Positions 1-64,000 of a DNA stretch of 64,000 bases are shown here, piece by piece. The notes under the pieces are model-generated. The model ran no database searches. It was not told the DNA's origin and saw only the letters and a program-made list of their open reading frames with translations. The first letter of the stretch is position 1; each line of letters starts with the position of its first letter. A program made the translations under genes and the position numbers. This stretch comes from an uncultured Clostridia bacterium (GTDB lineage: Bacteria; Bacillota; Clostridia; Christensenellales; UBA1242): assembly GCA_930990975.1 (NCBI GenBank), contig CAKNRR010000001.1, positions 197,756 to 261,755 on the forward strand. Reading direction: 5' to 3'.

Positions 1-14
1 TTCCAGCAATATTT

Positions 15-365
15 ATGGCATTCAAAGAAACATTTAATGCAGGTTGGGCACCAGCAAAAGTTGTTTATCATCAAAATGTATTCAAATCATATGGTAAGGG
101 CATGAAAGCTGTGCTAAGAAGAGGGGCAAAAGTTTTCTCAACAGCTTTTATAATCTTTTTGCTTGCAATTGTTTTGTCAGTCGTTTTGGGACTTTATGCA
201 ATCATCATTATTTTGCCATTGATTTCACCACTTATTCATATATTTGAAATGGTTATGTTCTTCTCAAGCCAGGGTATGAGATTCTATGTTGATAATGACA
301 CGATTTTAACTCCAAAGAAACTTGAAGAAGTCGACAAGATTGAGGATGCAAAATATTTGATATAA
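15..365 (+). CDS. C-terminal part of a membrane protein (5' end may lie outside the window)
   Basis: ORF with a long hydrophobic stretch FIIFLLAIVLSVVLGLYAIIIILPLI; no convincing start context at the window edge. Confidence 0.5.
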   Translation: MAFKETFNAGWAPAKVVYHQNVFKSYGKGMKAVLRRGAKVFSTAFIIFLLAIVLSVVLGLYAIIIILPLISPLIHIFEMVMFFSSQGMRFYVDNDTILTPKKLEEVDKIEDAKYLI

Positions 366-608
366 AGCCATAATAGACTTTAGTTCTTTATAATGGAATT
401 AATAAAAAAATAAGATAAAAAACAATAAAAATGACACAAAAGATAAGATATAATTTAATATCTATTTTTTGGTTGAGAAAATCGGTTTTAAATTGTTTTT
501 ATTGGAATTAAATTACAATTAATTAAGAATTAATTAAAAAAAAATAAATTTAAAGTCAATAAAAGCATTTTAATATATAAAAAATAAAAAAATAAAAAGG
601 AGAAAAAT

Positions 609-2267
609 GTGAATAACAATAAATTAAAAATTACTTTCTTAGGCGGTGTTGGAGAAATTGGAAAAAATATGACCGCACTTGAGTACAACGATGAAATTAT
701 AATTATTGATGCTGGTTTAACATTCCCAGACGATGATTTGCCTGGTGTAGATATTGTCATTCCAGATATGACGTATTTAGTTGAAAACAAAAGCAAGATA
801 AAGGCACTGTTACTGACACATGGACATGAAGACCACATAGGTGCTGTTCCTTTTCTTTTACAACAAGTAAATGTTCCAATCTATGGTTCAAGACTTACTT
901 TAGCTTTGGTTGAAAACAAGATGAAAGAATATCCAAAAGTTAAATATAAGGCAATTTCAGTGAAACCAAAGAATGTTTTGAAACTTGGTTCATTCTCAAT
1001 CGAATTTATAAAGGTTAGCCATTCAATAGCTGGTTCACTTGCAATAGCTGTAACAACACCAGCAGGCACAGTTGTTCATACAGGGGACTTTAAAATAGAT
1101 TATGAGCCAATTGACGGTGTGATGACAGACTTGCCAAGACTTGGAGAAATAGGAAGAAAGGGCGTAAACCTTTTGTTATGCGAAAGTACCAATGTTTGCA
1201 GAAAGGGCTATTCTATGAGTGAAAAATCAGTAGGAAGGGCACTTGATGAGATTATAAAAAATCATGCTGACAACCGTATAATTGTCGCAACTTTTGCATC
1301 GAATATCCATAGAATGCAACAAATAATGGATATAGCAGAAAAATATAAGAGAAAGATTGCGTTCACTGGACGAAGCATGATTAATGTCAGTGAAGTGGCA
1401 ATGAAGATTGGCGAACTCTCATTCAATAGAGAAAATATTGTTGATATTGAAAAGGTTGATAAACTTGATGATAAAGAAGTTTTGATAATGACAACAGGAA
1501 GCCAAGGTGAGCCAATGAGTGCATTGACAAGAATGGCAGCAGGTGAGTTTAAGAGTGTTAAAATTCGCCCAAATGACTTAGTAATCTTGTCAGCTTCTCC
1601 AATTCCAGGAAATGAGAAGAATGTTTACAATGTTATAAATGCACTTTATAAATTGGGTGCAGATGTTATATATGATGAACTTGCTGATGTTCATACATCT
1701 GGACACGCTTGCCAAGAAGAATTGAAACTTATGCACAGCCTTGTAAAACCAAAGTTCTTCATGCCAGTTCATGGAGAATATAGACATCTTAAAACTCATA
1801 AAGAACTTGCTATGACTTTAGGTATGGATGCAAGAAATATTATATTGCCAAGCATAGGAATGCAAGTTGAAATGGGACCAAACTCAATAAAGGAAGTTGG
1901 TTTTGTTACAGCTGGTCAGCGCTTGGTTGATGGTATGGGGATTGGCGATATGGACAGTAATGTTCTTCGTGAAAGAAAACAACTTGCCGAGGATGGAATT
2001 TGTGTTGTTTGCGTAAACATCAACAATGTTGCGGGCGAAGTTACAAGCGAGCCATTTATCATCACAAGAGGTGTGGTATATGCTGATGAACAAGAAAGTT
2101 TTGTTCAAGATGCTAAAGCATGTATAATAGCTTCTTTAAAAGAAACTGATTTAAGAGGGGTAGAGCCATCAGTAATCAGAGCATCACTTAGAAGAAATAT
2201 TTCAAACTTCATATTTAGACGCACAAAACGCAGACCAATGATATTGACAATTGTAACCTTAGATTAA
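609..2267 (+). CDS. rnj: Ribonuclease J (metallo-beta-lactamase fold RNase)
   Basis: LLTHGHEDHIGAVPF, HTGDFKID, TGSQGEPMSAL and PVHGEYRHL motifs characteristic of RNase J; GTG start. Confidence 0.95.
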   Translation: MNNNKLKITFLGGVGEIGKNMTALEYNDEIIIIDAGLTFPDDDLPGVDIVIPDMTYLVENKSKIKALLLTHGHEDHIGAVPFLLQQVNVPIYGSRLTLALVENKMKEYPKVKYKAISVKPKNVLKLGSFSIEFIKVSHSIAGSLAIAVTTPAGTVVHTGDFKIDYEPIDGVMTDLPRLGEIGRKGVNLLLCESTNVCRKGYSMSEKSVGRALDEIIKNHADNRIIVATFASNIHRMQQIMDIAEKYKRKIAFTGRSMINVSEVAMKIGELSFNRENIVDIEKVDKLDDKEVLIMTTGSQGEPMSALTRMAAGEFKSVKIRPNDLVILSASPIPGNEKNVYNVINALYKLGADVIYDELADVHTSGHACQEELKLMHSLVKPKFFMPVHGEYRHLKTHKELAMTLGMDARNIILPSIGMQVEMGPNSIKEVGFVTAGQRLVDGMGIGDMDSNVLRERKQLAEDGICVVCVNINNVAGEVTSEPFIITRGVVYADEQESFVQDAKACIIASLKETDLRGVEPSVIRASLRRNISNFIFRRTKRRPMILTIVTLD

Positions 2268-2275
2268 GGAGCGAA

Positions 2276-2857
2276 ATGGATAAAATAAGACAATATGCCA
2301 AAGAAAACTATATCCCTATTATAAGAGATGAAACTGCTGTATATTTGGTTAAAGTTGTGAAGGAGAAAAATCCTCAAAATATTTTGGAAATAGGCACTGC
2401 AATAGGGTACTCTGGCTTGCTCATGCTTGAAAACAGCAAAGCAAATTTATGGACAATTGAAAAAGATGAAAAAAGATGCGAAATGGCGAAAGAAAACTTT
2501 AATCGTTTTAATATGCAAAATAGGGTAAAAATTTTTAATGATGACGCAAGCAATGTGCTAGAAGAATTAGTAAAAGAGGGTACTAAATTTGATATGGTCT
2601 TTTTAGATGGACCAAAAGGACAATATAAAAGATATTATCCTTTGATAAAACAACTATTGCAAAAACAAGGCGTTTTATTTACAGATAATGTCTATTTGCA
2701 AGGACTTGTAAAGCAGACAGGAACTATTCCTCATAAACACCGCTCTATGGTAAGAAATTTGAAAGAATTTTTAGTTGAGTTACAGCAAGACCAAGACTTT
2801 GAAACGACAATTTATGATATTGATGATGGCTTCAGTATAAGCTATTTTAAAAAATAA
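2276..2857 (+). CDS. Class I SAM-dependent O-methyltransferase family protein (TrmR-like)
   Basis: NILEIGTAIGYSGLLML SAM motif, FDMVFLDGPKGQY. Confidence 0.8.
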   Translation: MDKIRQYAKENYIPIIRDETAVYLVKVVKEKNPQNILEIGTAIGYSGLLMLENSKANLWTIEKDEKRCEMAKENFNRFNMQNRVKIFNDDASNVLEELVKEGTKFDMVFLDGPKGQYKRYYPLIKQLLQKQGVLFTDNVYLQGLVKQTGTIPHKHRSMVRNLKEFLVELQQDQDFETTIYDIDDGFSISYFKK

Positions 2858-2926
2858 ATTTAAAAAAATGACAGAAAATGTAATTCTGTTGTTTTTTTTA
2901 TCAAATTTTGTTACAATATAACTATT

Positions 2927-3496
2927 ATGAAATTTGAAGCAGATATAATAAATTTTTTACAAACCAATGCCAGCATAGGTTGGATAACATTGTTTCAACT
3001 GATAACAACACTTGGAAGTTATCTTGGATTTTTAATAGTTTTTTGTATACTGTTTTTTAAAAATCGCAAATTGAGTTATACCTTTGTGGCAACTTTTATA
3101 GTTGCTTCAGTTTTTAATCATTTTTTAAAAGCGGTTATAATGAGAGATAGACCATTTGTGACATATCCTTCAATTATAAACTATGGCGGCGAGGATGGGT
3201 ATAGTATGCCATCAGGACATAGTATGTGTGGTGCTCTTTTTGCAACATTTATTTTCTACCTTATTTTAAAGTCGCATTCAACAAAAGGCACAAAAGCACT
3301 TGGAGGAATATGCTGCGCATTGTTTGCGATATTGATTGCTTATTCAAGAATGGTTTTAGGTGTTCATTATTTAACAGATACAATAGCCGGCATATTTGAA
3401 GGAATTTTATTTGCAATAATTGGCATATATGTGTATAATTTAATTGTTAAAAAAAACAAGAAAAATGCAAAAGAGGACACCATAATCAAACTTTGA
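2927..3496 (+). CDS. PAP2-family membrane phosphatase
   Basis: KAVIMRDRPF ... MPSGHSM ... SRMVLGVHYLTD signature. Confidence 0.9.
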   Translation: MKFEADIINFLQTNASIGWITLFQLITTLGSYLGFLIVFCILFFKNRKLSYTFVATFIVASVFNHFLKAVIMRDRPFVTYPSIINYGGEDGYSMPSGHSMCGALFATFIFYLILKSHSTKGTKALGGICCALFAILIAYSRMVLGVHYLTDTIAGIFEGILFAIIGIYVYNLIVKKNKKNAKEDTIIKL

Positions 3497-3581
3497 TGTG
3501 GTCTAAAGATTATGTTTAATCAAACTATAAAATGGGAAAACTCAGGAAGAAAAGCCGAAATTTAATACAATAGGAGAAATA

Positions 3582-4019
3582 ATGAAAGAATTGTTTTCAG
3601 TCGAAACAAAAAGCGATAAAGAAACTATGGCAGTTGCCGAGAAATTGGCACATACTGTAGGCAAAGGTGTTGTATTCACATTGCATGGAGATTTGGGAGC
3701 AGGTAAGACACACTTTGTCAAAGGTTTTGCCAAAGGTATAGGAAGCGGACAAACAGTGACAAGCCCAACATTCACATTGCTCAATGTTTATGAAGGTGGG
3801 AAATGCCCAATATATCATTTTGATATGTATAGACTTGGTTCAAAGGAAGAGGCAGAAGAGCTTGGTTTTAATGAATATTTTGATTTAAAAAATCTTGATG
3901 GCATTGTTTTAGTTGAATGGCCAGAACAAGTAGAAGGACTGATAACATGTCCTCATATTGAAATAAAGATTGAAAAAATAGATGATAATAGACGAAAGAT
4001 AATAGTGGGGAGCAACTGA
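3582..4019 (+). CDS. tsaE: tRNA threonylcarbamoyladenosine biosynthesis ATPase TsaE
   Basis: LHGDLGAGKTHFVKGFAKG, SPTFTLLNVY, HFDMYRL, VLVEWPEQ. Confidence 0.93.
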   Translation: MKELFSVETKSDKETMAVAEKLAHTVGKGVVFTLHGDLGAGKTHFVKGFAKGIGSGQTVTSPTFTLLNVYEGGKCPIYHFDMYRLGSKEEAEELGFNEYFDLKNLDGIVLVEWPEQVEGLITCPHIEIKIEKIDDNRRKIIVGSN

Positions 4020-4648
4020 TGATAGCGATTTCAACAGCATATAAAGAAGCTTTAATAGCAATCAAGCATGACGATAAAGAGAATTATAAGGCATTGGATT
4101 CAAATTGCAAACACGCAGAAAATATACTATATAATTTGGATGAAATGCTTGATGAAATAAATTTTGACATCAAGGATAATGATGTTTTTTCGGTTGTAGT
4201 AGGACCTGGCTCATTCACAGGTATAAGGATTGGAATAGCGCTTATTAAGGGCTTTTATTCAGCTCACAAGACTAAATTAATAGGTCTTACAACCTTTGAC
4301 CTTCTTGCATATTGTTATGTAAAATATAATAAACCTAAAAATGATTTTTATTGTGTAATAAATGCGTTAAGTGGACTATATTATGTATGCAAGTTTGACC
4401 AAGAAGGAAAGAAAATTTCACAAGAAATAGTCATAAATCAAGAAGAGTATGATAAGTTGGAATGTGACAAGGTTGGGCTTGAAGAAGAGGCAATAGGGGT
4501 TATAAATGTCAGACCTTGCCCTCAAGATTTGCTGGAATTAAGTGAAAGCTTTAAAGATAAAGGGGAGTTTATAGAAGAAAGCAAGCTGATACCTTTATAT
4601 TTAAGAAAAAGCCAAGCTGAAGCAAGTTTAGAAAATAAAAAATATTAA
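4019..4648 (+). CDS. tsaB: tRNA threonylcarbamoyladenosine biosynthesis protein TsaB
   Basis: VVGPGSFTGIRIGIALIKG motif; immediately downstream of tsaE. Confidence 0.88.
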   Translation: MIAISTAYKEALIAIKHDDKENYKALDSNCKHAENILYNLDEMLDEINFDIKDNDVFSVVVGPGSFTGIRIGIALIKGFYSAHKTKLIGLTTFDLLAYCYVKYNKPKNDFYCVINALSGLYYVCKFDQEGKKISQEIVINQEEYDKLECDKVGLEEEAIGVINVRPCPQDLLELSESFKDKGEFIEESKLIPLYLRKSQAEASLENKKY

Positions 4649-4784
4649 AAAAATTATAAAAAATAATAGACTTTTTTTAAATATATTTGTATAATGTGTT
4701 AAGCATAATAAGTATAAATTAATTCATAATAAAGTACTTATAAAATGCAATAAATAATATAATAAGGTAAATTAAGGAGATAGT

Positions 4785-5303
4785 ATGAAAAAACCTGTAT
4801 ATATCAGATGTCCAAGATGTGAATTGAATTATATACAAAAGAAGGATAAATATTGTTCAGTTTGCAAGGCAGAGATGGAAGCGAAGAAAGATTATGTAGA
4901 TGACATAGATTTAGAGCTTTGCCCTATATGCCATACAAACTATATACAACCTGATGAGATTATGTGCGCAAGTTGTTTAAAAGAGCATCAAAATGAAGAT
5001 GGAGAATTAAACTCTGATTGGGAAGATTATATCACCAGAGAAGACCAAGACGATATTATGTCATTAGAGGATGAAACAGGCGATATGGCTTCCGTTAATG
5101 ATATAACAAAATCAAGTATGCTTGACGATGATGATATGACTCCAGACATTGATTTTGATGAAGACAACGACATCAGTTTTGACGACGACATTGACGATAG
5201 CGATGAAGAAGACGATGAAGATTACGACGATGACGATGACTATGATGATGACATCGACGATGATGACGACGATGACGATGACTATGATGATGACGATGAA
5301 TAA
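4785..5303 (+). CDS. Zinc-ribbon protein with a long Asp/Glu-rich C-terminal tail
   Basis: CPRCELNYIQKKDKYCSVC and CPICHTNYIQPDEIMCASC zinc knuckles, then a nearly pure D/E/Y tail. Confidence 0.8.
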   Translation: MKKPVYIRCPRCELNYIQKKDKYCSVCKAEMEAKKDYVDDIDLELCPICHTNYIQPDEIMCASCLKEHQNEDGELNSDWEDYITREDQDDIMSLEDETGDMASVNDITKSSMLDDDDMTPDIDFDEDNDISFDDDIDDSDEEDDEDYDDDDDYDDDIDDDDDDDDDYDDDDE

Positions 5304-5501
5304 ATAAGTAAAAAGCAATTAATCATAGAATTATGATTTTGTCATTATTAAAAGGCTTAATAAAAGTAGGGTGTTTTATTGATAAACTGCGATGCTTTAT
5401 CTTTAATCCTTAATCTTTAATTTTAATTGTTTGATTATAAATTATTGATTATATTTTATTGTGTCAGAATTTAAGCAAGTTGATTAAAATTATTGAATAT
5501 A

Positions 5502-5532
5502 AAAAAACGCCAATTAAATTGGTGTTTTTTTA
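5502..5532. terminator. Rho-independent terminator hairpin
   Basis: AAAAAACGCCAATTAAATTGGTGTTTTTT. Confidence 0.7.
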
Positions 5533-5565
5533 TATAAACTAATTGAAACTAACAATGGGGACAAA

Positions 5566-5595
5566 TAAAAACCACCAGTAAACTGGTGGTTTTTG
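5566..5595 (-). terminator. Bidirectional-looking terminator at the 3' end of the 5606-9091 gene
   Basis: AAAACCACCAGTAAACTGGTGGTTTTT hairpin with U tracts on both strands. Confidence 0.85.
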
Positions 5596-5605
5596 TTTTT
5601 ACTTA

Positions 5606-8600
5606 TTATTTTTTATCAGTATCTTCAGAAACTTCTGTTTTATTCTTTTTGTTATCTTTGCCTTCTTTGCTAGCCCTTGTTTCTTGTTTCTGTTGTTTAA
5701 GTCCGGCTTTATAAGCTTTCTTTTCTTCTCTGAACTTATCTTCTTCTTCGGCAACAATCCTTCTTTCGATACCAAGCAAGTAATCAGCAGACATTACAGT
5801 GTCAATCTTTTCTTTTATGATATTGATCTTTTCATTGATTCTTACCATATCATAGTTGTATTTCTTAAGTTCTTTTTCAAGTTCTTTAGAAATCTTTCCA
5901 TCACTATTTAATCTGCTTTCCTTTACAAATTCTTTGTGAGATTGTTCCATCTTCTCCTTATCATTTTCAAGAAGTTTCTTAGCTTGCATCAAGTCAGCGA
6001 CTTCCTTATCTCTTCTCTTTTGAGCTTCCATAAGGATAACATCATGGTTGATTGATAATTTTCTATCATAAGATTCTTTCTTAATCTTTTCAATCTTCTT
6101 AATCTTAATCTTTCTTAAGAAATATCCTACAATAGCAACGATGATTGCAACACCCATGATAATTGATGGAATCAAAAGCCAAGCAGAGCTGTTGTCTTCA
6201 GGTTCTTCTGTGTCGCCTGTGTCTGAACCATCACCTCCATCAGAATCTTCAGCAGCTGTTTTGTCAGCTTGGAAGACTGTGTCGCCAAATCTATCAGAAA
6301 TTTTAGCATTTGTATATTCTGTTTCTTGAACTTCAGTGAAGTCTAAGCGTGTAATAAGTGCAAGACCAGTTGTTTCATTGCAGTCAGAAACGAGCGTGAA
6401 TGAAATTGTAGGGGTTGAAGCTTCTGTGCAATGTACATAAATTGAGTAACTTCTTAGTTGACTTGCAGTTACAAGTTCTGTGACTTCTTCATATCCTTCA
6501 ATGGCTACTTTAAGACCATATTTGCAATCATGTTCGTCAGTGTCAGCATCTTCTGCACCTTCATTAAATATAGTTGCAAGGTCAAAATTTAATTTATAAT
6601 ATTTGTCGGCTTCAAGAGTAAGTGTATATTTAGTTTTTAATGTAGCACTGCTTGCATACATTGTTTGCAATGCAAGATAGTTTGAGTCTTCAATAATGAA
6701 GTCTTCGCCATAAGGGTTGTCCTTTCCACTTACTATACCAGCAATGGCACAAGCGTCTTTTTCTTCATCAGTTATATTAGAATCATAAACTGTATCTATT
6801 GAAAGGTCATAGGCAGGGGACTTGTTTATATCACTGTTTATTTCACCACTTTCTGTGATGTTGAGATAATAGTCAGTCAAATCAGCTTTATATTTTGCTT
6901 TATCAAAGACATCATTTGCGAAAGCTTCTTCATCAAAACCTTCTGCAGAAGAGCAATTTTCAAACAAGAAATTGTCAAGATAAACAATACCGCCAACTTT
7001 ATTGTCTTCATCACCTAGAGAAATTTTTATTTGAACACTAGGAGAAATAGTTTCTGCAGTATGCAAATAAATTTCCATTTTATTCCAGCGGTCTATGCTT
7101 GAAATGCCAGTTTGAGAGAAAAGGGTAATGCCGTTTCCATCAATGATTTCAACTTTGATTTGAGAAGGGTTTACTTCTCCAAGTCCGTTTTGGTTGAAGT
7201 AATCAAAAGACAATTTATAATAAGAGTTTACTGAAAGTGTTGCGCTATTAGATGTAATAGACTGATAGCTATTATGTCTGTTGTACATCATATAAACATT
7301 GTTTGGTAAGTCTATATCAGTTGTATTGTTTGGAGAACCAGGATAATATCCAGCCCAGTCATATTTTCCAGAATACATAGACTTATAGCTGTCACTATTA
7401 TATAAATAAATTACACCAGATTCATTGTTTCTTTCATTTTCTGTGGTCTTAGTCCAATTTGTTGCAGGCAGTGGGTAACTAAACTCATCATTATCTATTT
7501 CAGTAGAGTTGAAGTAAGGGTTAGAGAAAGCAGTTGTTTCATCAGGAGTTGATGAGAAAGATAATAGTTCAAGTTTGTTGGAAGCTGATGAGAAAGTTGT
7601 ATAGTCTGAATATTCAACTTCAATATTATCTACAACAACGCATCCGTTTGCAGGAGTTTCGCTATCTCCAAGCCAGAGTTGAATATTTATTGAACTGTCA
7701 TAAAGGGAGTGTCCTTTAACATAAAATTCAACTGTTTGATAATCATTTGTGAAGTTATTATCTACATTAGAAGTTATTCCACTAGATTTACCATTTTGTA
7801 AAGCATGATATATATCAGATTCTTCATCTCCGCTTACAAGGTCAGGATAAAGATTGTATATAGTGTCATTTTCTTGCACTTGAATACAGAATGAACCAGT
7901 TGAAATTTCAGCAACCTTAAGTTGTAAAGATATCTTATAAACACCGTGAGCTTTTATGTCAATATCGTTGCTTTCAACTCCAACATAACCGCCATTAGAG
8001 TCAGTGTAGAGGAGCATGGCTTGAGTGTTGTTGTATGAAAGGTCATCTCCAATATAAGAATATCCAGTCAAATCTTTGAAGTGGCTAGGTTGAATAGTTC
8101 TGATGTCAGATATGATTGCGTGACCTTCAGATTTGTCTACAATTGACCAAGCATCTCCAAGAGTGTTGGAATCTGGTGGAATAGGAGCTTCAAAATCAAG
8201 GTTATATCCGTCAAGTTCAACTTTTTTACTATCCTCAGCAAGACCGTCAACTAAAAAGCAAACTTCAGAATCAAAAGATTCATATGTGTCTTTATCTGCA
8301 TATCCGAACTCATTACAAAGCTCATAGAAAGCATTTTGAGAATATCTATTGACATAGACTTCATCAAAGAAAACAGCTCCAGAACTTTTTCCACCATTGG
8401 CAGAACCAAGGTATAAATCAAGAGTAACAGTTTGGCTTTCTGCTCCTGTTGCAACAAAGATATAATATTCTTTCCAAATAGAGTTTGTTAAATTCTCATA
8501 TCCGATTTGGAATGTATTTCCATCTTTATCTTTTAATCCTGAAACATAAACGGAAGCATTAGTGCTTTCATCTCCATTAAGCATGGTTTTAACTGCAACA

Positions 8601-9091
8601 GTAAACCTATAATAAGAGTTTGCTTCCAAAGTGATAGAGCTTGAGCGGTAACCCTTTTGAGCAAGAACATTTGTGTCATCCTCATTTTGTTTTGAGTTGA
8701 TCATAAGGATTCTGTTATCCTTACCACTTACTCCAGGGTTAGACTTAAGCATGTAAACACTTTGATTTTTAGAGAATGTAGAGTTTGCCCCATTTTCATC
8801 AGTGCTTGTTCCAGAACCAACATCAATAAGCATACCAGAAGCTTTAGACGCCTCTTCAATCGCATTCCATCCAGAGAGAGAGTTTCCAGTAGCATAAGGA
8901 GTAGATCCTTCTGTGAAAGAAGAGTTTGTGACACTTATGTTTTCTTCATAGTAATAAACATACCCAGGCGAAGAAGCAGCATAGGTGTTCATGTTCACAG
9001 CAGCAATTCCACCAAAAAGAGTGAATGGGAATAAAAATGCTACGCATAGTTTTAAAAGTTTATTTTTAGACTTGTATTTAGATTTAATCAT
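5606..9091 (-). CDS. Large exported single-pass membrane protein with beta-rich ectodomain repeats and a C-terminal cytosolic coiled coil
   Basis: N-terminal signal peptide (LLKLCVAFLFPFTLFGGIAAVNMNTYAAS), repeated YYKLNFDL/VYLDNF-type segments, late TM helix (WLLIPSIIMGVAIIVAIVGYFL), then a Lys/Glu-rich coiled coil. Confidence 0.8.
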   Translation of the reverse strand: MIKSKYKSKNKLLKLCVAFLFPFTLFGGIAAVNMNTYAASSPGYVYYYEENISVTNSSFTEGSTPYATGNSLSGWNAIEEASKASGMLIDVGSGTSTDENGANSTFSKNQSVYMLKSNPGVSGKDNRILMINSKQNEDDTNVLAQKGYRSSSITLEANSYYRFTVAVKTMLNGDESTNASVYVSGLKDKDGNTFQIGYENLTNSIWKEYYIFVATGAESQTVTLDLYLGSANGGKSSGAVFFDEVYVNRYSQNAFYELCNEFGYADKDTYESFDSEVCFLVDGLAEDSKKVELDGYNLDFEAPIPPDSNTLGDAWSIVDKSEGHAIISDIRTIQPSHFKDLTGYSYIGDDLSYNNTQAMLLYTDSNGGYVGVESNDIDIKAHGVYKISLQLKVAEISTGSFCIQVQENDTIYNLYPDLVSGDEESDIYHALQNGKSSGITSNVDNNFTNDYQTVEFYVKGHSLYDSSINIQLWLGDSETPANGCVVVDNIEVEYSDYTTFSSASNKLELLSFSSTPDETTAFSNPYFNSTEIDNDEFSYPLPATNWTKTTENERNNESGVIYLYNSDSYKSMYSGKYDWAGYYPGSPNNTTDIDLPNNVYMMYNRHNSYQSITSNSATLSVNSYYKLSFDYFNQNGLGEVNPSQIKVEIIDGNGITLFSQTGISSIDRWNKMEIYLHTAETISPSVQIKISLGDEDNKVGGIVYLDNFLFENCSSAEGFDEEAFANDVFDKAKYKADLTDYYLNITESGEINSDINKSPAYDLSIDTVYDSNITDEEKDACAIAGIVSGKDNPYGEDFIIEDSNYLALQTMYASSATLKTKYTLTLEADKYYKLNFDLATIFNEGAEDADTDEHDCKYGLKVAIEGYEEVTELVTASQLRSYSIYVHCTEASTPTISFTLVSDCNETTGLALITRLDFTEVQETEYTNAKISDRFGDTVFQADKTAAEDSDGGDGSDTGDTEEPEDNSSAWLLIPSIIMGVAIIVAIVGYFLRKIKIKKIEKIKKESYDRKLSINHDVILMEAQKRRDKEVADLMQAKKLLENDKEKMEQSHKEFVKESRLNSDGKISKELEKELKKYNYDMVRINEKINIIKEKIDTVMSADYLLGIERRIVAEEEDKFREEKKAYKAGLKQQKQETRASKEGKDNKKNKTEVSEDTDKK

Positions 9092-9335
9092 ATTCCACCT
9101 TTTAATGCTTAAAGAATAGAAGAAGACAGAATCATAATAAACCTTAATTGACTGGCTCTTATAGTCAACTTTTATTTAAAGACCATCAAGCAAAATCTAT
9201 TAAGTTACAAAAAAAACATAATTATTAAAAAGGTTTTATAAAACCATCTTCTTATAAATTTAATTTACCTTAGTAGTATACAACATTTATCAATATTAAT
9301 CAAATATTTTTGATATATTTATTCATAATAATTAC

Positions 9336-9866
9336 ATGAAGAACAGCAAAAAAATGATTAAAAATATATGTTGCAATTTAACTTGTGCAAAAAACAAAAA
9401 CAATATAAATGAAATTGTAAAAAACGCAACAATCTTTATGCAAAAAATGGAGAGAAAAGTCGAAAACTCAACCAAGCACAAAATTGCGACAAAAAAGGAC
9501 AAAAAGTTTTCAAAGAAAGAAAAACTTATGCTTCTTGCAAGTGGAAGTGTGATAGGTTTTTTAAATGGTTTTTTTGGTGGAGGTGGCGGAATGGTATGCG
9601 TGCCCATACTTCAGAAGGTCTTGTCTTTAGATGCCAAAAAATCTCACGCAACTGCAATAGCGGTTATTTTTCCTTTAAGTCTTATATCTGCTTTTATTTA
9701 TGTCATAAATGGATATATAAAGTCTTTTTCACTTTTGACAATAGGACTTGGTGTTGTCGTTGGGGGAATTTTGGGTTCATTTGCACTTAAGTTTTTGCCT
9801 CCAAAGGCAATACGATTAATCTTTGCGGTGATTATGTTTGTGGGAGGAATTAAGCTTATAATATGA
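9336..9866 (+). CDS. TauE/SafE-family half-transporter, N-terminal half (start codon uncertain)
   Basis: GFLNGFFGGGGGMVCVPIL motif plus TM helices. Confidence 0.8.
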   Translation: MKNSKKMIKNICCNLTCAKNKNNINEIVKNATIFMQKMERKVENSTKHKIATKKDKKFSKKEKLMLLASGSVIGFLNGFFGGGGGMVCVPILQKVLSLDAKKSHATAIAVIFPLSLISAFIYVINGYIKSFSLLTIGLGVVVGGILGSFALKFLPPKAIRLIFAVIMFVGGIKLII

Positions 9867-10234
9867 ATTTTTGGGGCATATTTTTATACTTTTTGTTTGG
9901 TCTAATGTCAGGAATATTTGGCGGACTAGGAATGGGTGGCGGCACACTATTGATACCTCTGCTTACTATTTTTTTATCACTAGACCAAAAACTAAGCCAA
10001 GGCATAAACTTAGTTTCATTTTTGGTCATGGCAATTTTTTCTTTGCTGATTCATTATAAAAATGGATTCATAGAAACAAAAGGTATAATTTATATTATTT
10101 TAAGCGGCGTTATATTTTCAGTTTTAGGGGCACTTCTTGCAGGTTTTTTGCCGAGCAAAATATTAAGAACGGCCTTTGGAGTTTTCTTATGCCTTTTATC
10201 TTTGGTAGAAGTTGTCAAAGTATTTAAAAAATAG
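9863..10234 (+). CDS. TauE/SafE-family half-transporter, C-terminal half
   Basis: GLMSGIFGGLGMGGGTLLIPLL motif; ATGA overlap with the preceding half. Confidence 0.8.
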   Translation: MNFWGIFLYFLFGLMSGIFGGLGMGGGTLLIPLLTIFLSLDQKLSQGINLVSFLVMAIFSLLIHYKNGFIETKGIIYIILSGVIFSVLGALLAGFLPSKILRTAFGVFLCLLSLVEVVKVFKK

Positions 10235-10285
10235 TTTACTTTCTTGCAAAAATATGCTAAAATACCACAGACGGAGGTTTTTGTC

Positions 10286-10459
10286 ATGGTTGATAAGACA
10301 AAATGTATAAGCTGTGGAACTTGTGTAGCTATATGTCCTGTAGGGGCAATAAGTTTTGATAAAGACGGGAAAGCTGTTATAGATAAAAATAAGTGTATAA
10401 GATGCGGAGCTTGTCAAGCAAGTTGTCCAGTGAATGCAATAGATTTAGATAAGAGGTAA
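10286..10459 (+). CDS. 2x[4Fe-4S] ferredoxin
   Basis: CISCGTCVAICPVGAI ... CIRCGACQASCPVNAI; ATG at 10286 follows an ACGGAGG Shine-Dalgarno (the ORF-track start at 10244 is probably too far upstream). Confidence 0.92.
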   Translation: MVDKTKCISCGTCVAICPVGAISFDKDGKAVIDKNKCIRCGACQASCPVNAIDLDKR

Positions 10460-10461
10460 AG

Positions 10462-11949
10462 ATGGAAAAGGTAGCAATAATAGAACTTAATGAAAAAGAA
10501 TTAAAATTGTCTATATATAAGATAAGCAATGGAAAAAGCTTGCTTGCCTTGTCAAAGACACAAAATTTTGCACTAGGGGATGAACTTACAAGAGATGAAC
10601 TACTCAATCCAAACACTAAGAATGAGATTTTAGAGCTACTTAAAGTTTATAGAAAATTAATTGAAGGTTATGGTGCATCAAAGATAATTTCAGTTACCAC
10701 AAATCTTATTTATAAAGCAAGAAATTATAGAGGCTTTTTAGATGAAGTTTACAATAACACAGGAATAAATTTCTTGATATTAAGCGATGAAGATTATATT
10801 AAAAATTTATTCAATGCAGTTGTAAACAGCATCGACAGCGCCAAAGGCATATTTATTTATGTGGGGACTTATGTTTCTTATATTGTAAAATATAACAGAC
10901 GTGCAATACTTGGAAGTTCTGTGATACCTTTTGGTATAGGAAATTGTTTGCAAAATGAAGAAAAAGATTTTGATAAAATGGTTGCTCAAATAAAGAAGCA
11001 AATCAAAGTTGAAGGTGTGCTAAACGATATTGATGAAGAAAGCAAAGTTGTTGGGCTTGGAAATGCGTTTTTGGCTATGGGCAAAATTGCAAAGAAAATA
11101 CAGAGGTATCCTCTTGATGTTGACAACAACTTTCAACTTTCAAAGATGGTATGTGAAAAAACATGTGATTTCATAAAAGGACTTGATATAGAAAAGATAA
11201 GAAAAATCAAGGGTGTAGATTATGAAGATGCTGACAGACTTCTGGTGGGGTTTGCGATAATAAAAGCTCTTTTTGAAACATTGTCAATAAATGAAGTTAC
11301 AATATCAAGTGCAAACTTAAGGGCAGGGCTTTTGCAAGTTAATGTATTAAATCAAGTCCAAGAGAAGTTCAATGACCTTTTGACAAACTCACTTGAAAGT
11401 TATTATGAGTTCAATAAAGATGAGTTTTCTATAAATCCTTATGTTTATAATATGGCAACAATTTTGTTCAAACAATTGAAGGTTATGCACAAATTGCCAA
11501 GATATTATGTAAAACCTTTGCGCATAGCATCATATATGTATGATTGCGGAAAGTGTATCAATGCCGAAAATTATACCAAGTTTGGGTTTGATAAGATTGT
11601 TTTTGCTGATATTGCAGGCGTTACTCATCGTGAGCTTCTTATAGCCGGATTTATATGTGTATGCCAAAATCTTGATGATTTTTCATTAAATGATTGGATA
11701 AAATATAAAGATATTCTCACAGATGAAGATTTAGAAGCTGTAAGAAAACTTGGCGTTATAGTAAAACTTGCTGTTGCATTAAATGCTTCAAGAAAACCTA
11801 TAATTCAAGACATTGTGTGCGATATACTTGGTGATTCAATTATTATGAAAACTGTAGTAGAAGGCGATGCAAGTTACGAAATACTAGAAGGAATGAAAGT
11901 TGCTCAAGACTATAAAAAAGTTTATAAAAAGAGCTTGCAAATTATATAA
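10462..11949 (+). CDS. Ppx/GppA-like exopolyphosphatase-family protein with C-terminal HD-like region (divergent)
   Basis: ASKIISVTTNLIYKARNYRGFL ... GIFIYVGTYVSYIVKYNRR resembles the Ppx/GppA ASNHSK-like fold; C-terminal helical HD-like part. Confidence 0.6.
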   Translation: MEKVAIIELNEKELKLSIYKISNGKSLLALSKTQNFALGDELTRDELLNPNTKNEILELLKVYRKLIEGYGASKIISVTTNLIYKARNYRGFLDEVYNNTGINFLILSDEDYIKNLFNAVVNSIDSAKGIFIYVGTYVSYIVKYNRRAILGSSVIPFGIGNCLQNEEKDFDKMVAQIKKQIKVEGVLNDIDEESKVVGLGNAFLAMGKIAKKIQRYPLDVDNNFQLSKMVCEKTCDFIKGLDIEKIRKIKGVDYEDADRLLVGFAIIKALFETLSINEVTISSANLRAGLLQVNVLNQVQEKFNDLLTNSLESYYEFNKDEFSINPYVYNMATILFKQLKVMHKLPRYYVKPLRIASYMYDCGKCINAENYTKFGFDKIVFADIAGVTHRELLIAGFICVCQNLDDFSLNDWIKYKDILTDEDLEAVRKLGVIVKLAVALNASRKPIIQDIVCDILGDSIIMKTVVEGDASYEILEGMKVAQDYKKVYKKSLQII

Positions 11950-12203
11950 TAACAAGAAACATTGCTTAGTGCAGTGTTTTTTTGTTTTATAAAGCTGAAA
12001 ATAAATAAAATTATAAAAAACACTTTAAAATATATAAATTTTAAGCTATAATAATATTATTAATAAGGATTCTTAAAATCAAAATAGAAATAGGTTTTAA
12101 TTATTCTAATGTGAAAATTAAATAAACTAAAAGCGAATTTAATTTTTTGGCTTTCAAAGATGTATTTTCTAATTTTAAAAAGTTTTACTTAAGGAGCTAG
12201 AGT

Positions 12204-13205
12204 ATGAATAAATATAAGTATGCAATAGAAATAGGTGGTTCTTATACAAGAATATATGTAAAAGATAATGGCTTTGCATTGTGCGAGCCTACACTTGTTG
12301 CAGCAGAACCATCACCACAAGGCTATCAAATTATTGGGCTAGGACAAGAGGCAAAGAAGATGATGGGAAGGACAAATGATAGTGTAGAGGTATTCAGCCC
12401 TGTATCAAATGGTCAGATAAACAACTATGAATATTTAAAAGCATTGCTTGAATATTTCTTTGCAAAACTTGACTTCAAAAAGAAAAGAGATTCAATCATG
12501 GTTTTAGTCAATTGCGGTTTGGCTCAAAAAGATAGGGATGATTTCACAACATTGTTGTATGAAATTGGATTTAGAGAAGTTATACTTATTCCAACTGTAA
12601 TATGTTCTTGTATAGGCGCTGGGAAAAATATAAGTTCGACAAAGACAAATATGATAGTCAATATTGGTGGAGCAAATACAGATATTGCTGTCATAAATAT
12701 GAATTCAATCATCAAAGGGGCAACATTGGGGCTTGGTGGAAGAGCTGTTGATGTTGCAATAGCAAATACCATAGCTTACAATCAAGGTATTGTAATTGGA
12801 CTTGCGACAAGTGAAAAACTCAAGAGCGAAGTTGGAAGTTTGTATCCAAACGATACATTGAATATGGAAGTTACAGGAGTGGATATAGAGAGCAAAGTTC
12901 CTCGTTCATATATCATTTCTTCAAATGACCTCTTGGTTGTTCTTGAGCCATTTTTTGACGAGATTTTGAGGTCTATAGATGTTACAATAACATCATTGCC
13001 TCCAGAAATTTCTAGTGACATCATGAATAATGGAGTTTTGTTTGTTGGTGGAATGAGCAAAATTGCTGGACTTGATCAATATCTTAAAACTAGATTTAAG
13101 TATCCATTCAAAATTATAGAGGATGGAGAAAATGTTTCAATTTTGGGGGCTGGAAAACTTTTAGACGACCCAGAATTATTGAAGAAAATCTTTGAAAACA
13201 CATAA
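12204..13205 (+). CDS. MreB/Mbl-like actin-family protein
   Basis: IEIGGSYTRIYVKDNG, MIVNIGGANTDIAVI, GATLGLGGRAVD, NGVLFVGGMSKI actin-fold ATPase motifs. Confidence 0.8.
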   Translation: MNKYKYAIEIGGSYTRIYVKDNGFALCEPTLVAAEPSPQGYQIIGLGQEAKKMMGRTNDSVEVFSPVSNGQINNYEYLKALLEYFFAKLDFKKKRDSIMVLVNCGLAQKDRDDFTTLLYEIGFREVILIPTVICSCIGAGKNISSTKTNMIVNIGGANTDIAVINMNSIIKGATLGLGGRAVDVAIANTIAYNQGIVIGLATSEKLKSEVGSLYPNDTLNMEVTGVDIESKVPRSYIISSNDLLVVLEPFFDEILRSIDVTITSLPPEISSDIMNNGVLFVGGMSKIAGLDQYLKTRFKYPFKIIEDGENVSILGAGKLLDDPELLKKIFENT

Positions 13206-13318
13206 AAACAAACAAAAAATTGGGCTTTAAATTAAAAATATCAATAAAAAATTTGAAGGTTAGTAAGAAAATAAATGGAAATTTTGTTTAAATAAATACA
13301 TCACTAAAAAATGACAAT

Positions 13319-13350
13319 AAAAGGAAGAATACGACAATTCTTCCTTTTAT
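13319..13350. terminator. Terminator hairpin
   Basis: AAAAGGAAGAATACGACAATTCTTCCTTTTATTT. Confidence 0.6.
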
Positions 13351-13394
13351 TTATATATGTAATTTTGCTAAAATAGAAAGCAAGGGAGTGGACG

Positions 13395-14186
13395 ATGGCA
13401 AGAAAAATTGTTTTGACAAGTGGAAAAGGGGGAGTAGGCAAGACAACAGTATGTGCAAATCTTGGTATGTATTTGGCTAAACTTGGCTTTAGGGTGGTTC
13501 TTCTTGATGTAGATATAGGACTTAACAATTTGGATGTAGTTATGGGTGTAGAAGATAGGGTTATTTTTGATATAACAGATGTTATAATGGGGAAGTGTCG
13601 ACCAAAACAAGCATTAGTTCAAGACAAAAATATTTCCTCATTATACATTATGCCATCTTCTCATGCTTACAACAAAACTTCAATAATGGGTGAGCATATA
13701 AAAAATGTGATAGAACAACTGGATTCAAGCTTTGATTATATCTTGATAGATTGCCCTGCAGGTGTTGAAGCTGGCTTTCATAGGGCTGTTTTCCCAGCGA
13801 CAGAGGCAATCATTGTCGTGACACCTCATCTTTCATCAATAAGAGATGCGGATAAAGTCGTAGGACTTTTGAATGATTATGATATTCAATATAAAGGACT
13901 TGTCGTCAATAGAGTCAGGGGAGATATGCTTTTAAGTGGAGATATGATGAGTGTTGAAAATATTGTGAGAGCTCTCAACTTGCCACTGCTTGGTGTTATA
14001 CCAGAAGATGATGCAATAGGTGCTTCCAATTCTTTAGGTGGGCGTGTGCAGTCTATAGAAAGTGCAAGGGCTTTCACACTTTTAAGCGAGAATATTCACA
14101 ATGGCTCAAAAAAGATTTTTGATTGTACTTATAAATACAGAGGTCTTGTTGGCTATATAAAGCGAAACATAAAGAAACATGTTTAA
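13395..14186 (+). CDS. minD: Septum site-determining ATPase MinD
   Basis: GKGGVGKTTVCANLG deviant Walker A, LLDVDIGLNNLDVVMG, DYILIDCPAG, C-terminal amphipathic tail. Confidence 0.92.
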   Translation: MARKIVLTSGKGGVGKTTVCANLGMYLAKLGFRVVLLDVDIGLNNLDVVMGVEDRVIFDITDVIMGKCRPKQALVQDKNISSLYIMPSSHAYNKTSIMGEHIKNVIEQLDSSFDYILIDCPAGVEAGFHRAVFPATEAIIVVTPHLSSIRDADKVVGLLNDYDIQYKGLVVNRVRGDMLLSGDMMSVENIVRALNLPLLGVIPEDDAIGASNSLGGRVQSIESARAFTLLSENIHNGSKKIFDCTYKYRGLVGYIKRNIKKHV

Positions 14187-14270
14187 AGCATGTGCTAAAA
14201 ACAAGATTGCAAAGTTTGTTTGCAATTTGGCATTTTAAAATAAAATCATTTATGGAGGTAATAAAATTTT

Positions 14271-14510
14271 ATGGATGGAATTAATTATAAAATAAGCGAA
14301 AGATTGAATAATATGCTTGAAAGCGATAAGATAAGCGACCCGCAGCATATGTGCGAAATATTAAAAGATGAGCTTAAACCTCTTATAAAAAGCTATATTG
14401 AACTTCAAGATGATATAAAAGTAAGATTCAAAAAAGTGCAAGATAAAAACATCTTTTTTATAGAATTTGAAGCTGGAAGAATAAAACCTGTCGGCTACAT
14501 ACCATTATAA
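14271..14510 (+). CDS. Divergent MinE-like topological specificity factor candidate
   Basis: Directly after minD; ISERLNNMLESDK resembles MinE AKERLKLVLVHDR; EILKDELKPLIKSYIELQDDIKVRF resembles the MinE dimerisation domain (LKEDILEVISKYVEIDEDDVEV). Confidence 0.6.
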   Translation: MDGINYKISERLNNMLESDKISDPQHMCEILKDELKPLIKSYIELQDDIKVRFKKVQDKNIFFIEFEAGRIKPVGYIPL

Positions 14511-14689
14511 TTATTTAATAAAAGCTGAGCTAATAGAGGCGAAACCATATTTTAGTAGAACTTATGTTTATGTACTATGTAATGAAGTGTAGAGCACTAA
14601 AATTGTTAGTATTTTTAAAATTAGATGCTATATTTTAACATCACATAGTTTTTGTTATAAAGAAGATTATTGTTTTAAAGTTAGTCAAC

Positions 14690-14772
14690 GCCGAGTGATG
14701 TTGATTTGCTCGCAAACTCGCAAATCAGTTTTGCTTGCACAAAACTCTTGCTCAAGCAAGACATCACTCGGC
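14690..14772. repeat. Cloverleaf-forming inverted-repeat element (12-bp closing stem, three internal hairpins)
   Basis: GCCGAGTGATGT...ACATCACTCGGC enclosing TGATTTGC/GCAAATCA, GTTTTG/CAAAAC and CTTGC/GCAAG. Confidence 0.85.
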
Positions 14773-14865
14773 TTAAATAAACCCTCGCCACATTTAACAA
14801 GCAAATTATCTTATAAAGAACATTACAACATAAAAATAAAACACAATAAAAATAAACATAAAAAT

Positions 14866-14922
14866 AAAAACACATTATTTCAAGTAAGATTATCCTTACT
14901 TTTAATAATGTGTTTTTTTTTT
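14866..14922. terminator. Terminator-like hairpin with T tract
   Basis: AAACACATTATTTCAAGTAAGATTATCCTTACTTTTAATAATGTGTTTTTTTTTT. Confidence 0.7.
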
Positions 14923-14947
14923 GATTGTTTTTAATTTGGCATTAATT

Positions 14948-15460
14948 TTATTTTAATTTTTCTCCACAATTTGGACAAAAATTTGTGGAATTAATATCTA
15001 TAAGTTTGTTACATTTTGGACAGTTTACAAAATTATTGACTTGCAAAGGCATTGGCAAACCATAAGAGCTTGCAAGGGCAGGGTTTGCATATTTGCTATA
15101 TTCCTCCATCGCTTCTTGTTCAGTCATCATAAGCTCATTTTTAACAATAACAACATCCGCAACTATATGATAGTTTTCAAGATACCCTGAGTCTATTAAA
15201 TTTTGAAGTAATTGGCTGCCATTTTTATTGTATCCCAAAATTGTGACAATAACAACTTTATCTTTGTTTTTAATATAATCGATGATTTTTACCATTATGT
15301 TATATTTGTTCATTTTGATTATAACAATCATAAGAGCTATAGCACCAAAAGGGACTAAGATAAATGCGAAAGGGAACATGATTTTGTAGGCTTTTTGATA
15401 ATGTTTTTGTTTTTTGTAAATATCTGGGAGCTTTTTAACTTTTTTATTTGATTTTGACAT
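14948..15460 (-). CDS. Membrane protein with C-terminal zinc ribbon
   Basis: FAFILVPFGAIALMIVII TM helix; CPKCNKLIDINSTNFCPNCGEKLK. Confidence 0.75.
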   Translation of the reverse strand: MSKSNKKVKKLPDIYKKQKHYQKAYKIMFPFAFILVPFGAIALMIVIIKMNKYNIMVKIIDYIKNKDKVVIVTILGYNKNGSQLLQNLIDSGYLENYHIVADVVIVKNELMMTEQEAMEEYSKYANPALASSYGLPMPLQVNNFVNCPKCNKLIDINSTNFCPNCGEKLK

Positions 15461-15542
15461 AAATATTTCTCCTTTTATTTAATATTTAAATGTCAAATTA
15501 ATACCAAATTATTGAATTATTAAAAATTTTATATAATTTGTT

Positions 15543-18500
15543 TTAAATTCTTTCCCAGCAAGCATAGAGTGTTGTGTCTGCTGTGATTGTGATTGATGTA
15601 AAACCACTTCCGCCAGTTGTGTAATTTCCCCAAGCACTTGTGCCCCAGCTTGTTGCTTTAAATGATTTTGGATCAATATGGAATGCAGTCAAATAAGCAG
15701 TGCAGGTTGGTGCGTACTGAGTGAGGTCAACTATAGTGCCTTCAAGCACCTTGAATGAATCTATAGGCGTAGGTTTGTCTTTCATGTCGCTTCCTGCAGT
15801 GCAACCCATAACAAGATACCATCTTAAGTCGAATGAAACAGTATAGTAATATTTTTCGGTAACAGTCCAATTAGCAGTGATTGTCATGTCCTCATTTGGC
15901 ATAACTGTGATGTTTTGGCTGTATCCTTCAAAAGTATAAGTTGTTTGAACAGTTTGAGTACCATCATCAATCACATATGATTCTTGTGAAGGAAGGGTGA
16001 TGACTTCGCCTTGATAAAGAGTATATTCAACATTTGTAGTATTGCCATATTGGCTGTTTACAATGACAGTGTATTTGTTTCTTATATGCAAAGTCAAATC
16101 TTTGTCTTCCATTACAAAATTGCTTGTGTATTCTATTGAATAACTGCTGTCTAAATAGTATTTTGTTTCAGAATTGATTTGCTTTAGTCCGCTAAGGTCA
16201 ATAGCCGAGCCTACTTGCACTCTCTCACTATAAATAACTTCATCATTGTCATAAATTGTCAAAAGTCTTGTCTTTTCAACTTTTTCTACATTCCATTTTG
16301 CGTAGAGAGTGATGTCATAGCTAGGCATATAGTTTAATGTGAACTCTTCAATAAAATCTTCTGATGTATACCAGCCATCAAAGTAATATGTTGTTGTGGT
16401 ATTATCAATTGTTTCAACTTTTTTATTTAAACTAGGAAGTGTGATTTCTTGACCTTCAAGCTTATAAATATTTTCAAATGCTTCTTCATTGAATGAAACA
16501 AAACTTATGGTGTGATAAGCAAGTGAGGCAACTTTCCATTTAGCATAGAGTGTTATATCTTTTCTAGGCATAGTGGTTGAATTGAAAATGCTTTCATCAG
16601 ACAAGCTTTCATCAGTGTGCCAAGAAACGAAACTATAGCTTTTTTGTGTTTTTCCATCATCAATGACATAGCTTTCAAGACTAGGCAATGTCAATGTGTC
16701 TTTATAGCGATAGCTTTGGCTTTCAATGACTTGGTCGCTGTTTGTAACAAAATTGATTGTGTATTTGATGTCTTTAGACATGCTCCAGTTGCCATTGCTT
16801 GCTTCCCATTCGCTTTCTGCATCATATTTATATGAATTTATAAAGTCATACAAAGCTTGCATGTCAACTGTCTTACCATAGTCAACAATTTGAGTGTCAT
16901 TTGTTGAAAGGGTGAGTGTAAAGATATCTGCAAGAGGCATATATAAGCTTAATCCAAGTCTTTGAATGTAGTTTTTGCCATTGTTGTCTTGAGATAAGCC
17001 AAGAGTAATATCCATAGAATCAAGCTCAGGACTGTTTGTGATTTCAGCCATATTTAGGCTTAAAGAGTAGTTTGTGTTATCTTGGACAGTAAATGATTTT
17101 ATAATATTGCCATAGTCAATAGGCTCAGTTCTTGGGTTATCCATTGATTCTTTGATTGCGTTCATGATTGTGTCAGTGAAACCAAAACAATATTGAACAT
17201 AATACATAGGGTCTGCAAGGAATGTGTCTATTGAAATTTTTGTACTCTTTTCGTATGTTCTAGTGCTTGTGCCAAACATAATATCAACTTTTTCACTTCT
17301 ATAAAGATAGATATAGCCAGCCTTATAATAGATATATAAATATCTGTCAGAACCACTTTCTGTGTCACCAAACTCATAAGGTACATCATTGTTTACACCA
17401 ATCATAGTTGGGATTTCGCCAATAACACCATAAAGTTCAATGTCGCCTTTGCCTACAACTTTGATAAACATTTCATAAGGAACATTCCAAGAAATATCAA
17501 TTCTAGCAAGAGAACCCAAGATGTCAAGGCTTCCTTTAACATGGAAATCTGTACCCGTTGTCATATTGATAAGAGCCTTAACAAGTTCATTCGCTCCAGA
17601 AATATCAATATAGTTTTTAGTTTGGTCAACTCCAACAAATTCTCCCATTTGATTGAAGTTTATGTTTATTTGCATTGTTTGCCCTTCAATTACAAAATTG
17701 GAAATGCTGAGGGTGTTTAAGGTATTGTTGTCGCAGTTGAGTGAAATGATGATGTCATTTGCATTTTCATCGTTGTTCATTTTTGCACCATCGATTGTTA
17801 TTATAAAATCATTTCCTTTGGTTTCAATCTTTTTAACCATTTTTACAATTTCAACAACATCTTCTATTGAAATACCTTTAAGTTCAGTTTCAATTTGAGA
17901 GAAGTCTAAATCTAAGTCAATGTCTTTTAAGAAAGGTATAGAATTTGCATCAATTCCAAAGACTTCAAGAACGATGTATATAAGTTCAGCAATGTTTTGA
18001 TTGTCAATCTTAAGACATAAGCCATTGAAGTCAATGTAGAACATGCCGTCTTCAATGTTTGCACTGATGTTCATATTTTCCATATTTGGAGAATTGATTA
18101 TAGCGCTTAATTTTAGGGTAGAGGTTAAATCAAGTTGCATAGAAGCGTTTATAATTGATTCTCCCATAAGAATTTCTGCATCAAGGTCAACTTGTTTGTC
18201 TTTGAAATAATCAATTGCGATTTGAGCAATATTTAAAAGCTTTGCAACATCAACATAATCGCCAGATGGAGCAAAAATCAAAGGTTTGCCTTCAACAGTG
18301 ATGTCAGCATAGATGTCATTGAAACTTAAAGAAGCTCCGCTAAGCATGTTGTTTTCAATAGTTGCGACAATTTCAAGCCCGTCTAAAGCACTGATTTTTA
18401 TATAGTTTTGTGTTATTTCAATTCTTGCGTCTTTGATTATGTCTAAAATTTTGTTTATGTCAAATTCGTTTTGAGATGTTCCTTCGGCTGCTTCTCCAGA

Positions 18501-20747
18501 TGTTTCTTGGCTGTTTTGTCCCAATTTAGAGAGCAATTCGTCAAGCATTTTGTCTACATCAAGATTAAAGTTAGAAAGCAAGAATTCTTTTACAAGTTCC
18601 ATATCATTAATATCAAACACAACTTTAATATTCTCAGCTGTGATATAAATCTTGTTTTCGTAATACATGATGTTGATGTTGAGGCCTGCGTATTCAAGTG
18701 TTGCAGTCAAAGCCAAAGCATTGTTTTCGTAGTTCAGTGCACCAATGATATTGAATTCTTGGTATTTTGCATTGAAGCTGAAGTAGAATTTGTTTGCAAT
18801 GACATAATCATATACATTTAAAACGACATCTACAAGGCTATCTAGGGTAGTGTATTCTTCATCATTAAAAGTAGGGATGCTTATTTCTTGATTTGAGCCA
18901 ATCAAATTCATAGAAACATTTATGTTGTCGTAGTTAAAATTGATTGCAATTTGATTTGATGAGTTTTCAATGTTGAAAACAATCTTATCTAATATAGTGA
19001 TTGAAATTCCGTTTTCATCGGCACTAAAATTTGTAATAAGTTTAGGATTGATTTGTGGATTTAAGATTTCTTTAATCTTTTCTATCAAATCGCTAGAGTC
19101 AACATTTTCAATGTTAAAATGTTTTAAAATCTTGTTGAGTGTATCAGGAAGTTTGTCAAAACTTGTCATAATTTTGCTGTCTGACAATGTCATATAAACC
19201 TTGTCACCAACAACATCAATACTAATTTGTTGCCCAAGAACGATAGTTGTCAAATTGATATAAAGTTCTTCACCTTTGCAGATTTTATAATCTATATCAA
19301 ATTGAAGGTCATTGTATTGTAAATTAATTTGTCCTGATAAAGTGTTGTTTTGCAAAACTTCAAGAGCATTTTCTATAGTTGGAAGAAGACTTGCAAGGTC
19401 AATATAGTCAGATACATCATTTGAGAGAACAATGTCTTTAAATTCTACAAATTGAAGTTGGAAGTTGATGTCGCCATTGAATGTTATTCCTGTTATATTG
19501 TCCTCTTTTGATTGCAAAACAATATCTCCAATATCTTTTAAAGTTATGATGGTATTATCTCCATCTTTAACAATATTTTCAAGTATGCTTAAGTCAATGC
19601 TGCTTAAATCAAAATTTCCTAAATCAATTTCTCCAACAATGGCAGAGAAATCTCCGCTTTGAATGGCGTTAAGCAGTTTATCTATTAAGTCTACAGGCAA
19701 ATTTAGGTCAAGATATTGATTTAAAATGTTCAAAAGTTCGTCAATTTCATTTAAGCTATATTTAAAGAATAGGTTGTTGTATTCTAAATATAATGTGCTG
19801 TCAATCAAATATAAGTTTATAGATTGGTCTTTAATATTAAGATTTATTTTTGCAGATTTATCTAATATGCTGAGGTCTATTTTCCCAGTTAGTGCAATTT
19901 CTCCCACATTTACATTGAATGTTGCACCAAAATTATCTTGATTTAAAAGGTTTACAAAATCGTTTATAAGTCCAGTTATATTTGTCAAATCAATATAACT
20001 TTCCTCATCTTTTTCAGGGATAATAAGCTCGCTAGGGTAATCAATTGTTGCATTTACTTCAATTGCAATACTGTCTTCAATAGTGATTCTTGGTAAAGCG
20101 ATTCCAATAAGGCTGTAATCCTTGTCGCAAATCAAATCAATGCTTTCTACAACAGGGAGTGAAACACGCAAAGTTACAGAGTCACCGTTTTCAATCTTTT
20201 CAAATTCAGAGAATAAACCCACTATTGAATTGAGGTCAAATTCTTCAAAGTCTATTCCCAAATCAGGCATCTCAACATTAAATAATGTTAAAATTTCATT
20301 GATAGTGTTCATAAGATTGTTGGTAGAGATGAAAAATTTTCCATTAAGAATGTCAAAGAAAAGATTTCCGTTTTGATATGTTATTCCAAGACCAAGGACC
20401 TGTTGGTTATATTCAACATTGATATTGCCTTGAACGCCAATATTTTCAATTCCATTTGAGAGGTCTACTTGAGTGGCTACATCAAGTTCGATTTGTGATT
20501 GATTATATTCAACGAAGGCTGACAAATCAAGACTTATGGCAGGGGATGATGTGAATTTTTCAAACATCGCACTGATTTCTTCAGGCACGACAACTTCTTC
20601 TTCAGTATTGTCAGTTCCTCCAGTTCCAGTATTATTTTGAGCCTTATTAAAATTATTCATAGAAACAGTTATGACACCATAAGCTGATGCCACAGAAACC
20701 ACTAAATAAATAATTGAATAAAGTAAGAATTTAGATAATTTTCTCAT
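15543..20747 (-). CDS. Very large exported/surface protein with about six repeated modules and C-terminal InlB-type (Listeria-Bacteroides) repeats
   Basis: N-terminal TM (LLYSIIYLVVSVASAYGVI); repeated YIDLxxLLxxxxxxL modules; C-terminal 'YSFVSWHTDESLSDESIF...MPRKDITLYAKW' repeats. Start chosen at the second Met, with AGAGGCG ribosome-binding site (ORF-track start 20780). Confidence 0.85.
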   Translation of the reverse strand: MRKLSKFLLYSIIYLVVSVASAYGVITVSMNNFNKAQNNTGTGGTDNTEEEVVVPEEISAMFEKFTSSPAISLDLSAFVEYNQSQIELDVATQVDLSNGIENIGVQGNINVEYNQQVLGLGITYQNGNLFFDILNGKFFISTNNLMNTINEILTLFNVEMPDLGIDFEEFDLNSIVGLFSEFEKIENGDSVTLRVSLPVVESIDLICDKDYSLIGIALPRITIEDSIAIEVNATIDYPSELIIPEKDEESYIDLTNITGLINDFVNLLNQDNFGATFNVNVGEIALTGKIDLSILDKSAKINLNIKDQSINLYLIDSTLYLEYNNLFFKYSLNEIDELLNILNQYLDLNLPVDLIDKLLNAIQSGDFSAIVGEIDLGNFDLSSIDLSILENIVKDGDNTIITLKDIGDIVLQSKEDNITGITFNGDINFQLQFVEFKDIVLSNDVSDYIDLASLLPTIENALEVLQNNTLSGQINLQYNDLQFDIDYKICKGEELYINLTTIVLGQQISIDVVGDKVYMTLSDSKIMTSFDKLPDTLNKILKHFNIENVDSSDLIEKIKEILNPQINPKLITNFSADENGISITILDKIVFNIENSSNQIAINFNYDNINVSMNLIGSNQEISIPTFNDEEYTTLDSLVDVVLNVYDYVIANKFYFSFNAKYQEFNIIGALNYENNALALTATLEYAGLNINIMYYENKIYITAENIKVVFDINDMELVKEFLLSNFNLDVDKMLDELLSKLGQNSQETSGEAAEGTSQNEFDINKILDIIKDARIEITQNYIKISALDGLEIVATIENNMLSGASLSFNDIYADITVEGKPLIFAPSGDYVDVAKLLNIAQIAIDYFKDKQVDLDAEILMGESIINASMQLDLTSTLKLSAIINSPNMENMNISANIEDGMFYIDFNGLCLKIDNQNIAELIYIVLEVFGIDANSIPFLKDIDLDLDFSQIETELKGISIEDVVEIVKMVKKIETKGNDFIITIDGAKMNNDENANDIIISLNCDNNTLNTLSISNFVIEGQTMQININFNQMGEFVGVDQTKNYIDISGANELVKALINMTTGTDFHVKGSLDILGSLARIDISWNVPYEMFIKVVGKGDIELYGVIGEIPTMIGVNNDVPYEFGDTESGSDRYLYIYYKAGYIYLYRSEKVDIMFGTSTRTYEKSTKISIDTFLADPMYYVQYCFGFTDTIMNAIKESMDNPRTEPIDYGNIIKSFTVQDNTNYSLSLNMAEITNSPELDSMDITLGLSQDNNGKNYIQRLGLSLYMPLADIFTLTLSTNDTQIVDYGKTVDMQALYDFINSYKYDAESEWEASNGNWSMSKDIKYTINFVTNSDQVIESQSYRYKDTLTLPSLESYVIDDGKTQKSYSFVSWHTDESLSDESIFNSTTMPRKDITLYAKWKVASLAYHTISFVSFNEEAFENIYKLEGQEITLPSLNKKVETIDNTTTTYYFDGWYTSEDFIEEFTLNYMPSYDITLYAKWNVEKVEKTRLLTIYDNDEVIYSERVQVGSAIDLSGLKQINSETKYYLDSSYSIEYTSNFVMEDKDLTLHIRNKYTVIVNSQYGNTTNVEYTLYQGEVITLPSQESYVIDDGTQTVQTTYTFEGYSQNITVMPNEDMTITANWTVTEKYYYTVSFDLRWYLVMGCTAGSDMKDKPTPIDSFKVLEGTIVDLTQYAPTCTAYLTAFHIDPKSFKATSWGTSAWGNYTTGGSGFTSITITADTTLYACWERI

Positions 20748-20757
20748 AATACGCCTC

Positions 20758-22251
20758 TTATACAGGGATGTCTGTTTCACAATTAAAGAAATATTCTGTC
20801 TTTAATGTGCCAGTACATTTATTTTTAATACCGAAAGCGATAACACTATATTTTTCGGTAACATCAGTGCTAATCAAGTTCCAGTTTTCGTCAATGACGA
20901 TGGTTTGAGTAACAGAAGAAAATTCAGGCGGACTTCCTGATAATCCACTGGTTTGCTTAACTTGTTTAGCATATCCTAGAACACTTGTAATAGGGTCCAG
21001 TTCGACAGTAAATGAATAGTAACCAGTTTCTTCATCATAAGAAATTTCGCTAGATGAGATAATAGTTTTGCTTGAAATAATATAAGGTTGAATCACATTT
21101 GGAAGTGATCCTGCATAATCAATATAGGCTTGATTTGTATAAGTTTGATTGAACACCCATTCAGCGTCATCATAGACAATGTTTTTGCCCTTATAGAAAT
21201 CAACATTTTTGGCACCTTCTTCCATATATGAGCAGATGGCAATATCAAGCATACCTTTACTGATACTTTCAAATGAATATCTTTGACCGTCAAAGTTACG
21301 CTCTCCATAAACTGATTGTTTAGCAATTCCTGCGTCAACTTGCCCATTGCCAATTGATTGATAAGTGTCAGCAAGGGTGGCATTATATTGGGCAAGGATA
21401 AAGTTTTGGTCGGCAGTCAGTTTGCTAGGATTGTTTAGTTCTGAGCTTTTAGCTACTTCGAGCCAATTCTCTTGATTTGAAGTGATTCCGTAAACTTGTT
21501 TCAAAATTTCGTCAGCACTCACTTCATACTCGCTTCTGTTATAATCATTATAGTTTACTTCTGATCTAAGGACTGTGTTAAAATACCACACTCCAAGCCC
21601 GCTTCCAGTAAAGATACCAAGAACAAGCAAGACACCCATTATACGCATTCTTTCTTTGAATGATTTTTTGTGCTTTTCGTCATTTTCTTGTTTTTTGGAT
21701 TTCTTTTCCTTGACTTTCTTTTTCTTATAAGTGCCATCAAGAGTAGCGACATCTGATTGAGCAGTGCTTGCAGCTGGCTGTGGAGCAGGTGAGTCTTCTT
21801 CAATCTCATACATATCAATTTGTTGCTCATCGTCAAGGATACTGCCTTTTGCTGAAAGCTTTTTGACTCTGCTGTTTTTCTTCTTTAGCTGAAAACTTCC
21901 ATCAGAATTTTGAACAAACTCATAAGATGATTTTTTGGCCGTTTTGCCAGTGGCTTCTACTTCTTTGCTGTAATAAGAACCGTCTTCTTTTTGAACAAAG
22001 ATGATATCTTTATTATCTTTAATTTCTGAAGTATTATCATCACTATTCACTTGCACATTTGCGACTTTTTCATCTTTTGAATTGCTATCAGTTTGATTTT
22101 TATTTCCATCAAAAAAATGGGACTCTTCAGTTCCTTCCTTTGTATTTGTTTCTAAATTTTTATATTCTTCCATTCCCTTAGAAAAAGAATGGTTTTTATT
22201 TTTACCTTTTTTAGTCATGTTCTTGCGCCCCTTTTTACTTGGGCTCAGCAC
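20758..22251 (-). CDS. Single-pass membrane protein with a long charged N-terminal region
   Basis: Lys-rich N-terminus, TM segment MRIMGVLLVLGIFTGSGLGVWYF, C-terminal extracellular domain; same orientation as, and adjacent to, the giant surface protein. Confidence 0.7.
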   Translation of the reverse strand: MLSPSKKGRKNMTKKGKNKNHSFSKGMEEYKNLETNTKEGTEESHFFDGNKNQTDSNSKDEKVANVQVNSDDNTSEIKDNKDIIFVQKEDGSYYSKEVEATGKTAKKSSYEFVQNSDGSFQLKKKNSRVKKLSAKGSILDDEQQIDMYEIEEDSPAPQPAASTAQSDVATLDGTYKKKKVKEKKSKKQENDEKHKKSFKERMRIMGVLLVLGIFTGSGLGVWYFNTVLRSEVNYNDYNRSEYEVSADEILKQVYGITSNQENWLEVAKSSELNNPSKLTADQNFILAQYNATLADTYQSIGNGQVDAGIAKQSVYGERNFDGQRYSFESISKGMLDIAICSYMEEGAKNVDFYKGKNIVYDDAEWVFNQTYTNQAYIDYAGSLPNVIQPYIISSKTIISSSEISYDEETGYYSFTVELDPITSVLGYAKQVKQTSGLSGSPPEFSSVTQTIVIDENWNLISTDVTEKYSVIAFGIKNKCTGTLKTEYFFNCETDIPV

Positions 22252-22627
22252 ACTCGTCTTTTTTTGACATATTCAGTTATATATATGTAAGCACGGTTTG
22301 TCCGTGTGAATAAATTTTAAAATTAGTTTAAGGAGTTGTCAAAATTGACAAGAGTATAAGCTGATGGATTTGCAATTTTTCAAATCCACTATGGACAAAT
22401 CAATATCTTGTTTGCCATAATACCCCTTAATGTTAATATGATTATATATTAACTTAAGTTTATTATATAATATAAAAGAGCTAAAGTCAACGATTTTACT
22501 GAAAAAATACAAAAATTAACAAAAAAGTCATAATTTGTAAAAATACATAATTTTGCATATTTATTCATAAAAATGTTTAAAAATTGTTTGCAAATAAGAA
22601 GCGCTTTTGATATACTACTAAAAACGG

Positions 22628-23317
22628 ATGAGAAAAGAAAGGAGAATGCAAATGAGAAAGCAATTTATGACAGATATTGAGAGAAGACTGCTTTGTCAGG
22701 ATAAGATAGATGAAGAGGAGTTCTATGCGATATACAATGGACTTGTGATTTCATATAAAAAGAGTCAAGCCATAAAAAATGGTAAGAAATATATGGCTGA
22801 AGAAGATAATAATAAGCTTATAGAAGAAGTTATGAAAACATTACCAAAGTTCGCTGAATACTTTGAAAATGGCGATCATAATGAAAGTGTAAGGTTATAT
22901 AAAGAAAGCCTCCCAAAGCAGTTAGAAATTGAAGGGGAAGACTACATAAAAACTATAGAAGATTGCATGGAAAAAGTTATAAAAGAAAAGGCTGAAACCA
23001 TGCAGTATAGCCGCAATTCTGGCATGAATATTGACAACGATAAAACAAACTATACAAACAGCATTGTCGATTTTGAAACAATGATTGAAAAACTTAGTCC
23101 GGAGGTTGTAGAAACTTTGGCTAGAAACAGAGGACTTGATGAGGAAGCTGTCAAAGTTTACAAAGCCAAAACAAACGCTATTTGCCGTGAACTTGCACAG
23201 AATGCAATAGATGATAAATTGGAATATTATAAAAGAATGACAGACTATTTGGTTGGCTTCTATGCAGACAATGAAATAGCTCGCAGAAGTGAAGAGGAAG
23301 CTGAATTACAAGTTTAA
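22628..23317 (+). CDS. Hypothetical protein, helical
   Basis: Intact 229-aa ORF with ribosome-binding site; no recognised motif. Confidence 0.65.
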   Translation: MRKERRMQMRKQFMTDIERRLLCQDKIDEEEFYAIYNGLVISYKKSQAIKNGKKYMAEEDNNKLIEEVMKTLPKFAEYFENGDHNESVRLYKESLPKQLEIEGEDYIKTIEDCMEKVIKEKAETMQYSRNSGMNIDNDKTNYTNSIVDFETMIEKLSPEVVETLARNRGLDEEAVKVYKAKTNAICRELAQNAIDDKLEYYKRMTDYLVGFYADNEIARRSEEEAELQV

Positions 23318-23594
23318 ACAAATAATAAAAGTTATGTATAAATAACTTTGCTGACAATTAAAATTTTTGATTTTGAATTATGTTTTATGACATAAACAAA
23401 ACTCCAATTGCTTTTTTCATTTGCAAAAATATTGATTATTTTTTACTCAAATTTAAGATGATTTTGAAAATTTTAATCATCAGTATTTTGATAATGCTTT
23501 ATAATTATAAAACATTGAAAAACAAGACATTACAAAGTATTTTTTATAAATACTTAACTTTATTAAAATAATATAAAAAATATAGCAAAAACAC

Positions 23595-23623
23595 TTGACA
23601 AAAGCGACAATATTTAATAAAAT
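23595..23623 (+). promoter_or_regulatory. Sigma-A-type promoter candidate upstream of rplM
   Basis: TTGACA - 17 bp - TAAAAT. Confidence 0.55.
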
Positions 23624-23654
23624 ATAAGCGTCTTAATTTAAGGCGTTTTTTGTT

Positions 23655-23740
23655 TGCACTAGCCCCGCGGATAAAACATGCCTTGTAGACGGGAAATTAA
23701 ACAGGTTATCCCGAAGAAAACTTAGTTTAATGATTTTAGA
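23655..23740 (+). ncRNA. Candidate L13 ribosomal-protein leader (autoregulatory 5' UTR)
   Basis: Structured, less AT-rich segment AGCCCCGCGGATAAAACATGCCTTGTAGACGGGAAATTAAACAGGTTATCCCGAAG immediately upstream of rplM-rpsI; boundaries approximate. Confidence 0.45.
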
Positions 23741-23778
23741 TAAATAATTTTTTTTAATTCAAGGACGGAGGAAATTCA

Positions 23779-24222
23779 ATGAAAACATATATGGCAAAAC
23801 CTGCGGACATTCAAAGAAAATGGTTCGTAGTAGATGCAACAAATGTTCCACTCGGAAGATTGGCAAGCCAAGTTGCAGATATATTGACAGGAAAAAATAA
23901 AACAACATACACTCCTCATGTAGACTGTGGCGATTTCGTAATAGTTCTCAATTCTGATAAAGTTGCTTTAACAGGAAAGAAACTCACAGACAAAAAATTG
24001 ATTTGGCACACAGGCTATATTGGCGGACTTAAAGAAGTAGATTATGGAACTCTTCTTCAAAAGAATTCACCTAAAGCTATTGAGCAAGCTGTAAAAGGAA
24101 TGCTCCCAAAAACAAGCTTAGGAAGAAAACAAATCACAAGATTGTTTGTGTATAAGGATGGCGAACATAAACATCAAGCACAACAACCAGAAAAAGTTGA
24201 AATAAAAGGAGTTAGAATCTAA
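23779..24222 (+). CDS. rplM: 50S ribosomal protein L13
   Basis: [33 protein letters not shown]. Confidence 0.98.
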
Positions 24223-24632
24223 TGGCAGAGAAGAAAGTAAAGTCAGTTAGTCAAATTATTTCAACTGGCAGAAGAAAGAAATCAATCGCAAGAGTAAGAT
24301 TATTCCCAGGAAGCGGAAAATGGATAGTAAATGGAAGAGATATGGGCGAATATTTGCAAAGAGATACATTGCTTTTAGTTGCTCGTCAACCATTTGATGT
24401 AACAAACACAGGTGACAAATATGACATCATCGTAAGAGTAGTTGGTGGTGGAATTGCTGGACAAGCAGGAGCTATTTGTCATGGTGTAGCAAGAGCTCTT
24501 GTTAAAGCTGATGAAATGTATAAGAAAGAATTGAAAGAAGCCGGACTTCTTACTAGAGATTCAAGAATGAAAGAAAGAAAGAAGTATGGTTTAAAGAAAG
24601 CAAGAAAAGCTTCTCAATTCTCAAAGAGATAA
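24222..24632 (+). CDS. rpsI: 30S ribosomal protein S9
   Basis: [25 protein letters not shown] ... [15 protein letters not shown]. Confidence 0.98.
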
Positions 24633-24635
24633 AAA

Positions 24636-24664
24636 AATGGCAACGAATATGTTGCCTTTTTTTG
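24636..24664 (+). terminator. Terminator of rplM-rpsI
   Basis: ATGGCAACGAATATGTTGCCTTTTTTTG. Confidence 0.85.
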
Positions 24665-24830
24665 TTGCTATCTTTAAATTGTTTTTAATATAATAAAGAA
24701 TATGGTATAATCTATTAACCTTACGCAAACAATGTTTAGAAGGACAAAATTAAAAGAGTTTTTAAAGCTCAAAAAACAGCAAAAGAATGAACTAAAAAAC
24801 ATAAACAAAGAGAGATAGAAGGAGAAGTAG

Positions 24831-25760
24831 ATGGATAATTTTTACGATATTATAATAGTCGGCGGAGGTCCAGCAGGCATTTCAGCTGCTATTTACGCAA
24901 AAAGGGCAGGACGCAATGTTGCAGTAATTGAAAAGTTTGTTCCTGGCGGACAACTAAGCTTGATAGGCGAAATAGAAAATTATGCAGGGTTTGCAAGAAT
25001 AGAAGGCAGTGACCTTGCAAATAAATTTTATGAACATGCCAAAAGTTTGGATATACCTTTTATAATGGATGAAGTTGTAGATTATTATTTAAATGGAGAT
25101 ATAAAAGAAGTCAAATGCAAACGAAATTCTTATAAGGCGTATTCAATTATAATTGCAGTAGGCAGTCATTCAAAAGAGCTCAACATAGAAGGCGAAAAGG
25201 AATACAAGGGCAGAGGAGTAAGCTATTGTGCACTTTGTGATGGGAACTTTTTTAAAAATAAAGATGTTGCGGTTGTGGGTTCTGGAGACTCTGCTTTTTC
25301 AGATGCGTTGTATTTGTCGAATATTTGTAATAAAGTTTATGTTCTCACAAAGGCAAATTTGAAATTGCATAATTATGCAGAAAACGAGTTTGATGACAAA
25401 GAAAATGTGGTTATTTTAAGGGGTGCTTTGTCTAAAAAAATAGAAGGAGAAACCAGCCTTAAGAAACTATATTTTGAACAGAATAATGAAGAGAAAAATA
25501 TTGATGTGGATGGCGTCTTTGTGGCAATAGGAAGAAGCCCAGATACAGGCTTGCTGAAAGATAAAATTGACTTAAACGCCGGTGGCTATATCAACACTGA
25601 TTCTCTCATGAAAACAAATATTGAAGGCGTTTTTGCTTGTGGAGATGTGCGCTCTGACAGTATGAAGCAAATTGCCACAGCCGTAGGAGATGGTGCAATC
25701 GCTGGGAATGAAGCAAGCAAATATGTGTTAAGAAAACTCTATTCCAAAAATAAAAATTAA
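24831..25760 (+). CDS. trxB: Thioredoxin reductase (FAD/NADPH)
   Basis: IIVGGGPAGISAAIYAKRAG, YCALCDGNFFKNKDVAVVGSGDSA, GVFACGDVR. Confidence 0.93.
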   Translation: MDNFYDIIIVGGGPAGISAAIYAKRAGRNVAVIEKFVPGGQLSLIGEIENYAGFARIEGSDLANKFYEHAKSLDIPFIMDEVVDYYLNGDIKEVKCKRNSYKAYSIIIAVGSHSKELNIEGEKEYKGRGVSYCALCDGNFFKNKDVAVVGSGDSAFSDALYLSNICNKVYVLTKANLKLHNYAENEFDDKENVVILRGALSKKIEGETSLKKLYFEQNNEEKNIDVDGVFVAIGRSPDTGLLKDKIDLNAGGYINTDSLMKTNIEGVFACGDVRSDSMKQIATAVGDGAIAGNEASKYVLRKLYSKNKN

Positions 25761-25946
25761 TCAATAGCAAAAAAAGGAAGATGTGATTGAAGTAAACTCA
25801 AAAATTGAGTCCTTCATGATAAGCTTCCTTTTTATTTTGCTATAATTAAAACTTCTATAAAAAATAATGCCTCAATTAAAGAAATGATAAAACTGTATCT
25901 AGCTTAATCAAGGCACTAAACTTTTATTTTTGAATTGTCTTAAATT

Positions 25947-26774
25947 TTAATGACAAACGATGACGCCTTTTTCAAGGGCATAATAAGAGCATAAACCTCT
26001 CATAGGAAGAATTCTGATCTCTTTAAAGTTACACAATTTTTCAATGTTTGATTTGATTTCTTTTGCTTCTTCTTCAGCAAAGCAGTGAGTAATAATGATG
26101 GTTTGTTTTGAAAAATCTTTTGCCTTTTCTTTGATCATTTGAACCATCTTTGCAAAGGCATTTTTTATTCCAATGATTTTCTTAGCCATCTTGATTTCGC
26201 CTTCGTGTGCGATGCAAATAGGTCTAATGACAAGCTTGCTTGCAATAAGTCCGGCGATTTTACTCATTCTTCCATTGTTTACAAGGTTGTCAAATTTTTG
26301 AAGAATGAAATAAAGATTTCGTTCATCTCTAAACTCATCAATCTTTGTTTTTATTTCTTCAAAAGATAAACCTTCTTTGATAAGTTCAACCAATTTGTCA
26401 ACAATCAAAATTTCTGTTCCGCTGACAGCTTTTGAGTCAATGACATGCACATTTTCAGGCTTAGAATAAGAATTTTTTGCAACGCATGCAGCATTATAGC
26501 ATCCTGAAAGTTTAGCAGTGATAGTCACGATAAAAGTATATTCTGCCGAATCAAAATTTTGCAAGAAAGATTCTGGGGCAGGACATGCACTTGAGTTCTT
26601 CTTAGACTTGTGCATATCTTTAAGCATTTGTTCGCAATTTAAATCGTCATTGTCAACATATTCTTGGTCATTAATATTGATTGTTAAAGGAATAACCTTA
26701 AATCCTATGTTTTGGTCTTGGATATAGTCGCTTTTTAAGTCAGAAGCGCTATCAACTAATATTTGATATTTCAT
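25947..26774 (-). CDS. DegV-family fatty-acid-binding protein
   Basis: ILVDSASDLKSDYI ... VIPLTININDQEY ... DSKAVSGTE ... LNNGRMSKIAGL-like motifs. Confidence 0.88.
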   Translation of the reverse strand: MKYQILVDSASDLKSDYIQDQNIGFKVIPLTININDQEYVDNDDLNCEQMLKDMHKSKKNSSACPAPESFLQNFDSAEYTFIVTITAKLSGCYNAACVAKNSYSKPENVHVIDSKAVSGTEILIVDKLVELIKEGLSFEEIKTKIDEFRDERNLYFILQKFDNLVNNGRMSKIAGLIASKLVIRPICIAHEGEIKMAKKIIGIKNAFAKMVQMIKEKAKDFSKQTIIITHCFAEEEAKEIKSNIEKLCNFKEIRILPMRGLCSYYALEKGVIVCH

Positions 26775-27062
26775 TTAATAAACTCCTTATAGCCTCATAA
26801 AAAAGAGGATGTATTTATATATATTATGATTTAAAACATTAAATTTTACAAATTTAATAAAGAAAATAAAATCAGACTCTCGTCAAAAAATTTCCACCTG
26901 TTTTTATTTCTTATAATACCATTATATAAAAATCAAAGGAAAACTCAAAATAAAAAGTCAATATAAATATGAAATCTTGCAAAATTTTGGCAAAAAAGGA
27001 CGATTTTGATGGCGTAGAACAGAAAATCAACTCGTTTACATTTAGAAAATTGAAAATTTATC

Positions 27063-28259
27063 TTACTCTTGAGGATGAGGGCTTTTGTTGATGTATTGCA
27101 CCATATTGCTTGCAAGCTCAATTTTTCCATATTTGTCATCAATCATTTTCATAACCATTGAATAATCTTTGTCATTGTCAAACATAGAAATTTGCTTAAC
27201 AAAAGCGTTTGATAACATTGAACCTTTAATCCTTATTGCACGGATAGGGTAATTATATTTCCAAAAACTGTCAATGATTTTCATGCAACCCTCGGCAATG
27301 TCTTTTATTGAATTTGTTGGAGCGAATATTTTTTGGCTTTTGTGAAAAGTTTTAAGGTCCTTTGTTTTAATTGTGACTGAAAGGACGCCTGCTACTACAC
27401 GATGTTTTATCATACGAATAGAAACTTTTTCGGCGAGAAAGTAGACCACTTTTTTGACTTCTTCTCTTGAATTAATATCCTTTATTGTGGTTGTGCCATT
27501 CCCGACACTTTTTGGAGGTGGAAGTTTGAAATAATCTACGACTGGATTCTCTCTTTCGCCAAGTAAATCTTGCTTAAGTCTTATGCCTGTTATTCCCATG
27601 AGGTTGTCTAAATAAGCATCATCAAGGCTTACAAAATCGCCTATGGTTTTTATATCAATAGAAGCAAATTTCTTTTCCAATTTTCTTCCGATTCCAACAA
27701 TTGAATCTAAAGGAAGTTTATATGTGATTTGTTTAAAACTCTCTTTAGGTATGATTGTTGTAAAGTCTGGTTTTCTCATATCAGAGCCTAATTTTGCAAA
27801 AATTTTTGAAAAAGAAACGCCGACGGATATTGTAAAATGAAACTCTTTTTTTACTCTTTCTCTCAATTCATCTGCAATTTGTTTTCCGTCTTTTTTAAGG
27901 TATTTCAAACTGTCAGTGACATCAATCCAACATTCATCAAGCCCAAGAGGTTCGACAAGATTGGAATATTCAAGATAAATGTTGTGTAGTTTTTGGCTTA
28001 TATCTTCGTACAAATCATAGTGTGGGGGAAGACAAACAAGGTCAGGACAAAGAGCCTTTGCTTCGCCAATAGTTTGTCCTGTTTTGACTCCATATTTTTT
28101 AGCAACTTCATTTTTTGCAAGGATTATGCCAGTTCTTTTTTTAGGATTACCTGTCACAGCTACAGGCTTTGATTGAAGCCTTGGATTATCACTGCATTCG
28201 ACAGAAGCAAAAAAATTATTTACATCAGCATGCAAAATAACTCTCTCTTTCATTTGCAT
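27063..28259 (-). CDS. dinB: DNA polymerase IV (Y-family)
   Basis: ILHADVNNFFASVECSDNPRLQSKPVAVTG, LDECWIDVTDSL, FAKLGSDMRKPDF. Confidence 0.93.
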   Translation of the reverse strand: MQMKERVILHADVNNFFASVECSDNPRLQSKPVAVTGNPKKRTGIILAKNEVAKKYGVKTGQTIGEAKALCPDLVCLPPHYDLYEDISQKLHNIYLEYSNLVEPLGLDECWIDVTDSLKYLKKDGKQIADELRERVKKEFHFTISVGVSFSKIFAKLGSDMRKPDFTTIIPKESFKQITYKLPLDSIVGIGRKLEKKFASIDIKTIGDFVSLDDAYLDNLMGITGIRLKQDLLGERENPVVDYFKLPPPKSVGNGTTTIKDINSREEVKKVVYFLAEKVSIRMIKHRVVAGVLSVTIKTKDLKTFHKSQKIFAPTNSIKDIAEGCMKIIDSFWKYNYPIRAIRIKGSMLSNAFVKQISMFDNDKDYSMVMKMIDDKYGKIELASNMVQYINKSPHPQE

Positions 28260-28303
28260 TTAAACTCCTTTATAATGTATAATTAGTAAGAAAAAGGTGT
28301 TTT

Positions 28304-29272
28304 ATGCAAATAGAAAAAGAGAAGATGAAATTATATCCATTTTATAACCACTATTGTGATGCACTATATGCGTCCCTTGGAGAATTTTTGACTATTGATG
28401 AAGAAAATATAAATCAAATTTTATCAAACCTGACAGCTGAAGATTGGTCGGCGATGTGTGATTATTGCGTTGTGAAAAATATAAAAGCAGGAGTAAAGGA
28501 GCTTAACTTAAAGGTGTATCACTATGGTGATGGACTAAAAGCTCTTGATAAGTATGCAATAAAGGGGAAGGAAATTATTTCAGCAAAAGAAATGAATGTG
28601 CTTCCAACAAGTGCTATGGTTGGTGATAGACTTTTGCTTGAGGTTGAAAGCTTGCTTGATTATCAACAAGATTACTTAAATGATTTGGTTGGTTTTTCAG
28701 CGAAGACCGACATTCCAGTACTTTTCAAGATAGGACAAAAACTTGATGAAGTTGGCAAACTTGTCAATATTTACAGAAAGTCGCCTATGGAAATACTTGA
28801 AAATTATGGATTTTTAGATAGAGAATGCTATATTTATGGGCTTAACTTTATTGATAAAGAGGACCAAAAGTTATTGTCACAATATGATGTAAAAATTATC
28901 TTCTCTCCAATCAGTGATGGAGAAGAGGGGTTGGGTGCAATAAATTTATATAATTTTATTTATAATGAATTAAAGTTTGGTTTTTCAAGCGGAAAATGTT
29001 ATAATATCAATATGCTTGAAGAGTGCAAACTGGCAAAAATCAACACATCAAATCTTATGTACGACAACAAACTTTTGACGATTGAGCAATTGCTAAGCGG
29101 AGTGATTGTTGACTACGATTTTCAAGAGGATGAAAAGATAGAAATAGATTTAGATGAATGTGAGCCTTTTGAAAACATATTAAATAAGAGAGTTGATTTA
29201 AAGCAGGATGACTTTTTCGCTCTTAGGCAAAAAGTGATTGAAATAGCAGGAAAAATAAAGGAGAAAATTTAA
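28304..29272 (+). CDS. Amidohydrolase-superfamily-like protein, apparently metal-site degenerate
   Basis: LDEVGKLVNIYRKSPMEILENYGFLDRECYIYGLNFIDKEDQKLLSQYDVKIIFSPISDGEEGLGAINLYNFIYNELKFGFSSG follows the SsnA/GuaD-like pattern but lacks the His ligands. Confidence 0.45.
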   Translation: MQIEKEKMKLYPFYNHYCDALYASLGEFLTIDEENINQILSNLTAEDWSAMCDYCVVKNIKAGVKELNLKVYHYGDGLKALDKYAIKGKEIISAKEMNVLPTSAMVGDRLLLEVESLLDYQQDYLNDLVGFSAKTDIPVLFKIGQKLDEVGKLVNIYRKSPMEILENYGFLDRECYIYGLNFIDKEDQKLLSQYDVKIIFSPISDGEEGLGAINLYNFIYNELKFGFSSGKCYNINMLEECKLAKINTSNLMYDNKLLTIEQLLSGVIVDYDFQEDEKIEIDLDECEPFENILNKRVDLKQDDFFALRQKVIEIAGKIKEKI

Positions 29273-31422
29273 TGGAAATAGTAGAACAACTTGCACAGGA
29301 ATTTGGTTTAAAACAAGAGTATTCACAAAATATTATAAACTTATTGGATGAGGGATGTACAATACCTTTTATTGCGAGATATAGAAAGGAAATGCACGGA
29401 ACATGTGACGACCAAACTTTAAGAGAATTTGCAGATAGATTGAAATATTTGAGAAATTTGAATGATGAAAAAGCAAAGGTCGAAAAAGCTATAACAGAGC
29501 AAGGCAAGTGGACAGATGAGCTTAAAGAAGCACTGGCTAATGCAAAGACTTTGACAGAGGTTGAAGATATTTATAGACCATATAAGCCAAAGAGAAAGAC
29601 AAGAGCATCTGTAGCTATTGCAAAGGGACTTGAAGAACTTGCAAATATTCTTGAGATGCAATCAAAGAAGTATGTTATAAGAGATGAAGCTGCAAAATTT
29701 ATAACAGAAGAAGTGCCAACTGTTGAGGAAGCTTTGCAAGGCGCAAAGGATATAGTTGCAGAAAGAGTTTCAGATAATGCTGAACTTAGAAAAGAGTTAA
29801 GACAACTTATTGAAAATAAAGCATTTATAAAATGTGAACTTGTTGAAAATGAAAATAGTGCAACTTATGAAACTTACGCTAATTTTAAACAAGAAGTGAA
29901 AAATATTCCAAGCCATAGAATTTTGGCAATCAATCGTGGAGAAAAAGAGAAGTGCTTAAAAGTTGACATAGAGATTAATCCAGAATTAACAATGGCTGTT
30001 GTAAATAAGTATTTCAAAAAGGACAATGAGGACACAAATGCTCTTATGGAAGAAACCTTGCAAGATGCTTATGACAGATTGTTGTTCCCATCACTTGAAA
30101 GAGAGTGCAGAAATAATTTGACTGATAGAGCAAACGAACAAGCAATCAAGATGTTTGAAGTAAACTTGAAACCATTGCTCATGGAAGCACCTCTTAAAAA
30201 TAATATAATTCTTGGTCTTGACCCAGCTTATAGAACAGGGTGTAAGATTGCAGTTATTGATTGCAATGGGAATGTGCTTGATACCACAGTTATCTATCCA
30301 ACACCACCTCAATCAAAGACAGAGGAGTCTATAGAAAAACTTAAAAAATTGATTGAAAAATATAGGGTTGATGTAATTTCAATAGGAAATGGAACAGCAT
30401 CAAAAGAGGCAGAGATTTTTGTTGCAGAACTTATCAAGCATGTTTCAAGACCAGTAAGTTATGCTGTCGTAAGTGAAGCAGGTGCATCAGTTTATTCTGC
30501 ATCAAAATTGGGTGCTGAAGAATTCCCAGATTATGATGTATCTCTTAGAAGTGCAGTTTCAATTGCAAGGAGATTGCAAGACCCACTTGCAGAACTTATC
30601 AAAATTGATGTTAAGTCAATTGGTGTAGGGCAATATCAACATGATATGCCACAAAACAGATTAACAGAGGTTTTGACAGGTGTCGTTGAAGACTGCGTAA
30701 ACAGTGTTGGTGTTGACTTAAATACAGCAAGCCCATCATTATTAAGCTATGTGTCAGGACTAAATATGTCCATAGCAAAAAATATTGTAAACTATAGAGC
30801 AAAAGTTAAAGGCATAAAGAATAGAGCAGAACTTTTAGAAGTTCCAAAACTTGGACCAAAAGCATACGAACAATGTGCTGGTTTCTTGAGAGTTGTTGGC
30901 GGAGATGAAATTTTGGACAACACAGCAGTGCATCCAGAAAGCTATGAAGCAACAAGAAAACTTTTAAAACTTTTTGATATGAGTGAAGAGGATGTAAAGA
31001 ACGGCAATATTACAAATCTTCCAAAACTTATAGAATTGAAAGGGGAAGAGAAGGTTGCAAAAGAGTGTGAAATCGGAGTTCCAACTCTTAATGATATTGC
31101 AAAAGAATTGTTGAAGCCAGGAAGAGATATCAGAGAAAGCATGCCAAAACCTGTTCTTAGAAGTGATGTCATCACTTTGGAAGACTTGAAAGAAGGAATG
31201 GTGTTTACAGGCACAGTTCGAAATGTTGTTGACTTTGGTGCTTTTGTAGATATTGGAGTTCACCAAGATGGACTTGTTCATATAAGCCAAATTTCAGACG
31301 CGTTTATAAAACATCCATCTGAAGTACTCAAGGTTGGTCAACAAGTTGAAGTAAAAATAATGAGTGTTGATGTTGCTAAAAAGCGTATATCTCTCACTAT
31401 GAAAGGTATTGAAAAAGAGTAA
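29272..31422 (+). CDS. Tex-like transcription accessory protein (S1 domain at C-terminus)
   Basis: IPFIARYRKEMHGTCDDQTLREFADRL, ILGLDPAYRTGCKIAVID, GTVRNVVDFGAFVDIGVHQDGLVHISQ. Confidence 0.93.
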   Translation: MEIVEQLAQEFGLKQEYSQNIINLLDEGCTIPFIARYRKEMHGTCDDQTLREFADRLKYLRNLNDEKAKVEKAITEQGKWTDELKEALANAKTLTEVEDIYRPYKPKRKTRASVAIAKGLEELANILEMQSKKYVIRDEAAKFITEEVPTVEEALQGAKDIVAERVSDNAELRKELRQLIENKAFIKCELVENENSATYETYANFKQEVKNIPSHRILAINRGEKEKCLKVDIEINPELTMAVVNKYFKKDNEDTNALMEETLQDAYDRLLFPSLERECRNNLTDRANEQAIKMFEVNLKPLLMEAPLKNNIILGLDPAYRTGCKIAVIDCNGNVLDTTVIYPTPPQSKTEESIEKLKKLIEKYRVDVISIGNGTASKEAEIFVAELIKHVSRPVSYAVVSEAGASVYSASKLGAEEFPDYDVSLRSAVSIARRLQDPLAELIKIDVKSIGVGQYQHDMPQNRLTEVLTGVVEDCVNSVGVDLNTASPSLLSYVSGLNMSIAKNIVNYRAKVKGIKNRAELLEVPKLGPKAYEQCAGFLRVVGGDEILDNTAVHPESYEATRKLLKLFDMSEEDVKNGNITNLPKLIELKGEEKVAKECEIGVPTLNDIAKELLKPGRDIRESMPKPVLRSDVITLEDLKEGMVFTGTVRNVVDFGAFVDIGVHQDGLVHISQISDAFIKHPSEVLKVGQQVEVKIMSVDVAKKRISLTMKGIEKE

Positions 31423-31685
31423 GAGTAATTCTTGCTCTTTTTTGATAAATGTAAAAAGTGTTTTATAATGAGTTCGCTGATTTAATTTAAATTTTCTCAT
31501 AAATACAATATAATCTAAGTAAGTTAATAAACATAATACTATATATAGTTGTTTTTTTGTTCTTCAATTAATAATGCTAATTGTTTTAAATCATAATGAG
31601 TTGAGATAAATAGAATAAAAAATATGTTTAATGTATTGACTATAAAACAAAATTAATTATAATATAAAATAGTAAAAATTAAAAT

Positions 31686-32045
31686 TTGGAGGAGAAAATG
31701 AGTGTGGAAATAACAAGAGATGATGTTATAAGAATGAGCTATGAGCTTAATGTAATTATGACAATATTGAAAGAAAAAGAAATTGCAGATTTAATGACAA
31801 AATATCATATTAATGAGAAACAATTGCCATGTTTTTATAATAGATTGCTTACATCTAAAAGGTATTATAATTCTCAAAGAAATTCAACAAAAGCAATAAT
31901 GGATTTGCAATCAGATATAAAAGTTTATACTCTTGGTAAATTTGCTGATGGTCAATATAAGAAGGATGTTGAAGTTATGAAACCAGAAGTTTTAGTATCA
32001 ATCAAGCAGATTGCCTCAGCAACAGAATATGAAAGTGGAAGATAA
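31686..32045 (+). CDS. Hypothetical protein
   Basis: 119-aa ORF with GGAGG ribosome-binding site; no recognised motif. Confidence 0.55.
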   Translation: MEEKMSVEITRDDVIRMSYELNVIMTILKEKEIADLMTKYHINEKQLPCFYNRLLTSKRYYNSQRNSTKAIMDLQSDIKVYTLGKFADGQYKKDVEVMKPEVLVSIKQIASATEYESGR

Positions 32046-32086
32046 TAAATATTGTTTTTTATAGGAAAATCTCAAAAAGAAAAATT

Positions 32087-32132
32087 AAAATCATCAAAGC
32101 ATATCAACGAGATATGCTTTGATGATTTTATA
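32087..32132. terminator. Long perfect hairpin, terminator-like
   Basis: AAAATCATCAAAGCATATC-AACGA-GATATGCTTTGATGATTTT (19-bp arms). Confidence 0.7.
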
Positions 32133-32385
32133 TATTTTGTTTTGAATTAGTTTTTGTTATGAATATGTTTTTGCTCTAAATAAATTTACTCTACATAAAC
32201 TGTGGGTTTGTTTCAAGTAACAATTCAAGCAACAATTGTTGATGAAAAAAGCTATAAAAATATCTACAAAATTCTTTTAATATCTTTTTATAAGCATTGC
32301 AAAATTGATGGCAATTTTATTTTATTATGGTATAATATCAATATAGAAAATATAAATTTTAATATTTAAAAGAGAAGGGTGAAAA

Positions 32386-32556
32386 ATGAGCAAGTGTCCA
32401 TATTGCAATACATCATATAATGAAATCTTGCAGACAGGCTTTGTTGGCTGTCAACATTGCTATCAAGAAATTGAAGAATTGAAAGAAACGCTAAAAAAAA
32501 TGTATGGTGATAAGAAACATAAGGGGAAGAGAGTAAAGGCAAATGGAAATATTTGA
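32386..32556 (+). CDS. Mini-McsA-like zinc protein (56 aa; below the size cutoff of the ORF track)
   Basis: MSKCPYCNTSYNEILQTGFVGCQHCYQEIEELKETLKKMYGDKKHKGKRVKANGNI; CxxC...CxxC; overlaps the mcsB start. Confidence 0.75.
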   Translation: MSKCPYCNTSYNEILQTGFVGCQHCYQEIEELKETLKKMYGDKKHKGKRVKANGNI

Positions 32557-33550
32557 TAACATAGCAATTATGTCGAGGATTCGACTTGCAAGAAATGTTG
32601 ATGGCTTAAAGTTTTACACAAAACTTCAAAGTGATATTGATGCAAATTATATAACAAACGCAGTGATAAAAACACTCGAAAAGTTTGATGTGTTTAATTT
32701 TATTTCGCTAAAGGACTTGTCATTAAATGAGTGTAATGCTTTATTTGAGCAACATTTGATAAGTAAAGAACTTATTGAAAACAAAGATATTTCTGGCATT
32801 GCCATAAGTGAAGATGAAAAAATCATAGTCATGATAAATGAAGAGGATCACATCAGGGAACAATGCCTTGAAAGAGGTTTTAATTTATATAAACCGTTTA
32901 GACGATTGTCTTCAATAGATGATGAGATTATAAACAATCTTCCAATAGCATTTAATAATGATTTAGGTTTCATAACGGCCAGTCCTTCTAATTTAGGGAC
33001 AGGAATGAGAGCTTCTGTCATGCTTTTTTTGCCTGCTTGTGTTCTTTTAAACAAATTGGAAGAGTTGATTGTAAGCGCAAATGAAAATGGACTCACATTT
33101 AGAGGGATATATGGAGAAGGAAGCAGAGGAATAGGATACTTTTATCAAGTTTCAAATCAAGCTTCACTTGGAATGGATGAAAATGAGATTATAGATAAGG
33201 TCAGTGAATTTATTTACTCAATTTGTCAAAAAGAGAAAGAGCTTCGCGACTATATTTTAGAAAAAGAGAGAGATGTTTATAAAGATAAAGCCTTGCGTGC
33301 TTATGGGATTTTAACAAATTGTTATATGCTTGAAGAAGAGGAGATGATAGAGCTTTTGTCACAGATAAAACTTGGTCAAGTGCTAGGTTTTCTTGATATA
33401 AAGAATGATGATAAATTTCAAAAATTATATTTTGAAGGCATGCACGCAAACTTAAAAGAAATATTTGAATTTTCTGATGAAAAAAAGGAAAATATTATAA
33501 GGGCGTCGTATATATCTAACAAGGTAAGACAATTAACAAAGGAGGTATAA
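32543..33550 (+). CDS. mcsB: McsB-like protein-arginine kinase
   Basis: SRIRLARNVDG, INEEDHIREQ, TASPSNLGTGMRASVML, GEGSRGIGYFYQVSNQASLG. Confidence 0.88.
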   Translation: MEIFDNIAIMSRIRLARNVDGLKFYTKLQSDIDANYITNAVIKTLEKFDVFNFISLKDLSLNECNALFEQHLISKELIENKDISGIAISEDEKIIVMINEEDHIREQCLERGFNLYKPFRRLSSIDDEIINNLPIAFNNDLGFITASPSNLGTGMRASVMLFLPACVLLNKLEELIVSANENGLTFRGIYGEGSRGIGYFYQVSNQASLGMDENEIIDKVSEFIYSICQKEKELRDYILEKERDVYKDKALRAYGILTNCYMLEEEEMIELLSQIKLGQVLGFLDIKNDDKFQKLYFEGMHANLKEIFEFSDEKKENIIRASYISNKVRQLTKEV

Positions 33551-33551
33551 A

Positions 33552-35999
33552 ATGAATTATCAATCATCAACATTTTCGGACAATATCCAAAAAGTTATAA
33601 AAAATGCAAGCAAATTTGCTTTAAGGTTTGGCTCTAATTTGATAGGTAGCGAACATATACTTTATGGACTTACAAGTGTAAAAGATTGTCTTGCCAGTCA
33701 ATACCTTGCAGAAGAAGGAGTTAGCGAACCTAGTTTATTTGAATTTTTTGAAGACAATGTAAGTGAGGACAATATATTGTTTTCAAATGAAGTTGAAATG
33801 ACACCAAGAACAAAGGACTTGTTTAGAATTGCACAACAAATTGCACTTCAAATGAACCACTCATTTATAGGGACAGAACATTTGCTTTTAGCGCTTCTTT
33901 CAAGCACAGGCAGTGTTGCTTATAGAATTTTGGTTGGTCAATATGGAGTCGATATTGACAATTTGAAAAATAAAGTTACAAAAGCATTGATGTCAAACAA
34001 TGTTAGCGACGAAGGAAAGGAAACAACAAACAAACAAGCTGGCTCAACATTGCCAGAGAAATTGCTTGATATGGGGACAGATATCACATTAAAAGCAAAG
34101 GAGCATAAGCTCGACCCTGTTATCGGAAGAGAAGAGGAAATTCAAAGAGTTGTTGAAATACTTTGCCGAAAGACAAAAAACAACCCTGTGCTTATTGGTG
34201 AGGCAGGCGTTGGTAAAACAGCTGTTGTAGAAGGACTTGCGCAAGCAATTGTTGCAGGTGATGTCCCTGAAGTATTGAAAGATAAGGTCATATATTCGCT
34301 TGAAATTGGCGGACTTATGGCAGGGACAAAATACCGTGGATCAATGGAAGAAAAGCTCAAAGATGCCATAGAAACCATTATAGCAAGCAAAAACATCATT
34401 GTATTTATTGATGAAATCCACACTTTGGCACAAGCTGGCTCAGAGAAAGGGGAAACATCTCCAGCGGATATGTTGAAACCATATTTGGCAAGAGGGGAAC
34501 TTCAAACAATAGGCGCGACAACAACAGATGAATATAGAAAGTTTATTGAGAAAGATAAAGCGCTTGAGCGTAGATTCCAGCCTATAATGGTCAACCCACC
34601 AACAGTTGAACAAACCATACAAATTCTAAAAGGCTTAAAGGATAGTTATGAAGCTTTCCATAAGATAACTATCACTGACGAGGCAATAGAAGCTGCTGCA
34701 GTGCTTTCAGATAGGTATATTTCAGATCGTAGCCTTCCAGATAAAGCAATCGACCTTATAGATGAGGCAAGCAGTAAAGCCAAAGTCAACTACACAGTAA
34801 AACCTCAAGAAATCAGACAAATCGAAGAAAAGATAAAATCATTGTCAGCAAGCAGAGATGAGGCGAGCTTACAAAGAAATTATGAAAAGGCCGCTAAGTT
34901 GCAATCAGAAATCATAAATCTTGAAAACGACTTGAAAAAGAAAGAAGATAAGTTTGATGTAAAAAAAGAAAAATCAAACAAAAACTCTATTGGAGCAAAT
35001 GAGATTGCTGCAGTTGTGGCAAAATGGACAGGAATACCAGTAACAAAGATTACAGAAAGTGAAAAGGATAGACTTATCCACCTTGAAGATATTTTGCATA
35101 AACGAGTTGTTGGACAAAATGAAGCTGTTGAAGCAGTTGCTAAAGCAATAAGAAGATCAAGGGTAGGCTTGCAAGATAGTAAAAGACCAATAGGCTCATT
35201 CTTGTTTATGGGGCAAACAGGTGTTGGTAAAACAGAACTTTGCAAAGCTATAGCTGAGGCAATGTTTGATGACGAAAACAATATTATAAGAATTGATATG
35301 AGCGAATATATGGAATCTCATAGTGTATCAAAACTTATAGGCTCGCCTCCAGGATATGTTGGTTATGATGAAGGCGGACAACTCACAGAACAAGTCAGAC
35401 GCCATCCTTATTCAGTGGTCTTATTTGATGAAATTGAAAAAGCTCACCCAGATATTTTCAATGCACTTTTGCAGATACTTGATGATGGAAGATTGACAGA
35501 TGGACAGGGTAGAACTGTATCATTTAAAAATACAATAATAATCATGACAAGCAATTTAGGTGCAAAAGAAGTTAAGGAGCATAGAAAACAACTTGGCTTT
35601 GGTGATTATGAGGAAGAGGAAGCAATTGATTCAAAGAAGATTTATATGGACGCTCTCAAAAGCAAATTTAAGCCAGAGTTTATAAATCGTATTGATGTAA
35701 TATGTATTTTTGACCCACTCACTCAAGATGACCTTGTCAAGATTGCAAAGATACTTATTTCAAATATAAATAAGAGATTGAAAGAGAAAAATCTTTCATT
35801 AAAAATAACAGAAGATGCTCTTGAATTTATTGTAAATAAGGGTTCAAATTTTGAATATGGTGCAAGACCACTTAAGAGATATATTCAACAAGAAGTTGAA
35901 GATCAAATAGCTGAAAAAATCTTGCTTGGGCAACTTAAAAATGAAGGCGAAATTATTATAGATGTCGAAGATAATAAATTGACATTTGCAAATGAGTAA
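33552..35999 (+). CDS. clpC: ATP-dependent Clp protease ATP-binding subunit ClpC
   Basis: Clp_N repeats, two AAA+ modules ([26 protein letters not shown]), ClpP loop LGFG. Confidence 0.95.
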
Positions 36000-36114
36000 G
36001 TTTTTGCAAAAATCAAGATTTATCCTATAAAAGTCAAACAAAAGTTATAATTTGCTGGTTTTTATTTGGAAAAAATTGTTTAATTTGCTAATATAAAACT
36101 ATAGGAGGAAAACA

Positions 36115-36654
36115 ATGAAAATAGATATTGTTGAAAGAGGCGGTTATAAAGTTAGCCAACATCTTGAAAGAATAATTACAGAAAAACTTGAAAGACTAAA
36201 CAAATATTTTGGTGATGAAGAAGTTAATATCAAAGTTGTTTGTTTAAGAGTTGCAAAACAAGAAAAATTGGAAATCACAGTTACATCAAAGGGGCTTCTT
36301 TATAGAAGTGAAGTGACAAGCGACAATATGTACAACAATATTGATATCGCATTACCAAAACTTGAAAAGCAAATTGTCAGAAACAATGAAAAACGCAAAG
36401 AAAAGAAAGCAAAAGGATCAAAACAAGAAAACTTCCTTCCATTTGAATTTATTGAGGAAGAACCAGAAGAATTGCCTTCAATTTACAAGAAGAAGACATT
36501 TGATCTTGACCCAATGCTTATTGATGATGCAAGATTTGCTATTGAAAGACTTGGTCATGATTTCTTCGTATTCTTGAATGCAGAGACAGGAAGAATAAAT
36601 GTCCTTTACAGGAGAAAAGATGGCAAATTTGGTCTTATCGACTTGAATTATTAA
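36115..36654 (+). CDS. hpf: Ribosome hibernation-promoting factor, long form
   Basis: RaiA-like N-terminus; C-terminal FDLDPMLIDDARFAIERLGHDFFVFLNAETGRINVLYRRKDGKFGLID. Confidence 0.93.
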   Translation: MKIDIVERGGYKVSQHLERIITEKLERLNKYFGDEEVNIKVVCLRVAKQEKLEITVTSKGLLYRSEVTSDNMYNNIDIALPKLEKQIVRNNEKRKEKKAKGSKQENFLPFEFIEEEPEELPSIYKKKTFDLDPMLIDDARFAIERLGHDFFVFLNAETGRINVLYRRKDGKFGLIDLNY

Positions 36655-36669
36655 GATATTGTTCAAAAT

Positions 36670-36702
36670 AAAAAAGCTAGAATTTGATTTCTAGCTTTTT
36701 TG
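36670..36702. terminator. Terminator downstream of hpf
   Basis: AAAAAGCTAGAATTTGATTTCTAGCTTTTTTG. Confidence 0.85.
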
Positions 36703-36796
36703 TCTTAACATATAAAATTGTTTACAAGAAAATAAATTTGTTAAAAAAAAATAAATTTGTTTATATTAAAATGAAATCATAAATCAAGTCAAAATC

Positions 36797-37231
36797 TTAT
36801 CTTTCTCTTTCGTCTAAAGCAGAATCTTTTTTATTGATTTTTGGCAAAACATCTCTAATGAAGTGGTGTATATATATTTCACTATCCATATCAACAAGCT
36901 GTTTATATAAAACTCTCATTTGATTTGTGTCAAGATAGTCTGCAAAATAGTTTGCAAATTTATAGATATACTCTGCAGAAGCAGAATTTGCCATAAGACC
37001 ATATATTTGATTGATGTCATCTTGAGTGTTGTGTGATAAAGAATAGGCATATAATTGTTCAGCTGTTAAAAAGTTGCCTTTTATTGCACTAAATTCTTTT
37101 AATATTTTTTTTGTTTTAAGCAAGCTTTGATATTGTTCTTCGTCATATTTTGATATGTCAATCTCATTATAATTTTTTTCTTTTTGAATTTGATTTTTAT
37201 ATGTTTTTTCCATTGTGATTGTATTATTCAT
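36797..37231 (-). CDS. Hypothetical protein
   Basis: 144-aa ORF with ribosome-binding-site context; no motif recognised. Confidence 0.6.
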   Translation of the reverse strand: MNNTITMEKTYKNQIQKEKNYNEIDISKYDEEQYQSLLKTKKILKEFSAIKGNFLTAEQLYAYSLSHNTQDDINQIYGLMANSASAEYIYKFANYFADYLDTNQMRVLYKQLVDMDSEIYIHHFIRDVLPKINKKDSALDERER

Positions 37232-37475
37232 AAAAAGCTCCTTTTGGGCAGGTTAGTATTGTATCACAAAAACCATTTAAAAGCAATATAAAAATCTAAT
37301 TATTTTTGTTGATTTTTGAAGAAAAATGTTCATTATGATTTGTTGAAAAATATATGTGTTAAAAGTGGTTAAAGGTTGTTAAATTTGTATTGTATTAAAA
37401 GTGGTTATAAAAAAAGATAGGGCTTTAAAATATTTGCTTTTTCAAATGAATATTTAAGCTCTATCTTTTGCTTTA

Positions 37476-37892
37476 TTATTTATTAAGATCAGGGAAACAC
37501 TCTTCGCAAACTTCGTCATAGCATTTAGGGTCTATTTCTTGTCCCTCAGCGATATATTTTATATATGGGTCATATTGACGAGAAACAAGTTCTCCTTCAT
37601 CATTGTATTTTTCGACAACTATAAATCTTGAAGAATCATAGCGCCCATAATATAGGTTTTTAAGGTCAATTCTTAGATTGCAGTCAACGAGTGTATATTC
37701 ATCGGTTGTTTTTCCAAGTTTATGTAATCTATATATATTTGGGTTTTCATCGTTTAAAATGACATAACCTTCGCCAATATCACTCATGCTTTCTTGTTGT
37801 GCAGTAGTGCATGCTGCCAAAGATAATGGAAGCGAAGCAATCATTCCAGCCAAAGCAAAAGTTGCAATACCTTTTTTTAATGTTCCTTTCAT
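37476..37892 (-). CDS. Putative small secreted protein or lipoprotein
   Basis: Signal sequence FALAGMIASLPLSLAAC with a lipobox-like LAAC. Confidence 0.65.
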   Translation of the reverse strand: MKGTLKKGIATFALAGMIASLPLSLAACTTAQQESMSDIGEGYVILNDENPNIYRLHKLGKTTDEYTLVDCNLRIDLKNLYYGRYDSSRFIVVEKYNDEGELVSRQYDPYIKYIAEGQEIDPKCYDEVCEECFPDLNK

Positions 37893-38165
37893 AAGTGTTC
37901 CTCCCTAAAAATTGTTTATTTTTGTTGGTATTATAATATAACAATATTCAAAAGTCAATAGCTAAATTAAAGGTATGTGATTGTAAAATGACTTATTAAG
38001 GATACTAGAGAAAAACATAAATCAAGGGGAGTGTGGAAAAAGGAAAAATGTAAAGCAAACAACAAAGAAAAAGCAAGAAAGAATAAATGTCAAAAAACAA
38101 ATTATAACAAAAAATAAAGGACTACATCCTTTAATTTTTTAAAATAGAAAAAATTAGAAAGAAAA

Positions 38166-38441
38166 TTATTTAGCTTCTTTCTTTAAATCATCAAGCATTT
38201 TAGCGAAATGAGCTTTCTTTCTGTCAGCGCTGTTCTTATGTATAACATTTTCACAAGCGGCTTTATCCATAAGAGAAACAACATCGTTGAAAGCAACTTC
38301 AGCAACTTGAACATCTTTATTTTCAATAGCTACTTTAAATTTTTTGATATAAGTTGAAATTTTAGACTTTACTGATTTATTTTCAGCTGTCTTTTTTTCA
38401 ATAATTTTAACTCTTTTTTCTGCTGATTTAATATTAGGCAT
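38166..38441 (-). CDS. rpsT: 30S ribosomal protein S20 (start corrected from the ORF track)
   Basis: MPNIKSAEKRVKIIEKKTAENKSVKSKI; the ORF-track N-terminal extension is upstream non-coding DNA. Confidence 0.92.
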   Translation of the reverse strand: MPNIKSAEKRVKIIEKKTAENKSVKSKISTYIKKFKVAIENKDVQVAEVAFNDVVSLMDKAACENVIHKNSADRKKAHFAKMLDDLKKEAK

Positions 38442-38538
38442 GATTTTCTCCTTTAAAAATTCTATCTGAGTATAGCATATATTTAAAAAGAAATCAAGCA
38501 AAATAAATATTTTTTTTAAAAATAAACAAAATAATTGC

Positions 38539-39300
38539 ATGTATGATTTGATTGATGAGTGTGGCGAAGATTTACAAAAATATGGCTACAAAGTGAAAAA
38601 GATGGAAAAGTATGGCATAAGTGTAGCAACACTTAGGATAGAAAATGAAGAGGAAAGCGAAAAACATCTGCTTGATGAGGGGGAATATTTCATTTTAAAT
38701 GCTCCTCATTTGTATGATTTTGGCTTAGATTGCCATGTATATATTTCAAAGCTTCTTTCTGAAAAATTGGCAGAATTTTTGAAGGAGTTTAAACTCAGAA
38801 AAAAAGATAAGGTTTTGATTGTTGGACTAGGCAATCCGGACATCAATGCAGATAGGTTAGGTAAAGAAGTTTTTGATAATGTAAAAATAGATGCTTTTAA
38901 TAAAAACAACAATATATTCAAGTTTTGCCCAAATATATATTTTTCAACAGGGATTGAGGCGGTTGATATGGTCGAGATGATTGTTAAATGTATGTATATT
39001 GACTATGTGATAATCATTGATTCACTGACAACAAATGCGATAGAAAGACTTGGCACATCATTTCAAATCACAACCACGGGGATGACACCAGGAAGTGGAG
39101 TGACAAGATTTCATAGAAGAATTGACTCTTCAAGTATGGGAGTGCCATGTATATCAATCGGAGTTCCGTTTATGATATTTGCAGCAGACCTAAATGAAAA
39201 AAGTCCTCAAGAATTGATTTTATCCCCAAAAGATATAAAAGAAAACATTGAAATTGCAGGTCAAATAATCGCCTCAACAATCAGTGAGGTGCTGAGATGA
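38539..39300 (+). CDS. gpr: Germination protease GPR (spore protease)
   Basis: VLIVGLGNPDINADRLGKEVFDNV, STGIEAVDMVEMIV, IIDSLTTNAIERLGTSFQITTTGMTPGSGV; divergent from rpsT, as in other spore formers. Confidence 0.9.
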   Translation: MYDLIDECGEDLQKYGYKVKKMEKYGISVATLRIENEEESEKHLLDEGEYFILNAPHLYDFGLDCHVYISKLLSEKLAEFLKEFKLRKKDKVLIVGLGNPDINADRLGKEVFDNVKIDAFNKNNNIFKFCPNIYFSTGIEAVDMVEMIVKCMYIDYVIIIDSLTTNAIERLGTSFQITTTGMTPGSGVTRFHRRIDSSSMGVPCISIGVPFMIFAADLNEKSPQELILSPKDIKENIEIAGQIIASTISEVLR

Positions 39301-39893
39301 ACTACTATTTATTCATACCATTTGTGATTATATTGATATTATTTTTCCCAATCAAGATAGAAGGTAAAGTTTCTTTCAATGCACTAGATTTTTCAGGTGC
39401 GCTAGGGATATTCTTTTATAAAATCAAGCTTACACACCAACAATTTTGGTTGAAAGGGAAAAAGATTATTATAAAAAAATATGATGAAATTGAAACCAAA
39501 GAAATAGACTTTGAAAGCGAAGAAATCATATTTTTGGAGGAGTTTATAAAACAATTAAAAGATAAGACAAGATTGAAAGAGTTGTCAGTTTATTACAACC
39601 TAGGTTTTGAGGATGCAATGCTTTCAGCCATGCTTGCAGGGCATATGAATATGGTTTTAACCTTGCTTTATACTGGCATAAAAAACAAACGCCCAACAGC
39701 CTCACTTTCAATCAACGACACTGTAAGTTACAACAGAAAGGTGTGCCAATTTGCAATTAAAATGGTTGTGACAATTTCTTTGTTTGATGTGCTTTATTCT
39801 CTGTTAAATTCTGTAGTATTAAGCAAGAAAAAGCACGAGAAACTCAAGCAACAAAAAGAAAGACTGGAAGAACGAAGCAAAGTCAAGGCATAA
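39297..39893 (+). CDS. DUF2953-like/YtfI-like membrane protein
   Basis: N-terminal TM; located directly before a GerW/YtfJ-like gene. Confidence 0.55.
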   Translation: MNYYLFIPFVIILILFFPIKIEGKVSFNALDFSGALGIFFYKIKLTHQQFWLKGKKIIIKKYDEIETKEIDFESEEIIFLEEFIKQLKDKTRLKELSVYYNLGFEDAMLSAMLAGHMNMVLTLLYTGIKNKRPTASLSINDTVSYNRKVCQFAIKMVVTISLFDVLYSLLNSVVLSKKKHEKLKQQKERLEERSKVKA

Positions 39894-40182
39894 GAAATCT
39901 GATTTTAATCTAAATCCAATCTAATCTTATTTACATTTAATATACATTTAAAATTCATTTTAAAGACAGCGGACAGCGGATAAAAAAACGACGGTCAAAA
40001 CCAAAATCTGACTGCTTGAAAAATGGCTAAATATAAAGATTTTGAAATGAATAGCTAAAATAAATCACGAAAGGGCTAGAATTGTATTTGAAACAAAAAC
40101 AAACACAAGATAAATGATTTCATTGTTATAAAAAACAATTTTTTACAAAAGATAATAAAAGAAAAAAGTTAAGGAGCTGTGT

Positions 40183-40611
40183 ATGAAGTATAACTGCGGA
40201 AACGATAATATTAACGGGCTTATTGATAAGGCCATGGAAAAAATAAAAACAATTGTAGATTCAAGCACTGTCATAGGCGAAAAAGTTGAAACTGGAGATG
40301 GCACTGTAATAATACCAATATCAAGGGTTACAGTTGGCTATGTCGTAGGTGGCGGAGAATACGCAGATTTGTCAGCTAGAAGAGTCGCTAATCATTTTCC
40401 TATGGCAGGTGGTTCAAGCGGAGGAATGAGTGTTTCGCCAGTTGGATTTTTAATTGTAGGGAATGGAGAGGTGAGCTTTATAAATGTTGAAAACAAATCT
40501 CTTTATCAAACAGTTTTAAACATGTTCAATACTCTATTGTCAAAAATGCAACAAAAGGAAGAAGGCAAGAAACAGGAAATGCAGCAAGGAGAAGATGATG
40601 AAGAAGAGTAA
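40183..40611 (+). CDS. GerW/YtfJ-family sporulation protein
   Basis: VDSSTVIGEKVETGDGTVIIPISRVTVGYVVGGG. Confidence 0.88.
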   Translation: MKYNCGNDNINGLIDKAMEKIKTIVDSSTVIGEKVETGDGTVIIPISRVTVGYVVGGGEYADLSARRVANHFPMAGGSSGGMSVSPVGFLIVGNGEVSFINVENKSLYQTVLNMFNTLLSKMQQKEEGKKQEMQQGEDDEEE

Positions 40612-41764
40612 GTTAAGGTCGATAATTTGCCTGCTTTTTGTGTTGATATTTTTGACTTCTGTGTTTGCAAGTGGACTTATATTTTTGACAAGAAAAGGCG
40701 ATTATGCGAAAGCAGAATATTCAAATGCCTACACATCAGCAAAAGCAATGTGCGTTATGGAAGCTGGCTCAAAAAGAGTTTTTTACAATAAAAATGACAA
40801 AGCAAAACTTGCAATGGCAAGCACGACAAAGATTATGACTGCAATAACTGCAATAGAAAATTGTGGTGACCTTGATAAGCCTTTTGAAATTTCTCCTAAA
40901 GCCGTTGGAATAAGTGGAACAAGCCTATATTTAAGGAAAGGGGAGGTCTTTACTTTAAGAGATTTGTTGTATGGCCTAATGCTCATATCTGGCAATGATG
41001 CGTCTGTTGCGATAGGAGAATATGTTGGCGGAAATGTTAAAAATTTTGTTGATATGATGAATAAGACCGCTCAAAAAATTGGAGCAGTAAATTCTCATTT
41101 TGACAATACACATGGCTTAGATTCTCAAACTCACTATACAACGGCTTATGATTTGGCTCTTATAACAAGTTATGCCATGCAAAATGACACATTTAGAGAA
41201 ATTGTATCAACAAAAAATAAAAAGATTACAAATCAAGATGGCAAGACGAGGTACTTAAAAAATAAAAACAAACTTTTAGACAGCTTGGAAGGTTGCGTAG
41301 GCGTTAAAACAGGTTTTACTAACGATGCTGGAAGATGTTTGGTGTCAAGTTGTGAGCGAGATGGCATGACGGTTGTATGCGTGGTTTTAAATTGTGGACC
41401 GATGTTTGAAGAGAGCTCAGCACTTCTTGAACAAGCATTTAAGGACTATCACTTAGTCGACTTGACAAGTGGATATGCGTTTAAAAATGAGGTGGCAGTA
41501 AACGAAGGAAGAGAGTCTTCTGTAAAAATAGGGACTTTTGGCAACTATTATTATCCACTCAAAAACAGCGAACTAAAAAAGGTTAAATATAATTATAAAG
41601 TGCCAAACAGTTTAGAAGCACCAGTTGAGAAAGGTCAAGAAATTGGGGAAGTGGAAATTTTTATTGATAATGACTTGCATTTTTCAGAGAAAATATATAC
41701 AATGGAAAGTGTAAGGAGAAATTCTATTTGGGAAAAATTAAAAGACCTAGTAGAAAATTGGTAA
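40595..41764 (+). CDS. D-alanyl-D-alanine carboxypeptidase (DacF-like)
   Basis: ASTTKIMTAITAIE (SxxK), SGNDA (SxN), VGVKTGFTNDAGRC (KTG). Confidence 0.93.
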   Translation: MMKKSKLRSIICLLFVLIFLTSVFASGLIFLTRKGDYAKAEYSNAYTSAKAMCVMEAGSKRVFYNKNDKAKLAMASTTKIMTAITAIENCGDLDKPFEISPKAVGISGTSLYLRKGEVFTLRDLLYGLMLISGNDASVAIGEYVGGNVKNFVDMMNKTAQKIGAVNSHFDNTHGLDSQTHYTTAYDLALITSYAMQNDTFREIVSTKNKKITNQDGKTRYLKNKNKLLDSLEGCVGVKTGFTNDAGRCLVSSCERDGMTVVCVVLNCGPMFEESSALLEQAFKDYHLVDLTSGYAFKNEVAVNEGRESSVKIGTFGNYYYPLKNSELKKVKYNYKVPNSLEAPVEKGQEIGEVEIFIDNDLHFSEKIYTMESVRRNSIWEKLKDLVENW

Positions 41765-41765
41765 A

Positions 41766-42473
41766 ATGAGATTAAACAAATTTTTAAGTAACAGCGGAGT
41801 AGCTTCCAGAAGAAAGTGTGATGAACTTATAAAAGAAGGCAAAGTATTTGTTAATGGAAAACAAGTAAAGGAACTTGGCACAGTAGTTAATGAGAAAAAA
41901 GATAAGGTAACAGTAGAGGAAAAAGTTATATCTCTTCCTTCTTCTTTTGTGTATATAAAATTGAACAAACCAAAAGGCTATGCGTGCAGTGCAAGCGATG
42001 AAAAGGGTAGAAAAACAATTTATGACCTTATAGATTGCGATGAGAGATTATTTTCAATAGGAAGACTTGATTACGACACTGAGGGACTTATAATTCTAAC
42101 AAATGATGGTGATTTCGCCAACAAAGTTGCCCATCCAAAATACAATATTGAAAAAGAGTATAGAGTGACAATAGAGGGCGATATAAAAGAGAGTGAACTT
42201 GCAGTTATGAGAAAGGGTGTTGTTATAGATGGAGAACGCATGCCAAGCGCAAGAGTGGAAAAGCTTTCACAAGATGATAAATATACAAAGTTATCAGTTG
42301 TCATTGATGAAGGACAAAACAGACAAGTTAGGCGTATGTTTGAAGCGATAGGGAAAAGCATAAGACTTTTGAAGCGCGTTAGAATTGGACAAGTTAGACT
42401 TGGTGGACTGTCAAGAGGGGATTATAAGGACTTAACAGAGGAAGAACTTAACCTCCTTGTGAGGGGCAAGTGA
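41766..42473 (+). CDS. rluB: 23S rRNA pseudouridine synthase RluB-like
   Basis: S4 domain RLNKFLSNSGVASRRKCDELI, GRLDYDTEGLIILTNDG. Confidence 0.9.
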   Translation: MRLNKFLSNSGVASRRKCDELIKEGKVFVNGKQVKELGTVVNEKKDKVTVEEKVISLPSSFVYIKLNKPKGYACSASDEKGRKTIYDLIDCDERLFSIGRLDYDTEGLIILTNDGDFANKVAHPKYNIEKEYRVTIEGDIKESELAVMRKGVVIDGERMPSARVEKLSQDDKYTKLSVVIDEGQNRQVRRMFEAIGKSIRLLKRVRIGQVRLGGLSRGDYKDLTEEELNLLVRGK

Positions 42474-43696
42474 ATATAGCAATTATTGGTGGCGGGGCTT
42501 CTGGCTTATTTGCTGGAGGCATTCTTTGTGATGCAGAACAAATAATTTCTATATTTGATGGCAATGAGAAGGTTGGGAAAAAGATATATATAACAGGCAA
42601 AGGAAGATGCAATTTGACCAATAATACCACAGTGGAAGAGTATTTAAATAATGTTGTCAATGGAAGCAAGTTCATGATGTCCGCAATCAATAGGTTTGAT
42701 TGCCAAGACACTATAAACTTTTTTGAAAATAATGGCTTACCGCTAAAAACAGAGCGAGGGAATAGAGTTTTCCCAGTTAGCGATAAGGCAAGTGATGTGA
42801 CCAAAGTGCTATTAAATCGTGTTAAGGATTGCGATTTAAAATTAAATGAAAAAGTAGTGTTTATAAAAGAAGATAAAGAAAGCAACAAACTTTTGGTAAA
42901 GACAGAAAAAGAAGAATATTTGTTTGATAAAGTCATTGTTGCGACAGGTGGAAAAAGCTATCCTGCGACAGGAAGCAGTGGAGATGGTTATAAATTTGCA
43001 AAAATGCTTGGAATAGAGGTTGTTAAACCTAGAAGTGCATTAGTGCCAATAAAACTAAATGATAAATTTTGTCCACTTTTGCAAGGACTATCCTTAAAGA
43101 ATGTAACATTGAAAGCCGTTATCAACGGCAAAAAAAGAGAACTTTTTGGCGAGATGTTGTTTACAAATGATGGCATTTCAGGACCAATAGCATTGTCAAT
43201 GTCGAGTTATATAGCAGAAAATCAAAATGTATCACTTTCAATTGATTTAAAACCAGCATTAAGCGAGGAGCAACTTGAGAAACGATTGTTGCGAGATTTT
43301 AATGAAAATTTGAATAAAAATATTTCATATATTATAAAGGGTTTACTTCCTAGAAGTCTAGTATCCGTTTTCTTAAATGTTTGCGAAATTAAGGAAGAAC
43401 TCAAGGTGAATTCTATAACACATGAAATGAGAAAGACAATTATAAAAAATTTAAAAGATTTTAAATTGTCCTATTCAAGCCTTTATCCTCTTGAATGTGG
43501 GATAGTGACAGGGGGTGGAATATCTTTAAAAGAAATCAATCCAAAGAGTATGGAAAGCAAAAAAGTGAAAGGTTTATATTTTATAGGCGAAGTATTGGAT
43601 ATTGATTGCTTGACAGGAGGCTTCAATCTTCAAACAGCATTTTCAACCGCCTATGCTTGTGCAACATCAATAATTGAAGAAAATAATAGAAGCTAA
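42470..43696 (+). CDS. HI0933-family FAD-dependent oxidoreductase
   Basis: IIGGGASGLFAG, GKGRCNLTNN, VATGGKSYPATGSSGDGY, LTGGFNLQTAFSTAY. Confidence 0.9.
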   Translation: MNIAIIGGGASGLFAGGILCDAEQIISIFDGNEKVGKKIYITGKGRCNLTNNTTVEEYLNNVVNGSKFMMSAINRFDCQDTINFFENNGLPLKTERGNRVFPVSDKASDVTKVLLNRVKDCDLKLNEKVVFIKEDKESNKLLVKTEKEEYLFDKVIVATGGKSYPATGSSGDGYKFAKMLGIEVVKPRSALVPIKLNDKFCPLLQGLSLKNVTLKAVINGKKRELFGEMLFTNDGISGPIALSMSSYIAENQNVSLSIDLKPALSEEQLEKRLLRDFNENLNKNISYIIKGLLPRSLVSVFLNVCEIKEELKVNSITHEMRKTIIKNLKDFKLSYSSLYPLECGIVTGGGISLKEINPKSMESKKVKGLYFIGEVLDIDCLTGGFNLQTAFSTAYACATSIIEENNRS

Positions 43697-43798
43697 GAAG
43701 CTGAATGCTATAATAGAGAAAATAGAATAATAGAAGATGTAAGCAACAAATCAAAAAATTATTTAACAAATGATTAATAAAACATTAGGAGGCAAGTT

Positions 43799-44407
43799 AT
43801 GTTTCATTTTATTCAGATTTTGGCAGCATTGCCAATAAAAATATTCTTTCCAACCAAAATAGTTGGAAAAAAGAATATCCCAAAAGGGGCTTGTATAATT
43901 TCAAGTAACCATACATCCAATATGGATGCGGTTGTTTTTGCTGTCAATACATGGGAGAAAAAATATTATTTAGCAAAAAAGGAATTGTTTAAAAATAAAG
44001 CTTTTGGTGGATTTTTAAAAAGTTTAGGTGCTATAAAGATTGATAGACAAGCGAATGATATCACTGCAATAAAGCAATGCTTAAAAGTTTTAAAAGATAA
44101 TAAAAAGCTGTTTATATTCCCAGAAGGCACTCGTGTAAAAAATGAAAATATGGAGCTTGGAGAAGTTAAGCATGGCGTTGCAATGTTCGCTGTAAAAGCA
44201 AAAGTTCCAATCGTTCCAATGTTTATCACAAAGAAACCAAAAATATTTAGAAGAAACAAGATTTTTATCGGCGAACCATTTGAATTGCAAGAGTTTTATG
44301 GGAAAAAACTTGCCAGTGAAGAACTGGATAGCGCAGGGGATATAGTTGCCGAGAAAATGAATGAATTGAGAGAAAAAGCACTCAATTCTTTGACAAAGAA
44401 AAAATAA
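43799..44407 (+). CDS. plsC: 1-acyl-sn-glycerol-3-phosphate acyltransferase
   Basis: SSNHTSNMDAVVF (HX4D) and FPEGTRVKNE. Confidence 0.9.
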   Translation: MFHFIQILAALPIKIFFPTKIVGKKNIPKGACIISSNHTSNMDAVVFAVNTWEKKYYLAKKELFKNKAFGGFLKSLGAIKIDRQANDITAIKQCLKVLKDNKKLFIFPEGTRVKNENMELGEVKHGVAMFAVKAKVPIVPMFITKKPKIFRRNKIFIGEPFELQEFYGKKLASEELDSAGDIVAEKMNELREKALNSLTKKK

Positions 44408-44434
44408 TTTGTTAGAATTTTTTTAGAGGTATTT

Positions 44435-45514
44435 ATGGAAAAAGAAGAAAGAGAACTTAAAAAAGAAGATGCAAAAAATAAAACTCAAGATGAAGTTTTT
44501 GATATGTCTGCAATAGATAGAACTTTTACAAACTATAAAAGAGGACAAATGTTTGATGGTGTGGTTGTAATAAAGAGAGAGGATGGTTGCATCTTTAACA
44601 TTGGCGGAAAAAATGATGCCTATTTACCAAAAGAAGAAGTTGATGATTATGAAAATTTAAAGATAGGTGACAGATTTAAAGTTATCATAACAAATTCAAA
44701 GAATGAAGACGGAATGCTTGAAGTTTCAAAATCAATGGCTGATGGTATAATTCTTGCAACACAAAACGCAACAAGATTAAAACTTGGAAGCAAATTTTCA
44801 TTTGTTGTTACAGAAGCAAATAGGGAAGGATTGTACTCAAAGATGGGCGAGTATGGGATATTCATTCCTATTCAAGAAATTTCAAAAACGACTAGAGATG
44901 TTAAGAAGGCAATAGGCAAACAATTTGAAGCTGTTGTAACCGAGATTGATAAGGAAAATAAAAATATAATAGCAAGCATCAAACTTCTTGAAGATAAGAT
45001 TCAAGAAACAAATGAAACACTTTTTTGGAATTCAATTTTTATAAATAAAGTTGTCAGAGGAAGAGTTAAAAAGATTCTTAATTATGGCGCTTTTGTAGAT
45101 GTTGGTGGGGTTGACTGCTTTATCCATATTTCAAACATGTCTTACAACAGAATTGGTAACCCTGCAGATGTTATAGAGGAAGGGAAGGAATATAACTTTA
45201 AAGTTATTGAAGTTGATAGAGAAAATAAAAAGGTTGCTTTAAGTTTGAAAGCCCTTCAACAAAGCCCAAGATTACTTGCAATAAAAGAACTTCATGTAGG
45301 TGCGATATATAAAGGTGTGGTTATAAAAATATTGCAATTTGGGGCAATTGTTAAGCTCGAAAATGGGGCAACAGGACTATTGCATATAAAGAACGCAACT
45401 GAAGCAAACAATAAACAAATTTATGAAATTGTCAAGTTAGACCAACAAGTAGAGGTTGAAGTATTATCAAAAGACGAGGAGAACGAACGCGTTTCATTCA
45501 AATTAGTGAAATAG
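44435..45514 (+). CDS. Multi-S1-domain RNA-binding protein (RpsA-like)
   Basis: Repeated S1 signatures, e.g. VRGRVKKILNYGAFVDVGGVDCFIHISNMS. Confidence 0.85.
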   Translation: MEKEERELKKEDAKNKTQDEVFDMSAIDRTFTNYKRGQMFDGVVVIKREDGCIFNIGGKNDAYLPKEEVDDYENLKIGDRFKVIITNSKNEDGMLEVSKSMADGIILATQNATRLKLGSKFSFVVTEANREGLYSKMGEYGIFIPIQEISKTTRDVKKAIGKQFEAVVTEIDKENKNIIASIKLLEDKIQETNETLFWNSIFINKVVRGRVKKILNYGAFVDVGGVDCFIHISNMSYNRIGNPADVIEEGKEYNFKVIEVDRENKKVALSLKALQQSPRLLAIKELHVGAIYKGVVIKILQFGAIVKLENGATGLLHIKNATEANNKQIYEIVKLDQQVEVEVLSKDEENERVSFKLVK

Positions 45515-45665
45515 CGATTTATACCATATAATCAAAGTCTTAAACAAGACATAATACTATATATTGTGTTTATGTGATGTTAAAAATATATAAAGACAAT
45601 AGATGTTTAGAAGGATTTGATGTGCTATCATCTTGAAGAAGAAACAATTGAAGAAAAATAATAAA

Positions 45666-45694
45666 AGAAGCCAAACTTTTTTGTTTGGCTTCTT
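45666..45694. terminator. Hairpin AGAAGCCAAAC-TTTTTT-GTTTGGCTTCT
   Basis: 11-bp perfect stem; weak T tract. Confidence 0.5.
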
Positions 45695-45935
45695 GCTGAG
45701 TTTCTTTTAAGCGTTATTGTCAAAACCAATTTTCTTTCTTTTTATATTATTTATAATGTGATGTTTGTATAGCTTAAATTTAATGAATCAAATATTTTTA
45801 GTTACTTAGTTAAAAATTAAAAATTCAAAACGAGAGATAAGAAATATAATAAAATATAGAACGCCGTAATATTACAGAGAGCAGTTGTTAATTCGTAGAA
45901 TTTAAGCAAGAAGACTTTAAAACGACCATTTTTAT

Positions 45936-46011
45936 GCTGATGTGGCTCAGTCGGTAGAGCAGTTGATTCGTAATCAACAGGTCGCGGGTTCGATCCCCGC
46001 CATCAGCTCCA
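45936..46011 (+). tRNA. tRNA-Thr (anticodon CGT), CCA encoded
   Basis: GCTGATG...CATCAGC acceptor, GGTTCGATCC T-arm, anticodon loop TTGATTCGTAATCAA, terminal TCCA. Confidence 0.95.
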
Positions 46012-46023
46012 TAAGAAAAGCAA

Positions 46024-46056
46024 AGGTTTGATACAAAAGTATTGAACCTTTTTTTC
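46024..46056 (+). terminator. Terminator after tRNA-Thr
   Basis: GGTTTGATACAAAAGTATTGAACCTTTTTTTC. Confidence 0.75.
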
Positions 46057-46160
46057 TTTGCATAAAGGGAGTTAGTCCCTTTCTGTAAGTGGGCATTAGA
46101 GCCTTGTGAGAGTGTTTAACCGCACTGTTGCAAGGCTCTTTTCCCTTATATACAATAACT

Positions 46161-46214
46161 ACGGAACGAAAGGTCTATCAACGGAACGATAGATATTGCT
46201 ACGGGACGATAGGT
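46161..46214. repeat. Three tandem, exactly 20-bp-spaced repeats ACGGRACGAWAGRT
   Basis: ACGGAACGAAAGGT (46161), ACGGAACGATAGAT (46181), ACGGGACGATAGGT (46201). Confidence 0.85.
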
Positions 46215-46329
46215 TTTTTTATAAAATTTTAGATTAGTCTCGACATATTCTGGCGAACTACTTGTAATCTTCTCAAAAAAGTGCTATAATTTTATATATC
46301 GTTTAACATTTTGCAAGGAGGAATAATAT

Positions 46330-46536
46330 ATGAAAGTAGACTATCCTGCAACTATAATCAAATTAAGAGCAATATTAAACCTATCACAATCAGCTTTGGC
46401 TGAGATGTTGGGTGTTTCTTTTACTTCGGTTAATAGATGGGAAAATGGCAAATATGAGCCAACAAGACTTGTTAAAGAAAAAATCAGATTGATATGTGAG
46501 CAAAATAACATTCAAATGGAGGTAGTTAAACAATGA
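46330..46536 (+). CDS. XRE-family HTH regulator
   Basis: RAILNLSQSALAEMLGVSFTSVNRWENGKYEPT. Confidence 0.88.
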   Translation: MKVDYPATIIKLRAILNLSQSALAEMLGVSFTSVNRWENGKYEPTRLVKEKIRLICEQNNIQMEVVKQ

Positions 46537-47343
46537 CAAACAAAAGACAGATAGATGCACTATGGGACGATAATCCAGTAGATGTTACTTCTGAAGCTAA
46601 TTTTATAATGGAGTATTGCCAATAAGTTAAGAGGAACTTACATGCCAGATAAATATGGCGATGTAATCATTCCCATGACGATTCTTAGAAGATTTGAATG
46701 CTCGTTGGCTCCTACTAAGGTAGCTGTTATTGAAGCGTATGAAAAGAACCCTGTAATGCCTGCGTTGGCTTTGGAAAGGAAGTCTGGATTTCAATTCTAT
46801 AACACGAGCCACTATGACTTGAAAGAACTTCAAAGCGAATCAGATAAGCTCGCTGAGAACTTCAGCAATTACATTGAAGGCTTTTCATCTAACGTTCAAG
46901 ACATCATGAAGCAATTGAAGCTTGCCGATCATATCAAAACGATGGATGAGGGTGGCTGCCTTTTGACTGTTGTAAAAGCTTTCTCGGAGCTTGACTTAAA
47001 CCCAGCGACTTACGATTCCATTAAAATGGGATACATCTTTGAAAACCTGATTGGTCGCTTCTATCAAAACGTGGATGCTGGACAATATTACACTGGCAGA
47101 GACATCATCAAGTGCCTTGTTTCGATTTTGACAGCTGAGGGCAGCGATGATATTTTTGAAGACCATAAGGTTATCACCGTTTGCGATCAGGCTTGTGGAA
47201 CTGGCGGTATGCTTTCAACAGCTTATTCGTATTTGAAACACGTAAACCCATCTGCTGATGTTCGTTTATTCGGTCAAGAGTATATGGGTCCATCTTAGGC
47301 CATCGGACTTGCTGAAATGCTAATCAAAGGACAGGATGCCAAA
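46533..47343 (+). pseudogene. hsdM: hsdM (type I restriction-modification methyltransferase subunit), frameshifted, with an internal stop and 3' truncation
   Basis: SEANFI-[+1]-WSIANKLRGTYMPDKYGDVIIPMTILRRFECSL ... ACGTGGMLSTAYSYLK ... FGQEYMGPS*AIGLAEMLIKGQDAK. Confidence 0.88.
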
Positions 47344-47834
47344 CACCACACTTTACCGAAGCCGACATTAAGGAAAGGTTCGTAAAGGCATACAATCTTG
47401 TGATGTGTAATAAGCAGCAAGTGATAAACGACACTCTTGCTGTAATTGAGATGCTCATGGGAACGGATGAACTCGACCTTGAGATTGCAGAACGTCAAGC
47501 AAAGATAGAAGAGATTAGCAAAGTGGTGTCTGCTATGGTTAGAGAAAACGCAAGAACAGTTCAAGGCCAGATTGCATTTGCTAGAAGATATGACGAACTT
47601 ACAAAGCAGTATGATGAACACAAAGCAGCCCTAGATAAAGCAGTAAAAGAAAAAGCCTACAAGACAGGTAAAGCAACGCAAATGAGAGTTAGTCTTGAAG
47701 CTATGAAACAGGCTGATGATTTTCTTGAAGAATGGTCGGATGAAATGTGGATATTGATGGTTGAAACAGCCACTGTGAACAGAAACAAGACCATCACATT
47801 CCAATTCACGAGCGGAAAAGAGATAACTTTATAG
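47343..47834 (+). pseudogene. C-terminal remnant of a large serine recombinase
   Basis: TPHFTEADIKERFVKAYNLVMCNKQQVINDTLAVIEML ... DDFLEEWSDEMWILMVETATVNRNKTITFQFTSGKEI matches the C-terminal zinc/coiled-coil tail of clostridial serine recombinases; catalytic domain absent. Confidence 0.78.
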
Positions 47835-47851
47835 AACATTTGTTTTATGAG

Positions 47852-47877
47852 AGAGCTTCTTCGGAGGCTCTTTTTTC
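47852..47877 (+). terminator. Terminator with TTCG tetraloop
   Basis: AGAGCTTCTTCGGAGGCTCTTTTTTC. Confidence 0.8.
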
Positions 47878-47954
47878 TAATAAAGTAGTCTAAAAGAGTC
47901 TAAAATGGAGTAAATTTTGTATATTTTTAGAAAATTGTTCTGTCTAAAATAGTT

Positions 47955-48001
47955 CAATGGTATTCAATACTATTGACAAAATAAAGAAAAATGTGTATAA
48001 T
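47955..48001 (+). promoter_or_regulatory. Consensus sigma-A promoter with palindromic operator over the -35
   Basis: CAATGGTATT-C-AATACTATTG (47955-47975) overlaps TTGACA (47973-47978); 17-bp spacer; TATAAT (47996-48001). Confidence 0.85.
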
Positions 48002-48038
48002 AATATAAAATATATCGTATACATGGAGGATAGTAGTT

Positions 48039-48566
48039 ATGACAACAAAGTTATTTGAAAGGTTAGTTACAAAGTTTTCTATCAAGGTTAATGACCTTGC
48101 TAAGTACTTGGAAATATCAAAAGCTACTATATACAACTATAGAAATTTAGATGATTTTTCTGACATTCCTAATGATAAACAAATGAAGATTTTTTACTTA
48201 TTCGGAAAGGAAAGTGCGGAAGAGTTACAACTTGTGCTTGATGAATCAGACAGCGATTTATTGGCTCAATATATAAATAGAATCTCTAGCATCTTTAAAG
48301 ACAGTGTCCAAGACAAGAAGGACTCTATCGCATCTTTGGAAAGCTTAACAAATGCTGTAAACGAATTGACTCAAGAAAACGTTTCTTTAAAAAGGCAACT
48401 TCTTGCTCTTTCAAAATTTGATAGCGTTGATGAGTTCACTAGAACTATTATCCTTGATAAGGTCGCTAATATCATAACGGGATCAAATAGTGCTTCGATT
48501 CACGAATTCTTAAATTACCTTGATATCTATTCTGCTTATTCTGACAAGAACAAGGCTGCAAAGTAA
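48039..48566 (+). CDS. HTH DNA-binding protein with C-terminal coiled coil; likely operon regulator
   Basis: KVNDLAKYLEISKATIYNYRNLDDFSDIPNDK HTH; heptad-like C-terminal half. Confidence 0.75.
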   Translation: MTTKLFERLVTKFSIKVNDLAKYLEISKATIYNYRNLDDFSDIPNDKQMKIFYLFGKESAEELQLVLDESDSDLLAQYINRISSIFKDSVQDKKDSIASLESLTNAVNELTQENVSLKRQLLALSKFDSVDEFTRTIILDKVANIITGSNSASIHEFLNYLDIYSAYSDKNKAAK

Positions 48567-48580
48567 CAGGAGGTAAGACT

Positions 48581-51500
48581 ATGTCGTATTTATTTTTATC
48601 GTTTGCTGATCACATGGACAGGACCACAAACATAAAGAATGAATTTTATAACTTATCCTTGAATGAACAGTTCAAACTTCTTCAAAAGAGAATTCCGCTT
48701 GATAGACAGTCATGCTCGTTTCAGTCTTTTATCGAGGCTTGCTTTCCTACAGGAATGACAAAGAGATACTACATTTCCTGTCCAAACTTTTTACGTGAAA
48801 AGGAACAGAGGGAAAGTGGTGCTCCTTCATATCTAAGAAACGTCGTTGTAAGACCAGAACTTACTTTAAGCATGAGAAGGTTCCTTCCTGATAACCAGAA
48901 TATTATTCTTGTAGGAGATATCTACGAGAGTAACAAAGCTAAGGTTCTTCAAATAAAAGGTGTTCAATTTATCGATTCATCCATGTCATCTCCAAATGAT
49001 TTAATAGTTAACGCCGAAGCCTGCAGCTCGTTTGGTAAGTCACAAAGCATGAGCAGAATGGGCCAGATGGTTACTTTCAGTGTGTGGACTATTGATAGAG
49101 TTGATATGAGTAACACTCTATTTACGCCTAACTTTGTATATGAATTGATTCAATCATGCTATACAGTTAAGAATCCAGAAGAAATACGTAGAACTTTTGA
49201 AGAGTGGAATCAATACATCAACTTTAGAAAATACTACCTTGATGAACAATCAAAGCGTAATTTCTTATTAGATTCTGCGGAATATATCGAAGCATATGCT
49301 GTTAACAGAAAAGATTATAGAAAGAACTCATCTGTTTATGACGATTATATTTTGGATGGAATTCAAGATTTTACAAAAGGTGAGATGGTCGTATTGTCTT
49401 CAAAAATAGAGGACGCTGAGCCATTCCCATTGGTAAGATTAAATATAGACAGAAACAAGAAATCTTTCTATGAAGCACGTGTAAATAAGCGTGGAAGAAT
49501 GGTTAATGAAGAGGAAAGAAAAATCCGCTCGTTGGCTAGCGATAGTGTATTTATTACTTCAAAAGATCCAGAAGGCAACTCTGATTATAGAGATAGAAAC
49601 GGTAATCTTCAAAGAATCCAATTTGGTGAATTACTAAATGCTGGCTATGCATTAGGGGATAGATTTAGAATCGTTTCCTTTGATATTCAGCCAGAGGAAC
49701 ATCTGGAACAGTTAGAGCACAAATACGAGTCTGATATTGATAGATCATATAAGGCAGTCGATGCCAAATATGAGAAGGTCATCAAAGATGAATTAAATAA
49801 AGCGATTGAAGCTTATAAAAAAGAAATCTTAGATGAAGTCAATAATCAATTGGCAGAACGCAAGAAACAACTGGATAGTTCTCTTGACGATGATGTTGAA
49901 AAGAATACAGACACAGTAATTCTTTCAAAAATCGTAAAGATGAAATCTGAAATTAAGGCCAAATTAACAAAAGAAACAAAGAAAACTAAAGATGAAAAAG
50001 AAAAGGCTTATAAGGAAAGATTAGATGTTTTAATCGAAGAAGCCTATTCCGAAATCGACGTTAAAAATTTATACATAGAAAGAAATTTAAAGATCCTTGA
50101 AGATTTAAAAACATCTCTTATCGCAGCTGGCAAAAGACAAATCAGTCAATATGAAAGTCAGAAGAACACTGAATTAAGAAACAAATATAGAGATGATGTT
50201 AGATCCGAGAAAGTGTCTATTAAAGAGCAATTAGATTCACAATTAAAAGTCGACAAGGAAAAAGTAATAGAAGAGGAAACAATCATCAGATTTTCTCTAT
50301 ACTTCAGACTTGGCGATGCCAATAACGTTATTAGCGATAAACAAATAAAAGCAATCAAAGCATGTAAGTACATTGTTTACGATAACAGAGCTGAAAAGGC
50401 GAAGATTTCTAGACAAGAAACTGCATTGAATAACTTCTATAGTGGATTCGTAAAGAACCCATATCTTTCAACATACCTTTTTAATCCTGAAAGCTTATCC
50501 AGTGTACAAACAGAGTTCAGTGATTGGACATGGTATTTGGAATCATTGAATGAAAAACAAAAAGAGGCAGTAAGAAAGGCGGTATCTAGTAATGGTATCT
50601 TCTTATTACAAGGCCCTCCAGGAACTGGTAAAACACAGGTCATTGCTGAGACAGTTGCTCAGATGGTTAAGAAAGGAAAGAAGGTTCTTATATCGTCTGA
50701 AACTCATAAGGCTATTGATAACGTATTCGAGAGATTACCAAAAATAGCTGAAATTGTACCTATCAGACTTATTCCTTCAAATAATAATAAGAAGGGTGAT
50801 AATGAGTACGATCCGAAGTTCCTCGTCGATAACTTCTATGGAAATATCAGTACGAACATGAAAAAGGCCGTAGACAGATACCGAAACTTCAGAAGGAACA
50901 AGGAAGAATTCTCAGAAACATACGACAAATTAAAACTATTGAAATCCAAAATAGAGAAATCTCAAAAGGTTTTAGATGAGGCAAATAAAGAAATTGCTGG
51001 ATTAGAGTCAAAGGCAAAAGAGCTTAACTCACATATTTCTACTTTAGTTGATTCAAGAGATGATATCCGCATCGAACTGGATGTTTTGAGAAGAACTAAA
51101 CGCCATATTGAGAATGATAATCTAAGACCAGATGAGGATGTAAACACACAACTTATTATTAGATTGCGTGATGACTTAGCTTCTTTATTTGACAAGAATA
51201 TCTTTGTAGACATTGATCTTGGTTTATTAGTTAAGAATATCAACCAGATAAAGATGGACGAGATTGAAAGAGAACTCGCTGTTGTAAATCCTGAATCAAA
51301 CAAAACTATCCTTGAAGTTAAGAGAAGAGAAATAAAGAGCAAAATGGACGCTTGCAAGGACGAATACGATGATGTAATTCCAGAAAAGCAAGATGAATAT
51401 GATGCTTTACGTAAAGAGTTAATTTCTATCAAGAAGCAAATTGATGCAACGACAGATTCTGCTCCGACTGACTTAAAGTTAGGAACTATCTTCAATTGCG

Positions 51501-53116
51501 CATACTTGGTTGCAAATGTTGACTCGATTAAGAGAACCATAGAATCATTGAAGGAACATATCATAGAAAAAAAAGTTCAGTATATTGAGGAAGTCAATGG
51601 ATCACTTAATGCGGTTGAGACTAAATTTAATAACGTTGAAGAGAAAATCGCAGTTCTTAAAAAGCAGATTAAGGGAATTAATGACTCAATCATTGAAATA
51701 CAGGAACGTGACGACGTGCAAGATATCCAAGAGAACAAGGGTAAGTTAGAAACTGAAATCAATAAGTTCTTCAAGGATTTTGAAATTGCAGAACCATACA
51801 ATGATATCGATGAAGCCTTGACAATCATCAAGAGAAGATGGGATGAGCTTGAGAACGATTTTGTACGTAAGGAACAAGAAAATAAAGAGAAGATTCCTAT
51901 GTACGAAAAGATATCTAACTATCTATCTATGGAAGATGTTATCGAAGCCGACCGTAAGGAATACACTAAGGATTTATTTGATAATGCTAATGTATTTGGT
52001 ATCACTTGTACTTCAAATGATAGATTCAGTGGAAGAAATGTCGATGCTTTGTCTGAGTATAATATTGATGACGTTGACATAAAGTCTGTCGGAATTGATG
52101 TGGTAATCATTGATGAGGTTTCAAAATCTAGCTTCATTGATCTGCTTATTCCAATTTTATATGGGAAAACAGTAATTTTGGTTGGTGACCACAGACAATT
52201 GCCTCCAATGTATGAATTCTCTAAATTGAGAGACGATGATTTTGAAGGATTAGATGAAAATATCATCAACAAGGACATAAATAAAAAGTTTACTGCCCTT
52301 TATGAAGAATGCTTCTTCAAGACATTATTTGAGAGAATTCCTGAAAGCTATAAGACGATGCTTGTACAGCAATACCGCTGCCATGAGCATATCATGAATG
52401 TATTTAACCATTTCTATCAAGGTGAGTTGAAACTTGGCTTTGCTGGTCAAAACAACACCAAGAAGCATAACGTTAAGCTTATCTCAAATGGTAGAAGCAT
52501 CATCGAGCCTGATAAACATATCTATTTCGTGGATTGCAAGAAGAACGAAACTCATGAACAAGATTCAACCTCTATGTATAACACTGGCGAGGCTAAGGTT
52601 GTTGCTGAGTTAATCAGAAAACTAAATGATTATTTCAAGCGTAATCCTGATAGAGAAAAACTAAGCATTGGTGTCATCTGTACGTATGGTGACCAAGCAA
52701 GAAGAATAAAAGAAATATTAAAGAGCGAGAAAGTTAAAACAGATGCTTTCAAGACCGATGTAGAAAAGATGATCGTTAGTACGGTAGATGATTTCCAAGG
52801 TGATGAAAGAGACATAATTATTCTTTCAACCGTAAGAAATCCAGAAAATCCTGCTAAGTCAAATCCTGGATTCATTCTTGCTTATCAAAGAATTAACGTT
52901 GCTTTATCCAGAGCTAGAAGAATGCTTGTTATGGTTGGCAATAGAAGATACCTTGAGTCTAAGGGTGTCATTGATTTGCCAGATGTGAATGGTAGAGGAA
53001 ACGATAGAAGAAACTTCAGAGTTTACGAGGAAATCCTGTATACCATCGAACAGTACGGCAAGGTGATAGATGATATCGATGTATTAGAGGACAAGGAGGC
53101 TAGAATAAATGGATAA
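48581..53116 (+). CDS. UPF1/DNA2-like superfamily 1 helicase with large coiled-coil insertion
   Basis: GPPGTGKTQVIAETV (I), LISSETHKAIDNVFERLP (Ia), VVIIDEVSKSSF (II), VGDHRQLPPM (III), VQQYRCHEHIM (IV), STVDDFQGDERDIIILSTVR (V), INVALSRARRMLVMVGN (VI). Confidence 0.92.
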   Translation: MSYLFLSFADHMDRTTNIKNEFYNLSLNEQFKLLQKRIPLDRQSCSFQSFIEACFPTGMTKRYYISCPNFLREKEQRESGAPSYLRNVVVRPELTLSMRRFLPDNQNIILVGDIYESNKAKVLQIKGVQFIDSSMSSPNDLIVNAEACSSFGKSQSMSRMGQMVTFSVWTIDRVDMSNTLFTPNFVYELIQSCYTVKNPEEIRRTFEEWNQYINFRKYYLDEQSKRNFLLDSAEYIEAYAVNRKDYRKNSSVYDDYILDGIQDFTKGEMVVLSSKIEDAEPFPLVRLNIDRNKKSFYEARVNKRGRMVNEEERKIRSLASDSVFITSKDPEGNSDYRDRNGNLQRIQFGELLNAGYALGDRFRIVSFDIQPEEHLEQLEHKYESDIDRSYKAVDAKYEKVIKDELNKAIEAYKKEILDEVNNQLAERKKQLDSSLDDDVEKNTDTVILSKIVKMKSEIKAKLTKETKKTKDEKEKAYKERLDVLIEEAYSEIDVKNLYIERNLKILEDLKTSLIAAGKRQISQYESQKNTELRNKYRDDVRSEKVSIKEQLDSQLKVDKEKVIEEETIIRFSLYFRLGDANNVISDKQIKAIKACKYIVYDNRAEKAKISRQETALNNFYSGFVKNPYLSTYLFNPESLSSVQTEFSDWTWYLESLNEKQKEAVRKAVSSNGIFLLQGPPGTGKTQVIAETVAQMVKKGKKVLISSETHKAIDNVFERLPKIAEIVPIRLIPSNNNKKGDNEYDPKFLVDNFYGNISTNMKKAVDRYRNFRRNKEEFSETYDKLKLLKSKIEKSQKVLDEANKEIAGLESKAKELNSHISTLVDSRDDIRIELDVLRRTKRHIENDNLRPDEDVNTQLIIRLRDDLASLFDKNIFVDIDLGLLVKNINQIKMDEIERELAVVNPESNKTILEVKRREIKSKMDACKDEYDDVIPEKQDEYDALRKELISIKKQIDATTDSAPTDLKLGTIFNCAYLVANVDSIKRTIESLKEHIIEKKVQYIEEVNGSLNAVETKFNNVEEKIAVLKKQIKGINDSIIEIQERDDVQDIQENKGKLETEINKFFKDFEIAEPYNDIDEALTIIKRRWDELENDFVRKEQENKEKIPMYEKISNYLSMEDVIEADRKEYTKDLFDNANVFGITCTSNDRFSGRNVDALSEYNIDDVDIKSVGIDVVIIDEVSKSSFIDLLIPILYGKTVILVGDHRQLPPMYEFSKLRDDDFEGLDENIINKDINKKFTALYEECFFKTLFERIPESYKTMLVQQYRCHEHIMNVFNHFYQGELKLGFAGQNNTKKHNVKLISNGRSIIEPDKHIYFVDCKKNETHEQDSTSMYNTGEAKVVAELIRKLNDYFKRNPDREKLSIGVICTYGDQARRIKEILKSEKVKTDAFKTDVEKMIVSTVDDFQGDERDIIILSTVRNPENPAKSNPGFILAYQRINVALSRARRMLVMVGNRRYLESKGVIDLPDVNGRGNDRRNFRVYEEILYTIEQYGKVIDDIDVLEDKEARING

Positions 53117-55289
53117 GTTTAAATTAGAAACATCATTTCAATTCCCATTTTTCAAATTAAATGAGATAGTTTCGTATTCGGAAGTTAAAAAGCCTTCAGG
53201 TATCGCATACATGCTTTTGGTTCTTATTAACGAGTCAAACGATAAGAATGTTTTGCTATCTCAGTTGTTAGAGAACTTCGGTGTTCCTCATTCTTTGCAT
53301 TATATTTATTCAGACACGATTGCAAATTTGATTTCTCAGGACATTCTAACTACCAGATATGGCGGTTATTATGATCGCAATATGTTTAGCTCTCTTAGAA
53401 TAGGCGATTTAGCCTTCACTCCTAAAGGGAAGAAGATCTTCGCTGAAGAATCAATTCCTACTGGGGTTACAAAAGAAGCAAAAATACCAGTGTATTATGA
53501 TATTGCAATGAGACAGCTCACTTTAGCTATCCCAGCAAGTTTTGAACCTAAGCCATTAATGGATAGTGCTATCACTGAAGATTTTATGGCAAATTTTACA
53601 TGTGATAAGAGTGTGGAAGACTTTATCAATAAAAATAAAGGTGTGAGAATTCCTATTTATGAGAATGGCAAGGTTGTAAAGAACGAGCTAATTAAAAAAG
53701 AGGAAATTATTACCAAAGTCGAAGAAATCTCAAAAGAGAACTGGACTGGAAAATATGACTGCACAGTAGTATTGGAAGGCAACACGCTATCTTTTGAATT
53801 TGAAGAGAAAGCTGTACAAAACTTTTTCGACGTAAACTACACAGGCGAAATGGTAAACAAGGCCATAGGATATAAGAATAAATTCAAGTTTAAGTCAGCG
53901 TATTCAGATGGTTTGGATTTATCAGCGTTTGCCAATAAGGATATTGCAAGCATCATCATTCCAAAGGAAATTGACGATGTTTTGAAGCAAAAAGGACAGA
54001 TGCTTATCACTAAGGGTAACTACAGGGGAAATAACTATTACACAGTGGAAAGTGTATCTGGTCTCCAAAAATACGATCCATCATGTGAGTTCATTGTTGT
54101 AGACCAAGCAGACAACAGGTTTGCTTTCATTCCTGGCATATTTAACTTTAATAATAAGGATCTTGGAATTATATCAATTCCTCTTGTTTTGAGATTAAAG
54201 GTTAGCTCAGAGCAGTTAAAAGAGGTGCTTGAATCCTATGTGAATAACCTTAACGAGTATTCTGAAGATAATTTCAAGACGCTTGTAAGGGTAACTAATG
54301 TGTCTAAGGACTATGCAAAGGCTACTGAAATCATGAGTGGCTATTTGAATAACGATTATGAGAGCAATATAGTTCTTTTAAATGAAATGAAGCCTACAGC
54401 TATGATGAATGCAAATATCATGGCTAAATACAAAGAAATGCTTCAAGACAACTATTCCGCTTACTTGAAAACAGTAACTGAGGATAATTTGGAGACTGTA
54501 TTGAAGATCACAAATACAATTCCTAAGTTCCTTAATATTCCATTAAAGGATGTTATTTCACGCTTGTTTGATAGCTTGAAGGAAATCAAGAACAGGCAGG
54601 AAGTATATGAAACATTGGTTGAAAAGGACTTTGATAAGTCGATAGTCGTTTTATATGTAAACCCTGTTGATGATGCTTTAAGAACAAGAATGGCAACAGA
54701 TAAATCATTATTGGATTTAATCAATTATGATACTTGTATTTCTAAAATGAAGGAACTAACTGGCATTAAGGATTATAGAGAGTACGTATTTGAGGAAGAA
54801 GCCGTTAACAGAGCTGAGTTTAAAAAGACATTCAATACTGCCAAAGGTGTACAAAAAGCGGTTGATTTCTTCAGAGCACAAAATCAAGAGCTATTCAAAG
54901 ATTTTGATGGATTCATGACTTTATTCGGAAGAATCAATGATGATTTCAATATACTAGATGCAGCTTTATCAAATCCTAATAACATAAAGCCTGAGTTAGT
55001 AGAAAAGAAGATCACATCTGGTGACTATCAATTTGTTTTTGTTAATCTTTCTGCAAAGTTGGAGATTATCCTTAAAAACAAATTCAAACTAGATGGGAAG
55101 CTTTCTGATATGTTAAGTGAGGCTAGAAGAAGCGGCGCTATTGAGAGAAACATTGCTACTGATCTTCATGATTTCAGAGAGAATAGAAATGCATATATCC
55201 ATCCTGAAGATAGATCTGCAAACTTTAAAGCAGACGATTTGAGAAGATGGAGCAAAGAAATTTTTGAGTTAGAGGAGGAAAAGAAATGA
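53109..55289 (+). CDS. Large protein of unknown function with C-terminal HEPN-like domain (RNAYIH)
   Basis: Terminal segment VNLSAKLEIILKNKFKLDGKLSDMLSEARRSGAIERNIATDLHDFRENRNAYIHPEDRS fits the HEPN Rx4H pattern. Confidence 0.65.
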   Translation: MDKFKLETSFQFPFFKLNEIVSYSEVKKPSGIAYMLLVLINESNDKNVLLSQLLENFGVPHSLHYIYSDTIANLISQDILTTRYGGYYDRNMFSSLRIGDLAFTPKGKKIFAEESIPTGVTKEAKIPVYYDIAMRQLTLAIPASFEPKPLMDSAITEDFMANFTCDKSVEDFINKNKGVRIPIYENGKVVKNELIKKEEIITKVEEISKENWTGKYDCTVVLEGNTLSFEFEEKAVQNFFDVNYTGEMVNKAIGYKNKFKFKSAYSDGLDLSAFANKDIASIIIPKEIDDVLKQKGQMLITKGNYRGNNYYTVESVSGLQKYDPSCEFIVVDQADNRFAFIPGIFNFNNKDLGIISIPLVLRLKVSSEQLKEVLESYVNNLNEYSEDNFKTLVRVTNVSKDYAKATEIMSGYLNNDYESNIVLLNEMKPTAMMNANIMAKYKEMLQDNYSAYLKTVTEDNLETVLKITNTIPKFLNIPLKDVISRLFDSLKEIKNRQEVYETLVEKDFDKSIVVLYVNPVDDALRTRMATDKSLLDLINYDTCISKMKELTGIKDYREYVFEEEAVNRAEFKKTFNTAKGVQKAVDFFRAQNQELFKDFDGFMTLFGRINDDFNILDAALSNPNNIKPELVEKKITSGDYQFVFVNLSAKLEIILKNKFKLDGKLSDMLSEARRSGAIERNIATDLHDFRENRNAYIHPEDRSANFKADDLRRWSKEIFELEEEKK

Positions 55290-56404
55290 GTCATAAGGTA
55301 ACAGTGGACTTTGAAGGATTAACTATCCAAATTCAATCTCAGTGCGAAACTGCAGCACATTCGTTGTGTAAGATTGATAAGGTTTTGGACAGAATCCATG
55401 AAACTGCAAGTAAATTGGAAACTTCAAAAGTCAAGGAATATGAGGCTTATTTATTGAAGTCTAAGGATCAAATCCAAAAATTAATCAATGAGTTCAATGC
55501 TTCCCTTGAGGAGTATAAGTCATTAAAGCAACAGACCTTTGATATGGATTATAGATATGGTGGTGCCGACAGCAAGGCTTTAGCTGAAAAGTACAATCAG
55601 CTAAACACCACATTAAGAGTGCAAGGGGAGAACCTTGTAAGAACAGTTAATGAATTGACTGGTTCTAAGCTAGAGGTTATAGACCAAATGATAAACGAAG
55701 GCTTGCTAAATGCAGGTCAGGAATCAGCACAAAATCTATTAAACAAGATGAATGGCGTGTTGAATATCTCTCAGTCTGTTATTGAAAAAATAAATCAAAT
55801 TGAAGATGTGTCATTAAGAGAATTGACATATCGTGAAATGGTGAATGAAGCCAATGCTGGACTAGGATTTGATGAATTGGTTTCAAAAGCTCAAGCTGAA
55901 TACGATATACTAGTTGGAAAGAAAACTAGACAAGTAATCGAAGAATGCAAGGCTGAATTAAAAGCCAACGGAGTAGCTCCAGAGGTTGTTGAAAAAGCTA
56001 AGACTGTCGATGAAGCGAACGCAATGATGAATGCTGCGATAACAGATGAAAAGGTCCGTAAGGAAACATTAAAGGTCATCATTAAGGCGATAAAAGAGCG
56101 TGGATTCATTGTCGACACAAAGAAAAACCTTAAAATCGACAAAGAGAAAAATATCGTAAAACTTGTTGCTATGAAGGCTTCAGGTCAAACTGCAGAGTTT
56201 GAAATTCAGCTAAACGGGAAATTCATGTATCACTTTGAAGGTTATGAAGGTTTAGCTTGCAATAAGGATATCACTCCATTTATCGAGGATTTGAAGAACG
56301 TATACGATATTAATATTCTTCACGAGGAAGTGGAGTGGTCAAATCCCGATAAGATCCAAACTCAGAAGTATCAATATGTAAACAAAAATAAAGGCACAAA
56401 CTAA
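55286..56404 (+). CDS. Coiled-coil protein of unknown function
   Basis: ATGA overlap with the upstream gene; long helical heptad-like regions; DUF2997-like C-terminus not identified. Confidence 0.6.
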   Translation: MSHKVTVDFEGLTIQIQSQCETAAHSLCKIDKVLDRIHETASKLETSKVKEYEAYLLKSKDQIQKLINEFNASLEEYKSLKQQTFDMDYRYGGADSKALAEKYNQLNTTLRVQGENLVRTVNELTGSKLEVIDQMINEGLLNAGQESAQNLLNKMNGVLNISQSVIEKINQIEDVSLRELTYREMVNEANAGLGFDELVSKAQAEYDILVGKKTRQVIEECKAELKANGVAPEVVEKAKTVDEANAMMNAAITDEKVRKETLKVIIKAIKERGFIVDTKKNLKIDKEKNIVKLVAMKASGQTAEFEIQLNGKFMYHFEGYEGLACNKDITPFIEDLKNVYDINILHEEVEWSNPDKIQTQKYQYVNKNKGTN

Positions 56405-56416
56405 GGAGGTAGTCGT

Positions 56417-58237
56417 ATGTCATTACAAAATAGTTTTAATAAAATTAGAAGAAACGCTGGTATCAAGAAATGCGTCATGATCGACGGTAATGTTGGTGAT
56501 GTTTATCTTGATGACAAGAATAAAATCGTCACTTTGAGAGAATTCTTAGAGGCTATGTTCAAAGACATGGACTACCAAGATATCGTTTATTGGGACAGAG
56601 TCGAAGGTGCAACTGGTGCCATTGATAAGTTGACTTTAACAGATGAAGTTGAGGTTGAGGGCGACGCTTATGATTTAGGTGATGAGGAAGAAGAAACTCC
56701 AAAGGCACAACAAGGTTTATTCAAGAGCCCTGCTGAAATCCTCAATGTAGTTTATAAGAATGTTATCGACAAGAAAAAGAAAGTCGCATTCATCATCAAC
56801 TGGTCTGAATACCTATTCAGTGCTAACGGGTTATCTGAAGACGAAAGACAAAACATCACGCTTTTAGGTAAGGCATTAAAAGACAGAAAAATTGATTATT
56901 TAAGCTCTGATTGCAATGAGAGCGTTGTAGTAATCATTTTAAATAAAGCTTCTGGCTTACCACTTTCTTTCTATCAAGGAAATCCTGAAGTTGAAATCGT
57001 AACAATTCAAAAACCTGATAGAGAAGAACGTAAGCAAATGGTACAGAAGATTGAAGACTCGTTTGAAGTGCGTTTAAAGAGCGGAACAAGCTCATTATTA
57101 GATAACGAGAATATCGACTGCATCGACATGATGGAAGATTTCACAAACAGGGAAATCATCCAACTTTCTAGAATGTCTAGAAAAGAAGATAAGATGTCTT
57201 TCGATAAGCTTTTCTATCTATTTAAATATGGCGAAAAAGAAAATCCATGGGAAAAGTTAGAGCAAGCTCGTGTAAAGAACATTAAGAAAGAATTAGCGGA
57301 CAGAGTTGTTGGTCAGGATGAAGCAATCGAGAAGATCGAAAAGACTGTCGTTAAGGCTTATATGGGTTTAACTGGCTTGCATAAGACTTCATCAAGATCA
57401 ATGCCTAAGGGTGTATTCTTCTTTGTGGGTCCTACTGGTGTTGGTAAGACTGAATTATCAAAGGCTTTAGCGAAGTTCTTATTCGGTGATGAACAAGCAT
57501 GCATTCGTTTTGATATGTCTGAATATGCACAGGAAAACAGCGATCAGAAGTTAATCGGTGCAGCTCCAGGATATGTGGGATACGAAGAAGGTGGACAATT
57601 AACAAACGCCATAAAAGAACATCCATTCAGCGTTGTTTTATTTGATGAAATCGAAAAGGCTGCTAAGCCAAATCCTAGAATATTAGATATTTTCTTACAA
57701 ATCTTGGAAGATGGTCGTTTAACTGATTCAAAGGGTGAGACTGTATATTTTAGCGATACAATCATCGTATTTACATCTAACTTAGGTGCTAACCAAGTAC
57801 AAGCTAGTTCAGATAAAGAAGGCGTAGCAAAGGAATTTATCCGCATCGTCAAGGAATACTTCGACCAAGAGTTAAAGAGACCTGAATTGTTAGGACGTAT
57901 TGGCTACAACAACATCGTTCCGTTTAACTTTATTCAAGATAAGGAATTCCAATACAAAATCTGCAAATCAAAATTAAAACCAGTAATTCGTGGTATCGAA
58001 GAAAAGTACAAGCTTGATCTTGAGTTTGAAAAAGAAATGGATGCAATCAATTACATTCTTTCTGCGGTAGATTCTGCAAAAGGTGGTCGTGATATCTTAA
58101 ATGCAATTAACGATAGATTACTTGATCCATTAGCAATGTTCTTATTTGAAAACAAGGATGATCTTCGTTCTTTAAGAGGAAGCAAGATTATCACTAAGGT
58201 AACAAAGGAAGGATTCTCTTTTGAGTTCTCTGAATAA
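56417..58237 (+). CDS. AAA+ ATPase: degenerate N-terminal AAA-like domain plus ClpA/B-D2-like AAA+ module
   Basis: [22 protein letters not shown] (Walker A), [13 protein letters not shown] (Walker B), SNLGANQV, RPELLGRIGYNNIVPF (Arg finger region). Confidence 0.88.
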   Translation: MSLQNSFNKIRRNAGIKKCVMIDGNVGDVYLDDKNKIVTLREFLEAMFKDMDYQDIVYWDRVEGATGAIDKLTLTDEVEVEGDAYDLGDEEEETPKAQQGLFKSPAEILNVVYKNVIDKKKKVAFIINWSEYLFSANGLSEDERQNITLLGKALKDRKIDYLSSDCNESVVVIILNKASGLPLSFYQGNPEVEIVTIQKPDREERKQMVQKIEDSFEVRLKSGTSSLLDNENIDCIDMMEDFTNREIIQLSRMSRKEDKMSFDKLFYLFKYGEKENPWEKLEQARVKNIKKELADRVVGQDEAIEKIEKTVVKAYMGLTGLHKTSSRSMPKGVFFFVGPTGVGKTELSKALAKFLFGDEQACIRFDMSEYAQENSDQKLIGAAPGYVGYEEGGQLTNAIKEHPFSVVLFDEIEKAAKPNPRILDIFLQILEDGRLTDSKGETVYFSDTIIVFTSNLGANQVQASSDKEGVAKEFIRIVKEYFDQELKRPELLGRIGYNNIVPFNFIQDKEFQYKICKSKLKPVIRGIEEKYKLDLEFEKEMDAINYILSAVDSAKGGRDILNAINDRLLDPLAMFLFENKDDLRSLRGSKIITKVTKEGFSFEFSE

Positions 58238-58766
58238 ATTCAATGTTGCATACATAAAGCTATGCACAAAAACTGAAGGACCTTTCAATAGATGTTGTAT
58301 TTGGTTTCAGGGCTGCAATTTAAACTGCAAAGGTTGTTGCAATAAAGACCTTCAAGCCTTGGTTCCTAACCACATCGTTGATTTTGATAAGCTTGTTGAG
58401 ATTGTAAAAGAAGCTAAGGATCAATTCGGAATAGAAGGAATCACTCTTAGCGGTGGTGAACCATCACTTCAAAGGGGACTGATTGACTTCAATAATACTA
58501 TTCATGAATTAGGTCTTGGAATTATTATGTTCTCTGGTAAGAAGAAAGAGACTTTAAATCCAGAGCTTGTGAATTCAGTTGATTTGCTTATTGATGGTCC
58601 TTTCATTGAATCAGAACTAGATACCGATAGAGTTTTGCTGGGATCTAAAAATAAGAACCTTACTTTTATAACAGACAGATATCTAGCCGAGTCTGATTAT
58701 TTTAACAACCCTGTTGCTATTGAAGAAATTACAGCAGAGGACTATATATTCATTAATGGAGATTAG
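58221..58766 (+). CDS. Minimal NrdG-like radical SAM protein
   Basis: IWFQGCNLNCKGCCN (CX3CX2C), ITLSGGEPSLQ, DLLIDGPFI. Confidence 0.9.
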   Translation: MSSLNKFNVAYIKLCTKTEGPFNRCCIWFQGCNLNCKGCCNKDLQALVPNHIVDFDKLVEIVKEAKDQFGIEGITLSGGEPSLQRGLIDFNNTIHELGLGIIMFSGKKKETLNPELVNSVDLLIDGPFIESELDTDRVLLGSKNKNLTFITDRYLAESDYFNNPVAIEEITAEDYIFINGD

Positions 58767-58768
58767 TC

Positions 58769-59269
58769 ATGGACAAGAAAAGAATAGAAAAAGAAATGAG
58801 AGAGTTGGAATTAAAGATTCATTATCACTTCAATGATATCTCTTGGCTTGCTAAGGCTATGGGCTCCATAAAGATTGAAGTTCCAGGACAAGGCAAAAAT
58901 GGCTCAGAATATTCAAATGAAGGTCTAGCCACTGTGGGCGATACGATGCTTAAATCTGTAATTGCTGACCATCTTTATAGAACTAAGAACATTAGAACTA
59001 AAGGTGAGATAACAACTGCGAAGAGTGGCTTAGAGAATAATTCGACTATGCATAAGTTGATGCTTGGCGAAGGTTTGATATCTTATTCGTACAATGATCT
59101 TCATTTTTACAAAGATCCTAATATTCCAGACCATGAGAAAGTCGTATGTAAGGAACATGATCCATATGTGGAAGCGATAGTTGGTGCAGTTTATTACGAT
59201 TCCAACTACGACACAACAAGAAGATGGATATTGAAATGGCTTATTCCATTGTTGGAAAGATACAAATAA
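58769..59269 (+). CDS. Minimal RNase III-fold protein without a dsRNA-binding domain
   Basis: SNEGLATVGDTMLKSVIADHLY ... KGEITTAKSGLENNSTMHKLM ... HDPYVEAIVGAVYYDSNYD aligns to the RNase III signature. Confidence 0.82.
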   Translation: MDKKRIEKEMRELELKIHYHFNDISWLAKAMGSIKIEVPGQGKNGSEYSNEGLATVGDTMLKSVIADHLYRTKNIRTKGEITTAKSGLENNSTMHKLMLGEGLISYSYNDLHFYKDPNIPDHEKVVCKEHDPYVEAIVGAVYYDSNYDTTRRWILKWLIPLLERYK

Positions 59270-59282
59270 AGAAAGGACCTTT

Positions 59283-59483
59283 ATGGCAAGAAAACTAAAA
59301 GTATATGAGCAATCAATGAGTGGCAGCAGCTACACTCAGGTTCCAACCATTATTCTAAAAGGACAGTGGTTAAAGGCTGCAGGTTTCGAGGCTGGTCAAT
59401 ATGTCGAGGTTGTATGTGAAGGAAATAAGATCATTCTTTCAAAAACAACAGCACCAGAACTAACAACTAATAAGAGTTATTAA
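59283..59483 (+). CDS. SymE-family (AbrB-like) toxin-family protein
   Basis: RKLKVYEQSMSGSSYTQVPTIILKGQWLKAAGFEAGQYVEVVCEGNKIIL. Confidence 0.88.
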   Translation: MARKLKVYEQSMSGSSYTQVPTIILKGQWLKAAGFEAGQYVEVVCEGNKIILSKTTAPELTTNKSY

Positions 59484-59522
59484 TATATTAGTTATGAAAT
59501 GAATGAGAATATTGTCTAATTC

Positions 59523-59576
59523 AACTGTACGCACTTTTGAATAAACTGTACGCACTTTTTAAGGGGTGTACGCAAA
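59523..59576. repeat. Three phased copies of TGTACGCA(CTTTT), spacing 21 and 20 bp
   Basis: AACTGTACGCACTTTT (59523), AACTGTACGCACTTTTT (59544), GTGTACGCAAATT (59566). Confidence 0.85.
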
Positions 59577-59730
59577 TTGTATCAAAATAGGTATTTACAC
59601 ACAAATCAAACAATATTTATAATCATGCCGGGCAAACTTGTTTAAATATATTTTTATTTAATTAAAGATTAAATTATTTGACTTTAATAAAATATGTGAT
59701 AAAATAAAAATATAAGGAGAAAATGGGCGT

Positions 59731-60006
59731 ATGATAACTGATTATTATGTAAGAAGTCATTGTTATAATACATCATTGAAAGCTACAAACAATTTGCAAA
59801 AAGGACTTGTGTATAAAGATAATAAAGATTATGGTAAAGCTATTGAATATATTTCTAGCGCAAAATATTTACATGAGAGTGTATATAAAATAGGTAAATC
59901 TTTCGATGATAATGGAGTTATGAAAGAGGCTGAAGAAGGAATAGATAGATGCACGAAAATATTGGAGAATCTACCTAGAGAAAACGAGTCTAGAGAAGTT
60001 AGTTAA
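59731..60006 (+). CDS. Hypothetical protein, helical (TPR-like?)
   Basis: 91-aa ORF with AAGGAG ribosome-binding site; KDNKDYGKAIEYISSAKYLHESVYKIG. Confidence 0.55.
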   Translation: MITDYYVRSHCYNTSLKATNNLQKGLVYKDNKDYGKAIEYISSAKYLHESVYKIGKSFDDNGVMKEAEEGIDRCTKILENLPRENESREVS

Positions 60007-60054
60007 ATAAAATTTAATCCTTAAGTTTAGATTTCTTTAATTAATTCTTAGAAG

Positions 60055-60076
60055 GTAAGCATTTGCTTACTTTTTT
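60055..60076 (+). terminator. Terminator
   Basis: GTAAGC-ATTT-GCTTAC-TTTTTT. Confidence 0.85.
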
Positions 60077-60233
60077 ATTTTGTTTAAATTAATCTTTGTG
60101 ATAAGATAACTATAAAAGAAAGGTTTGCTAAAATATTTGCAACAATTTTATTAAAACTTTTCTCAAAGAAAAATGTAGAAAATATAAAAAATAAAAAAAA
60201 TTTAAAAAAAATTAAAAAATTTTTAAAAAACAC

Positions 60234-60264
60234 TTGATTCTCGAGTAAACTCTAGTGTTACATT
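60234..60264 (+). promoter_or_regulatory. MerR-type promoter/operator
   Basis: TTGATT - 19 bp - TACATT with dyad CTCGAGT-AA-ACTCTAG in the spacer, directly upstream of the MerR-family gene. Confidence 0.7.
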
Positions 60265-60285
60265 AGGGTTGTAGAAGGAGGGAAT

Positions 60286-61431
60286 ATGTATCAAATAGGA
60301 GAATTTGCTAAAAGAAATAATGTATCTATTCATACACTAAGATATTACGATAACATAGGTATATTAAAAGCACATAAGAAAGATGAGGATAGCACATTTC
60401 GTTATTATACAGATGACGATGAAAGAATCTTGAAGAATATCCATGTCTTGCAAAAATTTGGTTTTTCTATTGATGATATAGCGCATTTTTCTCGAGAAGT
60501 CGTCGAAAGAAAACTTAAAGAAATAGAGACAACAGCAAATTATTTTATAAAGAACATGTACTTCCTTCAAAATTTATTATGGGAGGAAAATATGGAAAAT
60601 TTAAATTTTGAGGAATTACAAAAAAAGGCAGGGATAAAGACTTTGTCAATTTATCCACAAGGGCAATGGTTGTGCATGGGTACAACAAATAATTGGTATG
60701 ATATTTTTGAATATAACCTTAAGAAAAGTGAAGATGAAATGGGACAGTTGTACTTTGCTAAAGATGAGAGTTACACAGAAACAGTTTGTAATTTGCGTGA
60801 AAAGGCAAATGTTCGTGCATTAACACAAAATTTCGAATTAAATAATGAAGAGTATGGATATTTAATACACAGAGATAAATTAATTGTCTGGAAGCGAATT
60901 TCAAGTAAAGAAAACAAATTTTATTGTTACAGAAATGTCGATAGCTATGAGTATACATTAAACGACATAGATGTCCTTATGGAAAGATATGCAAAACATA
61001 GAGAGCCTTTAAAACATGAAGCAGATGAAGAGATAATCAGGAAACTCTTAGGAGAATGGGAGTATAAGGGAAGTATAAAGGAAAAGGATATTTCAGATAT
61101 ACAAACTCCAGTTCATAATGAAAGGGCAGGAATAGGACCTTGGAAGCCTCATTATGCTTATCTTAAATTTAATAAGGATAGAACAGTTCAAACCATGAAA
61201 GATGGGGAAGTGTTAAATCTTATGGGATTAATAGGAAAGCAATTTGATACAAATAGAACAATGGGACACTTTGATGACGAAGGAATGGATACAATTTTTG
61301 GAAATCCAACAAAAATTTTCTTTATAATTAAAAAGATTGACGGAGAAGATTATTTGTTCCTTCAAGACACAGCAGTCTTGCATGAAGTAACTTTAAATGA
61401 AAATTATTGGTTCTATACAAGAGTAAAATAA
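60286..61431 (+). CDS. MerR-family regulator with lipocalin-like C-terminal domain
   Basis: MYQIGEFAKRNNVSIHTLRYYDNIGIL; C-terminal LLGEWEYKG...YAYLKFNKDRTVQT... Confidence 0.85.
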   Translation: MYQIGEFAKRNNVSIHTLRYYDNIGILKAHKKDEDSTFRYYTDDDERILKNIHVLQKFGFSIDDIAHFSREVVERKLKEIETTANYFIKNMYFLQNLLWEENMENLNFEELQKKAGIKTLSIYPQGQWLCMGTTNNWYDIFEYNLKKSEDEMGQLYFAKDESYTETVCNLREKANVRALTQNFELNNEEYGYLIHRDKLIVWKRISSKENKFYCYRNVDSYEYTLNDIDVLMERYAKHREPLKHEADEEIIRKLLGEWEYKGSIKEKDISDIQTPVHNERAGIGPWKPHYAYLKFNKDRTVQTMKDGEVLNLMGLIGKQFDTNRTMGHFDDEGMDTIFGNPTKIFFIIKKIDGEDYLFLQDTAVLHEVTLNENYWFYTRVK

Positions 61432-61453
61432 AAATTAAATAATAATTAAAATT

Positions 61454-61486
61454 AAAGAGGTATTATTCCAATAATATCTCTTTTTT
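61454..61486 (+). terminator. Terminator
   Basis: AAAGAGGTATTATTCCAATAATATCTCTTTTTT. Confidence 0.85.
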
Positions 61487-61637
61487 GTGGTTAATGGATT
61501 TAATAGAAAATGATATTAATTCCCAATTTTTTGTTTATCTTTTTGTTATGCTTGACATTAATTTTTTGTTTTAATATAATAAATTTGTATTATAAAAATA
61601 ATTAATACAATTTTTTAAAATGTTTTAGGAGATAAAT

Positions 61638-63206
61638 ATGCAAATTTCAGTAACTGGTATTACTGGGAATATGGGACAAGCAACCCTTGAGGAACTTGTT
61701 AAAATTGAAGAAATTGAAAAATATAAATTCTTAGTATTACCTTATGATAGAAGAATAAAGAAGATATTAAGAAAATATAAAAAATATAGAGATAAATTTG
61801 AAATAATTTATGGAAGCATAGCCGATAAAAATAAATGTAAAAAGTTGGTTGATGGAAGCGATTATGTGATTAATTTGGCTGCAGTCATTCCACCTCATTC
61901 TGATCAAAAGCCATTAAAAGCTGTTGAATGCAATGAGGTAGGTGTCAAGACTTTGGTTGAAACAATTGAAGAAATCAAAACAAATCAACCTAAATTCATA
62001 CATACTTCAACTGTTGCTCTTTATGGCAACAGAAATTATAAACATCCATGGGCAAGAATAGGAGATCCTCTTTTGGTTAGCCCATACGATATTTATTCAG
62101 CAACAAAATTAAGAGGGGAATTTGCAGTCCTTGAGTCAACAATAGAAAAATGGGCAGTTCTTCGCCAAACAGCAATGCTCCACAAAAACATGCTTTCAGA
62201 CAATATGAGCGATGGACTTATGTTTCACACCTGTTTTAACGCACCACTTGAATGGGCTACAGCTCATGACAGCGGAGTGCTTATTGCCAATATTATAAGA
62301 AAAGATTTAAAAGAGGATTTGAATGAATCTTTCTGGAACAAATGTTTTAATATTGGTGGTGGAAGTTATAACTGCATCACAGGTTTTGATACTTTAAATG
62401 ATGGGTTTAAGATTATTGGCGGTTCAGCCAAAGATTTTTTCAAGCCTTATTACAATGCTACAAGAAATTTCCATGGAGTATGGTTCTATGATAGCAAAAA
62501 ATTGGACGACCTTTTTGATTATCAAAAACAAGATACAAAAGAATATTGGGAAGAGATTGCAAAAAGACATAAAATATATAAGGCTGGGAAAATTGTTCCA
62601 AAATCATTAATAGGGAAATTTGCAATTCAAAGACTATTCAAAAACAACAACTCTCCATATTACTGGGCAAAACATAACGATGAAGCAAGAATAATAGCTT
62701 ATTTCTCAAGCTTTGAAGCATACAGAAATTTAGGCAGTGATTGGTCAAAGTTTAATTTGCTGGTTGAAAACAAAGACGAAAACGGGCAGTATATTGACTA
62801 TAACGCTTTGCGTAAGGTAGAGAACGCAAAACTTATAGATTATTTCTATGATATTGATAAATCAGACAAAGACATAACAATTGATGACCTTAAAAATGTA
62901 GCTAAAGCTCATGGCGGAAAACTTTTGAGTAACGATTTTGATGGAGATTTATATAAAACTCTTGAATGGGAAAATCAAGATGGTGAAGTATTCAATGCAA
63001 AAGCCTACACTATAATAAGAGCAGGGCATTGGATAAATCCAATTTACTCATCAAACTGCTGGGATTTTGATAGACTGGCAAAGAAAGATGCTATTTTCTC
63101 ACAAGTGTGGTATGATTCACATGATAAAGATGAAGATTATGTTTATTCTTTTGACGATAAATTTAAAGCTCAAATAAGAAAACTAGAAACAGAAGGAAAA
63201 GAATAA
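61638..63206 (+). CDS. NAD-dependent epimerase/dehydratase-family (extended SDR) protein
   Basis: ISVTGITGNMGQATLEEL, YVINLAAVIPPHSD, HTSTVALYGN, SPYDIYSATKLRGE (YxxxK). Confidence 0.88.
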   Translation: MQISVTGITGNMGQATLEELVKIEEIEKYKFLVLPYDRRIKKILRKYKKYRDKFEIIYGSIADKNKCKKLVDGSDYVINLAAVIPPHSDQKPLKAVECNEVGVKTLVETIEEIKTNQPKFIHTSTVALYGNRNYKHPWARIGDPLLVSPYDIYSATKLRGEFAVLESTIEKWAVLRQTAMLHKNMLSDNMSDGLMFHTCFNAPLEWATAHDSGVLIANIIRKDLKEDLNESFWNKCFNIGGGSYNCITGFDTLNDGFKIIGGSAKDFFKPYYNATRNFHGVWFYDSKKLDDLFDYQKQDTKEYWEEIAKRHKIYKAGKIVPKSLIGKFAIQRLFKNNNSPYYWAKHNDEARIIAYFSSFEAYRNLGSDWSKFNLLVENKDENGQYIDYNALRKVENAKLIDYFYDIDKSDKDITIDDLKNVAKAHGGKLLSNDFDGDLYKTLEWENQDGEVFNAKAYTIIRAGHWINPIYSSNCWDFDRLAKKDAIFSQVWYDSHDKDEDYVYSFDDKFKAQIRKLETEGKE

Positions 63207-64000
63207 TGAAAGTATTATTGTGTTATTTTTCTGGAACAGGAAATACCAAAAAAGTTGTAGACAAATATGTCGAGGCTTTCAATAAAAATGATGCAACAGT
63301 TGATGTATATAAAATAGAAGAAAACAATTTTAATTATAAGATTGAAGATTATGATATGATAGGTTTTGGTTATCCTGTCCATGCTTTTAATGCACCTTCA
63401 ATTATTTTGAAGTTTGCAAAGACATTGCCTAAAGTGAATACAACAAAAAATGTATTTATAATAAAAACCTCAGGCGAACCATTAAAATTAAATAATATTT
63501 CTTCTTTAAAATTGACAAAAATTTTAAAAAGAAAGGGCTATAAGGTAACAAATGAATATCATTATGTTATGCCTTATAATATAATTTTCAGACATACTGA
63601 CAACATGGCTTACAAAATGTGGCAAGCAGCGGAAAATGTTGTTCCAATTGATTGTAAAGAAATTTTGGATGAAAAAAAATCTTTGCTTAAAAGGGTGTTT
63701 TTAGGTGGCCTTTTAGCTTGGGTTTTCAGGATAGAATTTTGGGGTGGAAGATTCAATGGAAAGCGCTATAAAGTGAATGAAAATTGTGTCCATTGTAATC
63801 GCTGTGTAAACACTTGCCCAATGCACAATATAACAATTGAGAATGGAGAATTTCATTTTGGCAAAAATTGTATTATGTGTATGAGATGCTCTTTCTATTG
63901 TCCAAGAAATGCAATAAAAATAGGATTGTTTGAAAAATGGAAGGTAAACGGAGCATATAATTTTAATAATAAAAATGATAATGAAGAAGATAAGCATAAA
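63206..64000 (+). CDS. EFR1-type flavodoxin/2x[4Fe-4S] protein (no stop within the window; partial)
   Basis: MKVLLCYFSGTGNTKKVVDKY flavodoxin loop; CVHCNRCVNTCPMHNI and CIMCMRCSFYCPRNAI clusters. Confidence 0.88.
   Translation, partial: MKVLLCYFSGTGNTKKVVDKYVEAFNKNDATVDVYKIEENNFNYKIEDYDMIGFGYPVHAFNAPSIILKFAKTLPKVNTTKNVFIIKTSGEPLKLNNISSLKLTKILKRKGYKVTNEYHYVMPYNIIFRHTDNMAYKMWQAAENVVPIDCKEILDEKKSLLKRVFLGGLLAWVFRIEFWGGRFNGKRYKVNENCVHCNRCVNTCPMHNITIENGEFHFGKNCIMCMRCSFYCPRNAIKIGLFEKWKVNGAYNFNNKNDNEEDKHK

What the first reader, a model, noticed from the sequence alone, without database searches (positions are those of the whole stretch)
14690..14772. 83-bp perfect cloverleaf/cruciform element
GCCGAGTGATGT pairs perfectly with ACATCACTCGGC (12 bp), enclosing three consecutive hairpins: TGATTTGC/GCAAATCA, GTTTTG/CAAAAC and CTTGC-TCAA-GCAAG. 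It is much more GC-rich than its AT-rich intergenic surroundings, and nothing else in the window resembles it. Possible roles: a REP/MITE-like mobile element, IS200/IS605-type ssDNA substrate, recombination junction substrate, or a small structured RNA.
Basis: seen in the sequence. Interest (0 to 1): 0.7.

Follow-up and report, generated by a model that had tools for sequence, protein, structure and literature searches.

The report
Cloverleaf-shaped mobile DNA repeat family
The 83-base cloverleaf is one diverged copy of a previously unlisted family of tiny, protein-free mobile DNA repeats in uncultured gut Clostridia, whose copies keep the same four-armed fold while their base sequence changes almost freely.

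Summary
The cloverleaf at 14690-14772 is real (MFE -39.1 kcal/mol, z -6.5; none of 702 shuffled windows reaches its score). It is single-copy by sequence but not by shape. A structure-only scan finds about 11 such elements in the host genome, all intergenic, and more in related genomes. Complete relatives are ~140-150 bp units with TTTATATTA at both ends. They form tandem arrays, reach 19 copies per genome, and occur at 99% identity between genomes otherwise 70% identical, with unrelated flanks, so they move. Stems show many two-sided compensatory changes, and G-T mismatches are about as frequent as A-C, which favours a constraint on DNA over RNA. No Rfam match; no Y1/RAYT or IS110 enzyme is needed. 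Best reading: a non-autonomous mobile DNA repeat recognised largely by its four-way-junction shape and moved by an unidentified enzyme. The window copy itself is probably old and no longer mobile.

The parts
14690..14772 (-). Cloverleaf element (perfect four-way junction); family polarity is on the minus strand
   Evidence: CM R1 (built without it) 41.2 bits on - against 26.2 on +
14690..14701 (.). Outer stem, one arm GCCGAGTGATGT
   Evidence: Perfect complement of 14761-14772
14702..14727 (.). Hairpin TGATTTGC-(10)-GCAAATCA; third hairpin (h3) in family orientation
14728..14745 (.). Hairpin GTTTTG-(6)-CAAAAC; middle hairpin (h2)
14747..14760 (.). Hairpin CTTGC-TCAA-GCAAG; hypervariable first hairpin (h1) in family orientation
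   Evidence: h1 variability
14761..14772 (.). Outer stem, other arm ACATCACTCGGC
14574..14649 (+). Decayed second copy of the same family, inverted relative to the first
   Evidence: nhmmer E 2.5e-13; CM R1 45.9 bits
14523..14573 (+). Remnant of the left module (AAGYYGA...CTGATG) of the decayed unit
   Evidence: By eye against units listed; inference
14271..14510 (+). minE-like gene just upstream (context)
   Evidence: Pfam MinE E 3.6e-4, below the curated cut-off; directly follows minD 13395-14186
14851..14932 (.). Long bidirectional terminator-like hairpin between minE and the convergent zinc-ribbon gene (context)
   Evidence: 38-nt arms, 82% complementary

Best explanation
The element is a diverged copy of a family of non-autonomous mobile DNA repeats of the family-level gut Clostridia clade that hosts it. 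A complete unit is ~140-150 bp: a left stem module, then a cloverleaf of an outer stem and three hairpins packed without spacers (a perfect four-way junction), with TTTATATTA at each end. Shown: dispersal, tandem arrays, near-identical copies at unrelated sites in different genera, decayed copies, intergenic position, conserved shape with compensatory base changes. Inferred: an enzyme encoded elsewhere recognises the junction shape, in extruded cruciform or single-stranded DNA, more than the sequence, and cuts and rejoins units at AT-rich TTTAT-type sites. Because shape rather than sequence is recognised, stems can change as long as they stay paired. The window copy lacks the TTTATATTA ends and a clear left module, so it is probably an old, immobile copy beside a second decayed copy in the minE 3' region.
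For: Structure-only scan of the host genome: 11 elements scoring 55-94; best shuffle of the 64-kb window 52 in 702. CM R1, made without the window copy, finds it at 41.2 bits on the minus strand, E 2.1e-6 in 718 kb, and only two places in the window; best hit in 400 kb of order-level outgroups 21.4 bits. In the outer stem GTGATG/CATCAC is kept while three adjacent pairs are replaced on both sides. Units 98.6-99.3% identical over 147 bp between host and G041, whose background identity is 70%, with unrelated flanks; unit 94.7% identical to G302 of another genus. 28 of 148 family genomes carry it, up to 19 copies, with tandem spacing of 146-157 bp. Covariation: 10 of 34 pairs changed on both sides, 23 cells against 6.5 in shuffles, 0 of 500 as high. 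G-T 46 against A-C 36 mismatches in 1676 cells. All 11 host elements intergenic.
Against: No mobilising enzyme identified: Y1 absent from 7 of 10 element-rich genomes, IS110 absent from 11 of 11, and no recurrent recombinase gene beside 29 units. No direct repeat at the ends of the window copy, and no empty site seen for it. Most host cloverleafs other than the repeat family score poorly with R1, so one origin for all of them is not proven. Some of the 41.2 bits is generic: opposite-strand hits of perfect cloverleafs reach 23-37 bits.
Confidence: 0.65

Rival explanations
1. A structured RNA: the cloverleaf acts in the 3' UTR of the minD-minE transcript (stability, RNase III site, termination) or as a small RNA, and spread is secondary.
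For: It lies between minE and the next terminator-like hairpin; cloverleafs also lie just after minE in L149, L185 and L189; compensatory changes.
Against: No Rfam family; both strands fold equally well; G-T about equal to A-C; no classical U-tract terminator after the outer stem; most relatives lack any cloverleaf after minE; the 4 minE cases are about what intergenic density predicts.
Confidence: 0.18
2. A passive by-product: palindromes arise and are perfected by template switching at replication forks, with no recognising enzyme or function.
For: Perfect stems, two-sided changes with few G-U intermediates, hairpin tips replaced wholesale between two closely related G302 elements.
Against: It does not explain exactly three flush hairpins with a fixed polarity, tandem units with constant ends, or 99% identical units at unrelated sites.
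Confidence: 0.08
3. Target hybrid: a conserved two-hairpin AT-rich module (h2+h3) has inserted into one arm of an unrelated long palindrome (outer stem + h1).
For: Six G302 elements share 82-89% identity only over h2+h3, while the outer stem and h1 are unrelated but perfectly paired; Yersinia YPAL elements target sequences that span or adjoin dyad symmetry (PMC2229807).
Against: In the TTTAT unit family the outer stem travels with the unit and only h1 is fast; no empty palindrome found.
Confidence: 0.15
4. REP-type or IS200/IS605-derived element moved by a Y1 (RAYT/TnpA) transposase.
For: All three long Y1 genes (one intact, two disrupted) in the element-rich genomes lie near a unit: G041 200 bp, G420 616 bp, G472 2.4 kb.
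Against: Host has only a Y1 fragment and 7 of 10 element-rich genomes have none; IS200 end hairpins are not shared with units; proximity may reflect repeat-rich contig ends.
Confidence: 0.08

Closest known systems
bcr1 repeat of the Bacillus cereus group
   Same: Small non-coding intergenic repeat with mobile features, MITE-like, mobility linked to a TTTAT motif and a site-specific-recombination-like mechanism (PMC6542083; PMC3446304); size 147-167 bp (PMC2267715). Complete relatives here have TTTAT(ATTA) at both ends.
   Different: bcr1 is described as restricted to the B. cereus group; the bcr1 sequence was not compared; a three-hairpin four-way junction with freely changing stems is not described in the papers read. 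The window copy lacks TTTAT ends.
YPAL, EFAR, ERIC, RUP, NEMIS (bacterial MITEs)
   Same: Small, non-coding, folded, intergenic, presumed moved in trans; YPAL targets lie at dyad symmetry (PMC2229807; PMC3733652).
   Different: Those families are recognised by sequence; most form a long stem loop, not a flush cloverleaf with hypervariable stems. That EFAR inserts into stem-loops is from memory, not checked.
REP/REPIN with RAYT
   Same: Palindromic intergenic DNA moved as structure
   Different: No GTAG-tagged 20-40 bp palindromes, no RAYT in host.
Integron attC sites
   Same: Structure recognised over sequence in folded single strands (established knowledge, not tested here)
   Different: Three hairpins rather than one imperfect hairpin; no cassette ORFs; integrase not searched.

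Membership tests
Cloverleaf repeat family defined here (CM R1) | Full-length match to outer stem + three hairpins | tested here: met
   41.2 bits, positions 1-82, minus strand; model made without this copy
Cloverleaf repeat family defined here (CM R1) | Left module and TTTATATTA ends | tested here: not met
   Flanks GTTAGTCAAC / TTAAATAAAC; present in relatives
Bacterial MITE | Short, non-coding, terminal inverted repeats | tested here: met
   83 bp, 12-bp inverted ends; only a spurious ORF of 79 codons overlaps
Bacterial MITE | Target-site duplication | tested here: not met
   None at the window copy; TTTAT on both sides in most complete relatives
Bacterial MITE | Parent transposon with matching ends | not tested
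   Not searched systematically; no recurrent recombinase beside units
bcr1 | Sequence homology to bcr1 | not tested
   Primary paper not held
REP/RAYT | RAYT (Y1_Tnp) gene in the genome | tested here: not met
   Only a 189-bp fragment at C5:904-1092
IS200/IS605 derivative | Y1 transposase in element-bearing genomes, shared end hairpins | tested here: not met
   3 of 10 genomes have Y1; ends not shared
IS110 / bridge RNA elements | DEDD IS110 transposase | tested here: not met
   0 of 11 genomes
Known structured RNA | Rfam match at gathering score | tested here: not met
   Only a tRNA elsewhere in the window
Intrinsic terminator | GC hairpin followed by T run | tested here: not met
   No T run after the outer stem on either strand; the scanner flags only the internal 6-bp hairpin on the minus strand
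Integron attC | Integrase and R/L core boxes | not tested
   No search made

The most novel reading that the evidence does not exclude
A class of mobile DNA defined by shape alone: a perfect four-way junction is the recognition signal for an unknown structure-specific recombinase, so stem sequences are free to change and one hairpin is even hypervariable, possibly because a conserved two-hairpin module embeds itself in palindromes.
Probability: 0.35. Interest if true: 0.8.

Novelty: new variant of a known kind. Interest (0 to 1): 0.62.

Why it matters
Sequence-based repeat finders miss these elements because copies share a fold rather than a sequence; a shape-based scan and a covariance model reveal a mobile family across a large group of uncultured gut bacteria. 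If the shape is the signal, it is a natural Holliday-junction-like substrate for an undiscovered enzyme and a clean test case for DNA-level selection on secondary structure.

Tried and rejected
DNA BLAST for copies of the 83-mer: only itself in the host and only short fragments in 100 relatives. Viral contigs searched for an exact 20-mer of the window element and a 23-mer of the repeat unit: none. Phage and plasmid collections searched with the repeat unit: none. A conserved cis element after minE: rejected, most relatives have none there and those that do have unrelated sequences. A minE hot spot: 4 of 76 loci, about what intergenic density predicts. gyrB-gyrA gap: the host and G022/G029 carry different cloverleafs there, most others none. 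A tRNA-Ser-linked cloverleaf in G302 turned out to be part of a separate ~240-bp tRNA-end insert. First covariation count used a third-hairpin register one column off; redone.

Full report
What is there. It is far more stable than shuffled sequence (z -6.5), and no shuffle of the 64-kb window reaches its structure score in 702 trials (61 against at most 52). It sits in an AT-rich gap between a MinD/MinE pair and a convergent zinc-ribbon gene, upstream of a long terminator-like inverted repeat. Rfam and ARAGORN see nothing there.

Sequence search misleads, shape search does not. The 83-mer has one copy in the host genome, and in 100 relatives only short fragments match. The gap after minE in a relative, G007, nevertheless holds a cloverleaf of unrelated sequence. 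I therefore wrote a scanner for an outer stem enclosing packed hairpins, fetched the whole host genome in tiles (1,412,298 bases) and scanned it. Eleven elements score 55-94, each with exactly three hairpins although two to four were allowed, and nearly no unpaired base. All are intergenic by ORF calling. The same architecture occurs in related genomes, with eight in 308 kb of G302. In shuffles of 1.29 Mb of relatives the top scores were 60, 56 and 49, so scores above about 60 are safe and 50-60 are not individually. Three order-level outgroups gave none in 400 kb, but their GC is higher.

A mobile repeat family. Three host elements belong to a sequence repeat with 15 copies, many decayed. The complete unit runs from TTTAT-ATTATCGGAAG, through a left stem module, to ...CATCACATAG-TTTATATTA. 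One unit is 145/147 identical in L190 (= G041), with unrelated flanks, while host and G041 are otherwise about 70% identical over 158 HSPs. G302, of another genus, carries a unit 94.7% identical against a 69.8% background; its 82-nt cloverleaf is identical to a host copy. Tandem arrays share a single TTTATATTA between units.

Covariance model. From 12 copies (alignment A1), none of them the window element, I built model R1. Base pairs show 10 of 34 positions changed on both sides, 23 such cells against 6.5 in column shuffles with 0 of 500 as high, and little signal when the pairing is slid. R1 finds 28 of 148 genomes of the family in 17 of 42 genera, up to 19 copies, with arrays at 146-157-bp spacing, and 4 genomes outside the family in a class-wide sample of 194. 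In the window it finds only two places: 14574-14649 on + (45.9 bits) and 14690-14772 on - (41.2 bits). Outgroup maximum is 21.4 bits. Part of the window score is generic shape: perfect cloverleafs read on the wrong strand score 23-37. The window element scores 26.2 on +, so about 15 bits come from its minus-strand polarity and sequence. Its outer stem keeps GTGATG/CATCAC and has three adjacent pairs replaced on both sides relative to the family. I take it as a diverged member; most other host cloverleafs are not reached by R1 at good scores, so their common origin is open.

DNA or RNA? In 51 distinct family members, G-T mismatches (46) and A-C mismatches (36) are about equal among 1676 paired cells. 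Selection on an RNA would keep G-U and purge A-C. Both strands also fold equally well. This favours a DNA-level constraint, but the cells are not independent because copies are related.

Which part varies. In six G302 elements the homologous core is only the second and third hairpins (82-89% identity), while outer stem and first hairpin are unrelated yet perfectly paired. In the TTTAT family the first hairpin is again the fast one. This suggests either a hypervariable hairpin or a two-hairpin module inserted in a palindrome; I cannot decide between them.

What moves it. Unknown. The host has only a Y1 fragment, 7 of 10 element-rich genomes have no Y1, and none of 11 has IS110. No gene family recurs beside the units except shared neighbour genes. 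The three long Y1 genes found in these genomes do lie near units, which I note but do not rely on.

Literature. The nearest description found is bcr1 of B. cereus (mobile, TTTAT motif: PMC6542083; size in PMC2267715) and other bacterial MITEs (PMC2229807; PMC3733652). Four targeted searches for a cloverleaf or four-way-junction repeat found none, but subscription papers are mostly not held.

Noticed in passing
L278:103-383 and L278:962-1201 (G302:C7): A ~240-bp highly structured, non-coding insert at the 3' end of a tRNA-Ser gene, with the tRNA end (CGAATCCTGTGTCCTCCGCCA) repeated at its far side; a second copy 94% identical lies 0.8 kb away outside a tRNA. No Rfam match.
   Followed up: partly
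G041:C7:11827-12520, G420:C2:115238-116247, G472:C176:126-2952: IS200-type tnpA genes lie unusually close to cloverleaf units in all three element-rich genomes that have a long Y1 gene.
   Followed up: partly
L225:1251-1420 and L228 (G022, G029 gyrB-gyrA gap): A cloverleaf sits at the tip of a longer inverted repeat (GCTTGTTTTCATTTTAAC ... GTTAAAATGAAAACAAGC), so its stem is about 30 bp long; inherited by both sister species.
   Followed up: no
L319/L217 (G181) and L321 (G354): Units lie after the same orthologous gene pair in two genera but in opposite orientation, as if inserted twice into one gap.
   Followed up: no
window 15543-20780: A 1745-aa predicted surface protein with repeated segments near its C-terminal end starts the next operon; similar sequences follow minE in many relatives.
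   Followed up: no

Follow-up and report, generated by a model that had tools for sequence, protein, structure and literature searches.

A predicted HEPN ribonuclease in a mobile, probably anti-phage gene cassette related to Mokosh

Described relatives and the composition of the cassette

The closest described relatives of the locus analysed here are type I Mokosh systems, in which the gene for an Upf1-like helicase (MkoA) is followed directly by a second gene. Their nuclease domain is PLD-like (or NERD) (PMC10952713), and in some cases it lies on that second gene, as does the PLD domain of locus L041. A comparable opening pair of genes is found in the window, a 64,000-nucleotide stretch of an uncultured Clostridia bacterium, and the N-terminal ~140 residues of the second-gene product, HEPNp, appear distantly homologous to MkoB. 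However, a predicted HEPN domain (PIN in sister cassettes) takes the place of the PLD-like nuclease of Mokosh, and the window carries three more conserved genes, CC, CLP and RSAM. The features are as follows.

48039 to 48566, + strand: small HTH protein of 175 aa, probably a regulator; found with several cassettes of HEPN type
48581 to 53116, + strand: HEL, SF1 helicase of Upf1/IGHMBP2 type, 1511 aa; nearest PADLOC profile MkoA
53109 to 55289, + strand: HEPNp, 726 aa; shares its first 8 bases with the end of HEL
53109 to 53543, + strand: N-terminal module of HEPNp, aa 1-145; common to PIN-type second-gene proteins and distantly to MkoB
54894 to 55289, + strand: predicted C-terminal HEPN domain, about aa 596-726; based on an AF2 model, fold matches and sub-threshold Pfam matches
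55176 to 55205, + strand: RENRNAYIHP, with the predicted catalytic R-x4-H (R693, N694, H698); R690 is invariant too
55286 to 56404, + strand: CC, coiled-coil protein of 372 aa; shares 4 bases with the end of HEPNp
56417 to 58237, + strand: CLP, AAA+ ATPase with a ClpB-D2-like domain (AAA_2, 3.1e-51)
58221 to 58766, + strand: RSAM, small radical SAM protein, NrdG-like, containing CxxxCxxC; its start overlaps the end of CLP
58769 to 59269, + strand: RN3, accessory RNase III-like protein, 166 aa (Ribonuclease_3, 2e-8)

HEL matches Pfam AAA_11 (5.7e-33) and AAA_12 (3.5e-44) and stays under the cut-off for TIGR00376; its scores against the MkoA profiles PDLC03920 (7.7e-99) and PDLC03921 (2.9e-82) come in part from the generic helicase core. 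CC has a conserved C-terminal domain, YxGxxC...NPD, in an alignment of 11 homologues. The most conserved part of the cassette is CLP, which has an N-terminal region of ~280 aa of its own besides the ClpB-D2-like domain, invariant Walker A and B motifs in the alignment and 90-99% identity among near relatives. RSAM matches Fer4_12 (3.2e-23) and Radical_SAM (6.4e-11). The order HEL, HEPNp, CC, CLP, RSAM is conserved in L002-L008, L035, L043 and L072, frequently accompanied by HTH and RNase III-like genes. L002, L003, L035 and L043 have an HTH homologue immediately before the helicase, and L004-L007 have none upstream. RN3 occurs in only some HEPN-type cassettes: besides the window, L002-L004, L006 and L072 have it, and L005 and L007 lack it.

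This composition led us to reject canonical Mokosh membership: five genes rather than two are conserved together across homologous cassettes, and a Pfam scan found no PLD or NERD domain in any window cassette protein. In the helicase tree, the cassette helicases also grouped apart from the MkoA proteins of L038, L039 and L042. HEPN-MNT toxin-antitoxin pairs have an adjoining MNT nucleotidyltransferase, whereas none was found among the ten neighbouring window proteins scanned. Clusters that combine CLP and RSAM homologues with Ser/Thr kinase, PP2C and FHA genes (L022-L025, L034) encode a full-length CLP that is ~36-42% identical, but they have no adjoining helicase-nuclease pair of the window kind; L034 carries a DUF4011/Hhe-like helicase instead. 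HEPNp shares R-N-x3-H at a helix end and a predicted helical bundle with the HEPN superfamily (nearest Pfam families DUF4145 and HEPN_RiboL-PSP) and differs in being fused to an MkoB-like module within a helicase/AAA+/radical SAM cassette, an arrangement that a term search of the HEPN survey (PMC3710099) did not retrieve. No published description of the five-gene cassette was found in the literature searched. It is possible, and we propose it tentatively, that the cassette represents a defence family undescribed in that literature, with an exchangeable C-terminal RNase (PIN or HEPN) on an MkoB-like scaffold, the RNase being gated by ATP-driven remodelling and radical-SAM-dependent modification.

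The predicted HEPN domain of HEPNp

The HEPNp reading frame is open from an ATG at 53109 to a stop ending at 55289 on the + strand. A sequence-only reading had proposed that its product is a HEPN ribonuclease effector on the basis of RNAYIH near the C-terminus, and this motif does lie at aa 693-698 (nt 55185-55202). A bare Rx4-6H pattern is weak, non-significant evidence, because shuffled versions of HEPNp contain 0.41 on average (5,000 shuffles) and a fraction of 0.058 of them reach the two found in the real protein. The narrower RNxxxH occurs 0.006 times per shuffle in the same number of shuffles. What makes the motif noteworthy is its conservation: RxxRNxxxHP is kept in all ten cassette homologues (L002-L008, L035, L043, L072), including those with overall identity of ~22-28%. 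R690, R693, N694 and H698 are invariant in this alignment, a polar residue (N694) thus following R693. L036 is an HTH protein whose HEPN domain is of the same kind; it does not belong to the cassette and served solely as a distant HEPN row. Loss of the Arg/His pair among orthologues, which would have spoken against the original proposal, was therefore not seen.

The fold comparison pointed the same way. AF2 predicts the C-terminal domain as a helical bundle (pLDDT 86.5, pTM 0.75) with long helices at aa 599-621, 640-657, 680-697 and 708-722, and puts the motif where the third of these ends. The first 13 Foldseek matches in the PDB were all HEPN-superfamily proteins, with best probabilities of 0.84-0.85 and a best E-value of 0.46. 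Since these E-values are non-significant, the HEPN fold is supported by concordance and without one decisive match. Among the aligned members, 8/10 matched DUF4145 (PF13643, HEPN clan; best 5.9e-6) and 7/10 matched HEPN_RiboL-PSP (PF18735). For the window protein alone, every Pfam HEPN family, including HEPN_RiboL-PSP, scored under its cut-off, with 16.2 bits against a cut-off of 23.1 for the HEPN domain and DUF4145; this shortfall concerns the two Pfam families DUF4145 and HEPN_RiboL-PSP and not the whole superfamily. PDB sequence searches with the whole protein and with the HEPN domain gave chance matches only, and a fold search of a viral fold library gave no informative match. Outside the C-terminal part the full-length model is of poor quality, which makes a full-length fold search meaningless.

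The preceding ~600 residues had been described as devoid of recognisable motifs. This holds only in part. Residues 133-594 are poorly conserved, with 14 of the 56 invariant columns of the homologue alignment falling within these 462 positions. It does not hold for the first ~140 residues, which profile comparison identified as a conserved module. HEPN-type and PIN-type N-termini are homologous over this length (hhalign P 98.1), and the HEPN-type N-terminus is more weakly related to Mokosh MkoB (P 89.2); negative controls for these comparisons gave P 0.1-0.2. PIN-type second proteins match the MkoB HMM PDLC03922 at 1.1e-5 to 0.002, and the window HEPNp gave no direct match to an MkoB HMM.

Predicted HEPN and PIN domains in the same slot of related cassettes

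The same gene order, with X as the second gene (HEL-X-CC-CLP-RSAM), is also found on five proteobacterial plasmid types (Photobacterium pCECT9189-1, Moellerella pW18-2-a, Polaromonas pPNAP02, Acinetobacter pNDM1_010055 and Leisingera pBMJM1_5) and in two Bacillota genomes. In 6/7 of these cassettes, X carries a C-terminal PIN_4 domain (E 3e-6 to 7e-24), and the acidic residues D568, E597, D650 and D671 are all four present and invariant in the five plasmid proteins. The PIN-type cassettes (the five plasmids and G319) share with the window homologous HEL, CC, CLP and RSAM and the second-gene N-terminus. Unlike the window, they have PIN_4 where it has HEPN, and no RN3 was seen in them. The nuclease part thus looks interchangeable, since related cassettes carry PIN in the equivalent slot. 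HEPN cassettes form one clade in the trees of both CLP and HEL, which corresponds to one RNase swap among the sampled cassettes. In the L021 cassette, the second gene encodes only 470 aa and no recognisable nuclease, so this part is perhaps dispensable.

Two unrelated RNase folds at the same cassette position amount to a natural experiment, in which the conserved parts would have to sense and gate and the exchanged part would kill. If the cassette defends against phage, Mokosh-like helicase systems would use interchangeable nucleases to attack RNA, and both a radical SAM enzyme and an AAA+ remodeller would be connected to defence.

Function, alternative readings and mobile context

HEPNp is most likely a HEPN-class RNA-cutting enzyme, as predicted, carried in a mobile and probably antiviral cassette. 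The effector assignment made from the single sequence is supported by the Arg/His invariance, the predicted fold and the PIN ribonuclease that fills the equivalent slot elsewhere. We consider it probable, more specifically, that HEPNp is the nuclease subunit, with a predicted HEPN effector domain, of a mobile, multi-gene and probably anti-phage system related to Mokosh. In such a system, the MkoB-like module would dock HEPNp to the cassette complex, while the Upf1-like helicase may recognise or remodel foreign or aberrant nucleic acid. CC, together with the ClpB-like ATPase and RSAM, may assemble, gate or modify the complex. The HEPN domain would be a metal-independent ribonuclease using R693 and H698, probably working as a dimer as its family suggests, and once activated it may cut phage transcripts, or host RNA or tRNA as an abortive response.

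Chance similarity would accord with the non-significant Foldseek E-values and the lack of a Pfam match above cut-off, the C-terminus then being some other helical bundle. We regard this as extremely improbable, given a motif invariant at 22-28% identity, a fold ranking led by HEPN proteins and, in most members, sub-threshold matches with two HEPN families. A real HEPN domain could also be non-catalytic in the cell, serving dimerisation or RNA binding while RN3 and the helicase do the work. Catalytic residues are missing from some HEPN families (PMC3710099), an RNase III-like gene lies in the same operon, and L021 has no C-terminal nuclease. This explanation is nevertheless rather unlikely, as the four invariant residues follow the active-HEPN pattern, RN3 is missing in two cassettes, and the slot is filled in related cassettes by a PIN domain whose acidic residues are intact.

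The function of the cassette as a whole could also lie outside defence. In eukaryotic RNA decay, the helicase Upf1 is paired with the PIN RNase SMG6, and a cassette with an Upf1-like helicase beside a PIN or HEPN RNase parallels this pairing. It might thus be an RNA surveillance or stress-response machine, a bacterial analogue of nonsense-mediated decay, and the extreme conservation of CLP would suit such a role. We find this unlikely. Among the sampled genomes, the CC profile is present in only 2/391, 2/379 and 2/81; the cassettes occur in mobile settings (plasmids, serine recombinases and a tRNA-adjacent site that is empty of the cassette in relatives); and HEL resembles the defence helicase MkoA. 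Because of this patchy spread, the plasmid and recombinase context and the MkoA similarity, a mobile conflict system fits better than housekeeping. Stabilisation of the carrier element by a toxin-antitoxin-like module, with one partner as antitoxin, would accord with HEPN and PIN being classical toxin folds, with the small HTH gene often found upstream and with a SymE-like toxin gene downstream of the window operon. It is very unlikely, however, since a 726-aa protein and five to seven genes including a helicase, an AAA+ ATPase and a radical SAM protein exceed a two-gene module, and no MNT partner is present.

Relatives were also sought more widely. Neither single-sequence nor profile patterns from HEPNp found any in viral contigs, tblastn of the 726-aa protein against plasmids gave no match, and megablast of E. 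coli genomes found nothing closely matching the Moellerella cassette. No att-type direct repeats were found around the island. The argument from a defence island is weak, because the upstream restriction gene is merely a fragment. The segment at 47400-47834 was considered as a piece of HsdR; this was rejected, the segment being what remains of the C-terminus of a large serine recombinase. L043 was recovered with the CC profile, after the HEPNp patterns had found no viral-contig relatives.

Conserved modules and the predicted C-terminal HEPN domain of HEPNp

The second gene of the cassette encodes HEPNp, a protein with a predicted C-terminal HEPN domain:

53109-55289, + strand: HEPNp ORF, 726 aa

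The sequence-only reading had taken this protein for a HEPN ribonuclease with an RNAYIH motif at nt 55185-55202, and re-reading the sequence bears out that position (aa 690-699, RENRNAYIHP). The bare Rx4-6H pattern is unremarkable for the composition of HEPNp (0.41 per shuffle), and the motif therefore has to be weighed by conservation; RN-x3-H is rare (0.006 per shuffle). Relatives were collected from seven loci on Bacilli-type MAG contigs (L002-L008) in a scan of species genomes; L035, L072 and L043 came from profile searches and one IMG/VR contig. Conservation of the Arg and His among homologues, which the same reading had named as a check, holds: the RxxRNxxxHP block shows no variation across full-length relatives, even in the remotest at 22-28% identity to the window protein. 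An alignment of ten full-length proteins contains 56 invariant columns, with 27 in aa 1-132, 15 in aa 595-726 and 14 in the 462 residues between, so that HEPNp consists of two conserved modules linked by a fast-evolving middle.

A HEPN-type fold, the other check named, also found support. AlphaFold2 (ten sequences) confidently predicted the C-terminal module as a helical bundle (pLDDT 86.5, pTM 0.75), and the motif sits where helix 680-697 ends. In a Foldseek search against the PDB no E-value was significant, and ranks 1-13 were all HEPN-superfamily structures, among them 2hsb, MtlR (6kcr/3brj), 1wwp (which we take to be a HEPN structure), 5yep, 7bxo, 6m6w, the 7ae-series and 1ylm; HepS (9oij) was rank 16. 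DUF4145 was matched by 8 of the 10 aligned members and HEPN_RiboL-PSP by 7 of 10, with the window member under the cut-off. YutE (1ylm) and MtlR are classed as HEPN in PMC3710099. A HEPN domain in HEPNp is thus very likely, and from the motif we infer that it would be catalytic. Additionally, genome G897 encodes an unrelated 625-aa XRE-type HTH protein (L036:9346-11223) whose C-terminus is a HEPN domain of this kind (RNDIVH), possibly a stand-alone HEPN regulator or toxin.

Gene content and genomic setting of the cassette

HEPNp lies between an Upf1/IGHMBP2-like SF1 helicase (HEL), whose nearest PADLOC profile is MkoA, the helicase of Mokosh type I, and a coiled-coil protein (CC). These are followed by CLP, a ClpB-D2-like AAA+ protein whose Walker motifs are intact, and RSAM, a small radical SAM protein that resembles NrdG and carries CxxxCxxC. 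The start of HEPNp (53109) overlaps the HEL stop (53116), that of CC (55286) the HEPNp stop (55289), and that of RSAM (58221) the CLP stop (58237). The order HEL-HEPNp-CC-CLP-RSAM is conserved in L002-L007, L035, L043 and L072. The distribution of the cassette is sparse: in a CC-profile census two genomes carried it in each of three samples (391 genomes from the class, 379 from the phylum, 81 from one family), the reference genome being counted every time.

Several neighboring features were also recorded. CC (55286-56404) has a C-terminal domain in which the Tyr, Gly and Cys of YxGxxC are invariant, together with NPD; that CC is a candidate substrate of RSAM is speculation. An RNase III-like gene, RN3 (58769-59269), accompanies only a subset of HEPN-type cassettes. 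It retains the equivalents of E38, D45, E65 and E117; by eye, E41 is replaced by Ala and the Asp at D114 is shifted (HDPYVEA), a pattern recurring in relatives that makes its predicted RNase activity uncertain. Directly 3' of RN3 is a SymE-like toxin gene (59283-59483, 66 aa; PF08845, 7.2e-11). In three loci (L005:4163-5125, L006:4537-5466, L007:4087-5094) a 309-335 aa protein takes the place of the upstream HTH gene, with no Pfam match for those of L005 and L006, which were scanned.

Upstream of the cassette, the window contains:

45936-46011: tRNA-Thr(CGT)
46642-47298: HsdM N-terminal fragment (type I restriction methylase), truncated beside the recombinase remnant
47400-47834: large serine recombinase, C-terminal remnant, immediately upstream of the cassette

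Same-genus relatives keep the flanking genes on both sides and lack the cassette at this site; from the tRNA to the next shared gene is 2.9 kb at locus L065 versus 15.6 kb in the window. The serine recombinase is intact at the same place in L043, and in L002 (2834-4744) its remnant and a prophage tail protein form one continuous reading frame. No direct repeats were found flanking the window's cassette. Judged by this context, the element is mobile.

Exchange of the nuclease in the second gene

Plasmid searches with CLP and with HEL returned identical records. Plasmids of Photobacterium, Moellerella, Polaromonas, Acinetobacter and Leisingera carry the five cassette genes in unchanged order, with a PIN-domain protein as gene two, and Bacillota genome G319 also has a PIN version. 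PIN_4 lies C-terminally in these second-gene proteins (E 3e-6 to 7e-24), and D568, E597, D650 and D671 are invariant in all five plasmid proteins. In genome G413 (L021) the second gene is shortened, without a recognisable nuclease, and in Aulosira a PLD domain terminates a MkoB-like second gene, MkoB being the second protein of Mokosh type I.

Across their first ~140 residues, HEPN-type and PIN/none-type proteins are homologous (hhalign P 98.1, E 1.2e-13; unrelated cassette alignments as controls, P 0.1-0.2). The MkoB N-terminus aligned with those of the PIN/none and HEPN types at P 89.8 and 89.2, respectively, and PIN-type and nuclease-less proteins matched the MkoB HMM weakly (1.1e-5 to 0.0065); the link to MkoB is weaker than that between PIN and HEPN types. 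A shared N-terminus with differing C-termini argues for one scaffold whose slot holds PLD, PIN, HEPN or nothing.

All HEPN cassettes form one clade (100/99) in both the CLP tree and the helicase C-terminal-region tree. The CLP tree places PIN versions on more than one branch outside this clade and pairs L021 with a PIN version. With kinase-type clusters as the outgroup, the simplest reading of these placements is that PIN is ancestral and that HEPN replaced it once and the nuclease was lost once. The root and the placement of long branches (L033, L041) are uncertain.

Three PIN-type cassettes adjoin extra radical SAM genes (L029:1410-3478, L032:15236-16222, L071:14221-17230), of SPASM type in L029 and L071 and with a thymidylate-kinase-like gene in L032; these may be a second effector or modification module. 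CLP and RSAM homologues also occur in a second kind of cluster (L022-L025, L034) with Ser/Thr kinases, a PP2C phosphatase, FHA/zinc-ribbon and coiled-coil proteins, L034 additionally carrying a DUF4011 Hhe/PDC-S37-like helicase. The CLP-RSAM pair resembles a regulatory module that is portable.

Relation to Mokosh and a proposed mechanism

Mokosh has two genes and a PLD/NERD nuclease, whereas the window's cassette has five genes and a predicted HEPN nuclease. Since it differs in both respects, we rejected its assignment to Mokosh proper and place it as a Mokosh-like helicase-nuclease system. PADLOC and NCBIfam contain no models for HEPNp or CC, and the openly accessible literature searched yielded no description of the five-gene set; within that scope, the cassette is apparently new.

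Beyond the observed gene anatomy, conservation and nuclease exchange, we propose that HEL most likely engages foreign or abnormal nucleic acid, that the MkoB-like N-terminal module would couple the nuclease to HEL, that the HEPN domain would cut RNA, and that CC, CLP and RSAM would assemble, gate or modify the complex. Mokosh reportedly degrades viral transcripts (PMC11291487), which would fit the RNA cutting proposed for HEPNp.
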